Below the pieces are notes generated by a model. That model saw nothing but the letters and a program-made list of their open reading frames with translations, was not told the DNA's origin and searched no databases. Shown piece by piece: positions 1 to 64,000 of a stretch of 64,000 bases of DNA. Position numbers and translations under genes: made by a program. The DNA lies in assembly GCF_030539875.1 (NCBI RefSeq), contig NZ_JAUNXI010000005.1:1-64000 (forward strand), written 5' to 3'. The stretch's first letter is position 1. Every line of letters begins with the position of its first letter. Source of the stretch: Methanobrevibacter sp. (GTDB lineage Archaea > Methanobacteriota > Methanobacteria > Methanobacteriales > Methanobacteriaceae).

Positions 1-30
1 TATTGGAATTTAAACAATGAAAAAGAAAAA

Positions 31-55
31 AATCACACAAGTTTTTGAAAGAGCC
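31..55. repeat. Solitary terminal-inverted-repeat-like motif
   Basis: The reverse strand of 40-55 reads ggctctttcaaaaact, matching at 15 of 16 bases the consensus ggcactttcaaaaact seen at both ends of the decayed element at 35750-36341. The adjoining aatcacaca also matches the right end of that element. In this orientation the element body would lie to the left, outside or at the edge of the window. The rest of 1-174 shows no coding sequence, only AT-rich DNA leading into cfbB. Confidence 0.5.
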
Positions 56-174
56 ACTAATTTATTCAATTTCAAATATAAATAGTGTTAATATATACAT
101 TATAAAATATTATTAACAAGTGTTTATTTTTAAAAAGATAAGTTAATAAAATACCCCCCACATATTATAATATC

Positions 175-1530
175 ATGAGAATTATTTTAGCAGGAACCGG
201 CAGTGCAGTTGGAAAAACGACAATTGCTACCGGAATAATGAAAGCTTTAAGTGAAAAATATAATGTTCAGCCATTTAAAGTTGGACCAGACTATATTGAT
301 CCGTCCTATCACACATTAGCTACAGGCAATGTTTCAAGAAACTTAGATTCTTTTTTTATGAAAGAAGGTCAAGTCAGAGATTCTTACCTAAAAGGAATGA
401 ACGGAAAAGACATTGCAATTATTGAAGGTGTGAGAGGATTATATGAAGGAATTGATTCTGTAAACGATATTGGAAGTACGGCTTCAATAGCCAAATCTTT
501 AAAATCTCCAGTAATATTGATTATAAATTCAAGAAGTTTAGTTAAAAGTGCCGCAGCCATTGTTTTAGGTTTTAAAGCATTAGATCCTGAAATTAACATT
601 GCAGGAGTTATTTTAAACAAAGTAAAAAATAAAGCTCATTATGAAAAAACTAAAAGGTCAATTGAAGAAATTACAAACACTGAAGTCATAGGTGGCATTG
701 TGCGTGACAACACTATTTCAATTGAACAGAGACATTTAGGCCTCGTTCCTGCTCGCGAAAGAGAAAATTCACTTAAATTTATTGATTTATGGTCAAATGT
801 AATTAAACAGTCAATTGATTTAGACAGATTAGTTGAAATTGCAAAAACTGCGCCAAAAATTAAGTCAGACATTATACCAATCTGGAATAAACTAAACAAA
901 CAACCAGTTAAAATTGGAGTTGCTTATGATGAGGTTTTCAATTTCTATTATAAAGAAAATATTGAATCACTAGAAGCCAATAATGCTAAAATAGAATATT
1001 TTTCACCTTTAAAGGATGAAAGTCTTCCAGATGTAGACGGATTATATATTGGTGGAGGATACCCTGAACTGTTTTCAAAGGAACTTAATGCAAATACAAA
1101 TATGCTATCACAAATCAAAGACTTTCACTTAGAAGACAGACCTATTTTCGCCGAATGTGGTGGTTTAATGTATCTTATGAAATCCATCCATGAAGATGCA
1201 ATGGTGAATATATATCCATACAAGTCAATTCTAACAGATAGAGTGCAGGCTCTGAAATACACCATCGCTGAAGTTAAACAGGACAATATAATTTCTAAAA
1301 AAGGTGAAAAATTCAATAGTCATGAATTCCACTACTCAAAAGTCCTTGCTGATAAGAACAATATTAAAAACGATTTTGCATTTAATATTCTAAGAGGAAA
1401 AGGCTCCTATAATAATCAGGACGGATTTATGCAGAGAAACACGCTGGCAAGTTATGTTCACACACATGTTGCCGCCATGCCTAATTTCGGTGGAAACTTC
1501 TGCATTTCATCATCAGAACTTGGAGGATAA
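175..1530 (+). CDS. cfbB: Ni-sirohydrochlorin a,c-diamide synthase (CbiA/CfbB family)
   Basis: Amidotransferase that amidates the a and c acetate side chains of a sirohydrochlorin-derived tetrapyrrole. In methanogens the CbiA-like protein of this size serves coenzyme F430 synthesis (CfbB), and the same fold makes cobyrinate a,c-diamide. The 451-aa length is normal. A P-loop [10 protein letters not shown] lies at residues 7-16, followed by VGPDYIDP typical of the family. The C-terminal class I glutaminase domain has its nucleophile in AECGG (Cys328) and a late HTHVAAMP segment. A TATA-like tattataat sits directly before the ATG, so the leader is very short. The next gene begins one base after the stop. 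Substrate choice (Ni or Co form) is not decided by sequence alone. Confidence 0.85.
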
Positions 1531-1531
1531 C

Positions 1532-2593
1532 ATGAACTTTAAAGAAATTGATTTTTTTAATCCGTTAATTGTTGTGGTTGCAATACTCGTCTTTTTAGTA
1601 ATGGGTTATATAGGATCATTTGACTATAGGTTTGACAGCCCATTGAACATTAGCGTGTTTTCAACAGTTATCTTCGTAAGTTTAATATTTATAGCTGGAG
1701 TGCTGATTGCAAAACGCAAAATCAGCATTAGTAAAACAAAAGAAATCGATATCTTATCTGAAAAAATATTAGTTGCTCTTGTTCTAATAGCATTATCCCT
1801 GCAAACACTGAATCTGTTTTTAATTGGAGGAATACCCCTTTTTGATAGTGTTTTAAAATCGAATGCAACAACAAACATTTGGAGAGTTGCATATCCATTA
1901 TTTTTAATAATGATAAATATCCTACTTGCCAAATACTACAGCAAAAAATATTTAATTTTAATTGCTCTTGGAGCAGCAATATTTGGTCTTAACGGATATA
2001 GAACCTCAGTTCTGGGAATTTTGGGAAGTTCATTTATCACATTATATTATCTCAATAAAATATCTAAAAAAATGGGAGCGTTATTTATTGCAATAATGGC
2101 TATCGGATTTCTGGCTATCGGATATATTGCAACCCAGTCAATTGCAAATCAAAATTGGACACTGAATCCTCTTCAATTATTATTTTACAGAGCAGGATTT
2201 ACCCTAAAAGTATTTGAAAAAATAATTCCACTAGCCGGAACAACAAACGGCCATATTTTTAGTATGATTTTCTCATCAGGAAGTCCCAGAACATTTATTG
2301 GTGAATATGTACTACATTACAACGTTTGTTTAACTTCCACATTATTCGGACCAGTTTATCTTGATTTCGGATTAATCGGCCTTGCAGTTCAGATGTTTTT
2401 AATGGGAATATTTTTAGGAACCATGAATAAATTAAAAAAAGGAATTGGAGTGGGGATTTACTCCATCATTCTAACACATACATTAATTTGGATAGAAACC
2501 GGACCAACAGACATTATGATTTGGTTTTTATATTTGCTTGGACTGATCTTAATAATAACCAATCACAATCATATTAAATTAAACAAAAATTAA
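1532..2593 (+). CDS. Multi-pass membrane protein, possible oligosaccharide repeat-unit polymerase
   Basis: About 353 aa with roughly ten hydrophobic segments spread over the whole length, and a longer extracytoplasmic-type stretch with GSPRTFIGEY in the second half. This is the pattern of Wzy-like O-antigen or repeat-unit polymerases. I recognise the family only by this pattern, so the function is tentative; a role in cell-envelope polysaccharide would be expected. I chose the ATG at 1532 because a good Shine-Dalgarno (ggagg, 1521-1525) precedes it; the upstream in-frame start at 1454 lies inside cfbB. The gene may be co-transcribed with cfbB, and its end overlaps the convergent nuclease-fold gene by 15 bp. 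Confidence 0.5.
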   Translation: MNFKEIDFFNPLIVVVAILVFLVMGYIGSFDYRFDSPLNISVFSTVIFVSLIFIAGVLIAKRKISISKTKEIDILSEKILVALVLIALSLQTLNLFLIGGIPLFDSVLKSNATTNIWRVAYPLFLIMINILLAKYYSKKYLILIALGAAIFGLNGYRTSVLGILGSSFITLYYLNKISKKMGALFIAIMAIGFLAIGYIATQSIANQNWTLNPLQLLFYRAGFTLKVFEKIIPLAGTTNGHIFSMIFSSGSPRTFIGEYVLHYNVCLTSTLFGPVYLDFGLIGLAVQMFLMGIFLGTMNKLKKGIGVGIYSIILTHTLIWIETGPTDIMIWFLYLLGLILIITNHNHIKLNKN

Positions 2594-3490
2594 TATGATT
2601 AAGATAATTAATGAAATAAAGAATACGAATGTTCCTTTAACGATGAAATCCCTATTTCTATCTGTGTATAAGGATAAACCGTATGAAAGAAGCAATGCTA
2701 CAATCATTTCAATTAAACCGGCAATTCCAGTATCCATTTTTAAGAGATTGCCTGCAATGTATGAACAAATGTATGAAATCACAACAACAAAAACAATTAA
2801 AATTATCGGGTTTTGAATTAAGTTATAAAGCAATGAACCTCTTTCAAAAGCGCTGTTTCTGGAATTATAATTGTATAATGTAGTCACATTTCTTGATGGT
2901 GCATTAAGCACCCTACTATTTCTATTGCCCTTGTTAAAAAGAGAAGATAAACCTTTTCGAGGATTTTCATCAACCTGCCTGTATAAAGTGTTCTTATACA
3001 TGGCAGGATTTCTTTCTCTATGCATCACATATTCCATATCAGAAGCATCATATGAATATTCGGGATATTCCTCATCAATATATCTGGATGCACCCCCATC
3101 ATAGAGAGTATTATCTAATGTAGTTTGAGAAGTCCTGTCCTGGTATTTTTTAGCAAGTTCAAGTAGATTATCCCTATCTACTAATTTAATATTTTTTCTA
3201 TGAGCGTAGCTCTTTGCTTGTTCTGAAAAATAACAAGAAGCGACAATAGTAACTTTAGAAGCATTTAAACTTTGCTGGACAGCCTCCATTTCTCTTAAAA
3301 CATCGACTCCAATTATAAAATTCTTATCATAATTTTTACATGCTACAACAACACCAAAATCCCCGATAGTTGTAGGCAAAATAGCATATATGTCTATAAC
3401 CTTCTGAGAAGTTTCAAAATTCTTATGAACTTTAAAACCGGAGTCCTCCATCACCTTAGCTATGAAATTAATTAATTGTGGTTTTTTCAA
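2579..3490 (-). CDS. Mrr-like restriction-endonuclease-fold protein with C-terminal membrane anchor
   Basis: 303 aa. Residues about 1-115 look like an Mrr_cat/DUF2034-type PD-(D/E)XK domain: KVIDIYAI supplies the Asp, VVVACKNYDK the Lys-containing strand (ACK in place of the usual ECK/QAK), and KSYAHRKNIKLVDRDNLLEL the typical C-terminal helix. A low-complexity linker rich in Arg, Ser and Asn follows (about 120-215). Then come three hydrophobic segments (about 225-247, 252-275, 283-303). A nuclease fold tied to the membrane suggests quality control or defence rather than a normal restriction enzyme; this is inference. No methylase neighbours it. The start is the first ATG, with a gtgg-type SD just upstream. 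Confidence 0.6.
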   Translation of the reverse strand: MKKPQLINFIAKVMEDSGFKVHKNFETSQKVIDIYAILPTTIGDFGVVVACKNYDKNFIIGVDVLREMEAVQQSLNASKVTIVASCYFSEQAKSYAHRKNIKLVDRDNLLELAKKYQDRTSQTTLDNTLYDGGASRYIDEEYPEYSYDASDMEYVMHRERNPAMYKNTLYRQVDENPRKGLSSLFNKGNRNSRVLNAPSRNVTTLYNYNSRNSAFERGSLLYNLIQNPIILIVFVVVISYICSYIAGNLLKMDTGIAGLIEMIVALLLSYGLSLYTDRNRDFIVKGTFVFFISLIILIILIFV

Positions 3491-3564
3491 ATTTCCACCT
3501 GCATGTGTTTTTTGCTATTAGTATTATAATTTATACAATAAATTGTTATTAAACTTTTTTATAG

Positions 3565-3580
3565 GGCCTTTTCAAAAACT
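3565..3580. repeat. Terminal-inverted-repeat-like 16-mer
   Basis: ggccttttcaaaaact matches at 14 of 16 bases the end motif of the decayed element at 35750-36341. The 236-bp gap that holds it (3491-3726) has no other recognisable gene. A partner end nearby is not clear. Confidence 0.35.
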
Positions 3581-3726
3581 CAAAAATCAATTTTTTAAAA
3601 AAAGCAAATAATGCTTTGATTGTAAAATAAAGAAAATTCAGCACAGAAATTTACTTTTGGCAGTCATGATCAATAAATATAAAAAAATATAAAATTATTT
3701 TAACAAGCTCAACACTTATTATATTT

Positions 3727-4503
3727 ATGAAAGCATTGATAAGTAACGATGACGGAATAACCTCTTCAGGTATTCTGGCTTCAAAAAAGGCCGTAGAAAA
3801 TTTATGTGACACATATGTTATAGCACCGGAGACCCAACAAAGCGGAATAGGTCATGCACTAACATTATTTGAACCATTAAGAGTGAATAAATATACTTTA
3901 AGAGACGGCAGTCCCGGCTATGGAGTAAGCGGAACACCAACTGATGCCGTAACCATTGGATTATTTGAAATTATGGATGAAAAACCTGACATCATGATAT
4001 CCGGCATTAATGTAGGTTTCAATATTGGAAAAGCCGAACTTACAACATCAGGAACAATAGGCGCAGCAATAGAAGCTGCAACATTCGGCATCCCGACAAT
4101 AGCCATTTCTCAAGAAGTGATGCGTGACGATATTAAATTTGAAAATGGACAGGTGAAAATAGATTTTGATTTTGCAGGCAAAATGCTAAACAAATTAACA
4201 AAAATCGTGCTTAAAAAAGGATTGCCTGAAGGAATTGACTTATTAAATGTAAATGTTCCTGCAGACCCTTTAGATGAAGAATTTGAAGTTGCAAAGCTTG
4301 GAAAAAGAATGTACTGCCCAGTAGTTCAGCAGCGCTTGGATCCGCGTGGAAAACCATACTATTGGATTGATGGTGAACCTTATGAATTTGATGAACCCGG
4401 AAGCGACGGTTATGAATTGAGAAAAAAACAAAAAACTACAATAACTCCATTAAAAATTGATTTAACCGCTGATATGAACCCATTAAAAGAATGGTTTGAT
4501 TAA
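3727..4503 (+). CDS. surE: 5'/3'-nucleotidase SurE
   Basis: Metal-dependent phosphatase that removes the phosphate of nucleoside monophosphates. 258 aa is the usual length. The family signature is complete: ISNDDG at the N-terminus (Asp8 and Asp9 bind the metal), APETQQSGIGHA, SGTPTDAV, and SGINVGFNIG with the metal-binding Asn. The protein is soluble and acts in the cytoplasm. It stands alone, with an AT-rich promoter region upstream. A leaderless or short-leader transcript is likely, because no clear SD precedes the ATG. Confidence 0.93.
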   Translation: MKALISNDDGITSSGILASKKAVENLCDTYVIAPETQQSGIGHALTLFEPLRVNKYTLRDGSPGYGVSGTPTDAVTIGLFEIMDEKPDIMISGINVGFNIGKAELTTSGTIGAAIEAATFGIPTIAISQEVMRDDIKFENGQVKIDFDFAGKMLNKLTKIVLKKGLPEGIDLLNVNVPADPLDEEFEVAKLGKRMYCPVVQQRLDPRGKPYYWIDGEPYEFDEPGSDGYELRKKQKTTITPLKIDLTADMNPLKEWFD

Positions 4504-4508
4504 AATGA

Positions 4509-4652
4509 TTATAAGTTTAAATCTTTAAGCACTTTATCCCTTTCTTCCCTAAGTTCATTTAAAATTTTTTCATCAGTGCATCCGTCTTTTTTTAACTTGG
4601 CTATTGTACGAGTAATAGCTTCCAAATTACTTTCTAATTGATTGATTGGCAT
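4509..4652 (-). CDS. Small coiled-coil protein, 47 aa (unrecognised)
   Basis: An ATG-started minus-strand ORF of 47 codons fills the gap between surE and the LSm-like gene. The peptide begins MPINQLESNLEAITR and is rich in Glu, Lys and Leu with heptad-like spacing, so two amphipathic helices joined at KKDGCTDEK are likely. Codon use looks like that of its neighbours and all rare-type residues (Trp, His) are absent. I do not recognise a family. The organised charge pattern argues for a real small protein, but length alone cannot exclude chance. Confidence 0.45.
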   Translation of the reverse strand: MPINQLESNLEAITRTIAKLKKDGCTDEKILNELREERDKVLKDLNL

Positions 4653-4672
4653 ATTATATACTATAAATGTTA

Positions 4673-4685
4673 AACTATATAAAGA
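4673..4685 (+). promoter_or_regulatory. TATA box for the LSm-like gene
   Basis: aaactatataaag is a good archaeal TATA element. Initiation about 25 bases downstream would fall near 4705-4710, between the two possible start codons of the next gene. This favours the start at 4730. Confidence 0.55.
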
Positions 4686-4729
4686 TGAAACATCAAAATA
4701 AATGTAGAATAATCAGGGATTTGAAGAAA

Positions 4730-4930
4730 ATGAGTAAAGATAAAGATAATGTAAACAAACTTTTTAAACAATTTAAAAATAAAAATGTAGCCATTGATTT
4801 AAGAGGAGATTATCAAATCGAAGGTAAAATAATAGCTATCGACAATTACTTAAACATCATCCTTGAAAATGAAAATGGTTTGGAAACCGTAAAAGGCGGA
4901 AATATTATTTTCGTTAGTGTAAAAGAATAG
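4730..4930 (+). CDS. LSm/Sm-like RNA-binding protein
   Basis: 66-aa protein with the pattern of an archaeal Sm fold: a short N-terminal helix (NVNKLFKQFKNK), then strands VAIDLRGDYQIEGKIIAID with the conserved Gly, then NYLNIILENENG, then a final VKGGNIIFVSV strand like the Sm2 box. Archaeal LSm proteins form rings that bind U-rich RNA. I prefer the ATG at 4730 over the in-frame ATG at 4667, because a TATA box lies between them and typical LSm proteins start close to the helix. The gene converges on the methanogenesis marker 12 gene with a 2-base gap. Confidence 0.7.
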   Translation: MSKDKDNVNKLFKQFKNKNVAIDLRGDYQIEGKIIAIDNYLNIILENENGLETVKGGNIIFVSVKE

Positions 4931-4932
4931 AA

Positions 4933-5940
4933 TTAGGAAATATCAACTTCAATACCTAATATTTCCTTTTTACCATTATAAACATCCATTGCTATTTGAG
5001 CGGCACCAACAGCTCCGGATTCTTTAGAAATCACTTTTAAAGGATACTTATTTTTGAAATATTTATTGATTTCATCTTCAAAGTTAAATGGTTCGGTTGC
5101 ACTTCCAATAGATCCGGTAAGCACGATACCTTCAACTTCATTTTCACATACAACATCCAAACCGGCAATTTCCATTGCAACGGTCATAATCAAGGTATCA
5201 ATAGCCAATTTTGCTTTTTCATCACCTTTTTTATAATTTTCTAAAAGCTGGTCCTTCATATTAGCCACTTTACCATCAATTCCGGCTATTCTAACTGCAC
5301 CTGCATGTGAAAAACAGTCGTTAGCCAAGACTCCGTTTTCATCAATGTCTCTTATCATTTCAAGGTCAATTGGTCCGTGAACAACACCCATTGCACCTAA
5401 ACAAGCATCAATTGCCCCCTTAATTTTGCCATCTTCAATTAAAATATCAACACTGTTGGATGAAATATCCGCTACAATAAAATTAGACCATCCAGTTTCT
5501 CTTAAAGCATTATATGCAATGCTTACCTTCTCAGAACTGGCCTGATGAGAATAAGCCGCTCTGAATAATTTATCTAAAGAATCAGAATTTCTGTGAAGCC
5601 CGGGAATCATGATTGAACCAACATCCAATGATTCCAATTCGCTAAAAACAGAAGTTCCTCCGCCAGTAACTTTGCCTGCACCATTAATAGATAAAATTCC
5701 CCTGTTTTTAACTTTATTTGTAGGCATAATCTTGTTAATTCCATCACCCATAGCATAAGTAATAGCCATTAGTTTAACAGAATCCAAATCAACACGTTTT
5801 GTTATTTCTTCAGTTGCAGAAACCAGACCGTTTTTACTTTCTTCCCTTCCTATCTTAAAAACATCAAGTACTTCGCCTTCATCAGACATTATACAAAAAG
5901 AGATTCCGGTAGTTCCATGGTCCATTCCAATAAATACCAT
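4933..5940 (-). CDS. Methanogenesis marker protein 12
   Basis: 335 aa, the expected size for this family, which is restricted to methanogens and has no settled biochemical role. The N-terminus FIGMDHGTTG is an actin-like ATPase phosphate-1 loop, and LTGSIGSATEP near the C-terminus fits the adenosine-binding part of the same ASKHA fold; a central stretch NGAGKVTGGGTSVF is conserved in the family. It is likely soluble. It is encoded alone, convergent with the LSm-like gene. Naming rests on overall resemblance to the family recalled from other Methanobacteriales. Confidence 0.8.
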   Translation of the reverse strand: MVFIGMDHGTTGISFCIMSDEGEVLDVFKIGREESKNGLVSATEEITKRVDLDSVKLMAITYAMGDGINKIMPTNKVKNRGILSINGAGKVTGGGTSVFSELESLDVGSIMIPGLHRNSDSLDKLFRAAYSHQASSEKVSIAYNALRETGWSNFIVADISSNSVDILIEDGKIKGAIDACLGAMGVVHGPIDLEMIRDIDENGVLANDCFSHAGAVRIAGIDGKVANMKDQLLENYKKGDEKAKLAIDTLIMTVAMEIAGLDVVCENEVEGIVLTGSIGSATEPFNFEDEINKYFKNKYPLKVISKESGAVGAAQIAMDVYNGKKEILGIEVDIS

Positions 5941-5998
5941 GATTACAACTCGTATAATAAAAATTCTTAAAAAAAAAATAGTAAAAGGATTTAAAAGA

Positions 5999-6991
5999 CT
6001 ATTCGTCTTTTTGTAATCCGCAAGCTTTTCTTAATCTTTCACCAACAATTTCAATTTCTTTTTTACCTTCAGCAGCCCTCATTTCTTTTAAGTTAGCGCC
6101 GTCAGTTGCATTTTCATCAGCAAATTGTTTTTTGAAGGTTCCATCTTGAATTTGTTTTAAAGCTACTTTCATACCTTCTTTAGCTTCATCAGTAATGATA
6201 GTTTTTCCTCTAGTTAAACCACCATATTCAGCAGTGTTACTTACATCATTCCACATTCCGGCAAAACCTTTTTCATAAATTAAATCAACAATGAGTTTTA
6301 CTTCATGACAGGTTTCAAAGTAAGCAATTTCAGGCTGATAACCGGCTTCAACTAAAGTTGTAAATCCTGCATTGATTAATTCAGTGATACCACCACATAA
6401 AACAGTTTGTTCACCGAATAAATCAGTTTCAGTTTCTTCTTTAAAAGTAGTTTCTAAAACACCTGCTTTAGTCAAACCACATGCTTTTGCCATACCTAAT
6501 GCAAGTTGTAAAGCATCGCCAGTAGCATCTCTTTCAACTGCAACTAAACCAGGAATACCGAATCCTTCTTCGTAAGTTCTTCTTACCATAGATCCAGGTC
6601 CTTTAGGTGCAAACATTACAATGTTTACGTCTTCCGCTGGCTGGATTAAACCAAAGTGGATGTTGTAACCGTGAGAGAATGAGATAGTGTTTCCAGATTC
6701 AACATAAGGAGCTATCTGTTCTTTATAAACTCTTTCTTGAATTTCATCAGGAAGTAAAATATGAATGATATCTGCTTCTTTTGCTGCATCTTCGATAGTT
6801 TTTACAGTCATGCCATCTTCTTGAACTAAATTCCAAGAACTTCCATTTTCTCTTACACCAACAATGACATTAGCTCCACTATCAGCCATATTTCTAGATT
6901 GTGCTCTGCCTTGTGAACCATAACCGATTACAGCAATGGTTTTTCCTTCAAGAGCATCTGTATTTACATCTGCATCGTAATACATTTTCAT
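5999..6991 (-). CDS. ilvC: Ketol-acid reductoisomerase
   Basis: Class I enzyme of 330 aa that isomerises and reduces acetolactate or acetohydroxybutyrate with NADPH and Mg2+ in valine and isoleucine synthesis. The Rossmann motif GYGSQGRAQ lies near residue 23, MFAPKGPG carries the catalytic Lys, and [11 protein letters not shown] and ETCHE hold metal ligands. It follows ilvB-ilvN and the carbonic anhydrase gene in the same direction, but a 143-bp gap with TATA-like sequence before it suggests a separate promoter or a longer leader. Confidence 0.96.
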
Positions 6992-7134
6992 AAAATCATC
7001 TCTTATATTTTTAGTTAATTAATAAAATTGAATTGGACATATAATAAAATATTCAATATATTATTTGTGTTTTAATAATATATTAAGTTTTATATTTATA
7101 TGAAATTTTTAAAAAAAAATAGATTATAGACGGA

Positions 7135-7662
7135 TTAATAACCATCTACTAAAATTTTTAATTCACCGGTAACAATATCAATGATAAGACCGTGTACAGG
7201 CACATCAGGGATTAATGGATGGTTTTTAATTTTTTCTACAACGTTTTTAACGTTTTCTTCCTCATCGTCAAATCCGCCAATCCATTCAGCCAAATCATAT
7301 TGAGCAATATCCTCTTCTTTAATACCTCTTTCAAGCATCTTCTCTTTTAATGCATCTACATCTGCACCAGCCATACCGCATTCAGTATGACCAACTACCA
7401 ATACTTCTTCGGCGCCGAGATTGTATAATGCCGCACCAACTGATCTAATTGCATCTTCTCCGACAATGGAATTACCTGCGTTTCTAATAATCTTTGCATC
7501 TCCCCTTTTAAGACCTAAAGCAGGTTCGAAAAAGTCAATTAATCTACAATCCATACAGGTTAGGATAACTAATTTCTTTTGTGCATGGTGAGACATTTCT
7601 TTGCCTTCAAAGTTTTCTACAAAATTCTTATTATCACTTAAAACATCTTCTAATATAGTCAT
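7135..7662 (-). CDS. Beta-class carbonic anhydrase (Cab-like)
   Basis: Interconverts CO2 and bicarbonate. Two zinc ligands and the catalytic dyad are in CMDCR near residue 40, and the other ligands are in HTECG near residue 96; the AGNS/A-type loop (IRNAGNSIV) is present. About 175 aa matches the small archaeal Cab type. I moved the start to the ATG at 7662 because the SD gaggtg (7670-7675, read on the minus strand) lies at proper distance from it, while the in-frame GTG at 7671 overlaps the SD. It starts one base after the ilvN stop, so it is translated from the ilv transcript. CO2 released by acetolactate synthase is a plausible substrate. Confidence 0.9.
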   Translation of the reverse strand: MTILEDVLSDNKNFVENFEGKEMSHHAQKKLVILTCMDCRLIDFFEPALGLKRGDAKIIRNAGNSIVGEDAIRSVGAALYNLGAEEVLVVGHTECGMAGADVDALKEKMLERGIKEEDIAQYDLAEWIGGFDDEEENVKNVVEKIKNHPLIPDVPVHGLIIDIVTGELKILVDGY

Positions 7663-7663
7663 T

Positions 7664-8149
7664 TTATACACCTCTAGACATCGCGGTAAGACCGGTACGG
7701 GAAATCTTTTTGATTCCGTAGCTTTTTAATAAAGATATAAATGCATCAATTTTATCAATATCTCCAGTAAGTTCAATAATTAACGTTTCTTCAGAAACAT
7801 CAACGATTTTTGCTCTGAAAATATTAGTATATTGCATAATTTCAGCTCTTGCTTTTTCGTTAGGGACCTTTACTTTTATAAGACATAATTCCCTATTAAC
7901 TGCATTTTTAGTAATATCTTTAATCTTGATAACATCAACTAATTTATTTAATTGCTTTGTAACCTGTTCAAGGCCTTTTTTATCTGCATTAACAGTAATT
8001 ACCATACGGGATAATCCTTCAACTTCAGACACTCCAACAGTAATGCTGTCAATGTTAAATCCTCTCCTATTAAATAATCCTGCAATTTTTTGTAAAACAC
8101 CTGGTTTATCCTCTACTAATGTGGAAATAACATGATATTCATTAACCAT
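7664..8149 (-). CDS. ilvN: Acetolactate synthase small (regulatory) subunit
   Basis: 161 aa with an N-terminal ACT domain ([23 protein letters not shown]), which binds valine and gives feedback control to the large subunit, and a C-terminal domain that activates it ([15 protein letters not shown]). This is the IlvH/IlvN length. The first codon directly follows the ilvB stop codon, so the two are translationally coupled and should form one complex. Confidence 0.95.
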
Positions 8150-9844
8150 TTAAATCACATCCTTTTCAAGTTTATATTCACCAATCATTTCATTAATTCC
8201 CGCTCCAGGAGGAAGCATAGGCAATGCCTCTTGAGAATCTATTACTACATTAAATAAAATCGGTTCATTATCTTTAATTGCAGAAGCCAATTCCTCTTTA
8301 GTTTCACCAGGTTTTGTAATTCTGACCGCATTTACTCCAAAACTTTCCGCCAGTTTAACAAAGTCAGGACTATTTCCAAGCAAAGTCTGTGAATGTCTTT
8401 CATTATACAGTAAGCTTTGCCATTGATATACCATTCCCAATGTCCTATTTTCAAAAACAACTGCAATAACAGGTATGTCATATTCACGAACAGTAGCCAA
8501 TTCCTGACAAACCATTAAAAATCCGCCGTCACCACAAATTGAAACAACCGGATTCTCAGGACAGGCAACTTTAGCACCGATAGCCGCAGGGAATCCGAAT
8601 CCCATAGTTCCAAGTCCGCCTGAAGATATGAATTTACGCGGTTTTTGAATTTCAAAGAAGTGTGCCGCCCACATTTGATTCTGACCAACATCAGTGGTTA
8701 AAATTGATTCTGGAGTTAGAACTTCAGCTATTTCTTTTATAACAGTCTGTGGTTTTAAGGGAATGTCTGAATAAGTTACTCTTGGACGCAATTCCTGCTT
8801 TTTCTCTTGAATCATATTGCTCCATTTAAGTACATCCGGTGAAACCTTATAATCTTTTAAAGAATTATTCAGCGAAGTTAAAACATTGTGAGCATCTCCT
8901 ACAATAGGCAAGTCAACATCTACATTTTTACCTATCTCTGCAGGGTCAATATCTATATGAATAACTTTAGTATCAGGAAGGAAACTGTCCAATCTGCCAG
9001 TAGTTCTATCTGAAAACCTAATACCGATAGCTATTAACAAATCAGATTCATTAATATAATCATTGGAAACTTTTCTACCATGCATACCAAGCATCCCCAA
9101 TGCCAAATCATCAGTTTCATCAATAGCCCCTTTACCTAAAAGCGAAGTCATAACAGGAGCATTGATTGTATGTGCAAGTTTTTCCAACTCACAACATGCA
9201 TTAGATATAACAACACCTGCACCTGCCAAAATCATTGGCCTTTTAGCTTCTTTTATTAAATCACAAGCTTTTCTGATTTGTCTAATATTTCCTTTAGTGG
9301 TAGGGTTATAACCTGGAGTTTCAATTAAAGAATCATCAAAACTTGACAATTCACCTTCCTGAACTTCTTTTGGAACATCAATTAAAACTGGGCCCGGTCT
9401 TCCGCTGGCTGCAATTTCAAAACTAGATTTAATCATAGAAGGGATTAAATTAGGGTCTTTTGGTTGAAAACTGTGTTTTGTAATTGGCATTGTAATTCCA
9501 ACAATATCGGCTTCTTGAAATGCATCATTTCCAATTAAATGAGTAGGAACCTGTCCAGTAATAGCTAAAATTGGAGAAGAATCCATATATGCTGTAGCAA
9601 TACCAGTTACAAGGTTTGTTGCACCTGGACCGGAAGTTGCCAAACACACACCCACACGGCCTGAAGCTCTTGCATATCCATCTGCTGCATGAGCTGCGCA
9701 TTGTTCGTGTCTAACTAATATATGATCCAAGTCTGCATCATATAACATATCATAGAATGGTATGGTTTGTCCGCCAGGATAACCAAATATTGTTTTAACC
9801 CCCATATTTTTAAGGGATTCGATTATTGCTTCTCCGCCTCTCAT
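8150..9844 (-). CDS. ilvB: Acetolactate synthase large (catalytic) subunit
   Basis: 564-aa thiamine-diphosphate- and FAD-dependent enzyme that condenses two pyruvates, or pyruvate and 2-oxobutyrate. The catalytic Glu lies in VRHEQCAAHAADGYARASG near residue 47. The ThDP/Mg motif starts at GDGGFLMVCQEL and ends near NRTLGM; GYPGGQ is the usual N-terminal loop. First gene of the ilvB-ilvN-cab cluster. Upstream lies only a 34-bp gap to the divergent DUF2085 gene, so the two promoters must overlap there. Confidence 0.96.
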   Translation of the reverse strand: MRGGEAIIESLKNMGVKTIFGYPGGQTIPFYDMLYDADLDHILVRHEQCAAHAADGYARASGRVGVCLATSGPGATNLVTGIATAYMDSSPILAITGQVPTHLIGNDAFQEADIVGITMPITKHSFQPKDPNLIPSMIKSSFEIAASGRPGPVLIDVPKEVQEGELSSFDDSLIETPGYNPTTKGNIRQIRKACDLIKEAKRPMILAGAGVVISNACCELEKLAHTINAPVMTSLLGKGAIDETDDLALGMLGMHGRKVSNDYINESDLLIAIGIRFSDRTTGRLDSFLPDTKVIHIDIDPAEIGKNVDVDLPIVGDAHNVLTSLNNSLKDYKVSPDVLKWSNMIQEKKQELRPRVTYSDIPLKPQTVIKEIAEVLTPESILTTDVGQNQMWAAHFFEIQKPRKFISSGGLGTMGFGFPAAIGAKVACPENPVVSICGDGGFLMVCQELATVREYDIPVIAVVFENRTLGMVYQWQSLLYNERHSQTLLGNSPDFVKLAESFGVNAVRITKPGETKEELASAIKDNEPILFNVVIDSQEALPMLPPGAGINEMIGEYKLEKDVI

Positions 9845-9878
9845 TTTAAAAACCTTTTTAAAGTATTATAATTTAAGT

Positions 9879-10274
9879 ATGAATATAAAAATATATATAA
9901 TTATTGAAATAATATTAATGTATTTAACCTGTGCTGATATAATGAAATTAACAAAATACATTTGCCATAGAAAACCTGAGAGAAGTTTCTTTATCGGAAA
10001 TCATCAGTTTCCGGTTTGTGCAAGATGCACCGGATTTTATACCGGCTTACTGGTCTATTTAATTTACAATTATTTTTACCAACACAGTTACGATTTAAAT
10101 ATGCTAATAATTTCAATGATTCTGATGATACCTGTGGCAATAGACGGTTTTACCCAATATCTTGGTAAAAGAGAAAGTACGAATAATTTAAGATTTATCA
10201 CAGGATTCATAGGTGGAATAGGATTAATAATATTCATGAAAATAATTATAAGGTGGATTTTATATGTTTTGTAG
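9879..10274 (+). CDS. DUF2085 membrane protein
   Basis: 131 aa. The middle carries the diagnostic Cys/His pattern of the DUF2085 family: CHRKPERSFFIG, then FPVCARCTGFY, probably a metal or redox site at the membrane face. Hydrophobic segments flank it at about 5-25, 55-85 and 105-130. No function is known for the family. Its stop codon overlaps the start of the zinc-ribbon gene by 11 bp, so the two are likely an operon. Confidence 0.75.
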   Translation: MNIKIYIIIEIILMYLTCADIMKLTKYICHRKPERSFFIGNHQFPVCARCTGFYTGLLVYLIYNYFYQHSYDLNMLIISMILMIPVAIDGFTQYLGKRESTNNLRFITGFIGGIGLIIFMKIIIRWILYVL

Positions 10275-10524
10275 AAATTGCGGTGAAGAAAATCCTGAAG
10301 AAGCGGTATTCTGTAAGAATTGTGGAACAAAGTTAAAAGAAGAAGAAGTTAAAAAAGCAAGAGTGATTGAAACACCTGCCCAAGAAAAAACATATACTTC
10401 ATATACCAGTACTCAACAAAGCACAACATCAGCCAGTTCATCCGATAGTAGCGACACCATTTGCTGCTGTTTATGTTTAATTGGTATCTTTATACTTTTT
10501 GCAATAGGATCACTTAGCCCCTAA
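10264..10524 (+). CDS. Zinc-ribbon protein with C-terminal membrane anchor
   Basis: 86 aa. Residues 3-22 form a rubredoxin-type zinc ribbon (CRNCG, 13 residues, CKNCG). A Ser/Thr-rich linker follows (about 40-62), then CCCLCLIGIFILFAIGSL, a Cys-rich hydrophobic tail that should anchor the protein. Short tail-anchored zinc ribbons are common in Methanobrevibacter and their function is unknown. The start ATG overlaps the DUF2085 stop. It converges with argF (4-bp overlap). Confidence 0.7.
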   Translation: MFCRNCGEENPEEAVFCKNCGTKLKEEEVKKARVIETPAQEKTYTSYTSTQQSTTSASSSDSSDTICCCLCLIGIFILFAIGSLSP

Positions 10525-11429
10525 TCTTTCATATAATAATATAAAACTGCCTTTTGAGCATGCATCCTGTTTTCTGCCTCATCATAGATAACAGATTGCG
10601 GTCCGTCAATAACTTCACTGGTTACTTCCTGACCTCTAACAGCAGGCAAACAATGCATGAAAATAGCTCCATCATTAGCTATACTCATTAAATCAGAATT
10701 TACCTGAAATGGAGCAAAATCAATTTTTCTCTGTTTTGCTTCGACTTCATCACCCATACTTACCCAAACATCAGTATATACAACATCGACATTTTCAAGG
10801 GCAACACCGATATCATCACTTATGACAATTTCAGTATTGTTTTCTGCCGCATATTCCTTTGCGGTTTTTAAAATATCCTGTGAAGGTTCATATTTTTTAG
10901 GGCAAGCTACAGACATGTCCATGCCAAGAAGGGGAGCGATTAATAAAAGGGAATTGCATACGTTGTTTCCATCTCCTACAAAGCAGATTTTTCTACCTTT
11001 CAAACTGCCGAAATGCTCTTTGATTGTCAGCATGTCAGCCAGTGCCTGACAAGGATGTTCAAAATTGGTTAATCCGCTGATAACTGGAACATCAGAATGT
11101 TTAGCCAATTCAATTACATCATCATGTTCTATTGCACGAATCATTATTCCATCAACGAAACGGCTTAAAACTTTTGCAGTATCGGAAATTGGTTCCCCTC
11201 TGCCCATTTGCAAATCATTAGAAGATAAAAAGATTGCCCTTCCGCCTAACTGATACATTCCCACATCAAAAGAAACTCTAGTCCTGGTTGATGATTTCTG
11301 GAAAATCATTGCTAATGTTTTACCTTCAAGAGGCTTTTCCTCTACCTCACCTGCTTTAATTCTACAGGCCAAATCCAAAATGTGATTAACATCATCTTTA
11401 ATGTCTGTAATTGATAATAAACTACCCAT
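10521..11429 (-). CDS. argF: Ornithine carbamoyltransferase
   Basis: 302 aa. Transfers carbamoyl from carbamoyl phosphate to ornithine to form citrulline in arginine synthesis. Carbamoyl-phosphate motif SSTRTR, then HPCQALAD, and the ornithine-loop motif HCLPAVRGQE identify OTCase rather than aspartate carbamoyltransferase, which is also present here (pyrB, with HPTQ and HPLPR). Single gene with its own AT-rich upstream region. Confidence 0.96.
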   Translation of the reverse strand: MGSLLSITDIKDDVNHILDLACRIKAGEVEEKPLEGKTLAMIFQKSSTRTRVSFDVGMYQLGGRAIFLSSNDLQMGRGEPISDTAKVLSRFVDGIMIRAIEHDDVIELAKHSDVPVISGLTNFEHPCQALADMLTIKEHFGSLKGRKICFVGDGNNVCNSLLLIAPLLGMDMSVACPKKYEPSQDILKTAKEYAAENNTEIVISDDIGVALENVDVVYTDVWVSMGDEVEAKQRKIDFAPFQVNSDLMSIANDGAIFMHCLPAVRGQEVTSEVIDGPQSVIYDEAENRMHAQKAVLYYYMKD

Positions 11430-11495
11430 TATAATCCCCTTAATAACTATAATAAAAATATTTATATCTTAATAATACATATTAAAGTTTTCTAT

Positions 11496-12323
11496 TCATT
11501 CATTTTTAAATCTTATATCCCTAATTGTGGAAATTATAGGAACTAATAAGAATAAATAAATAAAATTACCTGAAACCTTAAAATCCAGGAAATTTACAAT
11601 AATAGTTAAAACCATTATCATTCCAAAAGTCTGATAAACATAATTCCTCTCCTTTTTTGAAGGTGAATTATCTAGAAAATCTCTGGAATAGGCATAGCTA
11701 TACATCAATAAGAAAAATACAATTGTTAGGAAGATGTTCATCCCGAAAATTACTTCAGATAAAAAGAAATGAGAATAATTTCCTATTAATGAAGTTGTAA
11801 AAGGAACAAAGGATATGCAAATCAAAAAGAAGATATTTATCCATAAATAGGGAATATTAATATTATTTAATTTTATAAATTCATGATGGTAAATCCAAAA
11901 ACAGCTCAATAAAATAAAACTGACAATGGTAATTCCGATAGTGGGGCTTAAACTTGAAAAAAAGGTTAAAAATGAAACGTAATTATTAATCTGCAATTCC
12001 GGAAGTGCAATACCAAAAACCAAAAGAGTCATTACCATTCCAAAAATTCCATCGGTAAGAGCCATTAATCTTCCAGGGTCAATGTCGATTTTTTTCTCAA
12101 TGGCTTGTTTAAAACGCTGATAATAACTTAAACCTTTATTAAGTTTATCTAATTTTTCAGTTTTGATTTCATCGTCCTGAGCAAAATGAGTAGATAAATA
12201 ATAAGTAAATTTATTTAATTTTTCTAATTCTTCCTGGGATTTGACATCTTCTTTTAAAATCTCTATTTTTTCATATATTTCAGATTTTATTTTACCCAAA
12301 TCCTTAGAATCATCAGAAGTCAT
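11496..12323 (-). CDS. TMEM175 (DUF1211) family potassium-channel-like protein
   Basis: 275 aa. After a charged, probably coiled-coil N-terminal region of about 85 residues comes RLMALTDGIFGMVMTLLVFGIALPEL, the pore-helix signature of the TMEM175 family, in which bacterial and archaeal members conduct K+. Five further hydrophobic segments follow (to about residue 265), which fits the single six-TM repeat of prokaryotic members. The long soluble N-terminal extension is unusual. Neighbours argF and purD suggest no functional link. Confidence 0.75.
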   Translation of the reverse strand: MTSDDSKDLGKIKSEIYEKIEILKEDVKSQEELEKLNKFTYYLSTHFAQDDEIKTEKLDKLNKGLSYYQRFKQAIEKKIDIDPGRLMALTDGIFGMVMTLLVFGIALPELQINNYVSFLTFFSSLSPTIGITIVSFILLSCFWIYHHEFIKLNNINIPYLWINIFFLICISFVPFTTSLIGNYSHFFLSEVIFGMNIFLTIVFFLLMYSYAYSRDFLDNSPSKKERNYVYQTFGMIMVLTIIVNFLDFKVSGNFIYLFLLVPIISTIRDIRFKNE

Positions 12324-12353
12324 TTAAATCAAAAAAAAAAAGAAAAAAGAAAT

Positions 12354-13664
12354 TTAGTTTAAAATTTCTTTCATGTGTTCAACACGTTTGCTAACAAGAT
12401 CAGAAGTACCGACATCACTTCTGTGGTAAACATTACCTTTAACGAATTTGCAAGCTTCCTCAGCTATTTTTTCAGCTTCTTCGATAGTATTGCCACTAGC
12501 CACAATACCTAATGCCCTTGAACCGGACAGGTGAATTCCATCATCTTCAGATGATACTGCTGCATAAAATACTTTGGCGCCTAATTTTTCAATAGATTCC
12601 TCATCAACCTCTATTAATTCACCAGCAAATTCAGTTTCAGGATATCCGTCAGGTACAATGTATTTACATACACTAGCCTTGTCTTCAAATTCGGCTTCAT
12701 CCAAGTTACCATCAACAATAGCCTGGCAGATATTAACCAATGGAGTTTTAAGTAATGGTAAAACGTTCATTGCTTCCGGGTCTCCAAATCTTGCATTGTA
12801 TTCAATAAGTTTAGGTCCATCAGCAGTTAACATAAATTGACCATATAAAATACCTTTGTATGGTTCAGCTTCGCTAGCTATAGCCTTTAAGGTTGCTTCC
12901 ATAATTTTAACTGCTTTATCATAATCTTCCTGAGTTAAAAACGGCAATAATCCACCAACATCAGAATATGAACCCATGCCACCAGTAATTGCCCCAACAT
13001 CTCCTTCAAATGCATGAGGATGGTCTTGTGCTGCAGGCATTGGAGCCAAGTGTTCCCCATCACAAAATGCTTGAATAGTAAATTCTTCACCGATTAACCT
13101 TTCTTCAATAATTACTTGAGCAAATCCACCCATTACATTATCAATTACTTCACAAGAGTATTCTTTTGCTTCTTCATTATCTTTTAAATGGTCGCCGACA
13201 ATTTTAACTCCTTTACCACCAGTTAATCCAACAGGTTTTACAACAACATCACGGTCAAATTCATCCAGGAATTCTGATACATCTTCAGAGTTATCAAATA
13301 CTTTGTAAACAAGTGATCCTTCGATTTCATAGTCTTCAAAGAGTTTTCTCATAAATGACTTGTCAGTTTCAATTTTTGCCGCACTTTGTGTCGGTCCAAC
13401 ACAGCTTATTCCATTTTTTTGAAGTTCATCTACGATTCCTTTTCCAAGTGGAGCTTCAGGACCAATAAATGCAATGTCAATATCATTTTCAACGGCATAT
13501 TGGGCTACCTTTTCAACTTCTCCTTCATCACCCTGTTTAAATTTGGCGATTTTGGACAATCCAGGATTTACCTTGCTCATATAACAGTATAAATCCACAT
13601 CATCTTTTAAAGCATCAGCGATAGCATGTTCACGAGCACCTGTACCTACAACTAAAACCTTCAT
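12354..13664 (-). CDS. purD: Phosphoribosylamine--glycine ligase (GARS)
   Basis: ATP-grasp enzyme of purine synthesis that joins glycine to phosphoribosylamine. 436 aa is normal. N-terminal [16 protein letters not shown]-grasp core [35 protein letters not shown], and [18 protein letters not shown] are diagnostic. I use the ATG at 13664, which has an SD (aggag, about 8 bases upstream); an extended in-frame ORF to 13784 would run into the divergent promoter. Confidence 0.96.
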
Positions 13665-13705
13665 AATATAGTCTCCTATTAGTATATAGTTATGTTTGTG
13701 AAAAT

Positions 13706-13717
13706 ATTTATATATTA
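13706..13717 (+). promoter_or_regulatory. TATA box of the MATE operon
   Basis: atttatatatta lies about 52 bases before the MATE start codon. The expected start of transcription, about 25 bases downstream, falls within the palindromic operators that follow. Confidence 0.5.
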
Positions 13718-13719
13718 AC

Positions 13720-13754
13720 ACTTGCATATACAAGTGTATAATTGCATATGCAAG
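13720..13754 (+). promoter_or_regulatory. Twin palindromic operator of the MATE-MarR-nitroreductase operon
   Basis: Two related palindromes stand in tandem: acttgcatatacaagt (13720-13735, interrupted) and ttgcatatgcaa (13742-13753, perfect). Aligned as cttgcatatacaag and attgcatatgcaag, their starts are 20 bp apart, about two helical turns. They lie just downstream of a TATA box, where a bound repressor would block initiation. A MarR-family regulator is the second gene of the operon, and such proteins commonly bind palindromes of this length to autoregulate. Confidence 0.7.
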
Positions 13755-13768
13755 AATGAGGAAAAAAT

Positions 13769-15139
13769 ATGGAAAAAAATTCAAATATAGAAATAATTAC
13801 AGGAGACCCAAAAAAGGCCATCAATAAATTGTCACTGCCGATTATAGCAAGTATGTTTTTAATATTTGCAAATAATATAATTGACAGCATATGGGTGGCA
13901 GGACTTGGTGCAGAACCGTTAGCAGCACTTGGATATGTTACCCCACTATTCATGGTGCTTATTGGAATCGGGAACGGAATCGGAGCAGGGGGCAATTCAT
14001 TAATTTCACGATATATTGGAGCCGAAAATAAATCATCAGCAAATAATGCGGCGATACATAACTTAATTTTAGGAGTAATACTGTCAATCGCTGTTTCAAT
14101 AATCCTACTTGGTTTTTTAAAGCCATTACTTACAATAATGGGTGCAACAGCTGTTTTGAATTATGCAATGGAATATGGAATTGTAATTTTTGCCTTTGCT
14201 TTTACAATGCTTCTTCCACCAATTTTTGGAGGAGCATTCAGAGCAGAAGGAGACGTTAAAAGAGCCACAGTCCCTCTTGCAGTCTCAGCAATAACAAACA
14301 TGTGTATTGACCCGATTTTCATTTATACATTAAATTTAGGAGTTGCAGGTGCCGCATGGGCAACAGTAATTGCACATTTGTTTGCAGTTCTTACAATGCT
14401 TTACTGGATGTTTGTTAAAAAAGACACTTACCTTAAATACAACCGTGAAAGCTTTCATAATGATTTAAAAATGTATAAAGACATTTTAGTTGTAGGAATC
14501 CCTGCCAGTTTAGAGCAGTTAATCTTATCTGTACTAACAATTGTAGTCAATTTCATGCTCACAATTGTTTCAGGACCTGTTGCAGTGGCTGTTTATACTG
14601 CAGGTTGGAGAATAGTAAATATAGGAATGCTTCCAGCAATAGGAGTTGGAACCGCATCAATATCAGTTGCAGGAGTTGCATACGGATCACGCAAATATGA
14701 AAACTTAAGAATTACAGCAAGATATGCAGTTAAAGTAGCATTAATAGCTTCAGTTATTGTTTGCATTATTTTGAATTTATTTGCAAATCAAATTGCATTC
14801 ATATTCTCCTACTCAGAAAGCAGTGCCCAGTTAGAACCGTTGATTGCGAGCTTTATACAACTCATGTGTTTATTCATATTATATGTCCCATTTGGAGCAA
14901 GTGCAGGAAATGTATTCCAGGGAGTTGGAAAAGGAACAATATCATTTATATTAACAGCATTTAGGGAATTTATATTAGTGCTTATCTTTGCATATGTACT
15001 TGGATTTGTCTTTAACATGGGAGAATTCGGAATATATTGCGGAATGCTTTTAGGTGGAGGAATAGGTTCCCTAATATGTTACGGATGTATTGAACTATAT
15101 ATAAGCAGACTATTAAGGAGAAGAGATAATGGAATTTGA
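13769..15139 (+). CDS. MATE family multidrug efflux transporter
   Basis: 456 aa, twelve hydrophobic segments, two homologous halves, typical of MATE antiporters that export drugs or metabolites with Na+ or H+. The N-terminal half contains [22 protein letters not shown] and [20 protein letters not shown], and the second half repeats this pattern ([14 protein letters not shown]). It is the first gene of a three-gene operon with a MarR regulator (11-bp overlap) and a nitroreductase. A gagga SD precedes the ATG. Substrate unknown. Confidence 0.9.
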
Positions 15140-15545
15140 TGACAATGCACCTACAGCCCCATTTATTTCAATACTTCACAGAGAACATGCAAAATACATT
15201 AACGAAAATGTAAAAGAAGATGACTTAAGTTTTGGTCTTCATCCTCTTTTAATTGTAATATATGAAAGAAAAGGAATAAATCAGGAACAACTGGCGGAAA
15301 TATTTCGTCTAAATGAAAGTACAATAGCAAGAAACCTTAAAAAACTCGAAGATAAAGGATTTATTGAACGGATTAAAGATAAAAGAAAAAAAATAATCAA
15401 AACAACACCGAAAGGGGAAAAAACCGCTCAAAAAGTTATGGACTATGACAGAAAATGGGACAATAAGATAAAAGAGAACCTAGCAGATGAAGAATACAAT
15501 AATTTCTTAAAAACACTTAGAACCATATGTGAGGAATTAATATGA
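15129..15545 (+). CDS. MarR-family transcriptional regulator
   Basis: 138 aa winged-helix regulator. The recognition helix region reads LAEIFRLNESTIARNLKKLEDKGFIER and the wing follows as DKRKKIIKTTPKG. The usual dimerisation helices are at both ends. It overlaps the MATE gene by 11 bp and the nitroreductase by 4 bp, so it is translated with them. The likely target is the twin palindrome in front of the operon, and the likely signal is a toxic or aromatic compound; both are inference. Confidence 0.9.
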   Translation: MEFDDNAPTAPFISILHREHAKYINENVKEDDLSFGLHPLLIVIYERKGINQEQLAEIFRLNESTIARNLKKLEDKGFIERIKDKRKKIIKTTPKGEKTAQKVMDYDRKWDNKIKENLADEEYNNFLKTLRTICEELI

Positions 15546-16075
15546 ATCAGACAATTAACGATTTAAAATCAAGAAGAAGCATCAGGAAATTTAAAGACAA
15601 GCAAATTTCAGATGAGGATTTAAACATAATATTAGAAACAGGAACATATGCCCCAACAGCAAGAGGAGCACAATCTCCTAAAATAATTGTGATTCAAAAT
15701 CCAGAAACAATTAAAGAATTATCTGCATGGAATAGAAGCTTTTTCCCAGTTGAAATGCCGGAAGATATGGATCCATTTTATGGAGCAAAAACATTGATAA
15801 TAGTTTTAGCGGACAGTGAAATTCCAACATTTGTTGAAGACGGGTCAAGTGTTTTAACCGTTCTTGTTAATGCAGCCCATGCAATAGGTGTCGGATCATG
15901 TTGGATTCATAGAGCCCGTGACGAGTTTAGCAGCAAAAAAGGAAAAGAACTTTTAAGAAAATGGGGAATACCCGAAACTTATGAAGGAGTCGGCCATGTA
16001 GTACTTGGTTATCCCGATATGGAAACACCGGAGCCTATTCCAAGAAAAGAAGACTACATCCTCCGCATAGATTAA
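15542..16075 (+). CDS. Nitroreductase-family flavoprotein
   Basis: 177 aa FMN-dependent oxidoreductase. RRSIRKFKDKQISDE at the N-terminus and APTARGAQSPKIIVI are the family's FMN-binding segments, and GVGSCWIHRARDEF with VGHVVLGYPD close the domain. Substrates of the family range from nitroaromatics to quinones and cannot be read from sequence. As the last gene of the MATE-MarR operon it probably detoxifies the compound that the regulator senses. Confidence 0.9.
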   Translation: MNQTINDLKSRRSIRKFKDKQISDEDLNIILETGTYAPTARGAQSPKIIVIQNPETIKELSAWNRSFFPVEMPEDMDPFYGAKTLIIVLADSEIPTFVEDGSSVLTVLVNAAHAIGVGSCWIHRARDEFSSKKGKELLRKWGIPETYEGVGHVVLGYPDMETPEPIPRKEDYILRID

Positions 16076-16090
16076 TTCTTTTATTAAATA

Positions 16091-16121
16091 GTAAAAAATA
16101 GTCAACATACCTATTTTTTAC
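16091..16121. terminator. Hairpin between convergent genes, probable bidirectional terminator
   Basis: gtaaaaaatag and ctattttttac form a perfect 11-bp inverted repeat around a 9-base loop (tcaacatac). Both arms give a T-run on the transcript of the respective strand. It lies 15 bases after the nitroreductase stop and between genes that face each other. Confidence 0.55.
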
Positions 16122-16212
16122 CTTTTAACGGCATTAAAGTCATAGAACCAAAACCATTAATAAAACTAAAATAGTTAGAATTTTCTTTAATAGGCTTTTT
16201 TAATTGTAAATA
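16111..16212 (-). pseudogene. Open 33-codon stretch, possible gene fragment
   Basis: A minus-strand reading frame without a suitable start codon encodes a peptide ending FINGFGSMTLMPLKGKK and stops in the hairpin. Composition (Gly, Phe, Ser, Pro) is less skewed than that of random AT-rich DNA, which would give Lys, Asn and Ile. It may be the tail of a decayed gene or a small protein with an unusual start. The rest of 16122-16297 shows nothing else. Confidence 0.2.
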
Positions 16213-16297
16213 TTAAATAGCGTATATTTAATATAATATTTATTCTAAAGTGTGAATAAAATTTAAAAATAGAAATTAAGATGAGTTGAGAACCCAT

Positions 16298-17998
16298 CTA
16301 CATTTTTTCAGGTGCAGCAACACCTAAAATATCTAAAGCATTTTTTATAGTAGTTTTAGCCCTATCTACTAAAATCAATCTAGTGTCTTCAACATCAGAA
16401 CCTATAACCTGTTCTGATTTGTAGAATTTATTAAAAGAACCTGCCAAATCCTGACAGTATTGTGTGATGTTGTGAACCCTCTGCTTATTTGCACAGTCTT
16501 CAACAATCTGTGGGAATTTAGCTATTTGCCTTACCAAGTCCTGTTCTGTTTCATTTAAAACCCAATCATCACTAACACTTAAAGAACTGATATCCTTGCC
16601 TGATTTTTTAAGTAATTTGCATGCTCTTGCATGGGCATATTGAATAGAAGCACATCCTCTCTCAAAGCTTAATGCCTCATCCCATTTGAAAGTTAAGTGT
16701 TTTTCAGGAGATAATTTAGCAATAAAGAATCTGATAGCTCCAACACCAATATCTTCAGCCATTGGCGCAATTTCCTCATCACTCAATTCAGGATTTCTTG
16801 ATTTAATTTCATCATAAGCTCTTAAAATAGCTTCATCAATCAATTCATCAACAGACACGAACTTACCTTTTCTTGTTGACATTGAACCTTCAGGAAGTGT
16901 GATAAACTCATAAAATATTACTTCAGGAGCAGTTTGTCTGAATATTTCTTCAAATATTACTTTGATTTGTTTAGCTGCCAGTTTATGATCTGAACCTAAA
17001 ATATCAAGAACAGTATCGCCCAAAGTAGCCTTATATTTATGATAAGCCAAATCTCTTGTTGAATAAAGTGATGTTCCGTTAGATCTTCTAAGTACAAACT
17101 CTTTTTCAATATTGAAGTCTGTTAAATCAATATATAATACATCATCTTCTCTTGTAAATCCTTCTTTCTGGATATAATCTACAAGTCCGTCAACATCACC
17201 GTTTCTTACAAATTGACCTTCCCATACAAAGTCATCATGTGAAATATTCATTCTTAAAAGGGATTCCTTCATTCCTGAAATACATTTAGAAACAACATCT
17301 TCAAAGATTTTATTTAGCTCTTCATCTGCTCCCTCTTCGTATTTTTGGATTAATTCGTCAACTTTAGCATTTAATGCCTCATCCTCTTCAACAGCACTAT
17401 TTGCATCAAAGTATAATTTTCCAATCTTATGGTCAATTTTATCCCCTTCATAATCCTCAATATTCAATCCGCATTGGGTTATACCGCATACAATAATAGC
17501 TATCTGTCTTCCCATATCATTTACATAATATTGAGTAATCACATCTCTTCCAGCCAGTTTTAATAATCTTGCAAGAGAATCTCCAAAAATTGAGTTTCTG
17601 ATGTGACCAATGTGTAAAGGCCCGTTAGGGTTTGCTGAAGTGTGTTCCAATACAATTTTTTCACCATATGCAGGAAGCTGACCATAATTTTCATCGACTT
17701 TTTCCAATAATAATTTAGAGAATTTACCATAATCAATGAAGAAATTAACGTAAGGACCAAAGTTTTGTACTTTAGAAAAAATTTCAGGCACTTCAATCTT
17801 TTCAACTAAATCTTTTGCAACTTCAGGAGGTGAAGTTCTTAATTTTTTAGTAAGTGCAAAAGCAATAGTACTTGCCAAATCGCCTAATTCAGGATTAGGT
17901 GGAAATTCTAACTTAAAGTTTCTATCAATTTCAACATCATATTGATCTAATGCTTTATTAATAGCATCAATCGCTTGTTTTTCAATTTCAAAATACAT
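16298..17998 (-). CDS. argS: Arginyl-tRNA synthetase
   Basis: 566 aa class I synthetase. HTSANPNGPLHIGHIRN carries the HIGH motif and MSTRKGKFVSVDELI is the ArgRS version of the KMSKS loop. The N-terminal additional domain that recognises the D-loop (about 1-90) and the C-terminal DALR anticodon-binding domain (YAHARACKLLKK onward, ending ILGVAAPEKM) are complete. Downstream of it on the same strand there is no gene for about 220 bp. Confidence 0.97.
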   Translation of the reverse strand: MYFEIEKQAIDAINKALDQYDVEIDRNFKLEFPPNPELGDLASTIAFALTKKLRTSPPEVAKDLVEKIEVPEIFSKVQNFGPYVNFFIDYGKFSKLLLEKVDENYGQLPAYGEKIVLEHTSANPNGPLHIGHIRNSIFGDSLARLLKLAGRDVITQYYVNDMGRQIAIIVCGITQCGLNIEDYEGDKIDHKIGKLYFDANSAVEEDEALNAKVDELIQKYEEGADEELNKIFEDVVSKCISGMKESLLRMNISHDDFVWEGQFVRNGDVDGLVDYIQKEGFTREDDVLYIDLTDFNIEKEFVLRRSNGTSLYSTRDLAYHKYKATLGDTVLDILGSDHKLAAKQIKVIFEEIFRQTAPEVIFYEFITLPEGSMSTRKGKFVSVDELIDEAILRAYDEIKSRNPELSDEEIAPMAEDIGVGAIRFFIAKLSPEKHLTFKWDEALSFERGCASIQYAHARACKLLKKSGKDISSLSVSDDWVLNETEQDLVRQIAKFPQIVEDCANKQRVHNITQYCQDLAGSFNKFYKSEQVIGSDVEDTRLILVDRAKTTIKNALDILGVAAPEKM

Positions 17999-18018
17999 TA
18001 ACTCACCTTAACAATAAA

Positions 18019-18444
18019 TTATAACCCTCTTAACCAAAGGGAAAGATAACCAATTTTTGGAATTACGACTAAATTATCATCAAAAGTAACAACTTTTTCT
18101 TTAATTTGACTTGATTTAACATAATACGGATCAGGAGCATTATTATTATCTCCCTTAATCAGATACATCGTATTTCCATCAATTTCAGTAATATTAATAA
18201 TTCTATGAATAACCGGTTGGTTAAACCAAGTTGCATCATAGACAACCACGTCCCCAACCTGAACATCATCAGGGTTAAACTCATGAATTCCCAAGAAATC
18301 TGCCTTTTGGACTAAAACAATGTCCCCTCTATAAAAAGCAGGCTCCATACTTCCAGATACAACAACATTCAAATGTTGAGCAGCTATTAAAACAATTAAA
18401 AGAATAATTACATAGGATGCAATTTCTTTCATATCAATATCCAT
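18019..18444 (-). CDS. Signal peptidase I (archaeal/Sec11 type)
   Basis: 141 aa membrane-bound protease that cleaves secretory signal peptides. One N-terminal membrane segment (ASYVIILLIVLIAAQ) precedes VVSGSMEPAF with the catalytic Ser; IHRI supplies His in place of the bacterial Lys, which marks the archaeal/eukaryotic S26B type; KGDNNNAPDP holds the conserved Asp residues. It has no C-terminal membrane segment apart from a weak hydrophobic end. It sits between argS and hemL on the same strand with short gaps. Confidence 0.92.
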   Translation of the reverse strand: MDIDMKEIASYVIILLIVLIAAQHLNVVVSGSMEPAFYRGDIVLVQKADFLGIHEFNPDDVQVGDVVVYDATWFNQPVIHRIINITEIDGNTMYLIKGDNNNAPDPYYVKSSQIKEKVVTFDDNLVVIPKIGYLSLWLRGL

Positions 18445-18449
18445 TTAAA

Positions 18450-19724
18450 TTACCTTCTTCTTTTTTTAAATGCAGCTTCCAGTGCTATTTCAATAGCCTC
18501 AGAAGTTTTTTGTAAATCATCCATACTGTGAGCATTTGATATAAAATTACATTCAAATTGAGATGGTGGAATGAAAACACCTTGTTTTAATAATGATTTA
18601 AAGTATCTTAAGAATTTTTTTCTATCAGATTCTTGGGCATCGGCATAGTCATAAACAGGTGCCGGATTGAAGTAAATCTGAAACATTGACGCAAGTCCAA
18701 CCGGTTGGATGTTATATTCCTCATCGTCTATAATGGATTGGATATTTCCTCTAAGGAATTTTCCTTTCCGTTCCAATTCTTTATAAAAAGCATCATCGAG
18801 TTGTGTTAAAGTAGAAATACCTGCCTGTACCGATACCGGATTTCCGGAAAATGTACCTGCCTGATAAACCGAACCGTTTGGAGCAATCAATTCCATGATT
18901 TCCTTTTTACCACAAAATGCCCCCATAGGAAGTCCTCCGCCAACTATCTTACCAAGAGTAGTTAAATCAGGAGTAACACTATAATATTCCTGAGCCCCAC
19001 CTCTGGAAGCTCTAAAACCGGTGATAACTTCATCAAATATTAAAACTATATCATTTTCTTCAGTAATTTTTCTGATAAACTCTAAAAATCCGGGTTTTGG
19101 TTCGATACATCCAACATTGCCCATTACAACTTCCATGATAATACAGGCAATGTTTTCTCCTTCTTTTTCTATTAAATCAGTTAAAGCTTCTTCGTTATTA
19201 AATGGAACTGATAAAGTGTTTTTAGTAGTATCAACCGGAATTCCCGCACTATCAGGTAAAGTTGCAGCGCCGGATCCTCCTTTAACCAAAACATAATCAT
19301 GAGCTCCGTGATAAGCTCCTTCAAATTTAACAATTTTATCCCTGCCGGTAAACCCACGTGCCAATCTAATTGCACTCATAGTAGCTTCCGTACCGCTATT
19401 ACAAAATCTTACCATCTCAGCACAAGGAATTCTATCAATAATTTCTTTTGCAAGAGTAATTTCATTTTTAGTTGGAGCGCCGTAAGCACTGCCGATAGTT
19501 AACTGATTAGAAACTTCCCTTACAACTTTAGGGTTAGCATGTCCTAAAATTAATGGACCATAAGCTAAACAGTGGTCAATATAACTTTTTCCATCTTCAT
19601 CAGTGAGCTTTGAGCCTCCTGCACTTTTAACAAAAAACGGATATGGTTTAAAAGCACGTACAGGAGAATTTACTCCACCGGGGAAATAATTTTTAGATTC
19701 GTTGAATAATTCTTCAGAATACAT
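18450..19724 (-). CDS. hemL: Glutamate-1-semialdehyde 2,1-aminomutase
   Basis: 424 aa PLP enzyme that makes 5-aminolevulinate, the precursor of F430, cobamides and siroheme. [10 protein letters not shown] near the start, [22 protein letters not shown] for PLP phosphate binding, DEVITGFR, and [16 protein letters not shown] with the Schiff-base Lys are all diagnostic. It lies 9 bp downstream of cbiC, which places precursor supply and a late cobamide step in one transcript. Confidence 0.96.
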
Positions 19725-19733
19725 TTTATCACG

Positions 19734-20363
19734 CTACAAATGTTGTATTAATGAATTTACGCAAGCTACTGCAATAGGTGTTCCGCCTTTAGGTCCCTGA
19801 ACAATAACACTGGGAATACTGGAGTTATGTAAAGCTTCCTTTGAATCAGCAGCTCCAACAAAACCGACAGGAACTCCAACAATAGCTTTAAGATTCATTT
19901 CACCTTTTTGATATAAGTCCATAGCTTCGAAAACAGCAGTAGGAGCATTACCAGAGACAACAATTCCTTCAAAATCATTTAAAGCCGCATAACGCATTGC
20001 TGCTGCAGCTCTTGTAATCTGATTTTCTTTAGCAATTTTAATTACATCATCATTTCTAATATAACACTCAACTTCCCCATCATATCTTGTTATACCATAT
20101 TTAACCATGTTGATATCGGTTAAAATGGTTTCATTATTTTTAAGGGAATTCATAGCTACATCTACAAAATCTGAACTGATTTTAACTAATTTTGCATACT
20201 CCGGATCAGCTGTTGAATGAACAATCCTCTCAACAATGTCTCTTTCGATTGGATTTAAATCTTTGACATCATCTCCAATAAGGTCACGAATAATTTCCCT
20301 ACTTTTATTTGCAATATCCAAACCTTGTTTAGTTGATGCGCCCATGAACATTTTGTCTGTCAT
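19734..20363 (-). CDS. cbiC: Cobalt-precorrin-8 methylmutase
   Basis: 209 aa enzyme that moves a methyl group from C11 to C12 to form cobyrinate. RIVHSTADPEYAKLV carries the catalytic His, and TRAAAAMRYAA, GNAPTAVFEAMDL and VPVGFVGAADSKE complete the conserved core. It is the first gene of a cbiC-hemL cluster; other cobamide genes (cbiB, cbiG, cbiH, CbiX) are scattered over 49-61 kb of the window. Confidence 0.95.
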   Translation of the reverse strand: MTDKMFMGASTKQGLDIANKSREIIRDLIGDDVKDLNPIERDIVERIVHSTADPEYAKLVKISSDFVDVAMNSLKNNETILTDINMVKYGITRYDGEVECYIRNDDVIKIAKENQITRAAAAMRYAALNDFEGIVVSGNAPTAVFEAMDLYQKGEMNLKAIVGVPVGFVGAADSKEALHNSSIPSVIVQGPKGGTPIAVACVNSLIQHL

Positions 20364-20416
20364 ATTATAACTATTAGTAAATATCTAAGTTAAATATTTT
20401 GTTTATGGAGGTAAAA

Positions 20417-21622
20417 TTATTTTTCACCTGCTGAAAGCCCTGCCAAATAGCCGGTTGAAAATGCGATTTTTAGATTATAACCTCCAGTAGGTCCGTGCAA
20501 ATCTAAAATTTCACCTGCAAAATACAGATTAGGTATTAATGTTGACTCCATTGTTTTCGGATTAACATTAGTCAGGTCAATACCGCCAATGGTTATTTTA
20601 GCCAAATTGCTATTAAAACCCGCAATTTCAAAACTAAATCGTTTTAAATTATCAATTAATCTGTTTTTAGTCTTTTTATTAATTCTTGAAAGTTGAGTTT
20701 CGCCGTCAAGATCAGTTTCATTTAAAAAGAAGTCAATGAAATTATTAGTTAAGAATAATTTCAAATAGTTTTTAATCATTGTTTTTCCTTTAATTTGAAA
20801 ATCACCATTAAATCTTTCCTGCAAGTCTTCGCGTGTGAGATTTGGACATAAATCAACAAATATTTCAAAATCGATATCAGGATTATTATTTTCTAATAAG
20901 TTATAACTTATACTTTGAGATATTTCATTACTTAAATCAATGATTCCAGGTCCTGTTAAACCCTCATGTGAAAATAAAACATTGCCTTGAATTTTAATTT
21001 TCTTATAACTTATAACAACATCATTTAATGTTATACCGGAAATATTTGACAAGTCTTTTTTGGTAATTAAAGGAGACAGACCATATTTAATGTCAGTTAA
21101 AGGTTGTGAAGTTAAATGATAGTTTTTTACATCACATCCGGTACGAGGATAGGTTATACCGCCGGTAGCGATGATAATTTTGTCTGCTTTAATTTCATCG
21201 TTTATAATGAAATCATCACTTATACTTTTAACTTCGAAGTTATAACTTATAATTACATCTTTTAAGTAATAAGTTAGAATGTTTAAGATATCACTAGATT
21301 TTTCACTTTCTGGAAATATTCTATTATTATCCTCTTCAACAAAAGCCAAACCTTTATTTTCAAAATAAGAAAGTAAATTTTCATTTGTAAATGTATAAAA
21401 AGAGTGTTTTAAAAAGTTTTTTTGAGGATAAAGGTTCAATAGCCTTTTAATTGGTTTGGAGTTTGTAATATTACATCTGCCGCCACCGGTCATCAGGAGT
21501 TTGCGTCCTAATTTGGGGTTTTTTTCAAGCAATATTACGCTAGATGAATTTTGACTGGCAGCAATAGCAGCCATAATCCCTGCAGGCCCTCCGCCAATAA
21601 CGGCTATTTCATACTTATCCAT
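20417..21622 (-). CDS. HI0933-family FAD-dependent oxidoreductase (BaiN-like)
   Basis: 401 aa flavoprotein. GGGPAGIMAAIAA is the N-terminal dinucleotide motif, LMTGGGRCNITNS is family specific, and FAGEILDLHGPTGGYNLKIAFSTG closes the FAD site. Members are annotated as NAD(P)/FAD-dependent oxidoreductases or BaiN, and substrates are mostly unknown. The central part is richer in Asn, Ile and Lys than in bacterial members. The coding DNA contains several TTATAA/AACTTAT words (for example near 20900, 21005 and 21230) like those in the repeat field before parA. Confidence 0.9.
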   Translation of the reverse strand: MDKYEIAVIGGGPAGIMAAIAASQNSSSVILLEKNPKLGRKLLMTGGGRCNITNSKPIKRLLNLYPQKNFLKHSFYTFTNENLLSYFENKGLAFVEEDNNRIFPESEKSSDILNILTYYLKDVIISYNFEVKSISDDFIINDEIKADKIIIATGGITYPRTGCDVKNYHLTSQPLTDIKYGLSPLITKKDLSNISGITLNDVVISYKKIKIQGNVLFSHEGLTGPGIIDLSNEISQSISYNLLENNNPDIDFEIFVDLCPNLTREDLQERFNGDFQIKGKTMIKNYLKLFLTNNFIDFFLNETDLDGETQLSRINKKTKNRLIDNLKRFSFEIAGFNSNLAKITIGGIDLTNVNPKTMESTLIPNLYFAGEILDLHGPTGGYNLKIAFSTGYLAGLSAGEK

Positions 21623-21639
21623 ATTATCAAAAAAAGAAA

Positions 21640-22959
21640 TTAAGGGGTTAATCTGTGTCTGTCTCTAGGGAAGAGCACACATTCACGGATGTTTTCAGAA
21701 CCGGTAAGCACCATAGTTAATCTGTCGGCACCTACACCCCAACCTGCGTGAGGAGGCATACCATATTCAAATGCTTTAAGATAGCTTCCAAATCCTGCAG
21801 GATTTAATCCTCTTTCTTCAATTTGTTTTACAAGTAAATCGTACTGGTGTACACGGGTAGCACCAGAAGACAATTCCAAATTATTGTACATTAAATCAAA
21901 AGCATGAGAATACTTATCATCATCTTCATTAGGCATTACATAGAATGGCTTAATTGCAGAAGGCCATTGGGTTAAGAAATAAAATCCTCCCATTGTATCT
22001 CCTAATGCTTTTTCAGCTTCACGGGATAAGTCTTCACCCCATTGCATTTCAACACCACGAGAGTTTACAATGTCAACAGCCTCATCATAGGTTACAACCG
22101 GAAAGTCGCCGTTAGGAACTTCCAATTCATGGCCTAAAATGTCCAATTCTTCACTGCATTTGTCATTGATGTCTTTTAATACTTGAATGAGCATGTCGTT
22201 TAATATTTTCATTACATCAACATCATCCATAAAGGAAGCTTCAGCATCGATGGAAACAGCTTCGTTTAAGTGTCTTAAAGTATCGTGCTCTTCTGCTCTG
22301 AAAATTTGACCAATTTCAAATACCCTATCCATTCCTGAACCCATCATCATTTGTTTGTATAATTGTGGAGATTGGCCCAAGAATGCTTCTTTTTCAAAGT
22401 AAGTGATTGGGAATAATTCTGTTCCTCCTTCAGTAGCTGAAGCTACGAGTTTAGGAGTGTTAATTTCAAAAAATCCATTATCGTAGAAGTAATCTCTGAT
22501 AGTATGGAACATTTGACCTTTAATTTTGAAAATAGCTGAAACATTATCTTTTCTTAAGTCTAAGAATCTTGAGTTTAATCTAGTGTCAATTTCAGCTTTT
22601 ACTTTTTCAGTAGGATCCATTGGTAAAGGTTGATTAGCTAAGTTTAATACTTTAATTTCTTTAGGAATAATTTCAACACCATTTGGTGCTTTTGGAGCTT
22701 CTTGAACTGCTCCTTTAATAGCTACAACGGACTCTTTTCTGAATTTTCTTAAATCTTCTAATATTTCTGAATCTACTTTTTTACTTGGAGCAGTAATTTG
22801 AACTCTGCCGGTTACATCTCTAATAATAACAAAGATAATTCCGCCTAAATCACGAATTTCATGTACCCAACCCATGATTGTAACATCACTACCTGCAATT
22901 TCAGGAGTGGTTTGTTTAGCGTAATGAGTTCTTCTCCAGTCATTTAATAAACCTTGCAA
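21640..22959 (-). CDS. aspS: Aspartyl-tRNA(Asp/Asn) synthetase, non-discriminating type
   Basis: Class IIb synthetase, about 439 aa. OB-fold anticodon domain, then motif 2 ([21 protein letters not shown]) and motif 3 ([13 protein letters not shown]). In the anticodon domain His33 (GWVHEIRD) and Pro92 (PKAPNG) match the residues known to mark AspRSs that also charge tRNA(Asn), which GatCAB then amidates. I prefer the TTG at 22959, since a full SD (gaggtga) sits 5 bases ahead; the in-frame GTG at 22968 lies inside that SD. Confidence 0.93.
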
Positions 22960-23147
22960 ATTATTCACCTCGGTTATAAAAATAAAATAATGATAAAAAT
23001 TTTCATTATATTTTTAATTTAGATTTAATCTTTTATAAAGATATGTAAAAAAAGGATATTTATAATACAAATTTTAAAAAAAATTGATAAATGATTTAAA
23101 GTAAAAACTCATTTTAAAGCCATTAAATCAAATCATTTGAAATAAAG

Positions 23148-24425
23148 TTAATCGTCCCTCAATCTGGTTTTAAAAGAATTGGCATGGGCAAAAAAGCCTT
23201 CATATTCGGCAATAGGTACTGAAGTTTTAGACAACTCTTTAAGCCCGTCTTTAGTAATTCTTTGAACTGTTGGCTTTTTAATAAAAGCTTCGGTGGAAAG
23301 ACCTGAATACATCTTAGCCCCTCCTCCAGTTGGAAGAACATGATTAGTACCTGATCCATAATCTCCAGCCGCTACCGGAGAATAAGAGCCTAAAAATATG
23401 GAACCTGCATTATTGATTTGTGATAATGTCAAATCATCATCTTTTGTGGATATGATTAAATGTTCGGGAGCATATTCATTTGTAACATGAACTGCCTCTT
23501 CAAAAGTGTCAGTGATAATAATTTTTCCACCTTTAGACAGTGATTCTTCAATAATCTCGCGTCTTGGAGCAATTTCTGTTAACTGTTTTACAAATTCATC
23601 AGTTTCAATAGCCAAATCTTTAGAATCAGTAACCAAAAAGCAGGATGCATTAGGGTCGTGTTCGGCCTGAGCCAATATATCAGTTGCTAAAAATTCAGGT
23701 TCAGCGCTGTCATCTGCTAAAATCAGCACTTCAGAAGGTCCTGCAGGAAACTCAATATCTACCTGACCATATACCAATTTTTTAGCGGCAGTAACGAATA
23801 TATTTCCCGGACCGACAATTTTTTCGACTTGTGGAATGGATTCTGTTCCATATGCAAGACCGGCTATTGCCTGAGCTCCACCAACTTTGTATATTTCATC
23901 AGCTCCTGCAATATCTGCTGCAACCAATATTGCATCTAATATTTTACCGTCATTTTGAGGAGGTGTAACACATACAACATTTTTAACTCCGGCAATTTTA
24001 GCAGGAATTACGGTCATCAAAATTGATGAGGGATAAGCAGCCCTTCCACCGGGAATGTAACATCCTGCAGAGTTAATTGGTCTTACAATCTGACCTGCAA
24101 CAATACCGGGATTTACTTCAATCTCCCATTCTAATGGAATCTGCTTTTTATGAAACTTTTCAATATTTTCTGCAGCTTGTTTTAAAGCAACAAGCAATTC
24201 ATCGTCTAAAGTGTCATAGGCCTGTTTAATTTCATCTTCTGAAACTTTTAAATTTTCTATTGTAACACCATCAAATTTCTCAGTATATTCCCGAATAGCT
24301 TTATCCTTATTATTTTTAACATTATTCAAAATGTCAGAAACAATATCTAAAACATTATTTACGTCCTGTTCTGATCTTTTGATAGTTTCAGCTAAATTGA
24401 TATCTGAATAATTTAATATTTTCAT
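23148..24425 (-). CDS. hisD: Histidinol dehydrogenase
   Basis: 425 aa zinc enzyme that oxidises histidinol to histidine with NAD in the last two steps of the pathway. [53 protein letters not shown] and the EYAPEHL segment with the general acid/base residues are all present. It is 7 bp downstream of ilvD and probably shares its transcript. hisG lies at 44.7 kb, so his genes are dispersed. Confidence 0.97.
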
Positions 24426-24432
24426 TTTAATA

Positions 24433-26082
24433 CTACCTTAAAATAGCACCTGTGTCGGCAGAGTGAACAAGTTTTTGATATAATCTTAACCAGCCGTCTA
24501 AATCTCTTTCAGGGTGTTTGACTGCATTTAATCGATTTTGAATTTCTTCATCTGAAAGTTCGACATTAATGGACCGGTTAATAATATCAATTTCAATTAT
24601 ATCTCCGTTTTGAACAGCTGCAATTGGACCGTCTTCCATTGCTTCAGGAGATACGTGTCCAATACATGGACCTCTTGTTCCTCCAGAAAATCTTCCGTCT
24701 GTTATTAACCCAACGTCTTTGATATTCATTCCAGCAAGGGCAGAAGTTGGATTTAGCATTTCCCTCATGCCAGGACCTCCTTTTGGCCCTTCATATCTAA
24801 TTACAACAATATCTCCTTCATCTATTTCATGGTCAAATATTGCTTTTGTAACGTCTTCTTCACAATCATATACTTTAGCAGGTCCTTTAAGATACATCAA
24901 ATGATCTGCAACTGCACCTTTTTTAACAACACTTCCATTTGGTGCAAGATTTCCTTTTAAAATAGCTATTCCGCCATCTTCATGAACCGGATTATCCAGG
25001 GTATGAATTACCTCAGGGTTTTTATTTTCAACATTTTCCAGATTTTCTTTAATTGTTTTTCCAGTAACAGTCAACTGATTAGTATCGATTTTTTCACCTA
25101 ATGTTTTCAGCACAGCCTGAATACCACCAGCCAAATGCAAATCCATCATAGAATCTTCACCAGCAGGAGAAATAAGAGCGATATGAGGTACGTTTCTAGA
25201 AATTTTATCAAATAATTCTAAATCAACATTCAAACCTTTAACTTCACTGGCTAAAGCAGGAATGTGAAGTGCAGTATTGGAAGATCCTCCTAATGCCATA
25301 TCAACGGCAATAGCATTATTAAATGATTCCTGAGTCAATATATCTGAAGGTTTAATGTTATCCTCAACAAGTTTAACAATTTGCTTACCTGATTCATAAG
25401 CTATTTGATTATTTTCCTCAGTTCTAGCATGAGTAGTAGCACAAGAGGGTAGAGAAAGTCCTAAGGTTTCTGTTATACAAGCCATTGTATTTGCAGTAAA
25501 TAATCCAGAACAGCTACCTGCTCCAGGACAAGCGCATCTTTCAAGTTCATAAACTTCATCTTCAGATAATTTACCTGCAGAATTAGCACCGACAGCTTCA
25601 AAAACAGTAATTAAATCAACATTTTTACCTTTATACACACCGGATTCCATTGGTCCGCCTGTAACAACGATAGAGGGAACATCCACTCTAGCCGCACCCA
25701 TAATCATTCCCGGAACAACTTTATCACAGCTTGGAATTAATACAAGACCATCAAAAGCATGTCCTTTAGTCATGCTTTCAACAGTAGCAGCAATAATTTC
25801 CCTTGAAGGAAGAGAATATTTCATACCTTCATGGTTCATACTGATTCCGTCACAGATAGCCATTGTATCAAATTCAAATGGAATACCGCCGGCGGCAATA
25901 ATACCTTCTTTTACAAACTCAACAAGTTCTTTTAAATGAATATGGCCCGGTACAATGTCTGTAAAACTATTTGCTATGCCGATGAAGGGTTTTTTAAAAT
26001 CTTCATCGTCAAGCCCGCAGGCTCTTAAAAGAGATCTGTGTGGGGCTCTTTGAATTCCTTTTTTTACACTATCACTTTTCAT
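24433..26082 (-). CDS. ilvD: Dihydroxy-acid dehydratase
   Basis: 549 aa iron-sulfur dehydratase of valine and isoleucine synthesis. Cluster ligands lie in [31 protein letters not shown] and [35 protein letters not shown] is near the C-terminus. It starts an ilvD-hisD cluster, separate from ilvBNC at 6-10 kb. Confidence 0.97.
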
Positions 26083-26240
26083 TCAATCACACATTTAATT
26101 AAATCATAATAATATATGAAGTTAATAACTTTTAAAATATACTATAAGATATATATTACCTTAAAAAAAGGGCGAATATTGCCAAAATAAGAATTTTATA
26201 GAAAAATTTTAAAACCAAATAAATATAATATAAGATTACT

Positions 26241-27353
26241 ATGAGTACTTTAAAAAAGATGAAAATCCTAACAGATTCAGCACAATACGATCTCTGCGAC
26301 TATGTTAGTCATCATAAAAGCTCACAAATAAATTTACCAGGGATTTATGAAGCTATTGGCCATAATGGATGTAAGGTTCCTCTATTTAAAACACTTTTAA
26401 CCAATAGCTGTAAAAATGATTGCAAATATTGCATTAATCAGTCAAAAAGAAATTTTACAAGACTGGAATTAGCACCTGAAGAACTTGCAAAATCATTTCT
26501 CGGATACTATAACAGAGGATTGGTAAATGGTTTATTTTTAAGTTCAGGAATTTCAGGTGATGTAGATTCTACAATGGAAAAACAGATAGAAACCGTAAGT
26601 CTACTTAGAAAAAAATATGGATATGATGATTATATTCATCTCAAAATTGTACCTGGGGCAAGCAAAGATTCAATTAAAAGGGCAATGGCTCTATCGAACA
26701 GGGTCAGCATAAATATTGAAGCTGCAACATCCTCCGGTTTAGCCGAACTATCATCTACTAAAGATTACAACAAGGATATTCTAAAAAGATTATCATGGAT
26801 AAATTCTCTACAAAATAAAAGTTCAACATATCCAAATTCTACCCATACTACACAATTGATTATTGGGGCGAATAACGAAAGTGACAAGGAAATATTGAGT
26901 AGAATGGAAAAACTCTACAAAAAATCGAATTTAAAAAGAACATATTTCTCAGCATTTACACCGGTTGAAGAGACAGAATTTATGAATAAGGAAGCCTGTT
27001 CAACTGATAGAACTGCAAAGTTATATAATGCCGATAGCTTACTTAATGAGTACAATTATAAAGTTAAAGAGCTAGTTTTTGATGAAAATGATAAGCTATC
27101 ACTTACCCAGGATCCAAAGATTTTAGCTGCAAAAAACATGAATATATTTCCTGTAGAAATTAACAGTGCACCACTTGTGGAATTAATAAGAGTTCCTGGA
27201 ATAGGTGTTAAATCGGCACGAAGAATTATTTCTATTCGAAATAAAATACCATTCTCCAATAAAGAACAGCTTAGAAAATTAGGTGTTATAGTGGATAGAG
27301 CTGAACCTTATATTAAAATTAGTGGAGAATTTCAAACAACATTCGATTATTAG
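26241..27353 (+). CDS. Radical SAM protein with C-terminal helix-hairpin-helix (putative DNA modification/repair)
   Basis: 370 aa. The 4Fe-4S site is NSCKNDCKYCINQSKR (CxxxCxxC) at about residues 54-63, and LFLSSGISGDVDSTMEKQIE follows as in the TIGR03916-type putative DNA modification/repair radical SAM proteins. The C-terminus has a DNA-binding HhH: LIRVPGIGVKSARRII, about residues 315-335. In many genomes this protein is paired with a uracil-DNA-glycosylase-like partner, but no such gene is adjacent here. Reaction unknown. Confidence 0.85.
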   Translation: MSTLKKMKILTDSAQYDLCDYVSHHKSSQINLPGIYEAIGHNGCKVPLFKTLLTNSCKNDCKYCINQSKRNFTRLELAPEELAKSFLGYYNRGLVNGLFLSSGISGDVDSTMEKQIETVSLLRKKYGYDDYIHLKIVPGASKDSIKRAMALSNRVSINIEAATSSGLAELSSTKDYNKDILKRLSWINSLQNKSSTYPNSTHTTQLIIGANNESDKEILSRMEKLYKKSNLKRTYFSAFTPVEETEFMNKEACSTDRTAKLYNADSLLNEYNYKVKELVFDENDKLSLTQDPKILAAKNMNIFPVEINSAPLVELIRVPGIGVKSARRIISIRNKIPFSNKEQLRKLGVIVDRAEPYIKISGEFQTTFDY

Positions 27354-27501
27354 ACTTAGAACCAATAATTCTATAAAATAAAGAATTTGATTAAAAATAA
27401 ATAACTTAAAAAAAAGTAAAACAATATAAAATATTATTTTACAATAGATTATAAATGAAGTATACTGAGTATAATTTCATATATAATAGAATAAAAAAAA
27501 G

Positions 27502-28020
27502 CTAGTAATCTTCAAATAATGCCCATATTTCAGGGTACTTTTTAGAAACCGCTTCTTCAATTAAACTTGATGCTTCCTTTGAGATGCTGAATTCAGGTTC
27601 GGTTTTTCTTAAATATCTAAAAACTGCTGAAGACCTTGAAGACCATAAAGTGATTCGGGGATTTTTATCAACGATTTTTTTAACCTCAGCTATATGTTTT
27701 TCCTGAAGTTCAAGTTCCTGTGAAGGTATGCTTTCATCATCTGAGACTTCTTCGGATTCATCATCCTCCGGACGTTCTTCTTTAACATCATCATTTTCTT
27801 GTTCAGGACTAGTAGTAGAAGCATCATCTTGATTATTTTCTTCTTCTATTTCTTCAAATATATTTTTTTCATTATCGCCGTCATCTACTACTTCAACATC
27901 GTCATTTTCATTTTCATTTAATAAATCTTCAAGAGATTGTGTAGAATTACTGTCAAAATCTTCATTATAAAAATCAGGAATTAATGAATCCAATCCTTTT
28001 CCAAGTCCTTTTCTAGCCAT
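27502..28020 (-). CDS. ParA partner protein with ParB-like N-terminal peptide (no ParB domain)
   Basis: 172 aa. The first 15 residues, MARKGLGKGLDSLIP, are nearly identical to the N-terminus of bacterial ParB/Spo0J, the basic peptide that stimulates the ParA ATPase. Residues about 17-115 are extremely acidic and low in complexity (Glu/Asp/Asn/Ser), so probably disordered. About 115-172 form a helical basic-hydrophobic domain (KKIVDKNPRITLWSSRSSAVFRYLRK) that I do not recognise. There is no ParB nuclease/CTPase motif or helix-turn-helix. It starts 3 bp after parA ends and should act with it. Confidence 0.7.
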   Translation of the reverse strand: MARKGLGKGLDSLIPDFYNEDFDSNSTQSLEDLLNENENDDVEVVDDGDNEKNIFEEIEEENNQDDASTTSPEQENDDVKEERPEDDESEEVSDDESIPSQELELQEKHIAEVKKIVDKNPRITLWSSRSSAVFRYLRKTEPEFSISKEASSLIEEAVSKKYPEIWALFEDY

Positions 28021-28023
28021 TAT

Positions 28024-28887
28024 TTACCCCCAAACTCCTTGTAAATCTCTTTTAACTGTTTTGAATTGGCTTTTACCATTTTTATCGATATTATTTTTAG
28101 CCACATTTAATTCAACATTTTCATCCCTTTGAATAATTTCATCAGCTAATTTCAAATAAGCTTTAGTACCTGTACTTTCAGGATCGTAAATTAAACAAGG
28201 TTTACCAAAACTAGGAGCTTCTGCTAATCTAATATTTCTTGGAATGATTGTTTTAAATAACAAATTAGTTTCACCAAAGTAAGTTTTAAGTTCCTTATAA
28301 ACATCTTTGCTAAGTCTGGTTCTTTGATCGTATAGAGTAAGGAGAATCCCTTTAATTGGAGTTGGACTTCTAAGTCTTCTTTCAACTAATTTTATTGTAT
28401 TAATTAAATCAGCCACTCCTTCAAGTGCATAATATTCAGCCTGAATGGGTATTAAAACACTATCTGAAGCTACTAATGCATTAACTGTTATAACACCTAA
28501 TGAAGGAGGCAAATCTATGAAAATGTAATCAAATAAGGGTGTAACATCTTTAAGAGTTTCTTGCAAAACAATATGGTAGTTTTCACGTCTGGAAAGTTCC
28601 ATACCTGCACCACTAAGGGATATATTGCTTGGGATAATAAATAAATTTTTAATAAACGTAGGAATTGTTGCTTTTTTAACGCTTATATCCCCAATGATAG
28701 CATCATATATTGTATTTTCAATTTTAGTCTTATCTATTCCAAAGCTAGTAGTAGCATTAGCTTGCGGATCCATGTCAACAACTAAAACAGATTTACCCAT
28801 TACAGCAAGAGAAGTAGCGGTATTTACAACTGTAGTAGTCTTACCACAACCTCCTTTTTGATTCATCACTGCGATTACTTCACTCAT
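28024..28887 (-). CDS. parA: ParA/Soj-type partition ATPase
   Basis: 287 aa. The deviant Walker A is NQKGGCGKTTT at about residues 9-19, Walker A' is VLVVDMDPQANAT, and the Walker B region is YIFIDLPPSLGVITVNAL. These place it in the ParA/Soj branch rather than MinD. It would bind DNA non-specifically in its ATP form and be released by its partner protein. The upstream 412 bp are noncoding and full of short TTATAA-type repeats, a possible partition site. The C-terminal 30 residues (ENVELNVAKNNIDKNGK) are a hydrophilic extension. Confidence 0.92.
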   Translation of the reverse strand: MSEVIAVMNQKGGCGKTTTVVNTATSLAVMGKSVLVVDMDPQANATTSFGIDKTKIENTIYDAIIGDISVKKATIPTFIKNLFIIPSNISLSGAGMELSRRENYHIVLQETLKDVTPLFDYIFIDLPPSLGVITVNALVASDSVLIPIQAEYYALEGVADLINTIKLVERRLRSPTPIKGILLTLYDQRTRLSKDVYKELKTYFGETNLLFKTIIPRNIRLAEAPSFGKPCLIYDPESTGTKAYLKLADEIIQRDENVELNVAKNNIDKNGKSQFKTVKRDLQGVWG

Positions 28888-28917
28888 TTAAAGAATTCTC
28901 CTATATCTAAATATATT

Positions 28918-29276
28918 TTAAGTTATCAGTTATGATTTTATAACTTAAAAATTCTAAGGGTTTAAAGAATAACTTCTAGTTATCCAGTATAAGTTAAAAG
29001 GATTAAGTTAAATCTTTTTTATTAAAACTTATAGGGAAAAACTTATCAGTTTTAACTTCTAAGGGATAGGAATTAAGTTTTAAGTTAAAACATTTAAGTT
29101 ATAAAAAATAAGTTTTAAGAAATAACTTATCATAACTCACTTTTAACAAATAAGTTATATTTTATAACTTCTCTCTTATAAATTATTTGTTTTCATTAAT
29201 AAGTTATTAGTTAATAGTTATAATTTATAATTAAAATTTAATGATAAGTAATAAGTTATAAGTTATAATATAAAAA
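28918..29276. repeat. Dense field of aagttata/tataactt repeats upstream of parA
   Basis: Within about 350 noncoding bases, roughly twenty words of the type agttat, aagtta, aacttat or ataagttat occur in both orientations, some fused (taataagttataagttata at 29248-29266). Two copies of a longer unit start tctaaggg (28953, 29058). No ORF is present. A smaller cluster of the same words lies at 34843-34905. The position directly ahead of parA makes a centromere-like site or autoregulatory operator possible. Confidence 0.55.
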
Positions 29277-29299
29277 AAATAAAAAAAAATAAATAAGGA

Positions 29300-30601
29300 T
29301 TATTTGGCATTTGACATTGTACCGTCAAAATAGCTTCTATATCCTTTAATATCCAACATTCCATGACCTGAGAAGTTCATTACAATAGTTTTTTCTTCGC
29401 CGGTTTGTTTGCATTTCAATGCTTCATCAATAGCTACTTTAATAGCATGTGTAGTTTCAGGAGCTGGTAGAATACCTTCATTACGTGCAAATGTAATACC
29501 TGCTTCAAAGACATCTCTTTGATGAACAGACCTTGGCTCGATATATCCTTCTTTAGTTAAAAGTGAAACTTGTGGTGACATACCATGATATCTTAATCCT
29601 CCGGCATGTACAGAAGGAGCAACAAAATCATGACCTAAAGTGAACATCTTAAGCATTGGAGTAAATCCGTTTACATCACCAAAATCATATTCATAGCTGC
29701 CCTTTGTTAATGTAGGACATGCACTTGGTTCAACAGCAATGAATTGGGTGTCGGATTTTCCGTCGATTTTATCTTTAATAAATGGGAATAAAGATCCGGC
29801 CAAGTTACTTCCCCCACCGGCACAGGCAATCATGACGTCAGGCTCTTCACCAGCAATATCCAATTGTTTTTTGATTTCCTGACCAATAACAGTTTGATGT
29901 AACATTACGTGATTGAGAACACTGCCTAAACTGTATTTGACTTCATCATTTTCTAAAGCTTCTTCCATAGCCTCAGAAATAGCAACACCTAAAGAACCAG
30001 GATGGTCAGGATTTTTAGCTAAAATTTCACGGCCGATTTTTGTATTTTCACTTGGAGAAGCAAAAACGTTACCATTGTAAATGTTCATAATGTTTTGTCT
30101 GTCTGGTTTTTGGTTAAAAGAAACTTTAACCATGTAAACGGTACAGTCCAAATCAAGTAAATTACATGCGAGAGATAATGCAGTACCCCATTGGCCGGCA
30201 CCGGTTTCAGTAGTAATTCTTTCGATTCCCTCTTTTTTGGCAAAGTATGCCTGTGGAATAGCAGAATTTAACTTATGAGACCCCGTTGGAGAAGTATCTT
30301 CCCGCTTATAATAAATTTTGGCAGGCGTATTTAAAAATTCCTCAAGTTTAGTGGCTCTAAACAAGGGAGACGGTCTTCCCATCTGCATGTAAAGCTTTCT
30401 AACCTCTTTTGGAATTTTAATAAAACGTTCAGTGGAAAATTCTTGATCTAAAGCTGCTTTACTAAAAGCCTTTTTAAGGGAAGAAATCTGATCTTTTCCT
30501 TCACTGTTTTTAGGCATTGGAAGTTCAACAGGCAAATCAGCATTAATATTGTACCATTGCTTTGGCACTTCATTTGAGTTTAAAGTTATTTTGTAATCCA
30601 T
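29300..30601 (-). CDS. trpB2: Tryptophan synthase beta chain, TrpB2 type
   Basis: 433 aa PLP enzyme; the greater length and the N-terminal region (about 60 extra residues) mark TrpB2 rather than TrpB1. PLP-Lys lies in SPTGSHKLNSA, and TETGAGQWGTALSLAC and CAGGGSNLAGSLFPF bind substrate and cofactor phosphate. TrpB2 makes tryptophan from indole and serine without TrpA, possibly to salvage indole. It is not with other trp genes here. Two TGTAC boxes in front of it fit the operator recognised by TrpY in Methanothermobacter. Confidence 0.92.
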   Translation of the reverse strand: MDYKITLNSNEVPKQWYNINADLPVELPMPKNSEGKDQISSLKKAFSKAALDQEFSTERFIKIPKEVRKLYMQMGRPSPLFRATKLEEFLNTPAKIYYKREDTSPTGSHKLNSAIPQAYFAKKEGIERITTETGAGQWGTALSLACNLLDLDCTVYMVKVSFNQKPDRQNIMNIYNGNVFASPSENTKIGREILAKNPDHPGSLGVAISEAMEEALENDEVKYSLGSVLNHVMLHQTVIGQEIKKQLDIAGEEPDVMIACAGGGSNLAGSLFPFIKDKIDGKSDTQFIAVEPSACPTLTKGSYEYDFGDVNGFTPMLKMFTLGHDFVAPSVHAGGLRYHGMSPQVSLLTKEGYIEPRSVHQRDVFEAGITFARNEGILPAPETTHAIKVAIDEALKCKQTGEEKTIVMNFSGHGMLDIKGYRSYFDGTMSNAK

Positions 30602-30638
30602 AATAATAATTACTATAATGTATTATTTAAATCTTTGG

Positions 30639-30654
30639 TGTACAAAAGTGTACT
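30639..30654 (-). promoter_or_regulatory. TRP-box pair (TrpY-type operator) upstream of trpB2
   Basis: tgtaca and tgtact are separated by 4 bases, 38 bp before the trpB2 start codon and next to a TATA-like tttaaataat (minus strand). TGTACA is the TRP box bound by TrpY in Methanothermobacter. The same region faces the divergent DUF1786 gene, so it could also affect that gene. Confidence 0.65.
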
Positions 30655-30691
30655 ATTTAATTATTAATATAATAAAGAACAATAAAAAATC

Positions 30692-31723
30692 ATGAGAATC
30701 TTAGCAATAGACGTTGGAACAGGCACACAGGATATGATGATTTATGATAGTGAAAAAGAACTAGAAAATTCAATTAAGCTAGTTTTGCCTTCACCTCATT
30801 TGTTTATTTCCCAACAAATCAGAGAGATTGAAAATGACATTTATTTTAAGGGAGAAATAATGGGAGGAGGAAAAATAAAAAACACTATCCTTGAACATAT
30901 GGAAAAAGGATACAAAGTAGTAATGGAACCTCTATGTGCAAAAACAATAAGGGATAATTTAGACCAGGTAAAATCATTTGGAATTGAAATAGCTGATGAG
31001 ACAAAAGATTATTCACAATACACAATAATCAATATGGGAGACATAAATATAACAAAATTGTCAGAATTCCTGTTAGGATATGATTTAGAATTTGATTTTG
31101 ATAAAATTGCAATAGCTGTTCAGGACCACGGTTACAACGAAAATATGGGTGATAGGGACTTTAGATTTGAAAAGATAAGAGAAAAAATCAATAAGCCAAT
31201 CTCCCCATTAGAATTCGGATTTATGGAAGATTTGCCTGAATACTTTACAAGAATGAATGCTGTTAGAAGAACAGTAAAAGATGAGGGAATTAGTGAAATT
31301 CCATTGATGATGGATACAAAATTTGCTTCTATTGCAGGAATGTGTTTTGATGAAGTTGCTGAGAAATTGCAAAGTTATGTTGTAATAGACATAGGAAATG
31401 GACATACAACAGCAGCTACAATCGAAAATGGAAAAATTCAGGGAGTGTTTGAACATCACACTTCCAGTTTAACAAGCGAATCCCTTGAAAGGTACATTAA
31501 AAGACTTGCTGAAGGAACAATAACAAATAAAGAGGTATATGATGACCATGGTCACGGCGCACATGTTTTAAATCCTATAAATGAAATTGAAAAGGTAATA
31601 GTCAGCGGTCCGAAAAGAGAGTTAATTGAAAAAACAAATCTAGACTGGCATCATGCCGCTCCCGGCGGGGATGTAATGATGACTGGAACCGTAGGTTTAA
31701 TAAAAACAATACTGGAAAGATAA
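30692..31723 (+). CDS. DUF1786 family protein (ASKHA-like ATPase fold)
   Basis: 343 aa. The N-terminus ILAIDVGTGTQDMMIYD has the phosphate-1 loop of sugar-kinase/actin-like ATPases, and YVVIDIGNGHTTAATIENG at about 230 supplies the phosphate-2 loop; GHGAHVL and SGPKRELIEKT follow. The family is common in methanogens and some bacteria, without known substrate. It overlaps nothing and is followed after one base by a PHP-domain gene, so the two form an operon. Confidence 0.8.
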   Translation: MRILAIDVGTGTQDMMIYDSEKELENSIKLVLPSPHLFISQQIREIENDIYFKGEIMGGGKIKNTILEHMEKGYKVVMEPLCAKTIRDNLDQVKSFGIEIADETKDYSQYTIINMGDINITKLSEFLLGYDLEFDFDKIAIAVQDHGYNENMGDRDFRFEKIREKINKPISPLEFGFMEDLPEYFTRMNAVRRTVKDEGISEIPLMMDTKFASIAGMCFDEVAEKLQSYVVIDIGNGHTTAATIENGKIQGVFEHHTSSLTSESLERYIKRLAEGTITNKEVYDDHGHGAHVLNPINEIEKVIVSGPKRELIEKTNLDWHHAAPGGDVMMTGTVGLIKTILER

Positions 31724-31724
31724 T

Positions 31725-32381
31725 ATGCTTAAAATGGATTCTCATATTCATAGTAAATACTCACATGATTCTAATTCAAAACTGGAAGATATTATAAAAA
31801 TCGCAAAAAAGGAAAATATAGATATAATAGCCATTAGTGATCATAATACTGTAGATGGAACAAGTGAAATATTAAGTAAAACAAGGAGTACAGATATACT
31901 GGCCATTCCTTCTATAGAAATTTCTTCGACACATGGCCATATACTTGGATTTGGGTGTGAGGAAATTATACCTAAGAACTTATCACCTGAAGAAACAATA
32001 GACAAAATTCATGAAATGGCAGGCATTGCAATTATCCCCCATCCGTACTGTTTTTACAGACACGGACTTTTATGTGAATGTGATTATAAAGATTTAAAAA
32101 TTGATGGGATTGAAACTAAAAATGCAAGATTCATAATAGGGCATTCAAATAGAAAAGCGAAAAAATTATCACAAAAGGAAAATATACCTTCATTAGGTGC
32201 AAGCGATGCCCATTACTGGAAATTTGTTGGAGATTGTTATAGTCTGGTCAGTTGTGAAAAGGACATTGACAGTGTATTAAAAGCAATAAGAAAAGGAAAT
32301 ATTGAGGCACACGGAAAAGGCACTTCAAATATATTGCTTTCTAAATACCTATTTGAGAAGAATGTATTAAAAAAATTTTAA
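31725..32381 (+). CDS. PHP-domain metal-dependent phosphoesterase
   Basis: 218 aa. MDSHIHSKYSHDS, AISDHNTVDG, SIEISSTHGHILGF, IPHPYCFYRHG and LGASDAHYWKFVG give the full set of His/Asp metal ligands of the polymerase-and-histidinol-phosphatase fold. Related small archaeal PHP proteins act on nucleotide or phosphate esters; histidinol phosphatase activity cannot be excluded. It starts one base after the DUF1786 stop codon. Confidence 0.85.
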   Translation: MLKMDSHIHSKYSHDSNSKLEDIIKIAKKENIDIIAISDHNTVDGTSEILSKTRSTDILAIPSIEISSTHGHILGFGCEEIIPKNLSPEETIDKIHEMAGIAIIPHPYCFYRHGLLCECDYKDLKIDGIETKNARFIIGHSNRKAKKLSQKENIPSLGASDAHYWKFVGDCYSLVSCEKDIDSVLKAIRKGNIEAHGKGTSNILLSKYLFEKNVLKKF

Positions 32382-32465
32382 GCAGAGTTTAGCAAGTCGT
32401 TTTTAAGAATAATAGACGGCTCCAAGACATTCTCAGGTATGATTCTAATTAAAAATAAAAAAAAG

Positions 32466-34004
32466 TTAGATTGACCGTTTAATCAATAATAATTTGTTTA
32501 TTGAATCCAATACAGCCAGTATACTTGCCATTACTATATCCTGATTAGTTGAGCGTCCGGTAGATCGGTTGCCGTTTGAATCAGAACTTATAACAAATAC
32601 TTCTGCCAATGCATCTGTACCACCTGTAATAGCTTCTAAATTATACTCTTCCAATTCAATATCCAAAGTATCCTGAATCAACTCCCTAACCGCATTTAAA
32701 GCTGCATCGACAGGTCCCACACCAGTACTAGCAGTTTCTTTTTCAACACCATCAATTTCCAATTTAACAGTTGCAGTTGGAGAAACGTTAGCCCCCATAG
32801 AAATGCTTAAACCTTTAATAACAATAGGAGTTTCACGTGCAGAAGAGAGTTCAGTAATGGCAATAGCTATTAAATCATCATCAGTAACACATTTTCCGCT
32901 GTCACCTAAAGATTTGATTTCATCAAAAACCTTACGGAATTGGTTTTCATTTAAATCAATGTGATAATCCTTTAACTTTGATTTTAAAGCATTAACTCCT
33001 GTGTGTTTACCTAAAACAATGCGTCTTGAATGGCCCACCATTTCAGGAGACATAGGTTCATAAGTAGAAGCATTATTTAAAATTCCATGAACGTGGATAC
33101 CTGATTCATGAGCAAATGCATTGGCACCAACAATCGGCTTATTAATAGGCATTTTAATACCGGTTAAACGGCTAACCAAAGTAGATAAACTGTAAAATCT
33201 GGCAGTATCTAAACCTAAATCAATACCATAAGCAACTTTAAGAGACATGACGAGTTCCTCTAATGAACAGTTGCCTGTACGCTCACCGACACCGTTGACA
33301 GTGACGTGAGCCTGATTGGCGCCACATTCAATGGCTGTTAGTGTATTGGCAGTGGCCAGTCCGAAATCGTTGTGGAAATGTACACTTAGAGGAGTTTTGA
33401 AATTGTTTTTAAGGTCTGTAATCAATTCATGAGTGACAATAGGTGTTAAAACACCGACAGTATCCGGAATATCCAAAAAATCAGCACCCGCACCGACAAC
33501 TTCATTAAAGATTTCAAACAAGAAATCCCTTTCGGTTCTGGTTGCATCTTCTGCTGAAAATTCAACGGTTAGGCCATGGTCTTTAGCATATTCAACAATA
33601 TTGACGGCTTTTTGGACAATTTCATCTTTAGACATTTTAAGTTTATAATCACGATGCAAAGGGGAAGTACCAATGAAAGAATGAACATAATCTAAATCCG
33701 CATCGATAACAGCATCAATATCACTTACTAAACAGCGTGCCAAACCCACAAGTGTAGAATCCAGATCTCTGGCCTTAATTTTTCTTGCTGCATTAACCTC
33801 TCCAGGTGATGATGCGGGAAATCCGACTTCAATCTTGTCGACGCCAAGGTTGTTGAGTTTTTGGGCAATTTGAATTTTTTCATCAACTGTTAGGGCAACC
33901 CCTGGTGTTTGTTCACCATCTCTTAAGGTGGTATCAAAAATATAAATTTTATCAGCAAGATTCATATCTTCTTTTTTTAAAGTTTCCATATTTTTTAAAG
34001 TCAT
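32466..34004 (-). CDS. 2-isopropylmalate synthase / (R)-citramalate synthase (LeuA/CimA family)
   Basis: 512 aa. DTTLRDGEQTPGVAL is the catalytic TIM-barrel signature, VHFHNDFGLATANTLTAIECGA and NGVGERTGNCSLEEL follow, and the C-terminal 130 residues form the LeuA allosteric dimer domain (ISMGANVSPTATVKLEIDG). Such synthases condense an acetyl group with 2-oxoisovalerate (leucine) or pyruvate (citramalate route to isoleucine). The sequence alone does not decide which. An agggaa SD supports the start at 34004. Confidence 0.9.
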   Translation of the reverse strand: MTLKNMETLKKEDMNLADKIYIFDTTLRDGEQTPGVALTVDEKIQIAQKLNNLGVDKIEVGFPASSPGEVNAARKIKARDLDSTLVGLARCLVSDIDAVIDADLDYVHSFIGTSPLHRDYKLKMSKDEIVQKAVNIVEYAKDHGLTVEFSAEDATRTERDFLFEIFNEVVGAGADFLDIPDTVGVLTPIVTHELITDLKNNFKTPLSVHFHNDFGLATANTLTAIECGANQAHVTVNGVGERTGNCSLEELVMSLKVAYGIDLGLDTARFYSLSTLVSRLTGIKMPINKPIVGANAFAHESGIHVHGILNNASTYEPMSPEMVGHSRRIVLGKHTGVNALKSKLKDYHIDLNENQFRKVFDEIKSLGDSGKCVTDDDLIAIAITELSSARETPIVIKGLSISMGANVSPTATVKLEIDGVEKETASTGVGPVDAALNAVRELIQDTLDIELEEYNLEAITGGTDALAEVFVISSDSNGNRSTGRSTNQDIVMASILAVLDSINKLLLIKRSI

Positions 34005-34135
34005 GAGAATACTTCCCTAGTAATTAATTGATTTAAAATTGAATATTAATAAATTTTTCATTTTAATAAAAATATTTTAAAAATTGAATTTTAAGTTAAA
34101 AGGTATAATATAAACAAAATACAAATATAAAAAAT

Positions 34136-34849
34136 ATGAAATTGGGTTTTACAACACTGGCATTGTTCATGGAAGACAATAATAAAATAATAAATCTGGC
34201 AAAAGAGCACGGCTTTGAAATAATAGAAATTCTTGGAGAAGGTCCGTTTTTTGGAAAAAATAATATGGAATACAAAAACTGTGGCCTGGATATAAGAATT
34301 CATGCCGCAACTGTAGACATTAATATTGCAAGTCTTAACAGAGGAATAAGAGCTGAAAGCGTAAAGCAAATGATTCAATGCGGACAGTATGCAGAAAGTA
34401 TTAATGCAAAAACAATTACGGTTCATCCCGGAATAATCGGACGTAACGAACCGCGTATCAGAAAAGCAGCACTTGAAATTGCAATTGAAAGTGTTGGAGA
34501 AATTATCGACAACACAAATGTTGAGGTGTCTGTTGAAAATATGCCTGTCAGGGCTAAATTTTTAGCAAATAAAGTTGAAGAGCTTGAAATGATTCAGAAT
34601 GAAACAGGCTGTTGTCTAACGATTGATACCGGTCATGGAAATACATGCGGAAACTTAAAAGAGATGCTGGATTTAAAAAATATTAGTTATTGTCATTTAA
34701 ATGATAATGACGGTGAAAAAGATCAGCACATTACCTTAGGTGAAGGTACGCTTGATTTGAATTTACTAAAAAAGATTGACACAGCCATTATTGAGCTAAA
34801 CAACTTTGACAATATATTAAAAAGCAAAGAAGTCATTGATAACTTATAA
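34136..34849 (+). CDS. Xylose-isomerase-like TIM-barrel protein (sugar phosphate isomerase/epimerase)
   Basis: 237 aa. The pattern of the AP-endonuclease-2 superfamily is visible: MKLGFTTLALF at the start, IRIHAATVDINIASLNRG, TVHPGIIG, VSVENMPVRA (metal-binding Glu), CCLTIDTGHGNTCG and YCHLNDNDGEKDQHITLGEGTLD. Members of this archaeal branch are unassigned; either an endonuclease IV-like or an isomerase role is possible. Single gene with a TATA-like tataatataaac upstream. Confidence 0.8.
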   Translation: MKLGFTTLALFMEDNNKIINLAKEHGFEIIEILGEGPFFGKNNMEYKNCGLDIRIHAATVDINIASLNRGIRAESVKQMIQCGQYAESINAKTITVHPGIIGRNEPRIRKAALEIAIESVGEIIDNTNVEVSVENMPVRAKFLANKVEELEMIQNETGCCLTIDTGHGNTCGNLKEMLDLKNISYCHLNDNDGEKDQHITLGEGTLDLNLLKKIDTAIIELNNFDNILKSKEVIDNL

Positions 34850-34905
34850 CATTTTATTTTATTAAAAGTTATAAATAATAACTTATAAGTTAAAACTTAT
34901 AAAAA
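34843..34905. repeat. Second cluster of ataacttataagtt-type repeats
   Basis: The 62-bp gap between the TIM-barrel gene and the convergent HAD gene contains five overlapping words of the type aacttat/ataagtta. These are the words that fill the region before parA. Confidence 0.4.
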
Positions 34906-34911
34906 AATAAA

Positions 34912-35706
34912 CTAAAAGTCAATGTTCGTAACTTCAAAAATATCCCGAATAATGTAGTCTGTTTTATCCATCATTTTAGGAGATACCTCTTCCTGCTGCT
35001 CGATGGTCAACACACTGATATCAGCTCTGTTAAATGCAAGTATATCATTAAGCCCGTCACCGACCATCATTACTTTATAACCCCCATCCTGAAGAATAGA
35101 AACCAGTTCACATTTACCTCTGGTTGAAACAGTGCCGTAAGCATTGTCAAGGGGAACATCAAGCATGCAGGCTAATCTATTAATGGCACCTTTTCTATCT
35201 CCGGAAGCAATATATATTTCAATACCACGAGATTTTAAGATTTCAATTGTTTCAAAGACTTTAGGGAAAAATTTACCTGCAGATGTGATGGTGTATGCAA
35301 CAACACCCGAATTCATATCAACAATCAGCGCAGATCCATTGCATAATTCCATATGGGGAATTTTTTCTCTTAAAATGTCAAAACCGTCGGTAATGTCTGA
35401 AACCTTAGTTGAATTATCTGCAAAAAGGATATCTTTAACTTCAGCCTTTGAAAACTGTTTTGTAGAATAACTTATATCAAAATCAATTTCACAATTTTTA
35501 ATAACATCTGAAATTAAGGTATCTGGATCCAGATTTAAAAGCTTATTAGTGTTATACTGAAGAACAACTAAAGTCAATGCATCAGCTGAGTCAATTAAAT
35601 CAAGAGAGTTGATGTCTGTAAATATCTCATCATTAATCACATCTTTAATAACTCTGAATCGTTGGATTAAAGTTCCTGAGTTATCAAATACAATGGCTTT
35701 TTTCAT
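34912..35706 (-). CDS. HAD phosphatase of the soluble P-type ATPase-like branch
   Basis: 264 aa. VFDNSGTL supplies the nucleophile Asp8 and general acid region, in the DxSGT form near the DKTGT of P-type ATPases; YIASGDRKGAINRLA matches motif II/III, and MMVGDGLNDILAFNRADISV is the motif IV metal site. There are no membrane segments, so it resembles the free-standing P-domain phosphatase known from Methanocaldococcus (MJ0968). Substrate unknown. Confidence 0.75.
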   Translation of the reverse strand: MKKAIVFDNSGTLIQRFRVIKDVINDEIFTDINSLDLIDSADALTLVVLQYNTNKLLNLDPDTLISDVIKNCEIDFDISYSTKQFSKAEVKDILFADNSTKVSDITDGFDILREKIPHMELCNGSALIVDMNSGVVAYTITSAGKFFPKVFETIEILKSRGIEIYIASGDRKGAINRLACMLDVPLDNAYGTVSTRGKCELVSILQDGGYKVMMVGDGLNDILAFNRADISVLTIEQQEEVSPKMMDKTDYIIRDIFEVTNIDF

Positions 35707-36006
35707 AATTAATAATAGTTAAAAAAAATATTTAAAAGTATTTAAAAATGGGACTTTCAAAAACTTTCTATGCTTTTATGTGAGATTTCAACATTATATT
35801 CTAGTTTTAAGTCAAATCATATTTTATATGGTCCATCCCCATAAATTTGATATAAATTCTCAATACAACCAATAACAGTCAATGCAATATTGGAATATAA
35901 GTAAACAACAGATTTTTAAATCTGTATAGAGGACATAACCACATTTTTACATTTACATTTTTAAATAGTACAAATTTGTTCTACAATTCTTAAAATAAGT
36001 TTACAT

Positions 36007-36081
36007 TCATAAGTTCCATTTTAACAGCACGATTAGATACAAGAAGACAAACAGCATATATTTAAAAGGAATTTTACCCAT
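36007..36081 (-). CDS. Possible 24-aa hydrophobic membrane peptide
   Basis: An ATG-started ORF encodes a peptide beginning MGKIPFKYMLFVFLY, basic at the start and then one uninterrupted hydrophobic segment ending with LLKWNL. agag precedes the ATG. It lies inside the decayed element. The charge layout is that of a single-pass micro-protein, but chance cannot be excluded at this length. Confidence 0.25.
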   Translation of the reverse strand: MGKIPFKYMLFVFLYLIVLLKWNL

Positions 36082-36104
36082 TTCTCTAATTTAATTAGTT
36101 ATCC

Positions 36105-36203
36105 TCAATATTTTCGCCTAAAACGATAAAAATCATCAGATTGACGGAATTCAGAAAACTCAGGTACAAAATTGGAAAGTTTATATTCTTTTATTTCTAT
36201 GCA
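36105..36203 (-). pseudogene. C-terminal protein fragment inside the decayed element
   Basis: A 32-codon frame, closed upstream by an in-frame TGA, encodes a peptide that includes FVPEFSEFRQSDDFYRF and ends RRKY. Its composition (Phe, Arg, Asp, Ser, Pro) is protein-like. It reads as the tail of a larger broken ORF, perhaps the element's transposase. I do not recognise the family. Confidence 0.3.
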
Positions 36204-36422
36204 TCAATATTGGGCTTTTGTTTTGATATTGATATATTAATTTTACTGCTTTTAAATTAAAAAATAAGAAAAAATAGAACTAAAAAATTTCGTGACGCAA
36301 AAATTAGAGAAAATTCAAATCACACAGTTTTTGAAAGTGCCGAATGATTTAAAAAAAACAACTTTATAAACCTTAAAAAATAAAATAATAATATTACAAA
36401 TTACGATTATTTAGGTGTTTTA

Positions 36423-37793
36423 ATGAAGGTTATTGAGAAGTTAAACTCCATTAAAAATGGAGAAATGACAGCTAAAGAAAATGTTGAAAGCTTCATTAAA
36501 GTTATTGATGAAAATAACGAAAACATTAATGCATTTATTGAATTAAACTATGAAAATGCATTAAAACAGGCCGAAGCTATTGATAAAAAAATTGCTGACG
36601 GAAGCGATGTTGGTGCTTTAGCTGGACTGGTATTTGGTATAAAGGCAAACATTAATGTTGAAGACTTAACTATTTCTGCAGCTTCAAAAACTTTAGAAGA
36701 TTATATTGGAAGCTACAATGCAACTGTTGTTGATGATATTTTGGATGAAGACGGAATAATCATCGGTATTTTGAATATGGATGAATTTGCAGCAGGAAGT
36801 TCAACTGAAACTTCATACTACGGACCAACACAAAACCCTGCCGCAATGGGAAGAATACCTGGAGGTTCATCTGGAGGAAGCGCAGCGGCAATTGCAGCAA
36901 AAATGTGTGATATTACACTTGGATCAGATACCGGCGGGTCTATCAGAAATCCTGCTTCACATTGTGGTGTTTTAGGATTCAAACCAACATACGGTGCCGT
37001 TTCAAGACAAGGTTTGCTTGATTTATCTATGAGTTTAGACCAAATCGGACCGCTTTCAGATGACGTGAGCGGTATTGCTCTTGCATTAAATACTATTGCA
37101 GAATATGACAAAACCGAGTGCACAACCTTAAACTGGGAAAAACCAGATTTCACAAGCGTATTGGAAGATACCAGTTTGGAAGGAATGAAAATAGCCGTGT
37201 GTAAAGAATTCATTGATGTAACCGATGATGAAATTAACAAAACCATCAATCAGGCTATTAATAAATTAGTTGATGCTGGCGCAGAGCTTGTTGAAGTAAG
37301 TTTTGACTACATTGACTTATGCCTGCCGACATATTACTTAATCAACTATGTTGAATTCTTCTCTGCAACAAGAAAATACGATGGAAGAAAATACGGTTCT
37401 AAAATTGAAGATGTATGTGGAGAGGAAGTGCTTAGAAGAATAAAAATAGGTTCCCACATTGCAGAAGCTGAATTTAGCGGCAAATACTACAAACAAGCTT
37501 TAAAGGCAAGATCAGTAATCAGGTCTGAAATTACTTCAATGCTTGAAAATGTAGATTTGATTGTTGGACCAACCGTGCCTAAACTTCCTCATGAAATTGG
37601 TACTGAGTTAGAACCAATGGAAATGTATGCTTATGATGTTTTAACTGTAATAGCTAATTTAGCAGGTATTCCGGCAGCAAGCATACCTGCCGGTAAAGTG
37701 GAAGGCATTCCAGTAGGATTGCAACTACAGGCAAAACCATTGGATGATTTAAAAATTATTAAAGCTATGAGTGTATTTGAAAACACTCAATAA
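36423..37793 (+). CDS. gatA: Glutamyl/aspartyl-tRNA amidotransferase subunit A
   Basis: 456 aa amidase that releases ammonia from glutamine for GatB, which amidates mischarged Glu-tRNA(Gln) or Asp-tRNA(Asn). The Ser-cisSer-Lys triad is in GLVFGIKANINVE (Lys), GGSSGGSAAA and LGSDTGGSIRNPA. gatB and gatC are not in the window. Because aspS here is of the non-discriminating type, Asn-tRNA formation should depend on this protein. An aggtg SD precedes the ATG. Confidence 0.95.
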   Translation: MKVIEKLNSIKNGEMTAKENVESFIKVIDENNENINAFIELNYENALKQAEAIDKKIADGSDVGALAGLVFGIKANINVEDLTISAASKTLEDYIGSYNATVVDDILDEDGIIIGILNMDEFAAGSSTETSYYGPTQNPAAMGRIPGGSSGGSAAAIAAKMCDITLGSDTGGSIRNPASHCGVLGFKPTYGAVSRQGLLDLSMSLDQIGPLSDDVSGIALALNTIAEYDKTECTTLNWEKPDFTSVLEDTSLEGMKIAVCKEFIDVTDDEINKTINQAINKLVDAGAELVEVSFDYIDLCLPTYYLINYVEFFSATRKYDGRKYGSKIEDVCGEEVLRRIKIGSHIAEAEFSGKYYKQALKARSVIRSEITSMLENVDLIVGPTVPKLPHEIGTELEPMEMYAYDVLTVIANLAGIPAASIPAGKVEGIPVGLQLQAKPLDDLKIIKAMSVFENTQ

Positions 37794-37814
37794 CCTCTTT
37801 TTTTCATAACTTTT

Positions 37815-37837
37815 TTTACACTTGAAATACATCTCTT
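37815..37837 (+). promoter_or_regulatory. Outlying origin recognition box (ORB)
   Basis: tttacacttgaaatacatct (and the following ctt) matches the ORBs of the origin at 48.2 kb almost exactly. It lies alone between gatA and the next gene, about 10 kb from the origin. Confidence 0.6.
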
Positions 37838-37885
37838 TAATATTTATTATTTATAAAAAACAATAGAATATCAAGAGGTATTTTT

Positions 37886-39382
37886 ATGACAAGAATTGGA
37901 CTTGCCTATGTCAGTGGAGCCGTTCCGGGATTTGAAGATTTTGGAAATCTGCCGACAGATATTGTTAGAGAAAATGGTCTTATCGATGGATTTAAAGCTA
38001 GTGAAAAGCTAGATGCATTAATTATTCCCGGCGGAACATTAATCGAATCTAATGACATCAGCATGGACTTAAATAGCGAAATTAAAAAGATGGCCCGTGA
38101 TGGAAAACCAGTTATCGGAATCTGTGCAGGATTTCAATTATTATCAAATCAAATAGATATCGGCAGAAAATCTCCGGTGCCTATTCTAAAAGAGGGCCTT
38201 GGCATAATTGACGTTAATTTTTCACCGTTAATTACAAGTGACCGTGTTAAGGCAAAAGTATTTAACAACTCATTTTTAGTCAAAGACCAAAAAGAAGACA
38301 TCGACGGATTCCATACACATACTTACGGAAAAGTCGAAGGAGATGCTAAACCATTGTTTTATTCTAAAGTTCAGAGAATGAATTACGGAGATGCAAACGA
38401 AAAGGGCGAATATAATATCTTTTCAGGAGCATGTAACGATGACGGTAATGTTATTGGTACAATGATTCATGGCCTGTTAGATGAAAATCCGGTTCTTGTA
38501 AAAAATCTATTAGAACAAATAGATGCTAAAGATATTGATGAAATATACAATAGAAATATCGAAGTTAAAAGATTCCTGAATAGTGAAGTCGGAATAAACA
38601 CCAACATTAAAGTTCCCGAATTAAAAACAAAAGCTAAAAAACCTAAATATTTAATGATAGGAAGTAACGGATCAGATTCGGGTAAAACATTCATACTAAC
38701 AGGTCTTGCAGGAGCCTTAAGAAAAAGAGGCTATAAAATAGCGTTGCTTAAAGTAGGTCCTGATGTACGTGATATTATACCTGGATTATACTTGACAAAA
38801 GGTAAAATGGAAGACTTTGCCTCAATAAAAATTGGCCATTTAGGGTGGATGGATATTGAATCTGCAATTTCCAAACTTAATTCCTCAGACTATGATATTG
38901 TATTGATTGAAGGAGTAATGAGTGTATTTACCGGTCTTTTAAATGAGAAAGTGCCGTTTTCAGCTGCTGAAATCGCAATGTCGTCAAAAATCCCAATGAT
39001 ACTGGCATCCGGTGTTAATAAAGGAGGAATAGAATCTGCAGCAATTGACTTAGTTTCACATTCCAATATGCTTGAAAAGCTTGGAATTCCGGTAGAGGCA
39101 ATACTGCTTAACAAAGTATACAATGAAGATATTTTCAATGAAGTAGTTCCTTATATTAAAAACAATACCAATGTCGGCAAAGTGTTAAAATTGCCAAAAT
39201 TGAAATCCGCCGATATGAGAGGATTTATCCCTGAAGTCGAAATAAGATACGACCTGTTTACAAGCCATGCAATGGAACTGGTTGAAAATAATTTAAACAT
39301 TGATGAAATAATAAATATGGCCCGTGAAGTAGAATTTGAAAAAATATATGGATTTGATGAAATCAGAAATAAAGTGATTTAA
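37886..39382 (+). CDS. Cobyrinate/cobyrate-synthase-like protein with swapped domains
   Basis: 498 aa. Unlike CbiA, CobQ or CfbB, the class I glutaminase domain comes first: IPGGTLIES, VIGICAGFQLL with Cys80 as nucleophile, and THTYG/MIHGLLDEN for the His. The dethiobiotin-synthetase-like ATPase follows, with P-loop GSNGSDSGKT at about residue 258 and VLIEGVMSVFTG. It is therefore a circular rearrangement of the CobB/CobQ architecture. The role may be amidation of a corrinoid or another cofactor; cfbB itself is at 175-1530. A gaggt SD precedes the ATG, and the next gene overlaps its stop by one base. Confidence 0.7.
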   Translation: MTRIGLAYVSGAVPGFEDFGNLPTDIVRENGLIDGFKASEKLDALIIPGGTLIESNDISMDLNSEIKKMARDGKPVIGICAGFQLLSNQIDIGRKSPVPILKEGLGIIDVNFSPLITSDRVKAKVFNNSFLVKDQKEDIDGFHTHTYGKVEGDAKPLFYSKVQRMNYGDANEKGEYNIFSGACNDDGNVIGTMIHGLLDENPVLVKNLLEQIDAKDIDEIYNRNIEVKRFLNSEVGINTNIKVPELKTKAKKPKYLMIGSNGSDSGKTFILTGLAGALRKRGYKIALLKVGPDVRDIIPGLYLTKGKMEDFASIKIGHLGWMDIESAISKLNSSDYDIVLIEGVMSVFTGLLNEKVPFSAAEIAMSSKIPMILASGVNKGGIESAAIDLVSHSNMLEKLGIPVEAILLNKVYNEDIFNEVVPYIKNNTNVGKVLKLPKLKSADMRGFIPEVEIRYDLFTSHAMELVENNLNIDEIINMAREVEFEKIYGFDEIRNKVI

Positions 39383-39792
39383 TGGCTCTTAGTTTAAGTC
39401 CGCAGACAGGAGTGAAACTTACTAAAAAGGATAAGGCCGACGTCTTAAAAAAAATAAATCGCGGATGGAAATCGACTTGTCTTATTCCTGATTATGTTTT
39501 TGATGAATCCGGGAATATTCAAATAAATTCTGATAAAAACCGACGTTTAATAAAAATCGTCAAGATTCTCGATGACGGAATTCACATTGAAAAAGCACTG
39601 AAAAACAAAACATTGAGAATCAGATGGAATTTAATATCCTCAATAAGTCAGTCAAAAGAAATCAAAAACTCCTTAAAAATAGAATTGAAAGATGGAAAGT
39701 ACGTTGCTTTTGAAATATATAATTCATATAAAATAAGGCAGATAACCCAATTTATAGCAAATTATATAGCAGAAAAAGCTAATGAAAATTAG
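39382..39792 (+). CDS. Hypothetical protein, PH-like beta-rich domain
   Basis: 136 aa, no membrane segment. Strand-rich C-terminal two thirds: IKIVKILDDGIHIEKALKN, LRIRWNLISSISQSKE, SLKIELKDGKYVAFEIY, ending in a helix QITQFIANYIAEKAN. This looks like a pleckstrin-homology-type (bacterial PH) domain. I do not recognise a named family. Its ATG overlaps the stop codon of the preceding gene (TAATG), so the two are coupled. Confidence 0.6.
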   Translation: MALSLSPQTGVKLTKKDKADVLKKINRGWKSTCLIPDYVFDESGNIQINSDKNRRLIKIVKILDDGIHIEKALKNKTLRIRWNLISSISQSKEIKNSLKIELKDGKYVAFEIYNSYKIRQITQFIANYIAEKANEN

Positions 39793-39793
39793 C

Positions 39794-40477
39794 TTATTCT
39801 TCTAAATACTTATTAATGATATCTTCACCTTTAAGTAAAACTAAACCATTTTCCTCTGCATATTTGCGGGCATCAGCAACAGATGTGGCCTGTCCAGTTT
39901 CGCCATCCATCATTTCACAAACTACACAAACAGGAGTAACACCTGCCATCTCACATAAAGCAAGACCTATTTCGGTATGTCCTCTTCTATTTTTAACAAG
40001 TCCTTCTGCTCCTCTTAAAAGACAGACATGACCTGGGGATCTGAATGTTGATCCGAATTCATCGAATCTTTCTTCTTTCATCATTAAAGCCAATTCACTA
40101 ATGGTCATTGCCCTATCATGGTCGGTAATGCCGGTGAATGATTTTCTATGATTTACCCAAATGGAAAATGAAGACCTTTCATCATAGGGAATATCATTTG
40201 GTGCAAGTTTAGCCAAATCAGGATATTTCTCACAGGCCGCTTGCATAATGTCTACCATGAAAGGCAACTTGATTTCATCACAAAAATCAGAATGGATACA
40301 ATTACAGATTAAACCGCCTGCATTATATCTCATTGTTGCAACAGATTCAGGAGTTACAAATTCAGAAGCGATAATCATGTCAACTTCCCCTTCCCTATCG
40401 TCATCATCAAAAACTAGTACGAATTCACCATTTCTAATAGCTTCTAAAGCTGCATCTAATTTATTTTCTTGATTCAT
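39794..40477 (-). CDS. ribB: 3,4-dihydroxy-2-butanone 4-phosphate synthase
   Basis: 227 aa enzyme that makes the four-carbon precursor of riboflavin from ribulose 5-phosphate. DDDDREGEVDMIIASEF holds the acidic metal site, RYNAGGLICN and TGITDHDRAMTI are the other signature stretches, and RRGHTEIGLALCEMAG ends the active site. No GTP cyclohydrolase II domain is fused. It has an aaggag SD and, upstream, an FMN riboswitch. ribK lies just upstream in the same direction. Confidence 0.96.
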   Translation of the reverse strand: MNQENKLDAALEAIRNGEFVLVFDDDDREGEVDMIIASEFVTPESVATMRYNAGGLICNCIHSDFCDEIKLPFMVDIMQAACEKYPDLAKLAPNDIPYDERSSFSIWVNHRKSFTGITDHDRAMTISELALMMKEERFDEFGSTFRSPGHVCLLRGAEGLVKNRRGHTEIGLALCEMAGVTPVCVVCEMMDGETGQATSVADARKYAEENGLVLLKGEDIINKYLEE

Positions 40478-40533
40478 AGTAATATCTCCTTATAATACTA
40501 GAACCAGGGCTAAAAATAACTAATTAAATTATT

Positions 40534-40664
40534 ACTTCTCTTCCATCCGGACTATCACCGTCGGTTTTGGACTTTCACCAAATCAACACATTTGTGCTCG
40601 TGGACTTATTTTAATAAAAAATCACCACCGGTGGAGAATTCCACTCCGCCCTGAGAACGTGATT
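40534..40664 (-). promoter_or_regulatory. FMN riboswitch (RFN element) of ribB
   Basis: Read on the minus strand the leader has the conserved RFN blocks in order: TTCTCAGGGCGG, CCACCGGTGG, CACGAGC, GGTGAAAGTCC, ACCGACGGTGATAGTCCGGA and TGGAAGAGAA. P1 is formed by TTCTC (40653-40657) with GAGAA (40536-40540). Downstream GCCCT (40506-40510) is complementary to AGGGC inside the element (40648-40652), a possible switch pairing. The ribB start lies 56 bases after the element, with SD aaggag. Bound FMN would be expected to reduce ribB expression. Confidence 0.93.
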
Positions 40665-40678
40665 AATAGATATATCGA

Positions 40679-40693
40679 TGATATATAAAAAAC
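40679..40693 (-). promoter_or_regulatory. TATA box of the ribB riboswitch transcript
   Basis: The minus strand reads tttttatatatcat here. Initiation about 25 bases downstream would fall near 40660, which is exactly where the riboswitch begins. The box is close to the end of ribK, so ribB can be expressed separately from ribK. Confidence 0.55.
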
Positions 40694-40708
40694 TTTACTA
40701 TTTAATGT

Positions 40709-41083
40709 TTAAAATTCAAGAGACACAATATCCCCATCTTTTAGGGATAATTCATCTCGCAATTTATTTTTCGAAATAAATTCTAAATAATTTTCTTCAT
40801 GAGTGGTTTTAGCTGGAAATACAATTGCTCCGTGAATATCATCATTCAATTTGGCTTTAATGTACTTAACAGCACCAAATCCTTCATCAGGTTTAATCAA
40901 ATTCTGACAACTGTTTTTAATCCCATTAATTTCTTCCAAATATTCTTCACTAACAATTACATTTAAGGTTCCGGGATATGGAATAAAGCCCAAATTACTT
41001 TTAAATTCCTTAGTGTAAAATTCCTGTGATAAAAAATACGCTGCCTTTCCCAAACCGGTTGTAACTTCCCCATCAATTTTCAT
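40709..41083 (-). CDS. ribK: CTP-dependent riboflavin kinase
   Basis: 124 aa archaeal enzyme that makes FMN from riboflavin with CTP. GEVTTGLGKAAYFL near the start is the CTP-binding signature, FIPYPGTLNVIV the riboflavin-binding part, and IHGAIVFPAKTTHEENYLEFIS closes the cradle-loop barrel. There is no N-terminal DNA-binding domain, so it is not the RbkR regulator found in other archaea, consistent with riboswitch control of ribB here. Confidence 0.93.
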   Translation of the reverse strand: MKIDGEVTTGLGKAAYFLSQEFYTKEFKSNLGFIPYPGTLNVIVSEEYLEEINGIKNSCQNLIKPDEGFGAVKYIKAKLNDDIHGAIVFPAKTTHEENYLEFISKNKLRDELSLKDGDIVSLEF

Positions 41084-41240
41084 GAAATAGCCTCTAAATT
41101 AGTTAGAACTTGAATCTATAATAATATTTTTAATCAATACTATATCTTAATACATTTTAATTAATAAAGATTTTTGAAGAAATTTATTTAACAATTGAAA
41201 AATAAATATAAAGTAATAATGAATTTTACAGGGTAATATA

Positions 41241-42884
41241 ATGGAAATAAAAACTATCTCAACAGATGTATTAATTATTGGATCTGGTGGAGCAGGCTCA
41301 AGAGCTGCAATTGAAGTTGACAACAATGGATTGAATTCGATAATTGTCTCTAAAGGCCTTTCATTTAGATCAGGATGTACTGGAATGGCAGAAGGTGGAT
41401 ATAATGCAGTATTTAAAACTGTAGATAAGGATGACTCTATTGAAGCCCATATTAAAGATACACTTAAAGGCGGAAGTTTCCTTAATGACAAAAGGCTTGT
41501 AGACATTCTCATCAATGAATCACCAAAAAGATTAATAGATTTAGAGAATTATGGTGCTTTATTCGACCGTCAGGAATCAGGAGAAATAGACCAAAGACCA
41601 TTTGGAGGACAGACATACAGAAGAACCTGCTATCAAGGAGATAGGACTGGTGCTGAATTATTAAATGCCCTTAAAGAAGAAATCATTAAAAGAGATATTG
41701 AATGCATCGAAGAAGTTATGATTACATCACTTGTAACCGATGAAAATCAGGTTATCGGTGCAACCGGTCTTGATTTAAAAGATTCCAGTTTAATTTATTT
41801 TAAAGCCAAAGCAGTAATATTAGCTAGCGGAGGGGCTGGACAACTATACCCTGTAACATCAAATACCTTCCAAAAAAATGGAGATGGTTTTGCAATAGCT
41901 TATAGAGCCGGAGCTAATTTAATAGATATGGAGCAAATCCAGTTCCACCCAACCGGTATGGTAACTCCAGAATCTAAAAAAGGAGTCCTTGTAACTGAAG
42001 CTGTAAGGGCTGAAGGAGGAAAGCTCATAAATAAAGACGGAGAAAGGTTCATGAGCAAATATGCACCTGAAAAAATGGAATTAGCTACCCGTGATGTTGT
42101 TGCCCGTTCTATTTATCAGGAGATTATTGAAGGCCGGGGAACTGAAAACAATGGAGTTTACCTTGATATTTCACACTTAGATGACGATTATATTGATGAA
42201 AAGCTGGAAACAATGGTTCTTCAATTTGAAAACGTGGGAGCAGATATTAAAAATGAACCGATTGAGGTTGCACCTACTGCACACCACTTTATGGGTGGTT
42301 TAAAAATCAATACTGATGCTTCCACTTCATTGAAAAATTTATTTGGTGCTGGTGAAGTCTGTGGAGGTGTTCATGGTGCAAACCGTTTAGGTGGAAATGC
42401 ACTTGCCGACACACAGGTTTTCGGAAAAATAGCCGGTGAAAGTGCAAGCGAATGCTGTGGCAGAACAGAATTAAAATCAAATGAAAAACAAGTTGAAAAA
42501 GAAGCCTTAAGAATTGAAAGTTTAATTAAAAAAGGAACTATCAAACCAAATAAATTTAAAGAGAACATTAAAAAATTAATGTGGGAAAAAGTGGCTATTG
42601 TAAGAGATGAAAAATCCTTAAATGAAGCCTTAAAAATTCTTCAGGAAATGCAGGATGAATTAAATAACTTAGACGTTAATGATAAAAAACAATACAATGA
42701 TGATTTAGTTGCTGCTCTTGAAGTAATTAATATGGTCGAAGTATGTATTTTAGTTGTAAAGTCAGCTATTTTACGTAGAGAAAGTAGAGGAGCTCACTTT
42801 AGATCAGACTATCCTGAAAGTAAGGACGAGTGGAAAAAGAGCATAATATTCAATAAAAATAAAATAGAATTTGAAGCTAGATAG
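41241..42884 (+). CDS. tfrA: CoM/CoB-type fumarate reductase flavoprotein subunit TfrA
   Basis: 547 aa flavoprotein of the fumarate reductase/succinate dehydrogenase family. GSGGAGSRAAIE binds FAD, SFRSGCTGMAEGGYN holds the covalent or near-covalent FAD region, QFHPTGM and TEAVRAEGGKLI the fumarate site, ATRDVVARSI, and GEVCGGVHGANRLGGNAL. In Methanobacteriales TfrA acts with TfrB to reduce fumarate with coenzymes M and B, giving the heterodisulfide. tfrB is not adjacent. An SD (agggta) precedes the ATG. Confidence 0.88.
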   Translation: MEIKTISTDVLIIGSGGAGSRAAIEVDNNGLNSIIVSKGLSFRSGCTGMAEGGYNAVFKTVDKDDSIEAHIKDTLKGGSFLNDKRLVDILINESPKRLIDLENYGALFDRQESGEIDQRPFGGQTYRRTCYQGDRTGAELLNALKEEIIKRDIECIEEVMITSLVTDENQVIGATGLDLKDSSLIYFKAKAVILASGGAGQLYPVTSNTFQKNGDGFAIAYRAGANLIDMEQIQFHPTGMVTPESKKGVLVTEAVRAEGGKLINKDGERFMSKYAPEKMELATRDVVARSIYQEIIEGRGTENNGVYLDISHLDDDYIDEKLETMVLQFENVGADIKNEPIEVAPTAHHFMGGLKINTDASTSLKNLFGAGEVCGGVHGANRLGGNALADTQVFGKIAGESASECCGRTELKSNEKQVEKEALRIESLIKKGTIKPNKFKENIKKLMWEKVAIVRDEKSLNEALKILQEMQDELNNLDVNDKKQYNDDLVAALEVINMVEVCILVVKSAILRRESRGAHFRSDYPESKDEWKKSIIFNKNKIEFEAR

Positions 42885-44181
42885 CTTCTTTTAATTCTTT
42901 TATAGCTTGTCTAGCTTTTTTATAGATTTCCTCTTCATCCAAAATAGTTAATTTTTTATTCTCCATTAATATTTTACCATCACAAATAGTAGTATCTACA
43001 TTTGAACCGTTTGCAGAATAAATTACATTAGAACTTAAAGAAGAACTATCCGGAACCATATTGGCCGAATTAGTATCGATTAAAATAATATCTGCTTTTT
43101 TACCTACTTCAATAGAGCCAATTTCAAAATCAAGACCCAAACTCTCTGCACCTTTAATTGTTCCCATAGCCAATGCTTCATCTGAATTTAGAACTTTAGG
43201 ATCTAATGTGGATACTTTTTGAAGTAAAGAAGCTGTTTTTAACTCTTCTATTAAGTCCAAATTATTATTGGAAGAAGCACCATCAGTTCCAATAGAAACA
43301 CAGATATCATTTTCAATTAATTTAGAAACAGGACAAATACCAGAAGCCAATTTCATGTTACTGCAGGGATTGTGTGAAATCTTTACATTGTTTTTCTTAA
43401 TGATTTCAATTTCTTCATCACTTAGCCATACACTGTGAGCAGCAACAACATCAGGACCTAAAAATCCGATTTTATCCAAATATTCAAATGGCCTTAAACC
43501 TTTATCGGCTGAAACATCATCTATCTCTTTTTGAGTTTCAGAAACATGGATATGAATTCCCATATTATGCTTATCGGCCAATTCGCGTACTTTGATTAAT
43601 AGCTCTTCAGAAGCGGTATAAGGGGAATGTGGTCCTAAAAACACTTTGATTCTACCATCAGCCATTCCATCACATGAATCAAATAAAGTTAAGTTTTCAC
43701 TGATTTCGTTTTTTCTCTTTTCCTCATCGCCAAAATCAATCATACCATAGGATAAAACTGCCCTAATTCCGGCTTCATCAACTGCACGGGCAACATCCTC
43801 CATATAAAAATACATGTCAGAAAATGTGGTTGTTCCTGATTTAATAAGTTCAACGGCACCTAAAAGAGCACCAATATAACAGTAATCACCATTTAAATTA
43901 GCTTCCATTGGCCATATATGATCGTTTAGCCAGCTATCCAAACTTAAGTCATCAGCTAATCCCCTAAATAAAGTCATAGATAAATGAGTATGAGTATTGA
44001 TAAATCCCGGAAGTAAAATCTTACCCTCTGCATCAATAATTTTATCTGCATTGTCTTGTTCAATTTCCTGTGAAATTTCAGCAATAAGATTATCTTTAAT
44101 TAAAAGAGACTGTTTACCTTCAAAATTTGTATTTGGACTTAAAATTAATGCATTTTTAATAAGAATTGAATTTTCTTTCAT
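42877..44181 (-). CDS. Amidohydrolase: MTA/SAH or 5'-deoxyadenosine deaminase
   Basis: About 434 aa metal-dependent deaminase. GFINTHTHLSMTLFRGLADD gives the HxH pair, HSPYTASEE and HIHVSETQKE further ligands and substrate residues, and SIGTDGASSNN the metal-binding Asp. It belongs to the SAH/MTA deaminase group; in Methanocaldococcus the counterpart (DadD) also deaminates 5'-deoxyadenosine from radical SAM reactions. I use the ATG at 44181, spaced from SD aggtg; the in-frame GTG at 44190 overlaps that SD. Confidence 0.88.
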   Translation of the reverse strand: MKENSILIKNALILSPNTNFEGKQSLLIKDNLIAEISQEIEQDNADKIIDAEGKILLPGFINTHTHLSMTLFRGLADDLSLDSWLNDHIWPMEANLNGDYCYIGALLGAVELIKSGTTTFSDMYFYMEDVARAVDEAGIRAVLSYGMIDFGDEEKRKNEISENLTLFDSCDGMADGRIKVFLGPHSPYTASEELLIKVRELADKHNMGIHIHVSETQKEIDDVSADKGLRPFEYLDKIGFLGPDVVAAHSVWLSDEEIEIIKKNNVKISHNPCSNMKLASGICPVSKLIENDICVSIGTDGASSNNNLDLIEELKTASLLQKVSTLDPKVLNSDEALAMGTIKGAESLGLDFEIGSIEVGKKADIILIDTNSANMVPDSSSLSSNVIYSANGSNVDTTICDGKILMENKKLTILDEEEIYKKARQAIKELKEAI

Positions 44182-44223
44182 AAATAACACCTAAAAATAA
44201 AAAAAAGAAAGATTAAAAACTAT

Positions 44224-44430
44224 TTATAAGTTTTTAATAGCTAATTTAATATCCTCTGCTTTTACAGTTTTACGTTTAGCGATTTTAGCAACATTATTAG
44301 CTTCTTTAGCTACATCACGAGCAACTTCGTCTAAGTATTCAGCTAATGCAACTTTTGCATCTTCACTAACTCTTTCTGCACCAGATTCTTTAATGATTCT
44401 TGCAACAGGAGCTTTTGGAATTTCAGACAT
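44224..44430 (-). CDS. Archaeal histone (HMf-like)
   Basis: 68-aa histone-fold protein that wraps [26 protein letters not shown] is helix 1 and loop 1, then a long central helix with [19 protein letters not shown] and loop 2/helix 3 [13 protein letters not shown]. This is the full single histone fold without tails. The ATG at 44430 follows SD gaggtg by 6 bases; the in-frame GTG at 44439 lies in that SD. The following 230 bp are AT-rich promoter region shared with the divergent hisG. Confidence 0.95.
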
Positions 44431-44671
44431 ACTTTTCACCTCACTCTATTGTTTATAAAAACTTATGACAATACAAACAAAATCATAAGTTAAATTACAA
44501 TTTAAGATAACTTAATATTTAAATATTTTGTATTTACTTGATTATTATTTAAAAATAAGAAGTCTTGCTTTAAATAAATAAGAAAATAATAATTAAAAAT
44601 ATTTATCCTTAAAAAAAACTTTTTTATAAAACAATTATAAAACATAATATAAGAAAAAAATTTGAGAAGAT

Positions 44672-45535
44672 ATGATGAAAATTAAAATTGCTATACCTTC
44701 CAAGGGAAGAATAAGTGAACCTTCCATAAACATGTTAGAAAAAGCAGGTTTGGGGTTAGTTGATAAAAATAACAGAAAGCTTATTTCTAAAACTTTTAAC
44801 GAAAATATAGAAGTCATGTTTGCAAGAGCATCAGACATACCTGAATTTGTCAACGATGGCGTTGCAGATATAGGAATAACAGGTCTTGATTTAATAAAAG
44901 AAAATGAAGCGGAAGTTGTTAAACTACTTGATTTGAAATTTGGACAAACAAAACTGGTTCTTGCAGCTCCTGAAGAGTCAAACATAAACTCTGTTGATGA
45001 TATCACAAACGGCATGAAAGTGGCAACTGAGTTTCCGGTGCTAACTAAAAAATACCTGGATGAAAAAGGCCTAAACTTAAAGATCGTTAAACTGAGCGGA
45101 TCAACAGAAGCAGCACCATTTATAGGAATTGCTGATTTGATAACCGACCTGACAAGTACTGGAACAACTTTAAAAATGAACCATTTAAAAATCATAGACA
45201 ATATTCTAAACAGTACTATCGAACTGATTGCAAACAAGGACAGTCTGAAAAATAAAAAAAATCTGATTGAAGCTGTCAGCACAAGCATAAAAGGAGTTCT
45301 TGATGCTGATAGGAAAAAATTAATCATGATGAATGTAAAAAATGATGACTTAGATAAAGTCAAGGAAGTAATGCCGTCAATGGGTGGTTTGACAATATCA
45401 GAAGTATTGTCTAATGAAAAAACTGTTGCTGTTCAAGCGGTTATTGATGAAAAAGAAGTGTTTGAACTTGTAAATGACTTAAGAAATGCAGGTGCTAAAG
45501 ATATTCTTGTTGTACCTATTGAAAGAATTATATAA
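44672..45535 (+). CDS. hisG: ATP phosphoribosyltransferase (long form)
   Basis: 287 aa, first enzyme of histidine synthesis. [17 protein letters not shown] is the N-terminal signature, [14 protein letters not shown] and [11 protein letters not shown] follow, and the phosphoribosyl pocket is in [19 protein letters not shown]. The C-terminal 75 residues ([24 protein letters not shown]) form the ACT-like domain that lets histidine inhibit the long-form enzyme without HisZ. Confidence 0.96.
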
Positions 45536-45601
45536 ATCGAAATACACAAAACTTTTAGAGGAACAGTTGAAATAGCTATCAATGGAAAATATTTATAAAA
45601 T

Positions 45602-45739
45602 ATATTAAATCATATATTTATCCAAAATATTGTAAATTCATCATACATTACTCAAAGGATATGGGTTAAGCCTGATGCGGACTTAATCATGAAAAAATTG
45701 GAAAAATTTTCAAGTTTAAATATTTGGCTATATCAATAA
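45602..45739 (+). pseudogene. Possible broken winged-helix gene fragment ahead of pyrB
   Basis: A 46-codon frame ending at TAA 45737-45739 encodes SSYITQRIWVKPDADLIMKK and then a helix-like LEKFSSLNIW. In the neighbouring frame, just beyond, the bases read as [20 protein letters not shown], which looks like the recognition helix and wing of an HTH protein and runs in frame into pyrB. Joined by one frameshift they would give a small DNA-binding protein. No start codon is evident, so decay is more likely than function. Confidence 0.3.
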
Positions 45740-45761
45740 AACTAGCGATTGCATAAACAAT

Positions 45762-46712
45762 TTGATTGAAAAAGGGTTGATTAAAATTTTCAGATTAAAA
45801 AACATAATTTCAGTAAAAGATTTTGAGAGAGAGGATATTGAATATATTCTAAATGAAGCATCAAAATTAGAAAATATTGCAAAATCTAAAGAAACTTCTG
45901 AAGAACTTAAAGGAAAAATTCTAGGATTAATGTTTTTTGAACCTTCAACAAGAACTAGAATGTCTTTTGAAACTTCAATGAAACGTTTGAATGGAGAATG
46001 TATCGGATTTGAAAATAGTAAATCCAGTTCTGTGTCTAAAGGAGAAAGTATTGCCGATACTGCTAAAATGATTGAAGGCTACAGCGACGCATTGGTTATC
46101 AGACATGAACTTGAAGGAGTATCTAAATTCATTTCAGATATTGTGGAGGTACCTGTAATTAATGCAGGTGACGGTGCAGGACAACACCCTACTCAAACAT
46201 TGCTTGATTTATACACAATTAAAAATGAAATAGGTTTTATTGATGATTTGAAAATTGCCTTAATTGGGGATTTGAAATTCGGCCGTACAGTCCATTCACT
46301 AGCTTACGCCTTGGGACTATTCAATAATGTTAAAATATACTTAGTATCACCACCTGAGCTTGAAATGCCTCAGGAAGTTCTTCATGATTTGGATAAAACC
46401 AACGTCAAATATGAAAAAGTAGATTCAATTGAAAAAATAATTGATGATATAAATGTTTTATATGTAACTAGAATACAAAAAGAACGTTTTGGTGACATTA
46501 ATGATTACTTAAAAATAAAAGGTGCATATATCATTAATAGAAAAATGCTGGAAGGCAAAGATTTAATTGTTATGCATCCGCTACCAAGAATAGATGAGAT
46601 AGATACTGATGTGGATAACACAAAATACAATAAATACTTTACACAAGCAGAAAATGCCGTTCCTGTGAGAATGGCTATTTTAAAGACATTGATAAAAAAC
46701 AACCCTAAATAG
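45762..46712 (+). CDS. pyrB: Aspartate carbamoyltransferase catalytic subunit
   Basis: 316 aa at most. Forms carbamoyl aspartate in pyrimidine synthesis. [13 protein letters not shown] binds carbamoyl phosphate; [22 protein letters not shown] and HPLPR distinguish it from ArgF. The true start is unclear: family members usually begin just before the [11 protein letters not shown] region, yet no ATG is there. The candidates are TTG 45762, TTG 45777 (after aaaggg) or ATT 45786. The regulatory gene pyrI is not adjacent. Confidence 0.93.
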
Positions 46713-47868
46713 AAAAGAGGGTTGTTTCAAGTAATGTTTCATCGCATTGAAGCTTAATAATGTTGGTTCTTCCTTTTCCACGTCCACGTGAAATAGTGTT
46801 TGTTGAAATAATTCCCAATAATTCAAGCTCATTAATAAAGTCAAATATTCTTCTATAGGTAACAGCATCTTTTTTATATAAATCGGTGTAAGCTTCGTAG
46901 AGTTTACCTGAAGTAATTTCCTCATTTTGTTTTGTTAAATTTAAAATAGATTCTAAAACCCTTTGTTGTTGAAGAGGTAAAGTGGATATAATTTCAATGA
47001 CTTTATTGTGTTCTATTTCATCTTTTGCTTTTTTAACATGTTCACTTGTAACTTTCTTTGAATCCTCATCGAAAGCTAATTCGCCGGCATTCTTAAGTAA
47101 ATCAAGAGCATATCTTGCATCACCTTCTTCTTTAGCCGCCATTGCTGAACATAAAGGAATAACATCACCATCTAAAACATCATCATTAAAAGATAATTTT
47201 GCTCTCTCATTTAAAATGTCAGATAACTGATCAGCACCATAAGGGGGAAATACGATTTCCTTATCTTTAAAACTACTAGTAACTCTGGATTTAATTAAAT
47301 TTTTAAAATCAAGATAATTACTAATACACAATACTGAAACACCGTCAGTTCTTGTAAGAGTATATAAAATTCCATCTCCATCCTTATCAAGCAAAATATC
47401 AATTTCGTCCAAGATAACAATTAAATGCATCTTTTTACCAAATGCGTTAGTTTTAAAAATATCTCTAAATGTGTTTACAACTTCTCCTTTAGTCCAACCA
47501 CGATTTGGAACATTACGACCAAGCTCATTACATAACTGGGCAATTACCTGATACTCGGTTGTATAATCAGTGCATCTGATATACTCGACTCTGACAAAAA
47601 CATTTTTCTTATGGGCAATATCCATCAATTGCTCACGAGCGAATTTTGATGTTGCAGTTTTACCTGTTCCGGTTTTACCATATAATGTAACGTTAGATGG
47701 TGTTACACCATTTAAAACATCAATCCAATTTTTTGCTATTTGTCTAATCTGTTCTTCTCTGTGAACTAACTTATCAGGCAGCCATCTATGATCTAGAGGA
47801 ACTTTATCCTTAAATATAGAATGACTCATTGAGTCGTTTTTTTCCAATTCTTCAAAAATATTTGTCAT
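46705..47868 (-). CDS. cdc6: Orc1/Cdc6 origin-recognition ATPase
   Basis: 387 aa AAA+ initiator. Walker [14 protein letters not shown] is at about residues 64-76, Walker [14 protein letters not shown] at about 144-156, sensor 1 [10 protein letters not shown], sensor 2 [19 protein letters not shown], and a C-terminal winged helix with [25 protein letters not shown]. It binds ORB elements and loads MCM. It stands directly beside the noncoding block with ORBs at 48.15-48.5 kb, as is usual for archaeal origins. Its end overlaps the pyrB end by 8 bp. Confidence 0.96.
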
Positions 47869-48154
47869 ATATCCACCTTAAAATTTATAAAAAAAATAAA
47901 GTATAATTTCCAGTGTTATTAATTTAAAATATATTATAAATAAAGTTTTTTATTACAATTTTACAAAAATGTATGAAAATTGATAAAAATGTAAAAAAAT
48001 AAATCGATTAAATTCTTTTAAATTATATGAATCAAAATAAAAATTACTATTATTCTATAATAATTATTCAAATATTATTAATTTGAAAAATATTGGCTTG
48101 AATCAAATTAAAATTTAAATATGAAATTATACCATTTCAAATATAAGATAACAA

Positions 48155-48167
48155 TTTCAAGTGTAAA
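48155..48167 (-). promoter_or_regulatory. Mini-ORB
   Basis: tttcaagtgtaaa is the core of the ORB without the outer cat-gtctct part. It is the most cdc6-proximal box and may also sit in or near the cdc6 promoter region. Confidence 0.6.
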
Positions 48168-48252
48168 TTTCTATCAAAAACAGTGAAAATACATTGGATA
48201 TAAGCTCTAAAAAGAAAATTTTAAAAAAAATTATCACGGTTTTAAATTAAGA

Positions 48253-48279
48253 GAGAGACATGTGTTTCAAGTGTAAACA
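48253..48279 (-). promoter_or_regulatory. ORB element 1 of oriC
   Basis: The reverse strand reads tgtttacacttgaaacacat followed by gtctctc: core TTTACACTTGAAA plus the outer CATGTCTCT half. It points away from the AT-rich core in the opposite sense to ORBs 3 and 4. Confidence 0.8.
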
Positions 48280-48300
48280 TTTTATTCAAAAAACAAAATT

Positions 48301-48326
48301 GAAGACATGCATTTCAAGTGTAAAAA
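48301..48326 (-). promoter_or_regulatory. ORB element 2 of oriC
   Basis: The reverse strand reads tttttacacttgaaatgcat followed by gtcttc. It is the closest match to the consensus and borders the AT-rich core on its left. Confidence 0.8.
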
Positions 48327-48426
48327 TATTAAAAAATTAAAACAAAGATTAAAAAACAAAAATTAGTGAAAAAGAGCATAAAAAACAAAAAATTAAGAGG
48401 AAAATAAAATGAGATAAATTTCAAAT

Positions 48427-48450
48427 GTTACAGTTGAAATACACCTCTTC
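48427..48450 (+). promoter_or_regulatory. ORB element 3 of oriC
   Basis: gttacagttgaaatacacct followed by cttc. The core has CAGTTG in place of CACTTG. It borders the AT-rich core on its right, inverted with respect to ORBs 1 and 2. Confidence 0.75.
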
Positions 48451-48473
48451 ATTCTTAATATACCTTCGGAAAT

Positions 48474-48500
48474 GTTATACTTGAAATGCACCTCTCCCTC
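48474..48500 (+). promoter_or_regulatory. ORB element 4 of oriC
   Basis: gttatacttgaaatgcacct followed by ctccctc; same orientation as ORB 3, 47 bp further on. Its outer end touches the stop codon of the DUF2299-like gene at 48502. Confidence 0.75.
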
Positions 48501-48501
48501 T

Positions 48502-48996
48502 CTAAATGAACATGTCATTTTCATTAGAATAATTAGGATGAGGAATAATGCTGCCAAATTTTTTGTCAATTAACCAGATACAATGCAATTTTGACTTGAA
48601 TACTCTTTTTAATGTTCTGATAAACATATCTTTTGTTAAACCGTCTTCAAAAATTTGATCTGTAATAATGAACTGATGCAATATGTTATTATTAATTTGA
48701 AGCTCATAATCAACTAAAAAATTATTCAAACCGAAATTCACTTCAGAAATAAACTCACTGTTTACTTCAGGATCTGCTGAAATCATTAAATTTTTGTGTT
48801 CAGGTGAAACATTGGTTGCACAAATAACAACTATGCAATCTTTCTGTTTCGGTTTTATAATATCCATAATGTTTTCTTTCGGAAACTCTGCAATGATGTG
48901 AAAATCAGCATTTTCATCATAAGTCATTTCTTTAAGCAAATCTTCATCAAGTAACCATTTTTTAATAGTATCTTCACTAATCATATCAATCATCAT
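48502..48996 (-). CDS. DUF2299-like conserved archaeal protein
   Basis: 164 aa, no signal or membrane segment. The pattern TIKKWLLDEDLLKE, FHIIAEFPKENIMDIIKPK, IVVICATNVSPEHKNLM, QFIITDQIFEDGLTKDMFIRTLKRVFKSKLHCIWLI is what I recall of DUF2299, a family of methanogens and other archaea, possibly with a type III secretion chaperone-like fold. Function unknown. It lies between the origin and cbiB, its last codon adjoining ORB 4. Confidence 0.6.
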   Translation of the reverse strand: MMIDMISEDTIKKWLLDEDLLKEMTYDENADFHIIAEFPKENIMDIIKPKQKDCIVVICATNVSPEHKNLMISADPEVNSEFISEVNFGLNNFLVDYELQINNNILHQFIITDQIFEDGLTKDMFIRTLKRVFKSKLHCIWLIDKKFGSIIPHPNYSNENDMFI

Positions 48997-49047
48997 TTAA
49001 AATTTATAATAAATTATTTATTTTTTTATTTATATATAATAATAAAT

Positions 49048-50085
49048 ATGATTGAATATAATGATTTGGTAAGTAATATATTTTTAATAAATCCCAATGA
49101 TATTGTTTCATTAAATTTATTTTTATTTATTATATTATCATTTCTGTTTTCACTTGCAATTGATGTCTTTTATGGTGAACTTCCAGCTAAGATACACCCT
49201 GTTGTGGTAATGGGTTCAATAATAAATTTTTTCAAAAATAAGTTTATAAGCATAAAAAGCAGAATTTCAGGTATGATGCTTGTATTTTGTTCAAGTGTTA
49301 TTTCAAGTGTATTATTATTTATTATTTATCTAATTAGTAAAAATAATATTATTATATTATTTATAATATTTTCATTAATATTATCATCAACATATTCCCT
49401 GAAAATGCTTCTGCAAACTGCAACTGATGTAAAAAATGATTTGAATAAAGATATAACAATTGCAAGAAAATCAGTTTCATTTTTGGTCAGCAGAAACACA
49501 ACTGAATTAAGTGAAAGTTTTATTGTATCTGCTGTAATTGAAAGTTTAAGTGAAAATATAACTGATTCATATGTTGCACCTGTTTTTTATTATTTTGTTT
49601 TTGCAATATTCATTTTATTCAATCCAGTTCAATTTCAACTGTATTTTTTATTATTAATTCCAGTATTTTACAGATTGTACAATACTCATGATGCAATGGT
49701 TGGTTATAAAACAGATGAATTGGCATGCATAGGTTTTGTTCCGGCAAAAATAGATGATATTCTAAATTATATTCCCTCAAGAATTGCAGGATTATTCATT
49801 GTAATTTCAGCTTATTTAATTAAATTGGATGGAAAAAATAGTTTTTGTATAATGTTGAGAGACTCCAGAAAATGCCCATCTCCAAATTCAGGTTATACTA
49901 TGGCATCTACAGCAGGAGCATTAAATATCCAATTAATAAAAAAAGATACATATGTTCTGGGAGACAACAATAGAGAAATTACAGCAGAGGATATTTCAAA
50001 AGCAGTTAATTTATCTGAAATGTCAATTACATTATTTACAATAACAATTATAGTATTATTTACATTGATTTATGTGATATTATGA
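49048..50085 (+). CDS. cbiB: Adenosylcobinamide-phosphate synthase
   Basis: 345 aa membrane protein that attaches aminopropanol phosphate to adenosylcobyrate. Eight or so hydrophobic segments, with the family motifs YGELPAKIHPVVVMGSII, ARKSVSFLVSRNTTELSESFIVSAVIESLSEN and RDSRKCPSPNSGYTMASTAGALNIQL in the loops. It overlaps cbiG by 4 bp. The start has no evident SD; a TATA-like atttatatataataa precedes it closely, so a leaderless transcript is likely. Confidence 0.92.
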   Translation: MIEYNDLVSNIFLINPNDIVSLNLFLFIILSFLFSLAIDVFYGELPAKIHPVVVMGSIINFFKNKFISIKSRISGMMLVFCSSVISSVLLFIIYLISKNNIIILFIIFSLILSSTYSLKMLLQTATDVKNDLNKDITIARKSVSFLVSRNTTELSESFIVSAVIESLSENITDSYVAPVFYYFVFAIFILFNPVQFQLYFLLLIPVFYRLYNTHDAMVGYKTDELACIGFVPAKIDDILNYIPSRIAGLFIVISAYLIKLDGKNSFCIMLRDSRKCPSPNSGYTMASTAGALNIQLIKKDTYVLGDNNREITAEDISKAVNLSEMSITLFTITIIVLFTLIYVIL

Positions 50086-51095
50086 AAATAGCAATTATTT
50101 CTGTTTCAAATGAAGGTCAAAAATTAGCTTTTAAAATAAAAGAAAAATTAGATAATGATTCAACAGTTATAAAAACAGATTTATATCATAAAAACGTTAA
50201 AAAATATTTTCCGATTCTGTTTAATGAATATGATGCGATAATTGCAATAATGGCATCTGGAATTTTAATTAGGTCAATCGCCCCGTTAGTCGAATCAAAA
50301 GTGTCTGATCCTGCTGTTTTAAACATTGATGATAAAGGTAATTTTGTTATTTCGGCTTTATCAGGGCATATTGGTGGTGCAAATAAGTTTGCCAAAAAAA
50401 TAGCCGGTTTAATTAATGCAGCACCTGTTATTACCACATCTACTGATGTTAACAGTAAATTAGGAATAGATGTTTTAGCCAGAGATTTATATTTATCAAT
50501 TAATAATACCAAAGAGATTTTATTTTTTAATAAGGCTATTCTTGATGAAAAGCAAATTACATTTACATTAAATCCAAATAAAAATTTTGATTATCTCTTT
50601 GAATATTTAAACAATAATACACTTGAAATGCATGTCTCTTTTTTTTATTCCCCTGAGGTGAATGAAGATGAAATATGTATTGCATTAGACAATCATGAAA
50701 TTATTTTAAAAGAAAAAAAGCTTGTTGTTGGAATAGGTTGTCGACGTGGAAAAAAATGCAGTGAAATCTATGAAGGTTTAATCAGTTCAATTGGCGATTT
50801 AAACATTGATAAATCAAGAATAAACATGTTATCTTCTGCTGAAATAAAAAATGACGAACATGGTATTTTAGAACTTTCAGATAAATTAAATATACCTGTT
50901 AATTTTGTTGAAATGGACAAATTAAAGCTATTTAAATCAAAAGATATTGAAAAATCAGAATTTGTATATTCGAAATTTGGTATTTACGGTGTTTGTGAAC
51001 CTTCTGCATTGATTACAGCCGGTTTTGACTCAAAGTTAATATATAAAAAAACATCATATGATGGCGTTACAATTTCGATTGCAGTTTCAAAATAA
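50082..51095 (+). CDS. cbiG: Cobalt-precorrin-5A hydrolase
   Basis: 337 aa. Opens the ring-A lactone and removes acetaldehyde during anaerobic cobamide synthesis. N-terminal domain IMASGILIRSIAPLVESKVSDPAVLNID and SALSGHIGGANKFAKKIA, then the C-terminal CobE/GbiG-type domain with VVGIGCRRGKKCSEIYEGL and FGIYGVCEPSALIT. Coupled to cbiB by a 4-bp overlap. Its coding DNA carries a near-perfect ORB at 50615-50641. Confidence 0.93.
   Translation: MKIAIISVSNEGQKLAFKIKEKLDNDSTVIKTDLYHKNVKKYFPILFNEYDAIIAIMASGILIRSIAPLVESKVSDPAVLNIDDKGNFVISALSGHIGGANKFAKKIAGLINAAPVITTSTDVNSKLGIDVLARDLYLSINNTKEILFFNKAILDEKQITFTLNPNKNFDYLFEYLNNNTLEMHVSFFYSPEVNEDEICIALDNHEIILKEKKLVVGIGCRRGKKCSEIYEGLISSIGDLNIDKSRINMLSSAEIKNDEHGILELSDKLNIPVNFVEMDKLKLFKSKDIEKSEFVYSKFGIYGVCEPSALITAGFDSKLIYKKTSYDGVTISIAVSK
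50615..50641 (+). promoter_or_regulatory. ORB inside cbiG
   Basis: aatacacttgaaatgcatgt followed by ctctttt matches ORB 2 of the origin over core and outer half. It lies 2.1 kb right of the origin within coding sequence. Shorter core-only boxes (tttcaagtgta) also occur at 49301-49311 in cbiB. Confidence 0.55.
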
Positions 51096-51118
51096 TAATA
51101 AAAAAAGGAAAAATGAAT

Positions 51119-51364
51119 CTAGATAGATTCTAATTTAGATAAAACTTCCCAAATTAATGTTCTTGCATGAACCGGAATGTTTGGATCGTTACTTATTTCA
51201 TCTAATTTTCCTAAAACAGTACTTATCTTTACAGATTGATCTTGATCCTCATCTTTTAATAAAGTACAAGACTTCGCTGCAGCCTCTCTGATATTACGAG
51301 GTACAGTGTTATTATCAGCAATATATTCAAGTATTTCACAAACTTCATCAATTTGACCACTCAT
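51119..51364 (-). CDS. UPF0147 family protein
   Basis: 81-aa helical protein. VCEILEYIADNNTVPRNIREAA and ISNDPNIPVHARTLIWEVLSKLE are the conserved halves of UPF0147, a family found across Euryarchaeota and beyond with no known function. It has a gagg SD and is not in an operon. Confidence 0.88.
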   Translation of the reverse strand: MSGQIDEVCEILEYIADNNTVPRNIREAAAKSCTLLKDEDQDQSVKISTVLGKLDEISNDPNIPVHARTLIWEVLSKLESI

Positions 51365-51505
51365 AATACTCCCTCCAATTAATTATTAAAAATAAGTTCA
51401 AATATAATTAATATCTGTTATTAATATGTTTAAATATTTTGTGGTATAATGTGATATTTCAGGCAGTAGAAAAAAATATATATTAATTAAAAATGAATTA
51501 TATTC

Positions 51506-51670
51506 ATGTCTGATGTAAGTAAAACAACTATAAATATTCCTGTTGATTTGAAAAAAGAATTAAAAATAATGGCGATTCATGAGGATACTTCATTGTCTGG
51601 TCTGATTCTTCAAATGATTGAAGAAGGAATGAATAAAAGAAATAATAGTAATGTTTTAGATGAAGATTAA
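51506..51670 (+). CDS. Ribbon-helix-helix (CopG/Arc-like) small protein
   Basis: 54 aa. A short beta strand TTINIPVDLKKELKIMAIHE is followed by a second helix LSGLILQMIEEGMNKR, the RHH DNA-binding pattern. A TATA-like aaatatatattaa ends about 20 bases before the ATG, so the mRNA is leaderless or nearly so. No toxin gene follows; the next gene faces it and overlaps its end by 4 bp. It may be a stand-alone regulator. Confidence 0.7.
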   Translation: MSDVSKTTINIPVDLKKELKIMAIHEDTSLSGLILQMIEEGMNKRNNSNVLDED

Positions 51671-52254
51671 TTTTTATCTTCAACTAAATCCAGCATATAT
51701 GTTACAAACTGTGTTTTAGCAGACTCTTCAACAAAGATAGCTAATGATTTTGCTTCATTTAAATCGTCATTGACACAAATAACACCATGATTTTTTAAAA
51801 TAAGAATATCTTCACCAATCATTTTTTCGCTTGCATTTTCTGCAAGTTCAATACTGCCCGGCTTTTCATATTCAATATAATCTAAATAGGGATTTTTAAT
51901 CTCACCAAAGCCTTCTAATCTTTTGAGCTTTTTAGATGAAAAGGCAAATCCTGTTGCGTATGGTGAATGAGTGTGGACAATAGCATTAACATCAGGTCTT
52001 TTTTTATAAATTTCCAAGTGCATATTCACTTCTGAGGAGGGTTTTCCTTTTGTCAATAAGTTTCCGTCCATATCCAACATGACAATATCTTCTTCTTTTA
52101 AATCAGCAAGTGATTTTAAGGTAGGTGTAATAGCTACAACATCACCAATACTGCTTTTGATTCTTTTACTGATGTTTCCGGCTTTTCCAGAAACCAATCC
52201 TTTATTATAAACTTCCTTTGAAACTCTAATAATTTCATTAACATGTTTTTTCAT
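51667..52254 (-). CDS. Class II aldolase (L-fuculose-1-phosphate aldolase type)
   Basis: 195 aa zinc aldolase. GKAGNISKRI near residue 20 binds phosphate, SSEVNMHLEIYKKRPDVNAIVHTHSPYA holds the catalytic Glu and two zinc His, and ILKNHGVICV the third. In methanogens this enzyme (MJ1418 type) is linked to lactaldehyde supply for coenzyme F420 side-chain synthesis. It is 9 bp downstream of the polymerase D small subunit gene on the same strand. Confidence 0.88.
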   Translation of the reverse strand: MKKHVNEIIRVSKEVYNKGLVSGKAGNISKRIKSSIGDVVAITPTLKSLADLKEEDIVMLDMDGNLLTKGKPSSEVNMHLEIYKKRPDVNAIVHTHSPYATGFAFSSKKLKRLEGFGEIKNPYLDYIEYEKPGSIELAENASEKMIGEDILILKNHGVICVNDDLNEAKSLAIFVEESAKTQFVTYMLDLVEDKN

Positions 52255-52263
52255 TAAAATACC

Positions 52264-53922
52264 TCATTCAATAAATTTTAAATGCTTGTATTTTCCTTTA
52301 TGAAGCACTGGAACTTGTGCAGGTGTTGGTTCAATATTGTAAATTTTTTGAAACTCTGTTTGAGTCTGAAAAGTACCTGAATTAATTAAATGTATTCCTT
52401 TGAATTTTTTATATGTATTAATGTGAACATGACCTGTATGGAATACATCTGGCAATTCATCAATTACTAAATAATCTTCAAGCTCTGATGCAAGGGGAGT
52501 TCTTTCTCCGTAAATCGGTGCTAAATGTCTTTTATTAAGTAATTCTTCCATCAACAAATCATTTCTCTCATGACTAAATTCTTTAACTGCCATTACAAGA
52601 TCATCAAAACTACGTCCGTGGTATATTAAGACGTTGATTCCATCAAGTGACACGACACCCGGATTTGAAATGAACTCTACATTATCAAGTTCATACAATG
52701 CATTTGCATATTCTTCAGGTACAGCAGGTTGCGGTTCTGCTACTCTTGATGCGTCGTGGTTTCCAGGAGCAATAATGATTTTAATATCTCTTCTAATATT
52801 TCCTAAAAATCTAGCAGCTTCATTGTACTGTTGGGTAATATCCTTAATGGCCAGTTCCTTTTCCTGATTAGGATATACACCAATACCGTCCACAATATCT
52901 CCACCAATAACGAGATATTTAACGTCCTCCGCAATTTTCCTCTGCTCTTCTGAACCATATTCACAGTTAATCCAGTCAATAAATTTTTGAAACGCACCTT
53001 CTAGGAAAGTTAAGCTTCCAATGTGAATATCGGATAAGAATACAATTCCAAAATCCATTTCTTTTTCAGGAACAGTTAAAACACCCGGATTAATAATTTG
53101 CTGAGCAAATGCAAATTTCGGATCGTCACTTTTGTTTGCTATAACACCGATAACTTCATCTTTAACAAGTTTTTCAGACTCGGCAAACAGTTCTTCATTT
53201 TTATTGGAGAATAAAATTGAAATTGTTCCGGTATCATCTTCAAATTCGATAATTTTATGACCGTTTTTACTTGTTCTGATTTCACGAATCATTAAAATTA
53301 AACTTAAAGATTCCTGTGAATCATCAATATCAGCTATTTTAGTGTAATTTCTAAGTTCAGGTCTTTTTGATAAAATATTTGCCAGTTTATCATATCTGCT
53401 TTTGAAATATGTTACCAGGTTTTCAATCTCACCGCTTGTATATGATTTTTTAGATGTGTCCTGTATAATTTTAAAATCATATTTAACATTGGTTTTTTGT
53501 TCATTTCTTTTGAATTTGATTTTTGTATCTTCAACAGTTTCTGAAGCTTCCAGTATTTCTTTGTTGATGTGTTTTTCAACTTCATCGCTTTCTTTTTTTA
53601 ATTTATCAATTGACTCTATCTTTTTAGGTGGTGTTTTAGATTTTTTTTTAACTACCGGTTCTTCCCTGCTTTTAGAAGTTATGTCATCCGTTAATATTTT
53701 CTGACTGTTATCCTCTTCGCTTTTAATTCCTGTAATTTTATCAACTGTTTCACCACTAACAGAAATTAAATCTTTTGATGAGAATTTATCACCTTTTAAT
53801 TTAACTATTAGAGATGATGCGAAATTTAAAGGATTCTCAGCATTTATGACTCTATTATAAGCTTCTGGTGATAGGTTGATTCCTTTTTTTGCAAATTTTA
53901 ATAAAATTTTATTAGTTGACAT
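52264..53922 (-). CDS. polB: DNA polymerase D small subunit (DP1, 3'-5' exonuclease)
   Basis: 552 aa. N-terminal about 200 residues are a helical, Lys/Glu-rich region; an OB fold follows ([21 protein letters not shown]). The Mre11-like exonuclease has its metal motifs [43 protein letters not shown] and [11 protein letters not shown]. It pairs with DP2, not in the window. The location about 4 kb from the origin is notable only as replication context. Confidence 0.95.
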
Positions 53923-54038
53923 ATTAATTAAAATTTTTATTTTCTATGTTAATAAACTTTGAGAATTTTATTTTTAAATTTTTATTTTTTATTGAAAAAT
54001 TTTATTTAACACAATTTTCAAGTATTCAAATACAGTAT

Positions 54039-54131
54039 TCAACGAATTTTAATGGCTTTATCAGGCATTATGTCTTTGATTATTTCTTTAATAAATATTG
54101 AAAAAATAGAATTTCTGCCATGCCTTAAAAA
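54039..54131 (-). pseudogene. Possible protein fragment in the 53923-54248 gap
   Basis: A 30-codon minus-strand frame without start encodes RHGRNSIFSIFIKEIIKDIM and ends with DKAIKIR before a TGA. It reads like the tail of a decayed gene. Otherwise the 326-bp gap between polB and the next gene is AT-rich without visible features. Confidence 0.25.
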
Positions 54132-54248
54132 TTAAAAATATCATACTTAAAACCTTAAGTTTCTGGAAATGTTATTTATTAGTTATCTTTATTATATATT
54201 AAAAATAAAAACTATTTCATTATAAGTTAAAATAATGATTGTGATAAA

Positions 54249-54746
54249 ATGGCGAATAAATTTGTTAGAATTATTTTAATAATTGTTTTATTTATTATAT
54301 TTTTTGAAGTAGGGCTATTTAGTTCATATACTATTGTTACTGCTGAAGCTCCTAACATTCAGGGATTAATTGATATGCAAATAGATAAAATATCTTCCAT
54401 TGTCAATCCTCAGACTGTTAACGACGCTTTAATCAAAGATCCAACTCCAGTTAATATCAGTAATAAAAAAGACGTTGCCATGCAGATGGAGAGTTTATCG
54501 AAGGTTGACGGAGTTAATGTTGATTCAATGAACGTATCTACACGTGATGATACTGATAATAAGAATTTAACAGTGACAATAGAGGCTTTAGGTTATGCTT
54601 CTCCTAATTCAACTTCAGGACAAATTGTTATTAGTCAAGATCCATCCTATAAAATCATTGCAACAGCGGTTGCTTCATTTAAAAATAACGGATTGAAAGT
54701 AGATACTAATACAATGGTCATAACTTCTGTTTTAAAATTATACTAG
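54249..54746 (+). CDS. Membrane-anchored extracytoplasmic protein (unrecognised)
   Basis: 165 aa. Residues about 6-30 form one strongly hydrophobic segment (IILIIVLFIIFFEVGLF), followed by an extracytoplasmic domain rich in Asn, Ser, Asp and Val with repeated strand patterns (VSTRDDTDNKNLTVTIEALGY). There is no Cys. I do not recognise a family. The stop overlaps the start region of cbiH, so it belongs to the cbiH-phoU-mgtE transcript. Confidence 0.6.
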   Translation: MANKFVRIILIIVLFIIFFEVGLFSSYTIVTAEAPNIQGLIDMQIDKISSIVNPQTVNDALIKDPTPVNISNKKDVAMQMESLSKVDGVNVDSMNVSTRDDTDNKNLTVTIEALGYASPNSTSGQIVISQDPSYKIIATAVASFKNNGLKVDTNTMVITSVLKLY

Positions 54747-54754
54747 TGATTAAA

Positions 54755-55828
54755 ATGATTAATGTAATAGGAATTGGTCAGAATAGAGAAAACATGACTT
54801 TAGGTGCTTTAAAAGCCATTGAAGAATCTGATGTTATTATTGGTTATAAGAAATATATTAACCAGATTCATGATTTAATTCAGGATAAGGAAATTATTCA
54901 AAAAGGTATGGGCGATGAAATATTCAGAGCCGAACTTGCTATTAAAAAAAGTTTGGAAGGCTTAAATGTTTCATTAATTAGTTCCGGAGATCCGGGTGTC
55001 TTTGGAATGGCAAACGTGCTATATCAAATTGTTAGTAAATATGACGATGTTGAAATTAAGGTTTTTCCAGGTGTTTCTGCACTAAATTATGCCTCTAGCA
55101 TTTTAGGAGCTCCTTTAAATGATTTCGCAGCAATTAGTTTAAGTAATATTTTAACTCCATTGTCCGAAATCGAAAAAAAATTGAAATATGCACTTGAAGC
55201 TAATCTGATTGTTGCAATTTATAATCCTATTAGTAAAACTCGTAAAGAGCCTTTTAAAATCTTTAAACAATGTGTTTTGGATATTAAAGGAGATGATACA
55301 TTAGTTGGCATTGTTGACAGTACTTTTGAACCTCCTAAATCAACAATTACTGAAATTAAAGATTTAACTGAAGACATGGTTAATATGTCCTGCACATTAA
55401 TCGTTGGAAATGATTTAACTTATGTTCTAGATAATAAACTTATAACACCTAGAGGATATGTAATCAGGTCTAAAATCCATGAATTATCACGAAATCATTA
55501 TGAAAAATTCTTAAATGGCGAAATTGCACATGGTCCTAACAGGGAATGCGAATTCTACCCATGCCATTATGAGGGTCAATATTGTGACTTCTGCTATTGT
55601 CCGTTTTATCCATGTGGAGACTCTTCAACTTGCGGAACATGGATTAAAGGTAAAAATGTTTGGAATTGTAAAGATTGCACATGGCTACATGAAAAGGAAA
55701 GCGTTGAATGTTTACGCCAACCTTTAGAAAATATTTTAGAAGAAGTTGAAGATTTAAAAACAAAGAAAAAATCATTATTAAAACTTAGAAGGGCTTGTTT
55801 ATTGAAAAATAATCCAAACAATCTTTAG
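54755..55828 (+). CDS. cbiH: Cobalt-precorrin-3 C17-methyltransferase fused to a Cys-rich domain
   Basis: About 357 aa. Residues 1-240 are a tetrapyrrole methylase: GIGQNRENMT, SSGDPGVFGMA and YNPISKTR are the SAM and substrate loops, and CbiH contracts the ring at C17. From about 265 a small domain with twelve Cys (ECEFYPCHYEGQYCDFCYC, then CGTWIKG, CKDCTW) resembles the Cys-rich small domain (zf-like), likely metal binding. The start ATG 54755 follows gtgat; an upstream in-frame GTG is at 54746. Confidence 0.88.
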   Translation: MINVIGIGQNRENMTLGALKAIEESDVIIGYKKYINQIHDLIQDKEIIQKGMGDEIFRAELAIKKSLEGLNVSLISSGDPGVFGMANVLYQIVSKYDDVEIKVFPGVSALNYASSILGAPLNDFAAISLSNILTPLSEIEKKLKYALEANLIVAIYNPISKTRKEPFKIFKQCVLDIKGDDTLVGIVDSTFEPPKSTITEIKDLTEDMVNMSCTLIVGNDLTYVLDNKLITPRGYVIRSKIHELSRNHYEKFLNGEIAHGPNRECEFYPCHYEGQYCDFCYCPFYPCGDSSTCGTWIKGKNVWNCKDCTWLHEKESVECLRQPLENILEEVEDLKTKKKSLLKLRRACLLKNNPNNL

Positions 55829-55838
55829 GGGTATTTAA

Positions 55839-56438
55839 TTGTCAATTAAAAATCTTTTAATAGAAATGAAAAATATGTCGGAACTAATGGTTGATTTAGC
55901 TTATTCGGCTGTTTTGTTTAATAGTAAAGCCGCGGCAGAAGAAGTAATTACATTAGAAAACGAAGTTAATGCAATGAATTATGAAATTAAAAAGCAATCA
56001 TTGGTTGCAGCACGGTCATATGAGGATGCTGAGAAATTAACAGCTTTACTTGAAATTGCAGAAGCAGCTGAGTCCATGGCAAATGCTGCAAAAGATATAG
56101 CTGACTTAGTAATAACTGGTTTTAAACCACATCCAGTTTTTAAAAAAGTAATGGAAGAATCTGATAAAAGTATTGTTAGAGTAACAGTTGATGAATCATC
56201 TGAATTAGCCAATAATACTTTAGGGGATTTGCTATTAGTTAATCGTACTGGTATGAGAGTAATAGCTATTAGACGAGGTGTTTCCTGGATTTACGGCCCG
56301 GATAAGAATACCATGATTTTAGCTAATGATATACTGATTTTAAAAGGTACTGATGAAGGCGGAGAACTGTTAGAAAAACTTGCTAGCGGAGCTTGTTCTT
56401 TAGAGGATATTCCAGAAGAATTAGAAGATGAAGAATAG
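55839..56438 (+). CDS. PhoU-like protein with TrkA-C (RCK_C) domain
   Basis: 199 aa. Residues about 5-90 are a PhoU-type three-helix unit ([25 protein letters not shown]), and about 105-180 a TrkA-C ligand domain ([25 protein letters not shown], then NDILILKGT). Such proteins regulate cation transporters. It begins with TTG after SD aggggt, 10 bp after cbiH, and is followed by an MgtE-type transporter, its probable partner. Confidence 0.85.
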
Positions 56439-56460
56439 AGAGTGATTAATATGGTAGGTA

Positions 56461-57732
56461 GTGATATTTGTGAAAGGTCAACAGAAGAAGAAACGCAGTT
56501 CACTATCTATTCAGGCATTATCTAAGTTCTTTAGGGAACATGATCATGTCATAAAAGAAGGATTAATTGCTCTTTTAATTTGTGCAACTGGAGATTTAAT
56601 AGCAGGTATTATCTTAGGCAGGATGACTTTTTTCCTTGAAACATTTCCTGGTTTATTGGTTGTTATTCCTGGCGCTATTGGGATGAGAGGAAATATTTTC
56701 GGATCATTTGCTTCAAGATTATCTACCAACTTACATATCGGTTTAATATCTCCAAGATTTGAATTTTCAGATGATTTAAACAGTAATATCTTTTCATCAT
56801 TTGTTTTAACCCTTGTTTTATCAATATTTTTAGGTATAGTAGCAAAGATATTTTGTCTTTTATTGCGTTATCCGTCAATGGACTTGATTGACTTTATATT
56901 GATTTGTACAATTGCAGGATTAATCTCTAATATTATCATGCTTCCAATTACCATGTTTATTTCATTTAAAAGCTTTGAACATGGATGGGATCCGGACAAT
57001 ATTACCAGCCCTATTATTGCAGCATTTGGAGATTTATTTACCTTGCCTGCTATTATCCTATCAATTTTTGTTCTAAAAGCTTTAGATGTTAATTTTATCA
57101 TTAAGGATATGGTTCTTGGCATAATTTTACTTTCTGTATTAATAGGTTTTATTTACTGTTATAGATTTTCTGATGAAAGCAGGACAATTTTAAAACAGTC
57201 AACACCAATTTTGCTGTTATGTTCCTTTTTAGGAGGTTCTGCAGGTGGAATTTTAAACAGTTCTGTTGAAACATTGCTTTCCAATCCTAGCTTACTTACT
57301 TTATTGCCGTTATTCTCAGGTGAAAGCGGAAGTTTAATTAGTATTTTAGGTGCGAGACTCTCTTCAGCCCTTCACTCTGGTTTAGTTGAACCATTTTCCA
57401 AACCTGAAGGGGAAGCACTTCATAACTTCGGAATTTGTTATATATTCGCTCTTGTTGTATTCCCATTAATTGGAATACTTGCTGAGGCATCATCAATTTC
57501 ATTTGGAACAGTTGGTGTTGGATTTGATAAGATTGTTGAAATCAGTGGATTGGCGGGCTTTATTTTAGTTTCAATCATGGTATTTGTTGTTTATTATATT
57601 TCAATAATTTCATATAAAAATAATTTAGACCCTGATAATATTGTAATTCCGATTTCAACAAGCATAACAGATTCAATTTCAAGTCTGATTTTAATTTCCG
57701 TGTCTTTATTATTGTTGCATGTTCTTATCTAA
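56461..57732 (+). CDS. MgtE/SLC41-type divalent cation transporter
   Basis: 423 aa at most, ten or more hydrophobic segments in two MgtE repeats: ETFPGLLVVIPGAIGMRGNIFGSFASRLSTNLHIG and, in the second half, LLPLFSGESGSLISILGARLSSALHSG. The bacterial CBS and N domains are absent, and the preceding PhoU/TrkA-C protein probably takes over regulation. Mg2+ is the likely cargo. The start is uncertain: GTG 56461 or GTG 56470. An ATG at 56451 with a good SD opens a short peptide in another frame. Confidence 0.85.
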   Translation: MIFVKGQQKKKRSSLSIQALSKFFREHDHVIKEGLIALLICATGDLIAGIILGRMTFFLETFPGLLVVIPGAIGMRGNIFGSFASRLSTNLHIGLISPRFEFSDDLNSNIFSSFVLTLVLSIFLGIVAKIFCLLLRYPSMDLIDFILICTIAGLISNIIMLPITMFISFKSFEHGWDPDNITSPIIAAFGDLFTLPAIILSIFVLKALDVNFIIKDMVLGIILLSVLIGFIYCYRFSDESRTILKQSTPILLLCSFLGGSAGGILNSSVETLLSNPSLLTLLPLFSGESGSLISILGARLSSALHSGLVEPFSKPEGEALHNFGICYIFALVVFPLIGILAEASSISFGTVGVGFDKIVEISGLAGFILVSIMVFVVYYISIISYKNNLDPDNIVIPISTSITDSISSLILISVSLLLLHVLI

Positions 57733-57740
57733 AACAGAGT

Positions 57741-58610
57741 TTAATACCATGTTTTTAAAATAAATTGACATTCGTTTGTTCTAAAGTAATCGTATTTTAG
57801 ATTATTCCTAAAATTTTTAGGAACGCTTACTAAAACGGCTTTTGGATGCGGTTTGTCTAAATGAACAAACACCACAGCATTTTCATCATCATAGAAATTG
57901 ATTTTATCATTTAAACTAATACACTCAGACATCACGTTTTGCCATGGTTTTCCTTTAACAACTCTTGTTGTATCAATAATATACCTTAATTCATATTTTT
58001 CACTTTCATCAATTAATAAAAAGTAATTAGCATTTATTATGCTTTTCTTAAAAATTTTAAAGTAATTACAGCTATTAGATTCCTGATCGTGGTTATGGCG
58101 GCATTTTCCTTCATTTTGAAAATCTTTTATAACATATTTTTTGTAAAAATCACATTTTACAAGTCTATTTACAGCAAAAACATTGTCCGAATCATCATTA
58201 GAACCGATTTTTACACTTGAAATACTACTCTTCTGAGGGATTAGTTCCATTGAAGAGTGAAATTTTGAATCAAAAATTTCTTCATCAACAAATTTTTTAT
58301 AATTTTTACCAAGTACAACGAATTTCTGATACGAAACGCTATTTGGTATTATTTCACCTTCTTCATTTATAATTGCAAGGCCTGCCATTCCTTTATTGTA
58401 TTCAAACCATTTATTGGGATTTCCAGGATTGTTAATTAAATTATCTGCAATTTCTGATGTTAAACTTCCTATATTTTCATTTTCTGCCGTGATAATGATT
58501 TTTTCACTTGTATTTTCAATAAATGTTAGAATAATTACAAGAATCAGTAAAATTATTATTATAACTGTCATGATTTCTATTGTTGCACTTCCCTTATTAT
58601 CCATCTTCAA
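57741..58610 (-). CDS. Pilin-like secreted protein (TadE-like N-terminus)
   Basis: 289 aa. The N-terminus has the class III signal layout: a short charged leader MKMDNKG, then ATIEIMTVIIIILLILVI with Glu at position +5 or so after the Gly, as in type IV pilins and TadE-like pseudopilins. The long C-terminal domain has few Cys (KCDFYKK, GKCRHNHDQESNSC) that could form disulfides or a metal site. Its start overlaps the end of the next upstream gene by 14 bp, so both are one operon. Exact role unknown. Confidence 0.6.
   Translation of the reverse strand: MKMDNKGSATIEIMTVIIIILLILVIILTFIENTSEKIIITAENENIGSLTSEIADNLINNPGNPNKWFEYNKGMAGLAIINEEGEIIPNSVSYQKFVVLGKNYKKFVDEEIFDSKFHSSMELIPQKSSISSVKIGSNDDSDNVFAVNRLVKCDFYKKYVIKDFQNEGKCRHNHDQESNSCNYFKIFKKSIINANYFLLIDESEKYELRYIIDTTRVVKGKPWQNVMSECISLNDKINFYDDENAVVFVHLDKPHPKAVLVSVPKNFRNNLKYDYFRTNECQFILKTWY
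58209..58235 (+). promoter_or_regulatory. ORB-like box inside the pilin-like gene
   Basis: ttttacacttgaaatactac followed by tcttctg keeps the full ORB core; the outer half has TACTAC in place of TGCATG. It is about 10 kb right of the origin, as the box at 37.8 kb is about 10 kb to the left. Confidence 0.4.
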
Positions 58611-59535
58611 TCAACCCATATTTCTTTCTGTGAGATGAATCTAAAATTAAACTATTCCAGTCATCTGGATTAATCTTTTCCCCATTATAATGGTCTGCAA
58701 ATACAACATGGTCAGAACAGGATAATGACTCATTTTTTAAAGGGGTATGTGTTTGAATAAAAACTTCTAAACCATAATGAGGACATTTTCCTTTTCCTTC
58801 CAATCTGCATAAATAACAGCTTCCATCAGCGCTTTCATGAAAATAGCCATTTTTAAGACAATCGTCAAGTATATCCGAATCCCCATGATGGATATATGGA
58901 TCATAAGGACATTTTTTAATAATTAGTGGTGCCGTTGCTTCAATATATGATTCCGGGGAATCTAGATTATGTAAAAGCATATAACCTGATAGTGCAGTTT
59001 TATAATGTATTTTATTATCATATGTTAGGATTCCTGATAAAATAGTTAGTTTGGAAATCGGTAAAGGGTCTCTGAGCCCTTCAATTGAAGTATTTTTCGC
59101 AACGATTTTAGAGTATTTTTCTCTGCCTTTTTCAACGTTTAATTTCACTTTAAAAAGTATTTTCCAGGGGGAATTGGTATTTTCAACAGATAGCGTTTCT
59201 GAAGTAATCTTTACATCATATTTTTCCTTATATTCTTTATTTTTTTCATTCAATATGTTGTTCAAGTTCTTTTTTATCTGGTCTTTGCTGTTTAATACCG
59301 GCAGTCCGTTGTAGACTTTCTGAGTTGCTTTATCTATTGATTTTCTTTGATTAAATTCTAAGTTTTGTATGTAGTCATCAATAATATATTTGAAATTATC
59401 ATTTTGCTTGAATTCAATATTTTTATTTTGGATGTAATTTATGGAAGTTATGACAAAAATGCAGATTAACAACAACGATATTATTAAAATAGCCGTTGTT
59501 CCTATAATCATATTTCCTTTAGAGTCGATTTTCAT
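58597..59535 (-). CDS. Pilin-like secreted protein with Cys-rich C-terminal domain
   Basis: 312 aa. MKIDSKGNMIIGTTAILIISLLLI is a short basic leader and membrane helix like that of its neighbour, though without the Glu. A helical, Lys/Asn-rich middle follows, then a domain with eight Cys (KKCPYDPYIHHGDSDILDDC, SCYLCRLEGKGKCPHYG, LSCSDHVVF), suggesting disulfides or metal binding outside the cell. Co-transcribed with the next gene. No recognisable pilus ATPase or prepilin peptidase is in the window. Confidence 0.55.
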   Translation of the reverse strand: MKIDSKGNMIIGTTAILIISLLLICIFVITSINYIQNKNIEFKQNDNFKYIIDDYIQNLEFNQRKSIDKATQKVYNGLPVLNSKDQIKKNLNNILNEKNKEYKEKYDVKITSETLSVENTNSPWKILFKVKLNVEKGREKYSKIVAKNTSIEGLRDPLPISKLTILSGILTYDNKIHYKTALSGYMLLHNLDSPESYIEATAPLIIKKCPYDPYIHHGDSDILDDCLKNGYFHESADGSCYLCRLEGKGKCPHYGLEVFIQTHTPLKNESLSCSDHVVFADHYNGEKINPDDWNSLILDSSHRKKYGLIEDG

Positions 59536-59709
59536 TTTTAAAATTATATGTCAAAATTTATAAATTAGTTTTGTAAGTGCGACTCTATGACTTAGCACAC
59601 AAAATTATTACTTTTTTTAAAAAAAAGCTTAAAATGGTAATAAAAATAGTACTTATATATATAATTTAAAATATATATTATCGTATTAAAATATATATGG
59701 AGGATTCAC

Positions 59710-60108
59710 ATGTCTGATACTGTAAGAACATGGCGTCATATACAACAAAGATACAACCTAATTGGTACAAAATGTAACACCTGTGGTGAATTATTTTTCC
59801 CATCTCGTGTAGTTTGTCCTAATTGTAGAAGAAAAGGAAACCTTGAACCTTTCCAATTCTCAGGAAAAGGTAAAATATACACATTTTCAGTAATTAGATC
59901 AGCACCTGAAGATTTTAAAAAATCAGCACCTTACGCTGTAGCTGTAATTGAGCTTGAAGAAGGTGCAAAATTAACTTCACAGCTCGTAGACACCGATGTT
60001 GATAATATCGAAATTGGTGATGATGTGGAAATGGTATTTAGAAAAATAAGAGAAGATGGAGAGGACGGAGTTATCTCTTATGGGTACAAATTCAAAGTTG
60101 TCAAATAA
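59710..60108 (+). CDS. DUF35/OB-fold zinc-ribbon protein
   Basis: 132 aa. Zinc ribbon CNTCGELFFPSRVVCPNC at about residues 22-39, then an OB fold (GKGKIYTFSVIRSAPEDF, YAVAVIELEEGAKLTSQLV). In archaea this family binds acetoacetyl-CoA thiolase and HMG-CoA synthase and channels the intermediate in the mevalonate pathway for lipids. The partners are not in the window. tggagga ahead of the ATG is a good SD. Its last 29 bases overlap the CbiX gene. Confidence 0.88.
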   Translation: MSDTVRTWRHIQQRYNLIGTKCNTCGELFFPSRVVCPNCRRKGNLEPFQFSGKGKIYTFSVIRSAPEDFKKSAPYAVAVIELEEGAKLTSQLVDTDVDNIEIGDDVEMVFRKIREDGEDGVISYGYKFKVVK

Positions 60109-60994
60109 TGTTGGCGTAATTTTAGTTAGCCACGGCAGTACTTTACCTTTTGCTCAAGAGGTTTTCACTGAAATTAAAGAGAAGTTCATCAATAAAAGTG
60201 GTTTTACTACCGAAGTCGGCTACATGAAAGTATCCGAACCAACTATTTCTGGTGCTGTTGAAGTATTAAAAGAAGAAGTTGATGATTTAAATAAAATTAT
60301 TGCACTTCCAGTATTTTTAGCTCCGGGAATTCATACTAATATTGATATTCCACAGTTATTAGGTCTTGAACCTTTAGAAGTGGATCCGAGATGCCCTGAT
60401 GGAAATTATCCAAAAGATCATTACTTATCAATAGCCGGTGACGTTGATTTTGATGGTGAAATTGAGCTGTTAAATTCAATTGGTCCCCGTGATGAACTTT
60501 TAGATATTATTGATAAAAGGATTAATGAGGCATTATCCAAATCTAAATTGGATGATAGTGCAAAAACAGGAATTTTACTTGTTACTCATGGTTCCAGATT
60601 AAATTATAATAAAGAATTTGCCACAGCATTATATGATAAGTTTGAAAAAACTTGTGATTATCCATCTAGTTTTGGATTTATGGAATTATGCGGTCCAAGC
60701 ATTCCAGAATCCATTAATAAATTGGTTGATGAAAATGAATTGGAAAGACTGATTGTTGTTCCGGTTTTCATTGCTCCGGGAATGCATACCACTCACGATA
60801 TTCCACATATCTTAGGATTATTGGATGATCATGAACATACTCACAGCCACAATCACAGCCATGGTCACGACTATGACCATAGTCATGATTTAACCCCTGT
60901 TGAGTTTGACGGTGAAATCCTTTATCCGGATTCTATTAATGCAGAGGATATACTAGTTGATATTTTAGTTGATATGGTAAATGAAAAATTATAA
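60080..60994 (+). CDS. Two-domain CbiX (sirohydrochlorin metal chelatase-like) with His-rich segment
   Basis: About 304 aa with two tandem CbiX-S domains. Each has a VSHGS/VTHGSR start (about residues 14 and 172) and a PVFxAPGxHT metal site (about 85 and 243). After the second comes a His-rich stretch HEHTHSHNHSHGHDYDHSHD, as in nickel-linked CfbA/CbiXS proteins. It would insert Co2+ or Ni2+ into sirohydrochlorin for cobamide or F430. The ATG 60080 follows ggag; an in-frame start at 60056 lies deeper in the DUF35 gene. Confidence 0.85.
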   Translation: MGTNSKLSNNVGVILVSHGSTLPFAQEVFTEIKEKFINKSGFTTEVGYMKVSEPTISGAVEVLKEEVDDLNKIIALPVFLAPGIHTNIDIPQLLGLEPLEVDPRCPDGNYPKDHYLSIAGDVDFDGEIELLNSIGPRDELLDIIDKRINEALSKSKLDDSAKTGILLVTHGSRLNYNKEFATALYDKFEKTCDYPSSFGFMELCGPSIPESINKLVDENELERLIVVPVFIAPGMHTTHDIPHILGLLDDHEHTHSHNHSHGHDYDHSHDLTPVEFDGEILYPDSINAEDILVDILVDMVNEKL

Positions 60995-61086
60995 TTTTTT
61001 CATATTTTTTTTAAAAAATTATTTTCTCAAGATTAACTTAATAAAATTTAACTTCAAATTAATAAATAATAAAAAGGATGAATTTA

Positions 61087-61557
61087 ATGTCTGATAATAA
61101 AACAGCTATTTTGCTTTTAAGTCATGGTTCTAGATTGGAAGATGGTAAAAAAGTAATTGAAGCTTATAAAGAATTGTATTTAGAAGAATTTCCAGAAGCT
61201 ATTGTTGATTATGCCTTTATGGAAATTAGAAAACCGGGTATTCAAGAAACAATTAAAAAACTAACTGAAGAAAATGATTTGGATAGAATAATTGTTGTTC
61301 CTGTTTTTGTTGCACACGGACTTCATACTAAAAGGGATATTCCAAAATTGCTTGGTATTGAAACCGACTTTGATGCTGAAGAGGCGTCTTCTCATCACCA
61401 CCACCATCATCACGGACACGATCACGGTCATCATCATCATCATGACCATGATGAGGAGTCCATTGAATTTGATGGTGAAATCATTTTAACCGATCCTCTC
61501 GGAATCGATAAGCGTATGTATGAAATTATCAAGGATAGAGTTTCAGAATATTTGTAA
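61087..61557 (+). CDS. cfbA: Sirohydrochlorin cobaltochelatase/nickelchelatase CfbA (CbiX-S type)
   Basis: 156 aa single-domain chelatase, third CbiX unit in a row. LLSHGSRLEDGKK and VPVFVAHGLHTKRDIP carry the two catalytic His; the His-rich insert SSHHHHHHHGHDHGHHHHHD precedes EFDGEIILTDPLG. The short archaeal type is the one that forms homodimers and inserts Ni2+ for F430. I chose ATG 61087, which has SD aaggatg; the in-frame ATG at 61078 overlaps that SD. The 83-bp gap before it suggests its own promoter. Confidence 0.88.
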   Translation: MSDNKTAILLLSHGSRLEDGKKVIEAYKELYLEEFPEAIVDYAFMEIRKPGIQETIKKLTEENDLDRIIVVPVFVAHGLHTKRDIPKLLGIETDFDAEEASSHHHHHHHGHDHGHHHHHDHDEESIEFDGEIILTDPLGIDKRMYEIIKDRVSEYL

Positions 61558-61615
61558 TTCTGAAATTTCACTTTTTTTACTAAAATTTATTTATTTTAAA
61601 ATTTATATTATATTC

Positions 61616-62542
61616 ATGTCAGTTAAAGTCTCAGATATTGGTGAAAAAGAGTTAGTTAAATATATTATAGCTAATTCAAAAGATATAACTCCAGATGACA
61701 CTGCCATTCTTCCAGTTAATGATTTTAATTTGATTTCCACATGCGACATGCTTATTCAGTCAAGGCATTTTCCGGAAAACATGTCTTATTTTGAAATGGG
61801 TTTTAAAGCTGTTACTGTTAATGTAAGTGATTTAGCAGCTATGGGTTCTAAACCAATCGGATTTTTATTATCCATTGCACTTTATAGGGATTTGGAAGTT
61901 GATAGTTTTAAGGAAATTATTGGTGGTGTATTGGATGCTTGTGAATATTATTCCATTCCATTAATTGGCGGGGATACTAATGAGGCGTCTGAAATTATAA
62001 TTTCTGGGACTGCTTTAGGATTATGTGACAGGCCACTAATGAAAGACACTTATGGAAAAGATGATTTAATATGCATTACTGGAGATATTGGTCTTGCAGC
62101 ATTAGGTTTTAATTTAAACACTTCAGATAATATTTACGTTGAAAAGGCACTAAAACCAAAAGCCAGAATTAAAGAAGGACAAATTTTAAAAGAGCATGGT
62201 GCAACTTCTGCCACGGATATCAGTGACGGGCTTGCAAGCGAATTATATGAGATTAAAAAAGAAGGCTTCGGATTCATGATACACGAAGAGCTTTTAGGTA
62301 TCTCTGATGAATATAAAAAGTTAGCAAATAGCCTTAATCTGGATTATTTGGATTTGATACTTCATGTTGGTGAAGATTTTGAATTGCTTTTTACTATTTC
62401 AAAAGATAATTTGGATAAATTGCCGATAGATTTTAAGGTTATTGGTGTTGTAACCGATTCTGATGTAGTTGAAATTACCTTAGAAAATGGATCTGTTGAA
62501 GAGATTAAAAATAAAGGTTATGAACATTATGTTAGTAAGTAA
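61616..62542 (+). CDS. thiL: Thiamine-monophosphate kinase
   Basis: 308 aa kinase of the PurM/ThiL fold that makes thiamine diphosphate. SDIGEKELVKYI at the start, DDTAILP for metal, KAVTVNVSDLAAMGSKP, LIGGDTNEA, CITGDIG, ATDISDGLASELYEI and HVGEDFELLFTI form the usual set. ATG 61616 follows a TATA-like ttatattat by only a few bases, so the leader would be very short; an upstream in-frame start at 61520 lies within cfbA. Confidence 0.92.
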   Translation: MSVKVSDIGEKELVKYIIANSKDITPDDTAILPVNDFNLISTCDMLIQSRHFPENMSYFEMGFKAVTVNVSDLAAMGSKPIGFLLSIALYRDLEVDSFKEIIGGVLDACEYYSIPLIGGDTNEASEIIISGTALGLCDRPLMKDTYGKDDLICITGDIGLAALGFNLNTSDNIYVEKALKPKARIKEGQILKEHGATSATDISDGLASELYEIKKEGFGFMIHEELLGISDEYKKLANSLNLDYLDLILHVGEDFELLFTISKDNLDKLPIDFKVIGVVTDSDVVEITLENGSVEEIKNKGYEHYVSK

Positions 62543-63401
62543 TGAATTATACAGGAAAAGTTCCAAATCCCAAAAAATTCGTTGTGAAATCTGTGCCAAC
62601 TATTGTAAAATAGCTGATGGCAAGGTGGGAATTTGTCGCCAGCACAGAAATATTAATGGCGAGCTATTTGACGAATCATATGGGGTTGTTTCATCATTAA
62701 GTCCAGATCCAATTGAAAAAAAGCCTTTATATAAATTTTTACCTGGAACATTAACATACTCAATCGGGGGTTTTGGCTGTAACATGACCTGTTTGCATTG
62801 CCAGAACTATATGATTTCGCATGAATATGATAAAAATTCAAGAGCTATTAAAATAATGCCAGAGACAATTATAGAAAATGCACTTAGTTATGACTGCAAG
62901 TCAATTGCTTGGACCTATAATGAACCTACTATACATTTACCATTCAACAAAACTGCTTCTTTTTTAGCTAAACAACATGGCTTAAAAGTAATTTATGTGA
63001 CAAACGGATATTTTTCACAAAAGTCTGTTGAAGAAATTTTAACTTTTGTAGATGCGTTCAATATAGATTTGAAAGCTATGAATGAAAATTTCTATAAAAA
63101 AATTTGTGGTGCAGAATTAAATGTTGTATTGGATAATATTAAAAGGGTTTATGATGAAAATAAACATTTAGAAATTACTAATTTATTAATTAATGGTTAT
63201 AATGATTCAATTTCTGAAATTACACAACTGTGTGATTTTGTAGTTAATGAATTGGGATCTGAAGTTCCCATTCATTTTTCAAGGGCTTTTCCTTATTATA
63301 AAATGAACGATATTTCTCCAACAGATCCCGATATTCTCTTTAAAGCAGCCCAAATAGCTAAGGATAAGGGAATTGCTAATGTTTATTTGGGAAATATCTG
63401 A
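62520..63401 (+). CDS. Radical SAM enzyme of the AmmeMemoRadiSam (AmrS) type
   Basis: About 293 aa. An N-terminal Cys cluster (RCEICANYCKIADGKVGICRQH) precedes the 4Fe-4S motif GFGCNMTCLHCQN (CxxxCxxC), and AWTYNEPT and DLKAMNENFYKKICGA follow, as in AmrS and pyruvate-formate-lyase-activating-like archaeal proteins. Its partners Memo and AMMECR1 are not adjacent. The start at 62520 or ATG 62529 overlaps the thiL end, so it is coupled to thiL. Reaction unknown. Confidence 0.82.
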   Translation: MNIMLVSNELYRKSSKSQKIRCEICANYCKIADGKVGICRQHRNINGELFDESYGVVSSLSPDPIEKKPLYKFLPGTLTYSIGGFGCNMTCLHCQNYMISHEYDKNSRAIKIMPETIIENALSYDCKSIAWTYNEPTIHLPFNKTASFLAKQHGLKVIYVTNGYFSQKSVEEILTFVDAFNIDLKAMNENFYKKICGAELNVVLDNIKRVYDENKHLEITNLLINGYNDSISEITQLCDFVVNELGSEVPIHFSRAFPYYKMNDISPTDPDILFKAAQIAKDKGIANVYLGNI

Positions 63402-63442
63402 TTTGAGGTAAAAAATAATAAAAAAATTTTAAAAAAGTTAAT

Positions 63443-64000
63443 TTATTCAGAAAAACTAACCCTTTCAAATTTTTCAACTGTTTTAAGTGATTTAGTTGCG
63501 TCAACTCCAATTTTGGTTGTTGTTCCATCGCTTTCAGCAACGGGGTCAAGAGAAGAACCACGTACATTAGGAACAATCATGATGTCTCTATCTCCTTTAA
63601 CACGTGTAGATATTGCATATTCAACATCTTCAGCATCAAAGACATTAACGTCAGTATCAACTACAACACAATGCTTAAGTGAAGGATGGGCAGATAATGC
63701 AGCCATAATAGCATTTTTACCGTCACCTTCAGTTTGCTTGTTGATGGAAACAACTGCGTGTAACCAGCAACAGCCTCCTTCAGTCAAAACAACATTTTCT
63801 ACTGTAGGAACAGCATTTTTAACGGCTTTAAATATTCTTGGCTCTTGTGGAAGGCCTTGCAATAATTTATGTTCAAATCCAGCAGGTAAAATCGCATGGT
63901 ATGCAGGATTTTCTTTTTTAATATGCATTTTTTCCAAGTTAATGATAGGCTGGTCACGAACAATATCATAGGTGTCAGTCAAATCCACGAAAGGACCTTC
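63443..64000 (-). CDS. UbiD-family decarboxylase, C-terminal part (cut by window edge)
   Basis: The frame is open to the window edge at 64000, so only about the last 185 residues are seen. [14 protein letters not shown] at the edge, [57 protein letters not shown] and [14 protein letters not shown] are UbiD motifs; prenylated-FMN binding parts lie in the missing N-terminus. In Methanobacteriales this type is proposed to be the anhydromevalonate phosphate decarboxylase of the archaeal mevalonate pathway. Confidence 0.88.

Follow-up and report, generated by a model that had tools for sequence, protein, structure and literature searches.

The window, a 64,000-nt stretch of a Methanobrevibacter contig, carries two riboflavin genes side by side on its minus strand. 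The first, ribK (40709–41083), encodes a CTP-dependent riboflavin kinase of 124 residues, in which residues 7–123 match PF01982 (3.1e-35) and no further domain is found; as the original prediction had it, the DNA-binding domain of the regulator RbkR is lacking. The second, ribB (39794–40477, start codon at 40477), encodes a 3,4-dihydroxy-2-butanone-4-phosphate synthase of native archaeal type with 227 residues (PF00926, 1.3e-60). Between the end of ribK at 40709 and the start of ribB lie a TATA-box-like element, TTTTATATAT (40681–40690, minus strand), and about 26 nt downstream of it the 5' end of an FMN aptamer. Both the position and the sequence of the TATA-like element (TATTTTATA) are conserved upstream of the aptamer across the window's genus, which bears out the prediction that the aptamer has a promoter of its own. 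The box was further claimed to set the transcript start at the first base of the aptamer; promoter activity and the exact start are what we infer from the sequence.

The aptamer was identified by comparing the whole window with all Rfam families using cmscan. The sole match above the gathering threshold is RF00050, at 40662–40531 on the minus strand, with a score of 107.1 bits (cut-off 66.2, E-value 6.5e-24) over the complete model (1–138), and it is also the single RF00050 match in the 1.82 Mb genome. This significant match, obtained by the covariance-model search that had been proposed as a check, confirms the predicted bacterial-style FMN riboswitch aptamer before ribB, and all blocks of the RFN element can be read in order on the minus strand as claimed. 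The statement that helix P1 closes holds for five base pairs (UUCUC/GAGAA), while the three outer pairs are unformed in the window. The 3' end of the aptamer lies 53 bases from the ribB start, as expected of RF00050 members, which occupy leaders of riboflavin synthesis or transport genes. Among 32 Methanobacteriaceae sequences, changes on both sides were found in 8 of the 30 predicted pairs; this covariation supports the multi-helix junction of the class and points to selection on the aptamer's structure in the family. The window copy is predicted to bind FMN in the cell.

The expression platform extends the original prediction, which had missed its start-codon sequestor and its bacterial origin. 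A segment on the 5' side of the aptamer, UCAGGGC (40648–40654), is complementary to a downstream anti-aptamer segment, GCCCUGG (40504–40510), as in the E. coli platform, and the helix between them appears in predicted FMN-free folds. The core of this pairing, GCCCT (40506–40510) with AGGGC of the aptamer, had been proposed as an alternative fold; it is present in the window and kept in nearly every relative, and GCCCTGR is conserved in archaeal and bacterial ribB leaders alike. Three bases of the anti-aptamer segment (UGG) also belong to the 5' arm of a second helix, UGGUUCUAGUA (40496–40506), which pairs with 40470–40481. This 3' arm, UACUAUGAAUCA, consists of the last four leader bases, the start codon and codons 2–3 (Met-Asn-Gln). 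The two arms, UGRUUC-UNGUA and UACNA-u-GAAUCA, could form a hairpin of 11 bp and a single bulge, with the start codon held inside and the Shine-Dalgarno sequence AAGGAG (40486–40491; GGAG is conserved in relatives) in its loop. The Shine-Dalgarno sequence itself was rejected as the paired target, its predicted accessibility staying high in the window's genus. A nested competition between GGUUCU and GGAAUU of the aptamer was also dropped, as the pairing is not nested.

Downstream of the aptamer, archaeal copies have a T-tract, (A)GCCCTGR, TTC, and then the Shine-Dalgarno sequence and ATGAATCA, with UGRUUC-UAGUA complementary to UACUA-u-GAAUCA at the start codon and first codons of ribB. Bacterial ribB leaders, including the E. 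coli record, carry GCCCTGATTCTGGTA ... TACCATGAATCAG, so that the platform block is common to them and to all archaeal genera with the riboswitch. The arms have changed together: UGGUA/UACCA in bacteria is UAGUA/UACUA in archaea, a G-C to A-U replacement that preserves pairing, one locus (L137) has C-G in place of U-A, and genus g12 (genera of the set were numbered, g1 being that of the window) has rewired arms, UGGUUCAU/AUGAAUCA. Arms from the same genome pair at a mean of -9.93 kcal/mol, compared with -7.96 ± 0.19 once arms are swapped between genomes (0 of 2000 permutations reached as low a value), and both-side changes number 8 against 2.7 expected over 17 distinct arm pairs (1 of 500 shuffles was as high), both tests being inflated by shared ancestry. 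Three genomes (G041, G046 and G105) are without a good sequestor. At two loci (L052 of G111 and L083 of G123) the hairpin is rewired to UGRUUC-u-AUUGUA(U)/(A)UACAAU-GAAUCA, and its bulge lies on the opposite strand. At g9 loci (L035, L085 and others), GAUUCUA after GCCCTG has a nearby complement, UAGAAUC, and a local hairpin of the two would leave the start codon free.

The two helices have three bases in common, so FMN should allow sequestration of the start codon, that is, switch the gene off. Forcing the anti-aptamer helix in fold calculations lowers the sequestor probability in all genera (means 0.75 to 0.34 in g1, 0.55 to 0.06 in g6 and 0.28 to 0.00 in g9). In the window it falls from 0.85 to 0.56, and 8 bp of the start-codon hairpin survive in the computed anti-aptamer fold, so exclusion of one helix by the other is partial in the model. 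Since start-codon accessibility hardly shifts in the window (0.35 and 0.36 in the two forced folds), a switch by secondary structure alone would be weak; the scope of the model is secondary structure, and stacking, kinetics and competition with the ribosome lie outside it. In the proposed mechanism, GCCCUGG would pair with UCAGGGC when FMN is absent, depriving the start-codon hairpin of its three outer pairs, and translation of ribB would proceed. With FMN bound, the aptamer would be held, GCCCUGG would be free, and UGGUUCUAGUA would pair with UACUAuGAAUCA over the start codon, stopping translation. ribB is thus probably shut off when FMN is sufficient. This OFF logic is the likeliest because the E. 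coli switch shares this platform and is repressive in FMN: its RBS-sequestering stem forms, according to PMC12453403 (citing Pedrolli 2015), and FMN lengthens a pause near the start codon (PMC5234074).

Directly before AGCCCUGG lies a U-rich tract, UUAUUUUU (40512–40519, minus strand), a candidate site of archaeal termination or pausing. A run of at least five T within 14 nt before GCCCTG is found in 57 of 60 g1 genomes, 15 of 15 in g9, 4 of 4 in g6 and 8 of 12 in g12, and in G141; it occurs in 2 of 20 bacterial ribB leaders, and composition alone would give 4–9%. The archaeal tracts (T5–T8) adjoin GCCCUG and stay beside it although the distance from the aptamer ranges from 8 to about 150 nt. 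An intrinsic terminator of bacterial type was rejected, no G+C hairpin preceding the tract in the window. The tract may act as a pause, postponing the appearance of the anti-aptamer segment, or it may serve for termination as a substitute for Rho. The latter option leads to a different account of the switch, in which FMN binding to the aptamer would favor termination or factor-dependent cleavage at 40512–40519, replacing the Rho-dependent termination of E. coli, with the start-codon hairpin playing a minor part. Archaeal RNA polymerase terminates at U-tracts, which fits such a transcriptional switch, as does the near-universal placement of the tract in archaeal and not bacterial copies. The start-codon helix is however conserved and covarying, and GCCCUGG is conserved too, although it is synthesized only after the U-tract and so could not control termination there; the tract may instead serve as a pause during which FMN can bind. 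We therefore regard purely transcriptional control as unlikely, though a real contender, and favor control by sequestration of the start codon.

The distribution of the riboswitch was surveyed in 151 Methanobacteriales genomes. RF00050 scores above the cut-off in 93 of them (in G023, for example, at 193837–193975), or 94 with a truncated aptamer in G081. It is always present as one copy per genome, and all bearers belong to one family and 6 of the 19 genera. These counts rule out the riboswitch as a rare archaeal oddity, and the original remark that archaeal cases are few is untrue within this family; the phylum-wide search for further cases covered just one genome beyond Methanobacteriales and is uninformative on other archaea. 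All g1 genomes with an assembled ribB region have the aptamer or its remains; in G072 and G076 the contig ends inside the element. The G081 copy (L094, 1501–1553) has an internal deletion of about 80 nt with both ends intact, which is either real or an assembly error. In G100 (L111) a decayed aptamer precedes ribB: the P5–P6 region is deleted, CAGGGC and GCCCTG are lost and the MNQ start is kept. Its leader aligns with that of G048 at a score of 175, compared with 109 ± 8 for shuffled sequence, and represents a natural loss of the riboswitch. One further genome of the genus, G069 (95% complete, 10 contigs), has no RibB, RibK or FMN riboswitch and is a candidate riboflavin auxotroph. The idea that the element is a decaying passenger devoid of present function, to which the G100 and G081 copies might be taken to point, is most improbable given complete, above-cut-off aptamers with compensatory changes in 93 genomes and conservation of promoter and platform in more than 55 species of the window's genus.

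RbkR is an archaeal transcription regulator fused to the CTP-dependent riboflavin kinase, which ties riboflavin genes to flavin state, and the riboswitch had been proposed to replace it. RibK frames across Methanobacteriales are 72–185 residues long with or without the riboswitch and, judged by length, none in the order, riboswitch-less genera and families included, has room for a DNA-binding domain of RbkR type. The absence of RbkR does not track the presence of the riboswitch, as RibK is short also where the riboswitch is absent, and replacement was rejected.

A search with PF00926 separated RibB into two score classes: proteins behind the riboswitch in g6, g9, g12 and g16 score 265–284 bits, and those of g1 and of riboswitch-less genera about 184–222 bits. 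Three genomes (G112, G113 and G114) hold both kinds, the native copy lying near ribK without a riboswitch. In a quick tree of 117 RibB proteins the two kinds are split at support 100 by very long branches; the window protein falls in the native archaeal clade beside that of the riboswitch-less g3, and the g6, g9 and g12 proteins fall beside bacterial RibB (support 100 each). The aptamers tell another story. In a tree based on 150 columns, those of g1 and g2 form one clade with those of g6, g9 and g12 (support 100, branch 0.7), apart from 20 bacterial ribB aptamers, and G141 alone groups with bacteria; AT-rich composition may help to unite the archaeal aptamers. Since the aptamers form one archaeal clade and the RibB proteins do not, the switch has changed genes, carrying the codons ATG-AAT-CA with it; the archaeal aptamers share an origin within the family that the genes behind them do not.

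The first codons are consistent with such a transfer. An MNQ or MNH start is found in 58 of 61 g1 genes behind a riboswitch, in G141 and, for the bacterial-type genes of g6, g9 and g12, in 30 of 31 (the other has MEH). The 34 native ribB genes that lack a riboswitch all begin M[ILK]x instead; MNQ and MNH were seen only behind the riboswitch or its relic. The sequestor hairpin includes codons 1 to 3, and these codons therefore belong to the switch. In g3 (G006) ribK and ribB abut, a junction that represents the empty site, and since ribK directly precedes ribB in this riboswitch-less genus it is likely to be the ancestral neighbor of ribB. The same junction in g1 holds the promoter, aptamer, platform and about five extra codons, and the bacterial ribB of g6, g9 and g12 lies mostly away from ribK. 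In the rpoB tree g9, g6, g3 and g1 fall in one clade (support 92) and g12 far outside; within that clade g9 and g6 hold bacterial ribB and g1 native ribB.

The simplest history suggested by these trees would begin with uptake by Methanobacteriaceae of a bacterial cassette of aptamer, platform and ribB. In the g1 lineage the riboswitch, with the start codon and first few codons, would have moved between ribK and ribB, before the native ribB, and the bacterial ribB body would then have been lost. The whole cassette would have been lost in g3 and passed between methanogens to or from g12. Two loci stand apart. In G141 (g16; L002, 744–1641, next to a gene resembling RNase III on a contig of 257 kb) the riboswitch scores 134 bits and RibB is much nearer to anaerobic bacteria than to other methanogens, with Desulfobacteraceae, Syntrophobacteraceae, Clostridiales and Desulfosporosinus MAGs at 72–78% and gammaproteobacteria at 65–71%; this copy is either a second independent transfer or contamination. 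In G005 (g2; L024), rpoB lies outside the g1/g9 clade, yet the riboswitch-ribB contig (3.6 kb) is g1-like, and it is either mis-binned or recently transferred. G141, as a second and more bacterial-like copy in the family, might suggest that bacteria also gave g1 its riboswitch directly, in an event separate from the one behind the g6, g9 and g12 cassette. We consider this very unlikely, as the aptamer tree joins g1 to g9, g6 and g12 with support 100, the U-tract is common to g1 and these genera, the UAGUA/UACUA arms are common to g1 and g9, and the rpoB tree unites g1, g6, g3 and g9.

The aptamer, the conserved complementary segments, their covariation and the exchange of genes, as seen in sequence comparison, together make us fairly confident that the window holds an E. 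coli-type ribB FMN riboswitch that Methanobacteriaceae took up with a bacterial ribB, that later moved with the start codon and first codons before the native ribB, and that is off when FMN is bound. It is also rather likely that this bacterial riboswitch, having crossed domains with its gene, gained a U-tract suited to archaeal transcription before being transplanted onto a native gene that has the same function but comes from a distant lineage. The regulator would have outlived its own gene, and the archaeal enzyme would keep, in its first residues, the fossil of an RNA element from bacteria.

The riboswitch class is known, and its archaeal members match the public model; the tutorial of Infernal reportedly lists an FMN match in an M. 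ruminantium genome. What is new is the anatomy and the history. A literature search of partial coverage turned up no account of Methanobrevibacter FMN riboswitches, of the platform in archaea, of the exchange of genes or of the U-tract, and no experimental study of archaeal FMN riboswitches; priority is not claimed. The system offers a natural experiment, with the same switch before genes of two distant lineages and with empty-site, both-genes, decayed and grafted states in living species. It shows that one gene can pass a riboswitch cassette to another, the useful unit including the first codons, and suggests a way for archaea to use an RNA device that was built for the ribosomes and Rho of bacteria. 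Gut methanogens become candidate targets of roseoflavin-like ligands of FMN riboswitches.

Among known systems, RbkR resembles the window riboswitch in tying riboflavin genes to flavin state in archaea, but is a protein regulator and, by RibK length, was not found in Methanobacteriales. A 2007 survey noted that outside bacteria only TPP riboswitches were then known (PMC2258182), and in 2021 the fluoride riboswitch of Thermococcus kodakarensis was named as the sole natural archaeal riboswitch determined by experiment (PMC8241225); it differs from that of the window in ligand and fold. The riboswitches of g9, g6 and g12, which we infer to be the Methanobrevibacter ruminantium group and Methanosphaera-like genera, share with the window the aptamer clade, U-tract, platform and first codons, and differ in their bacterial ribB body and its usual location. 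Another counterpart is the ribB riboswitch of E. coli and its gammaproteobacterial relatives, which has the same aptamer, a GCCCUGA anti-aptamer segment, control of ribB, the MNQ start and a sequestor, UGAUUC-UGGUA/UACCA-u-GAAUCA, corresponding to that of the window. Unlike it, the window riboswitch precedes an archaeal RibB, has an added U-tract and an archaeal promoter, operates in a host that has no Rho, and joins the aptamer to GCCCUG by a linker of 20 nt, compared with 35–156 nt in bacteria.
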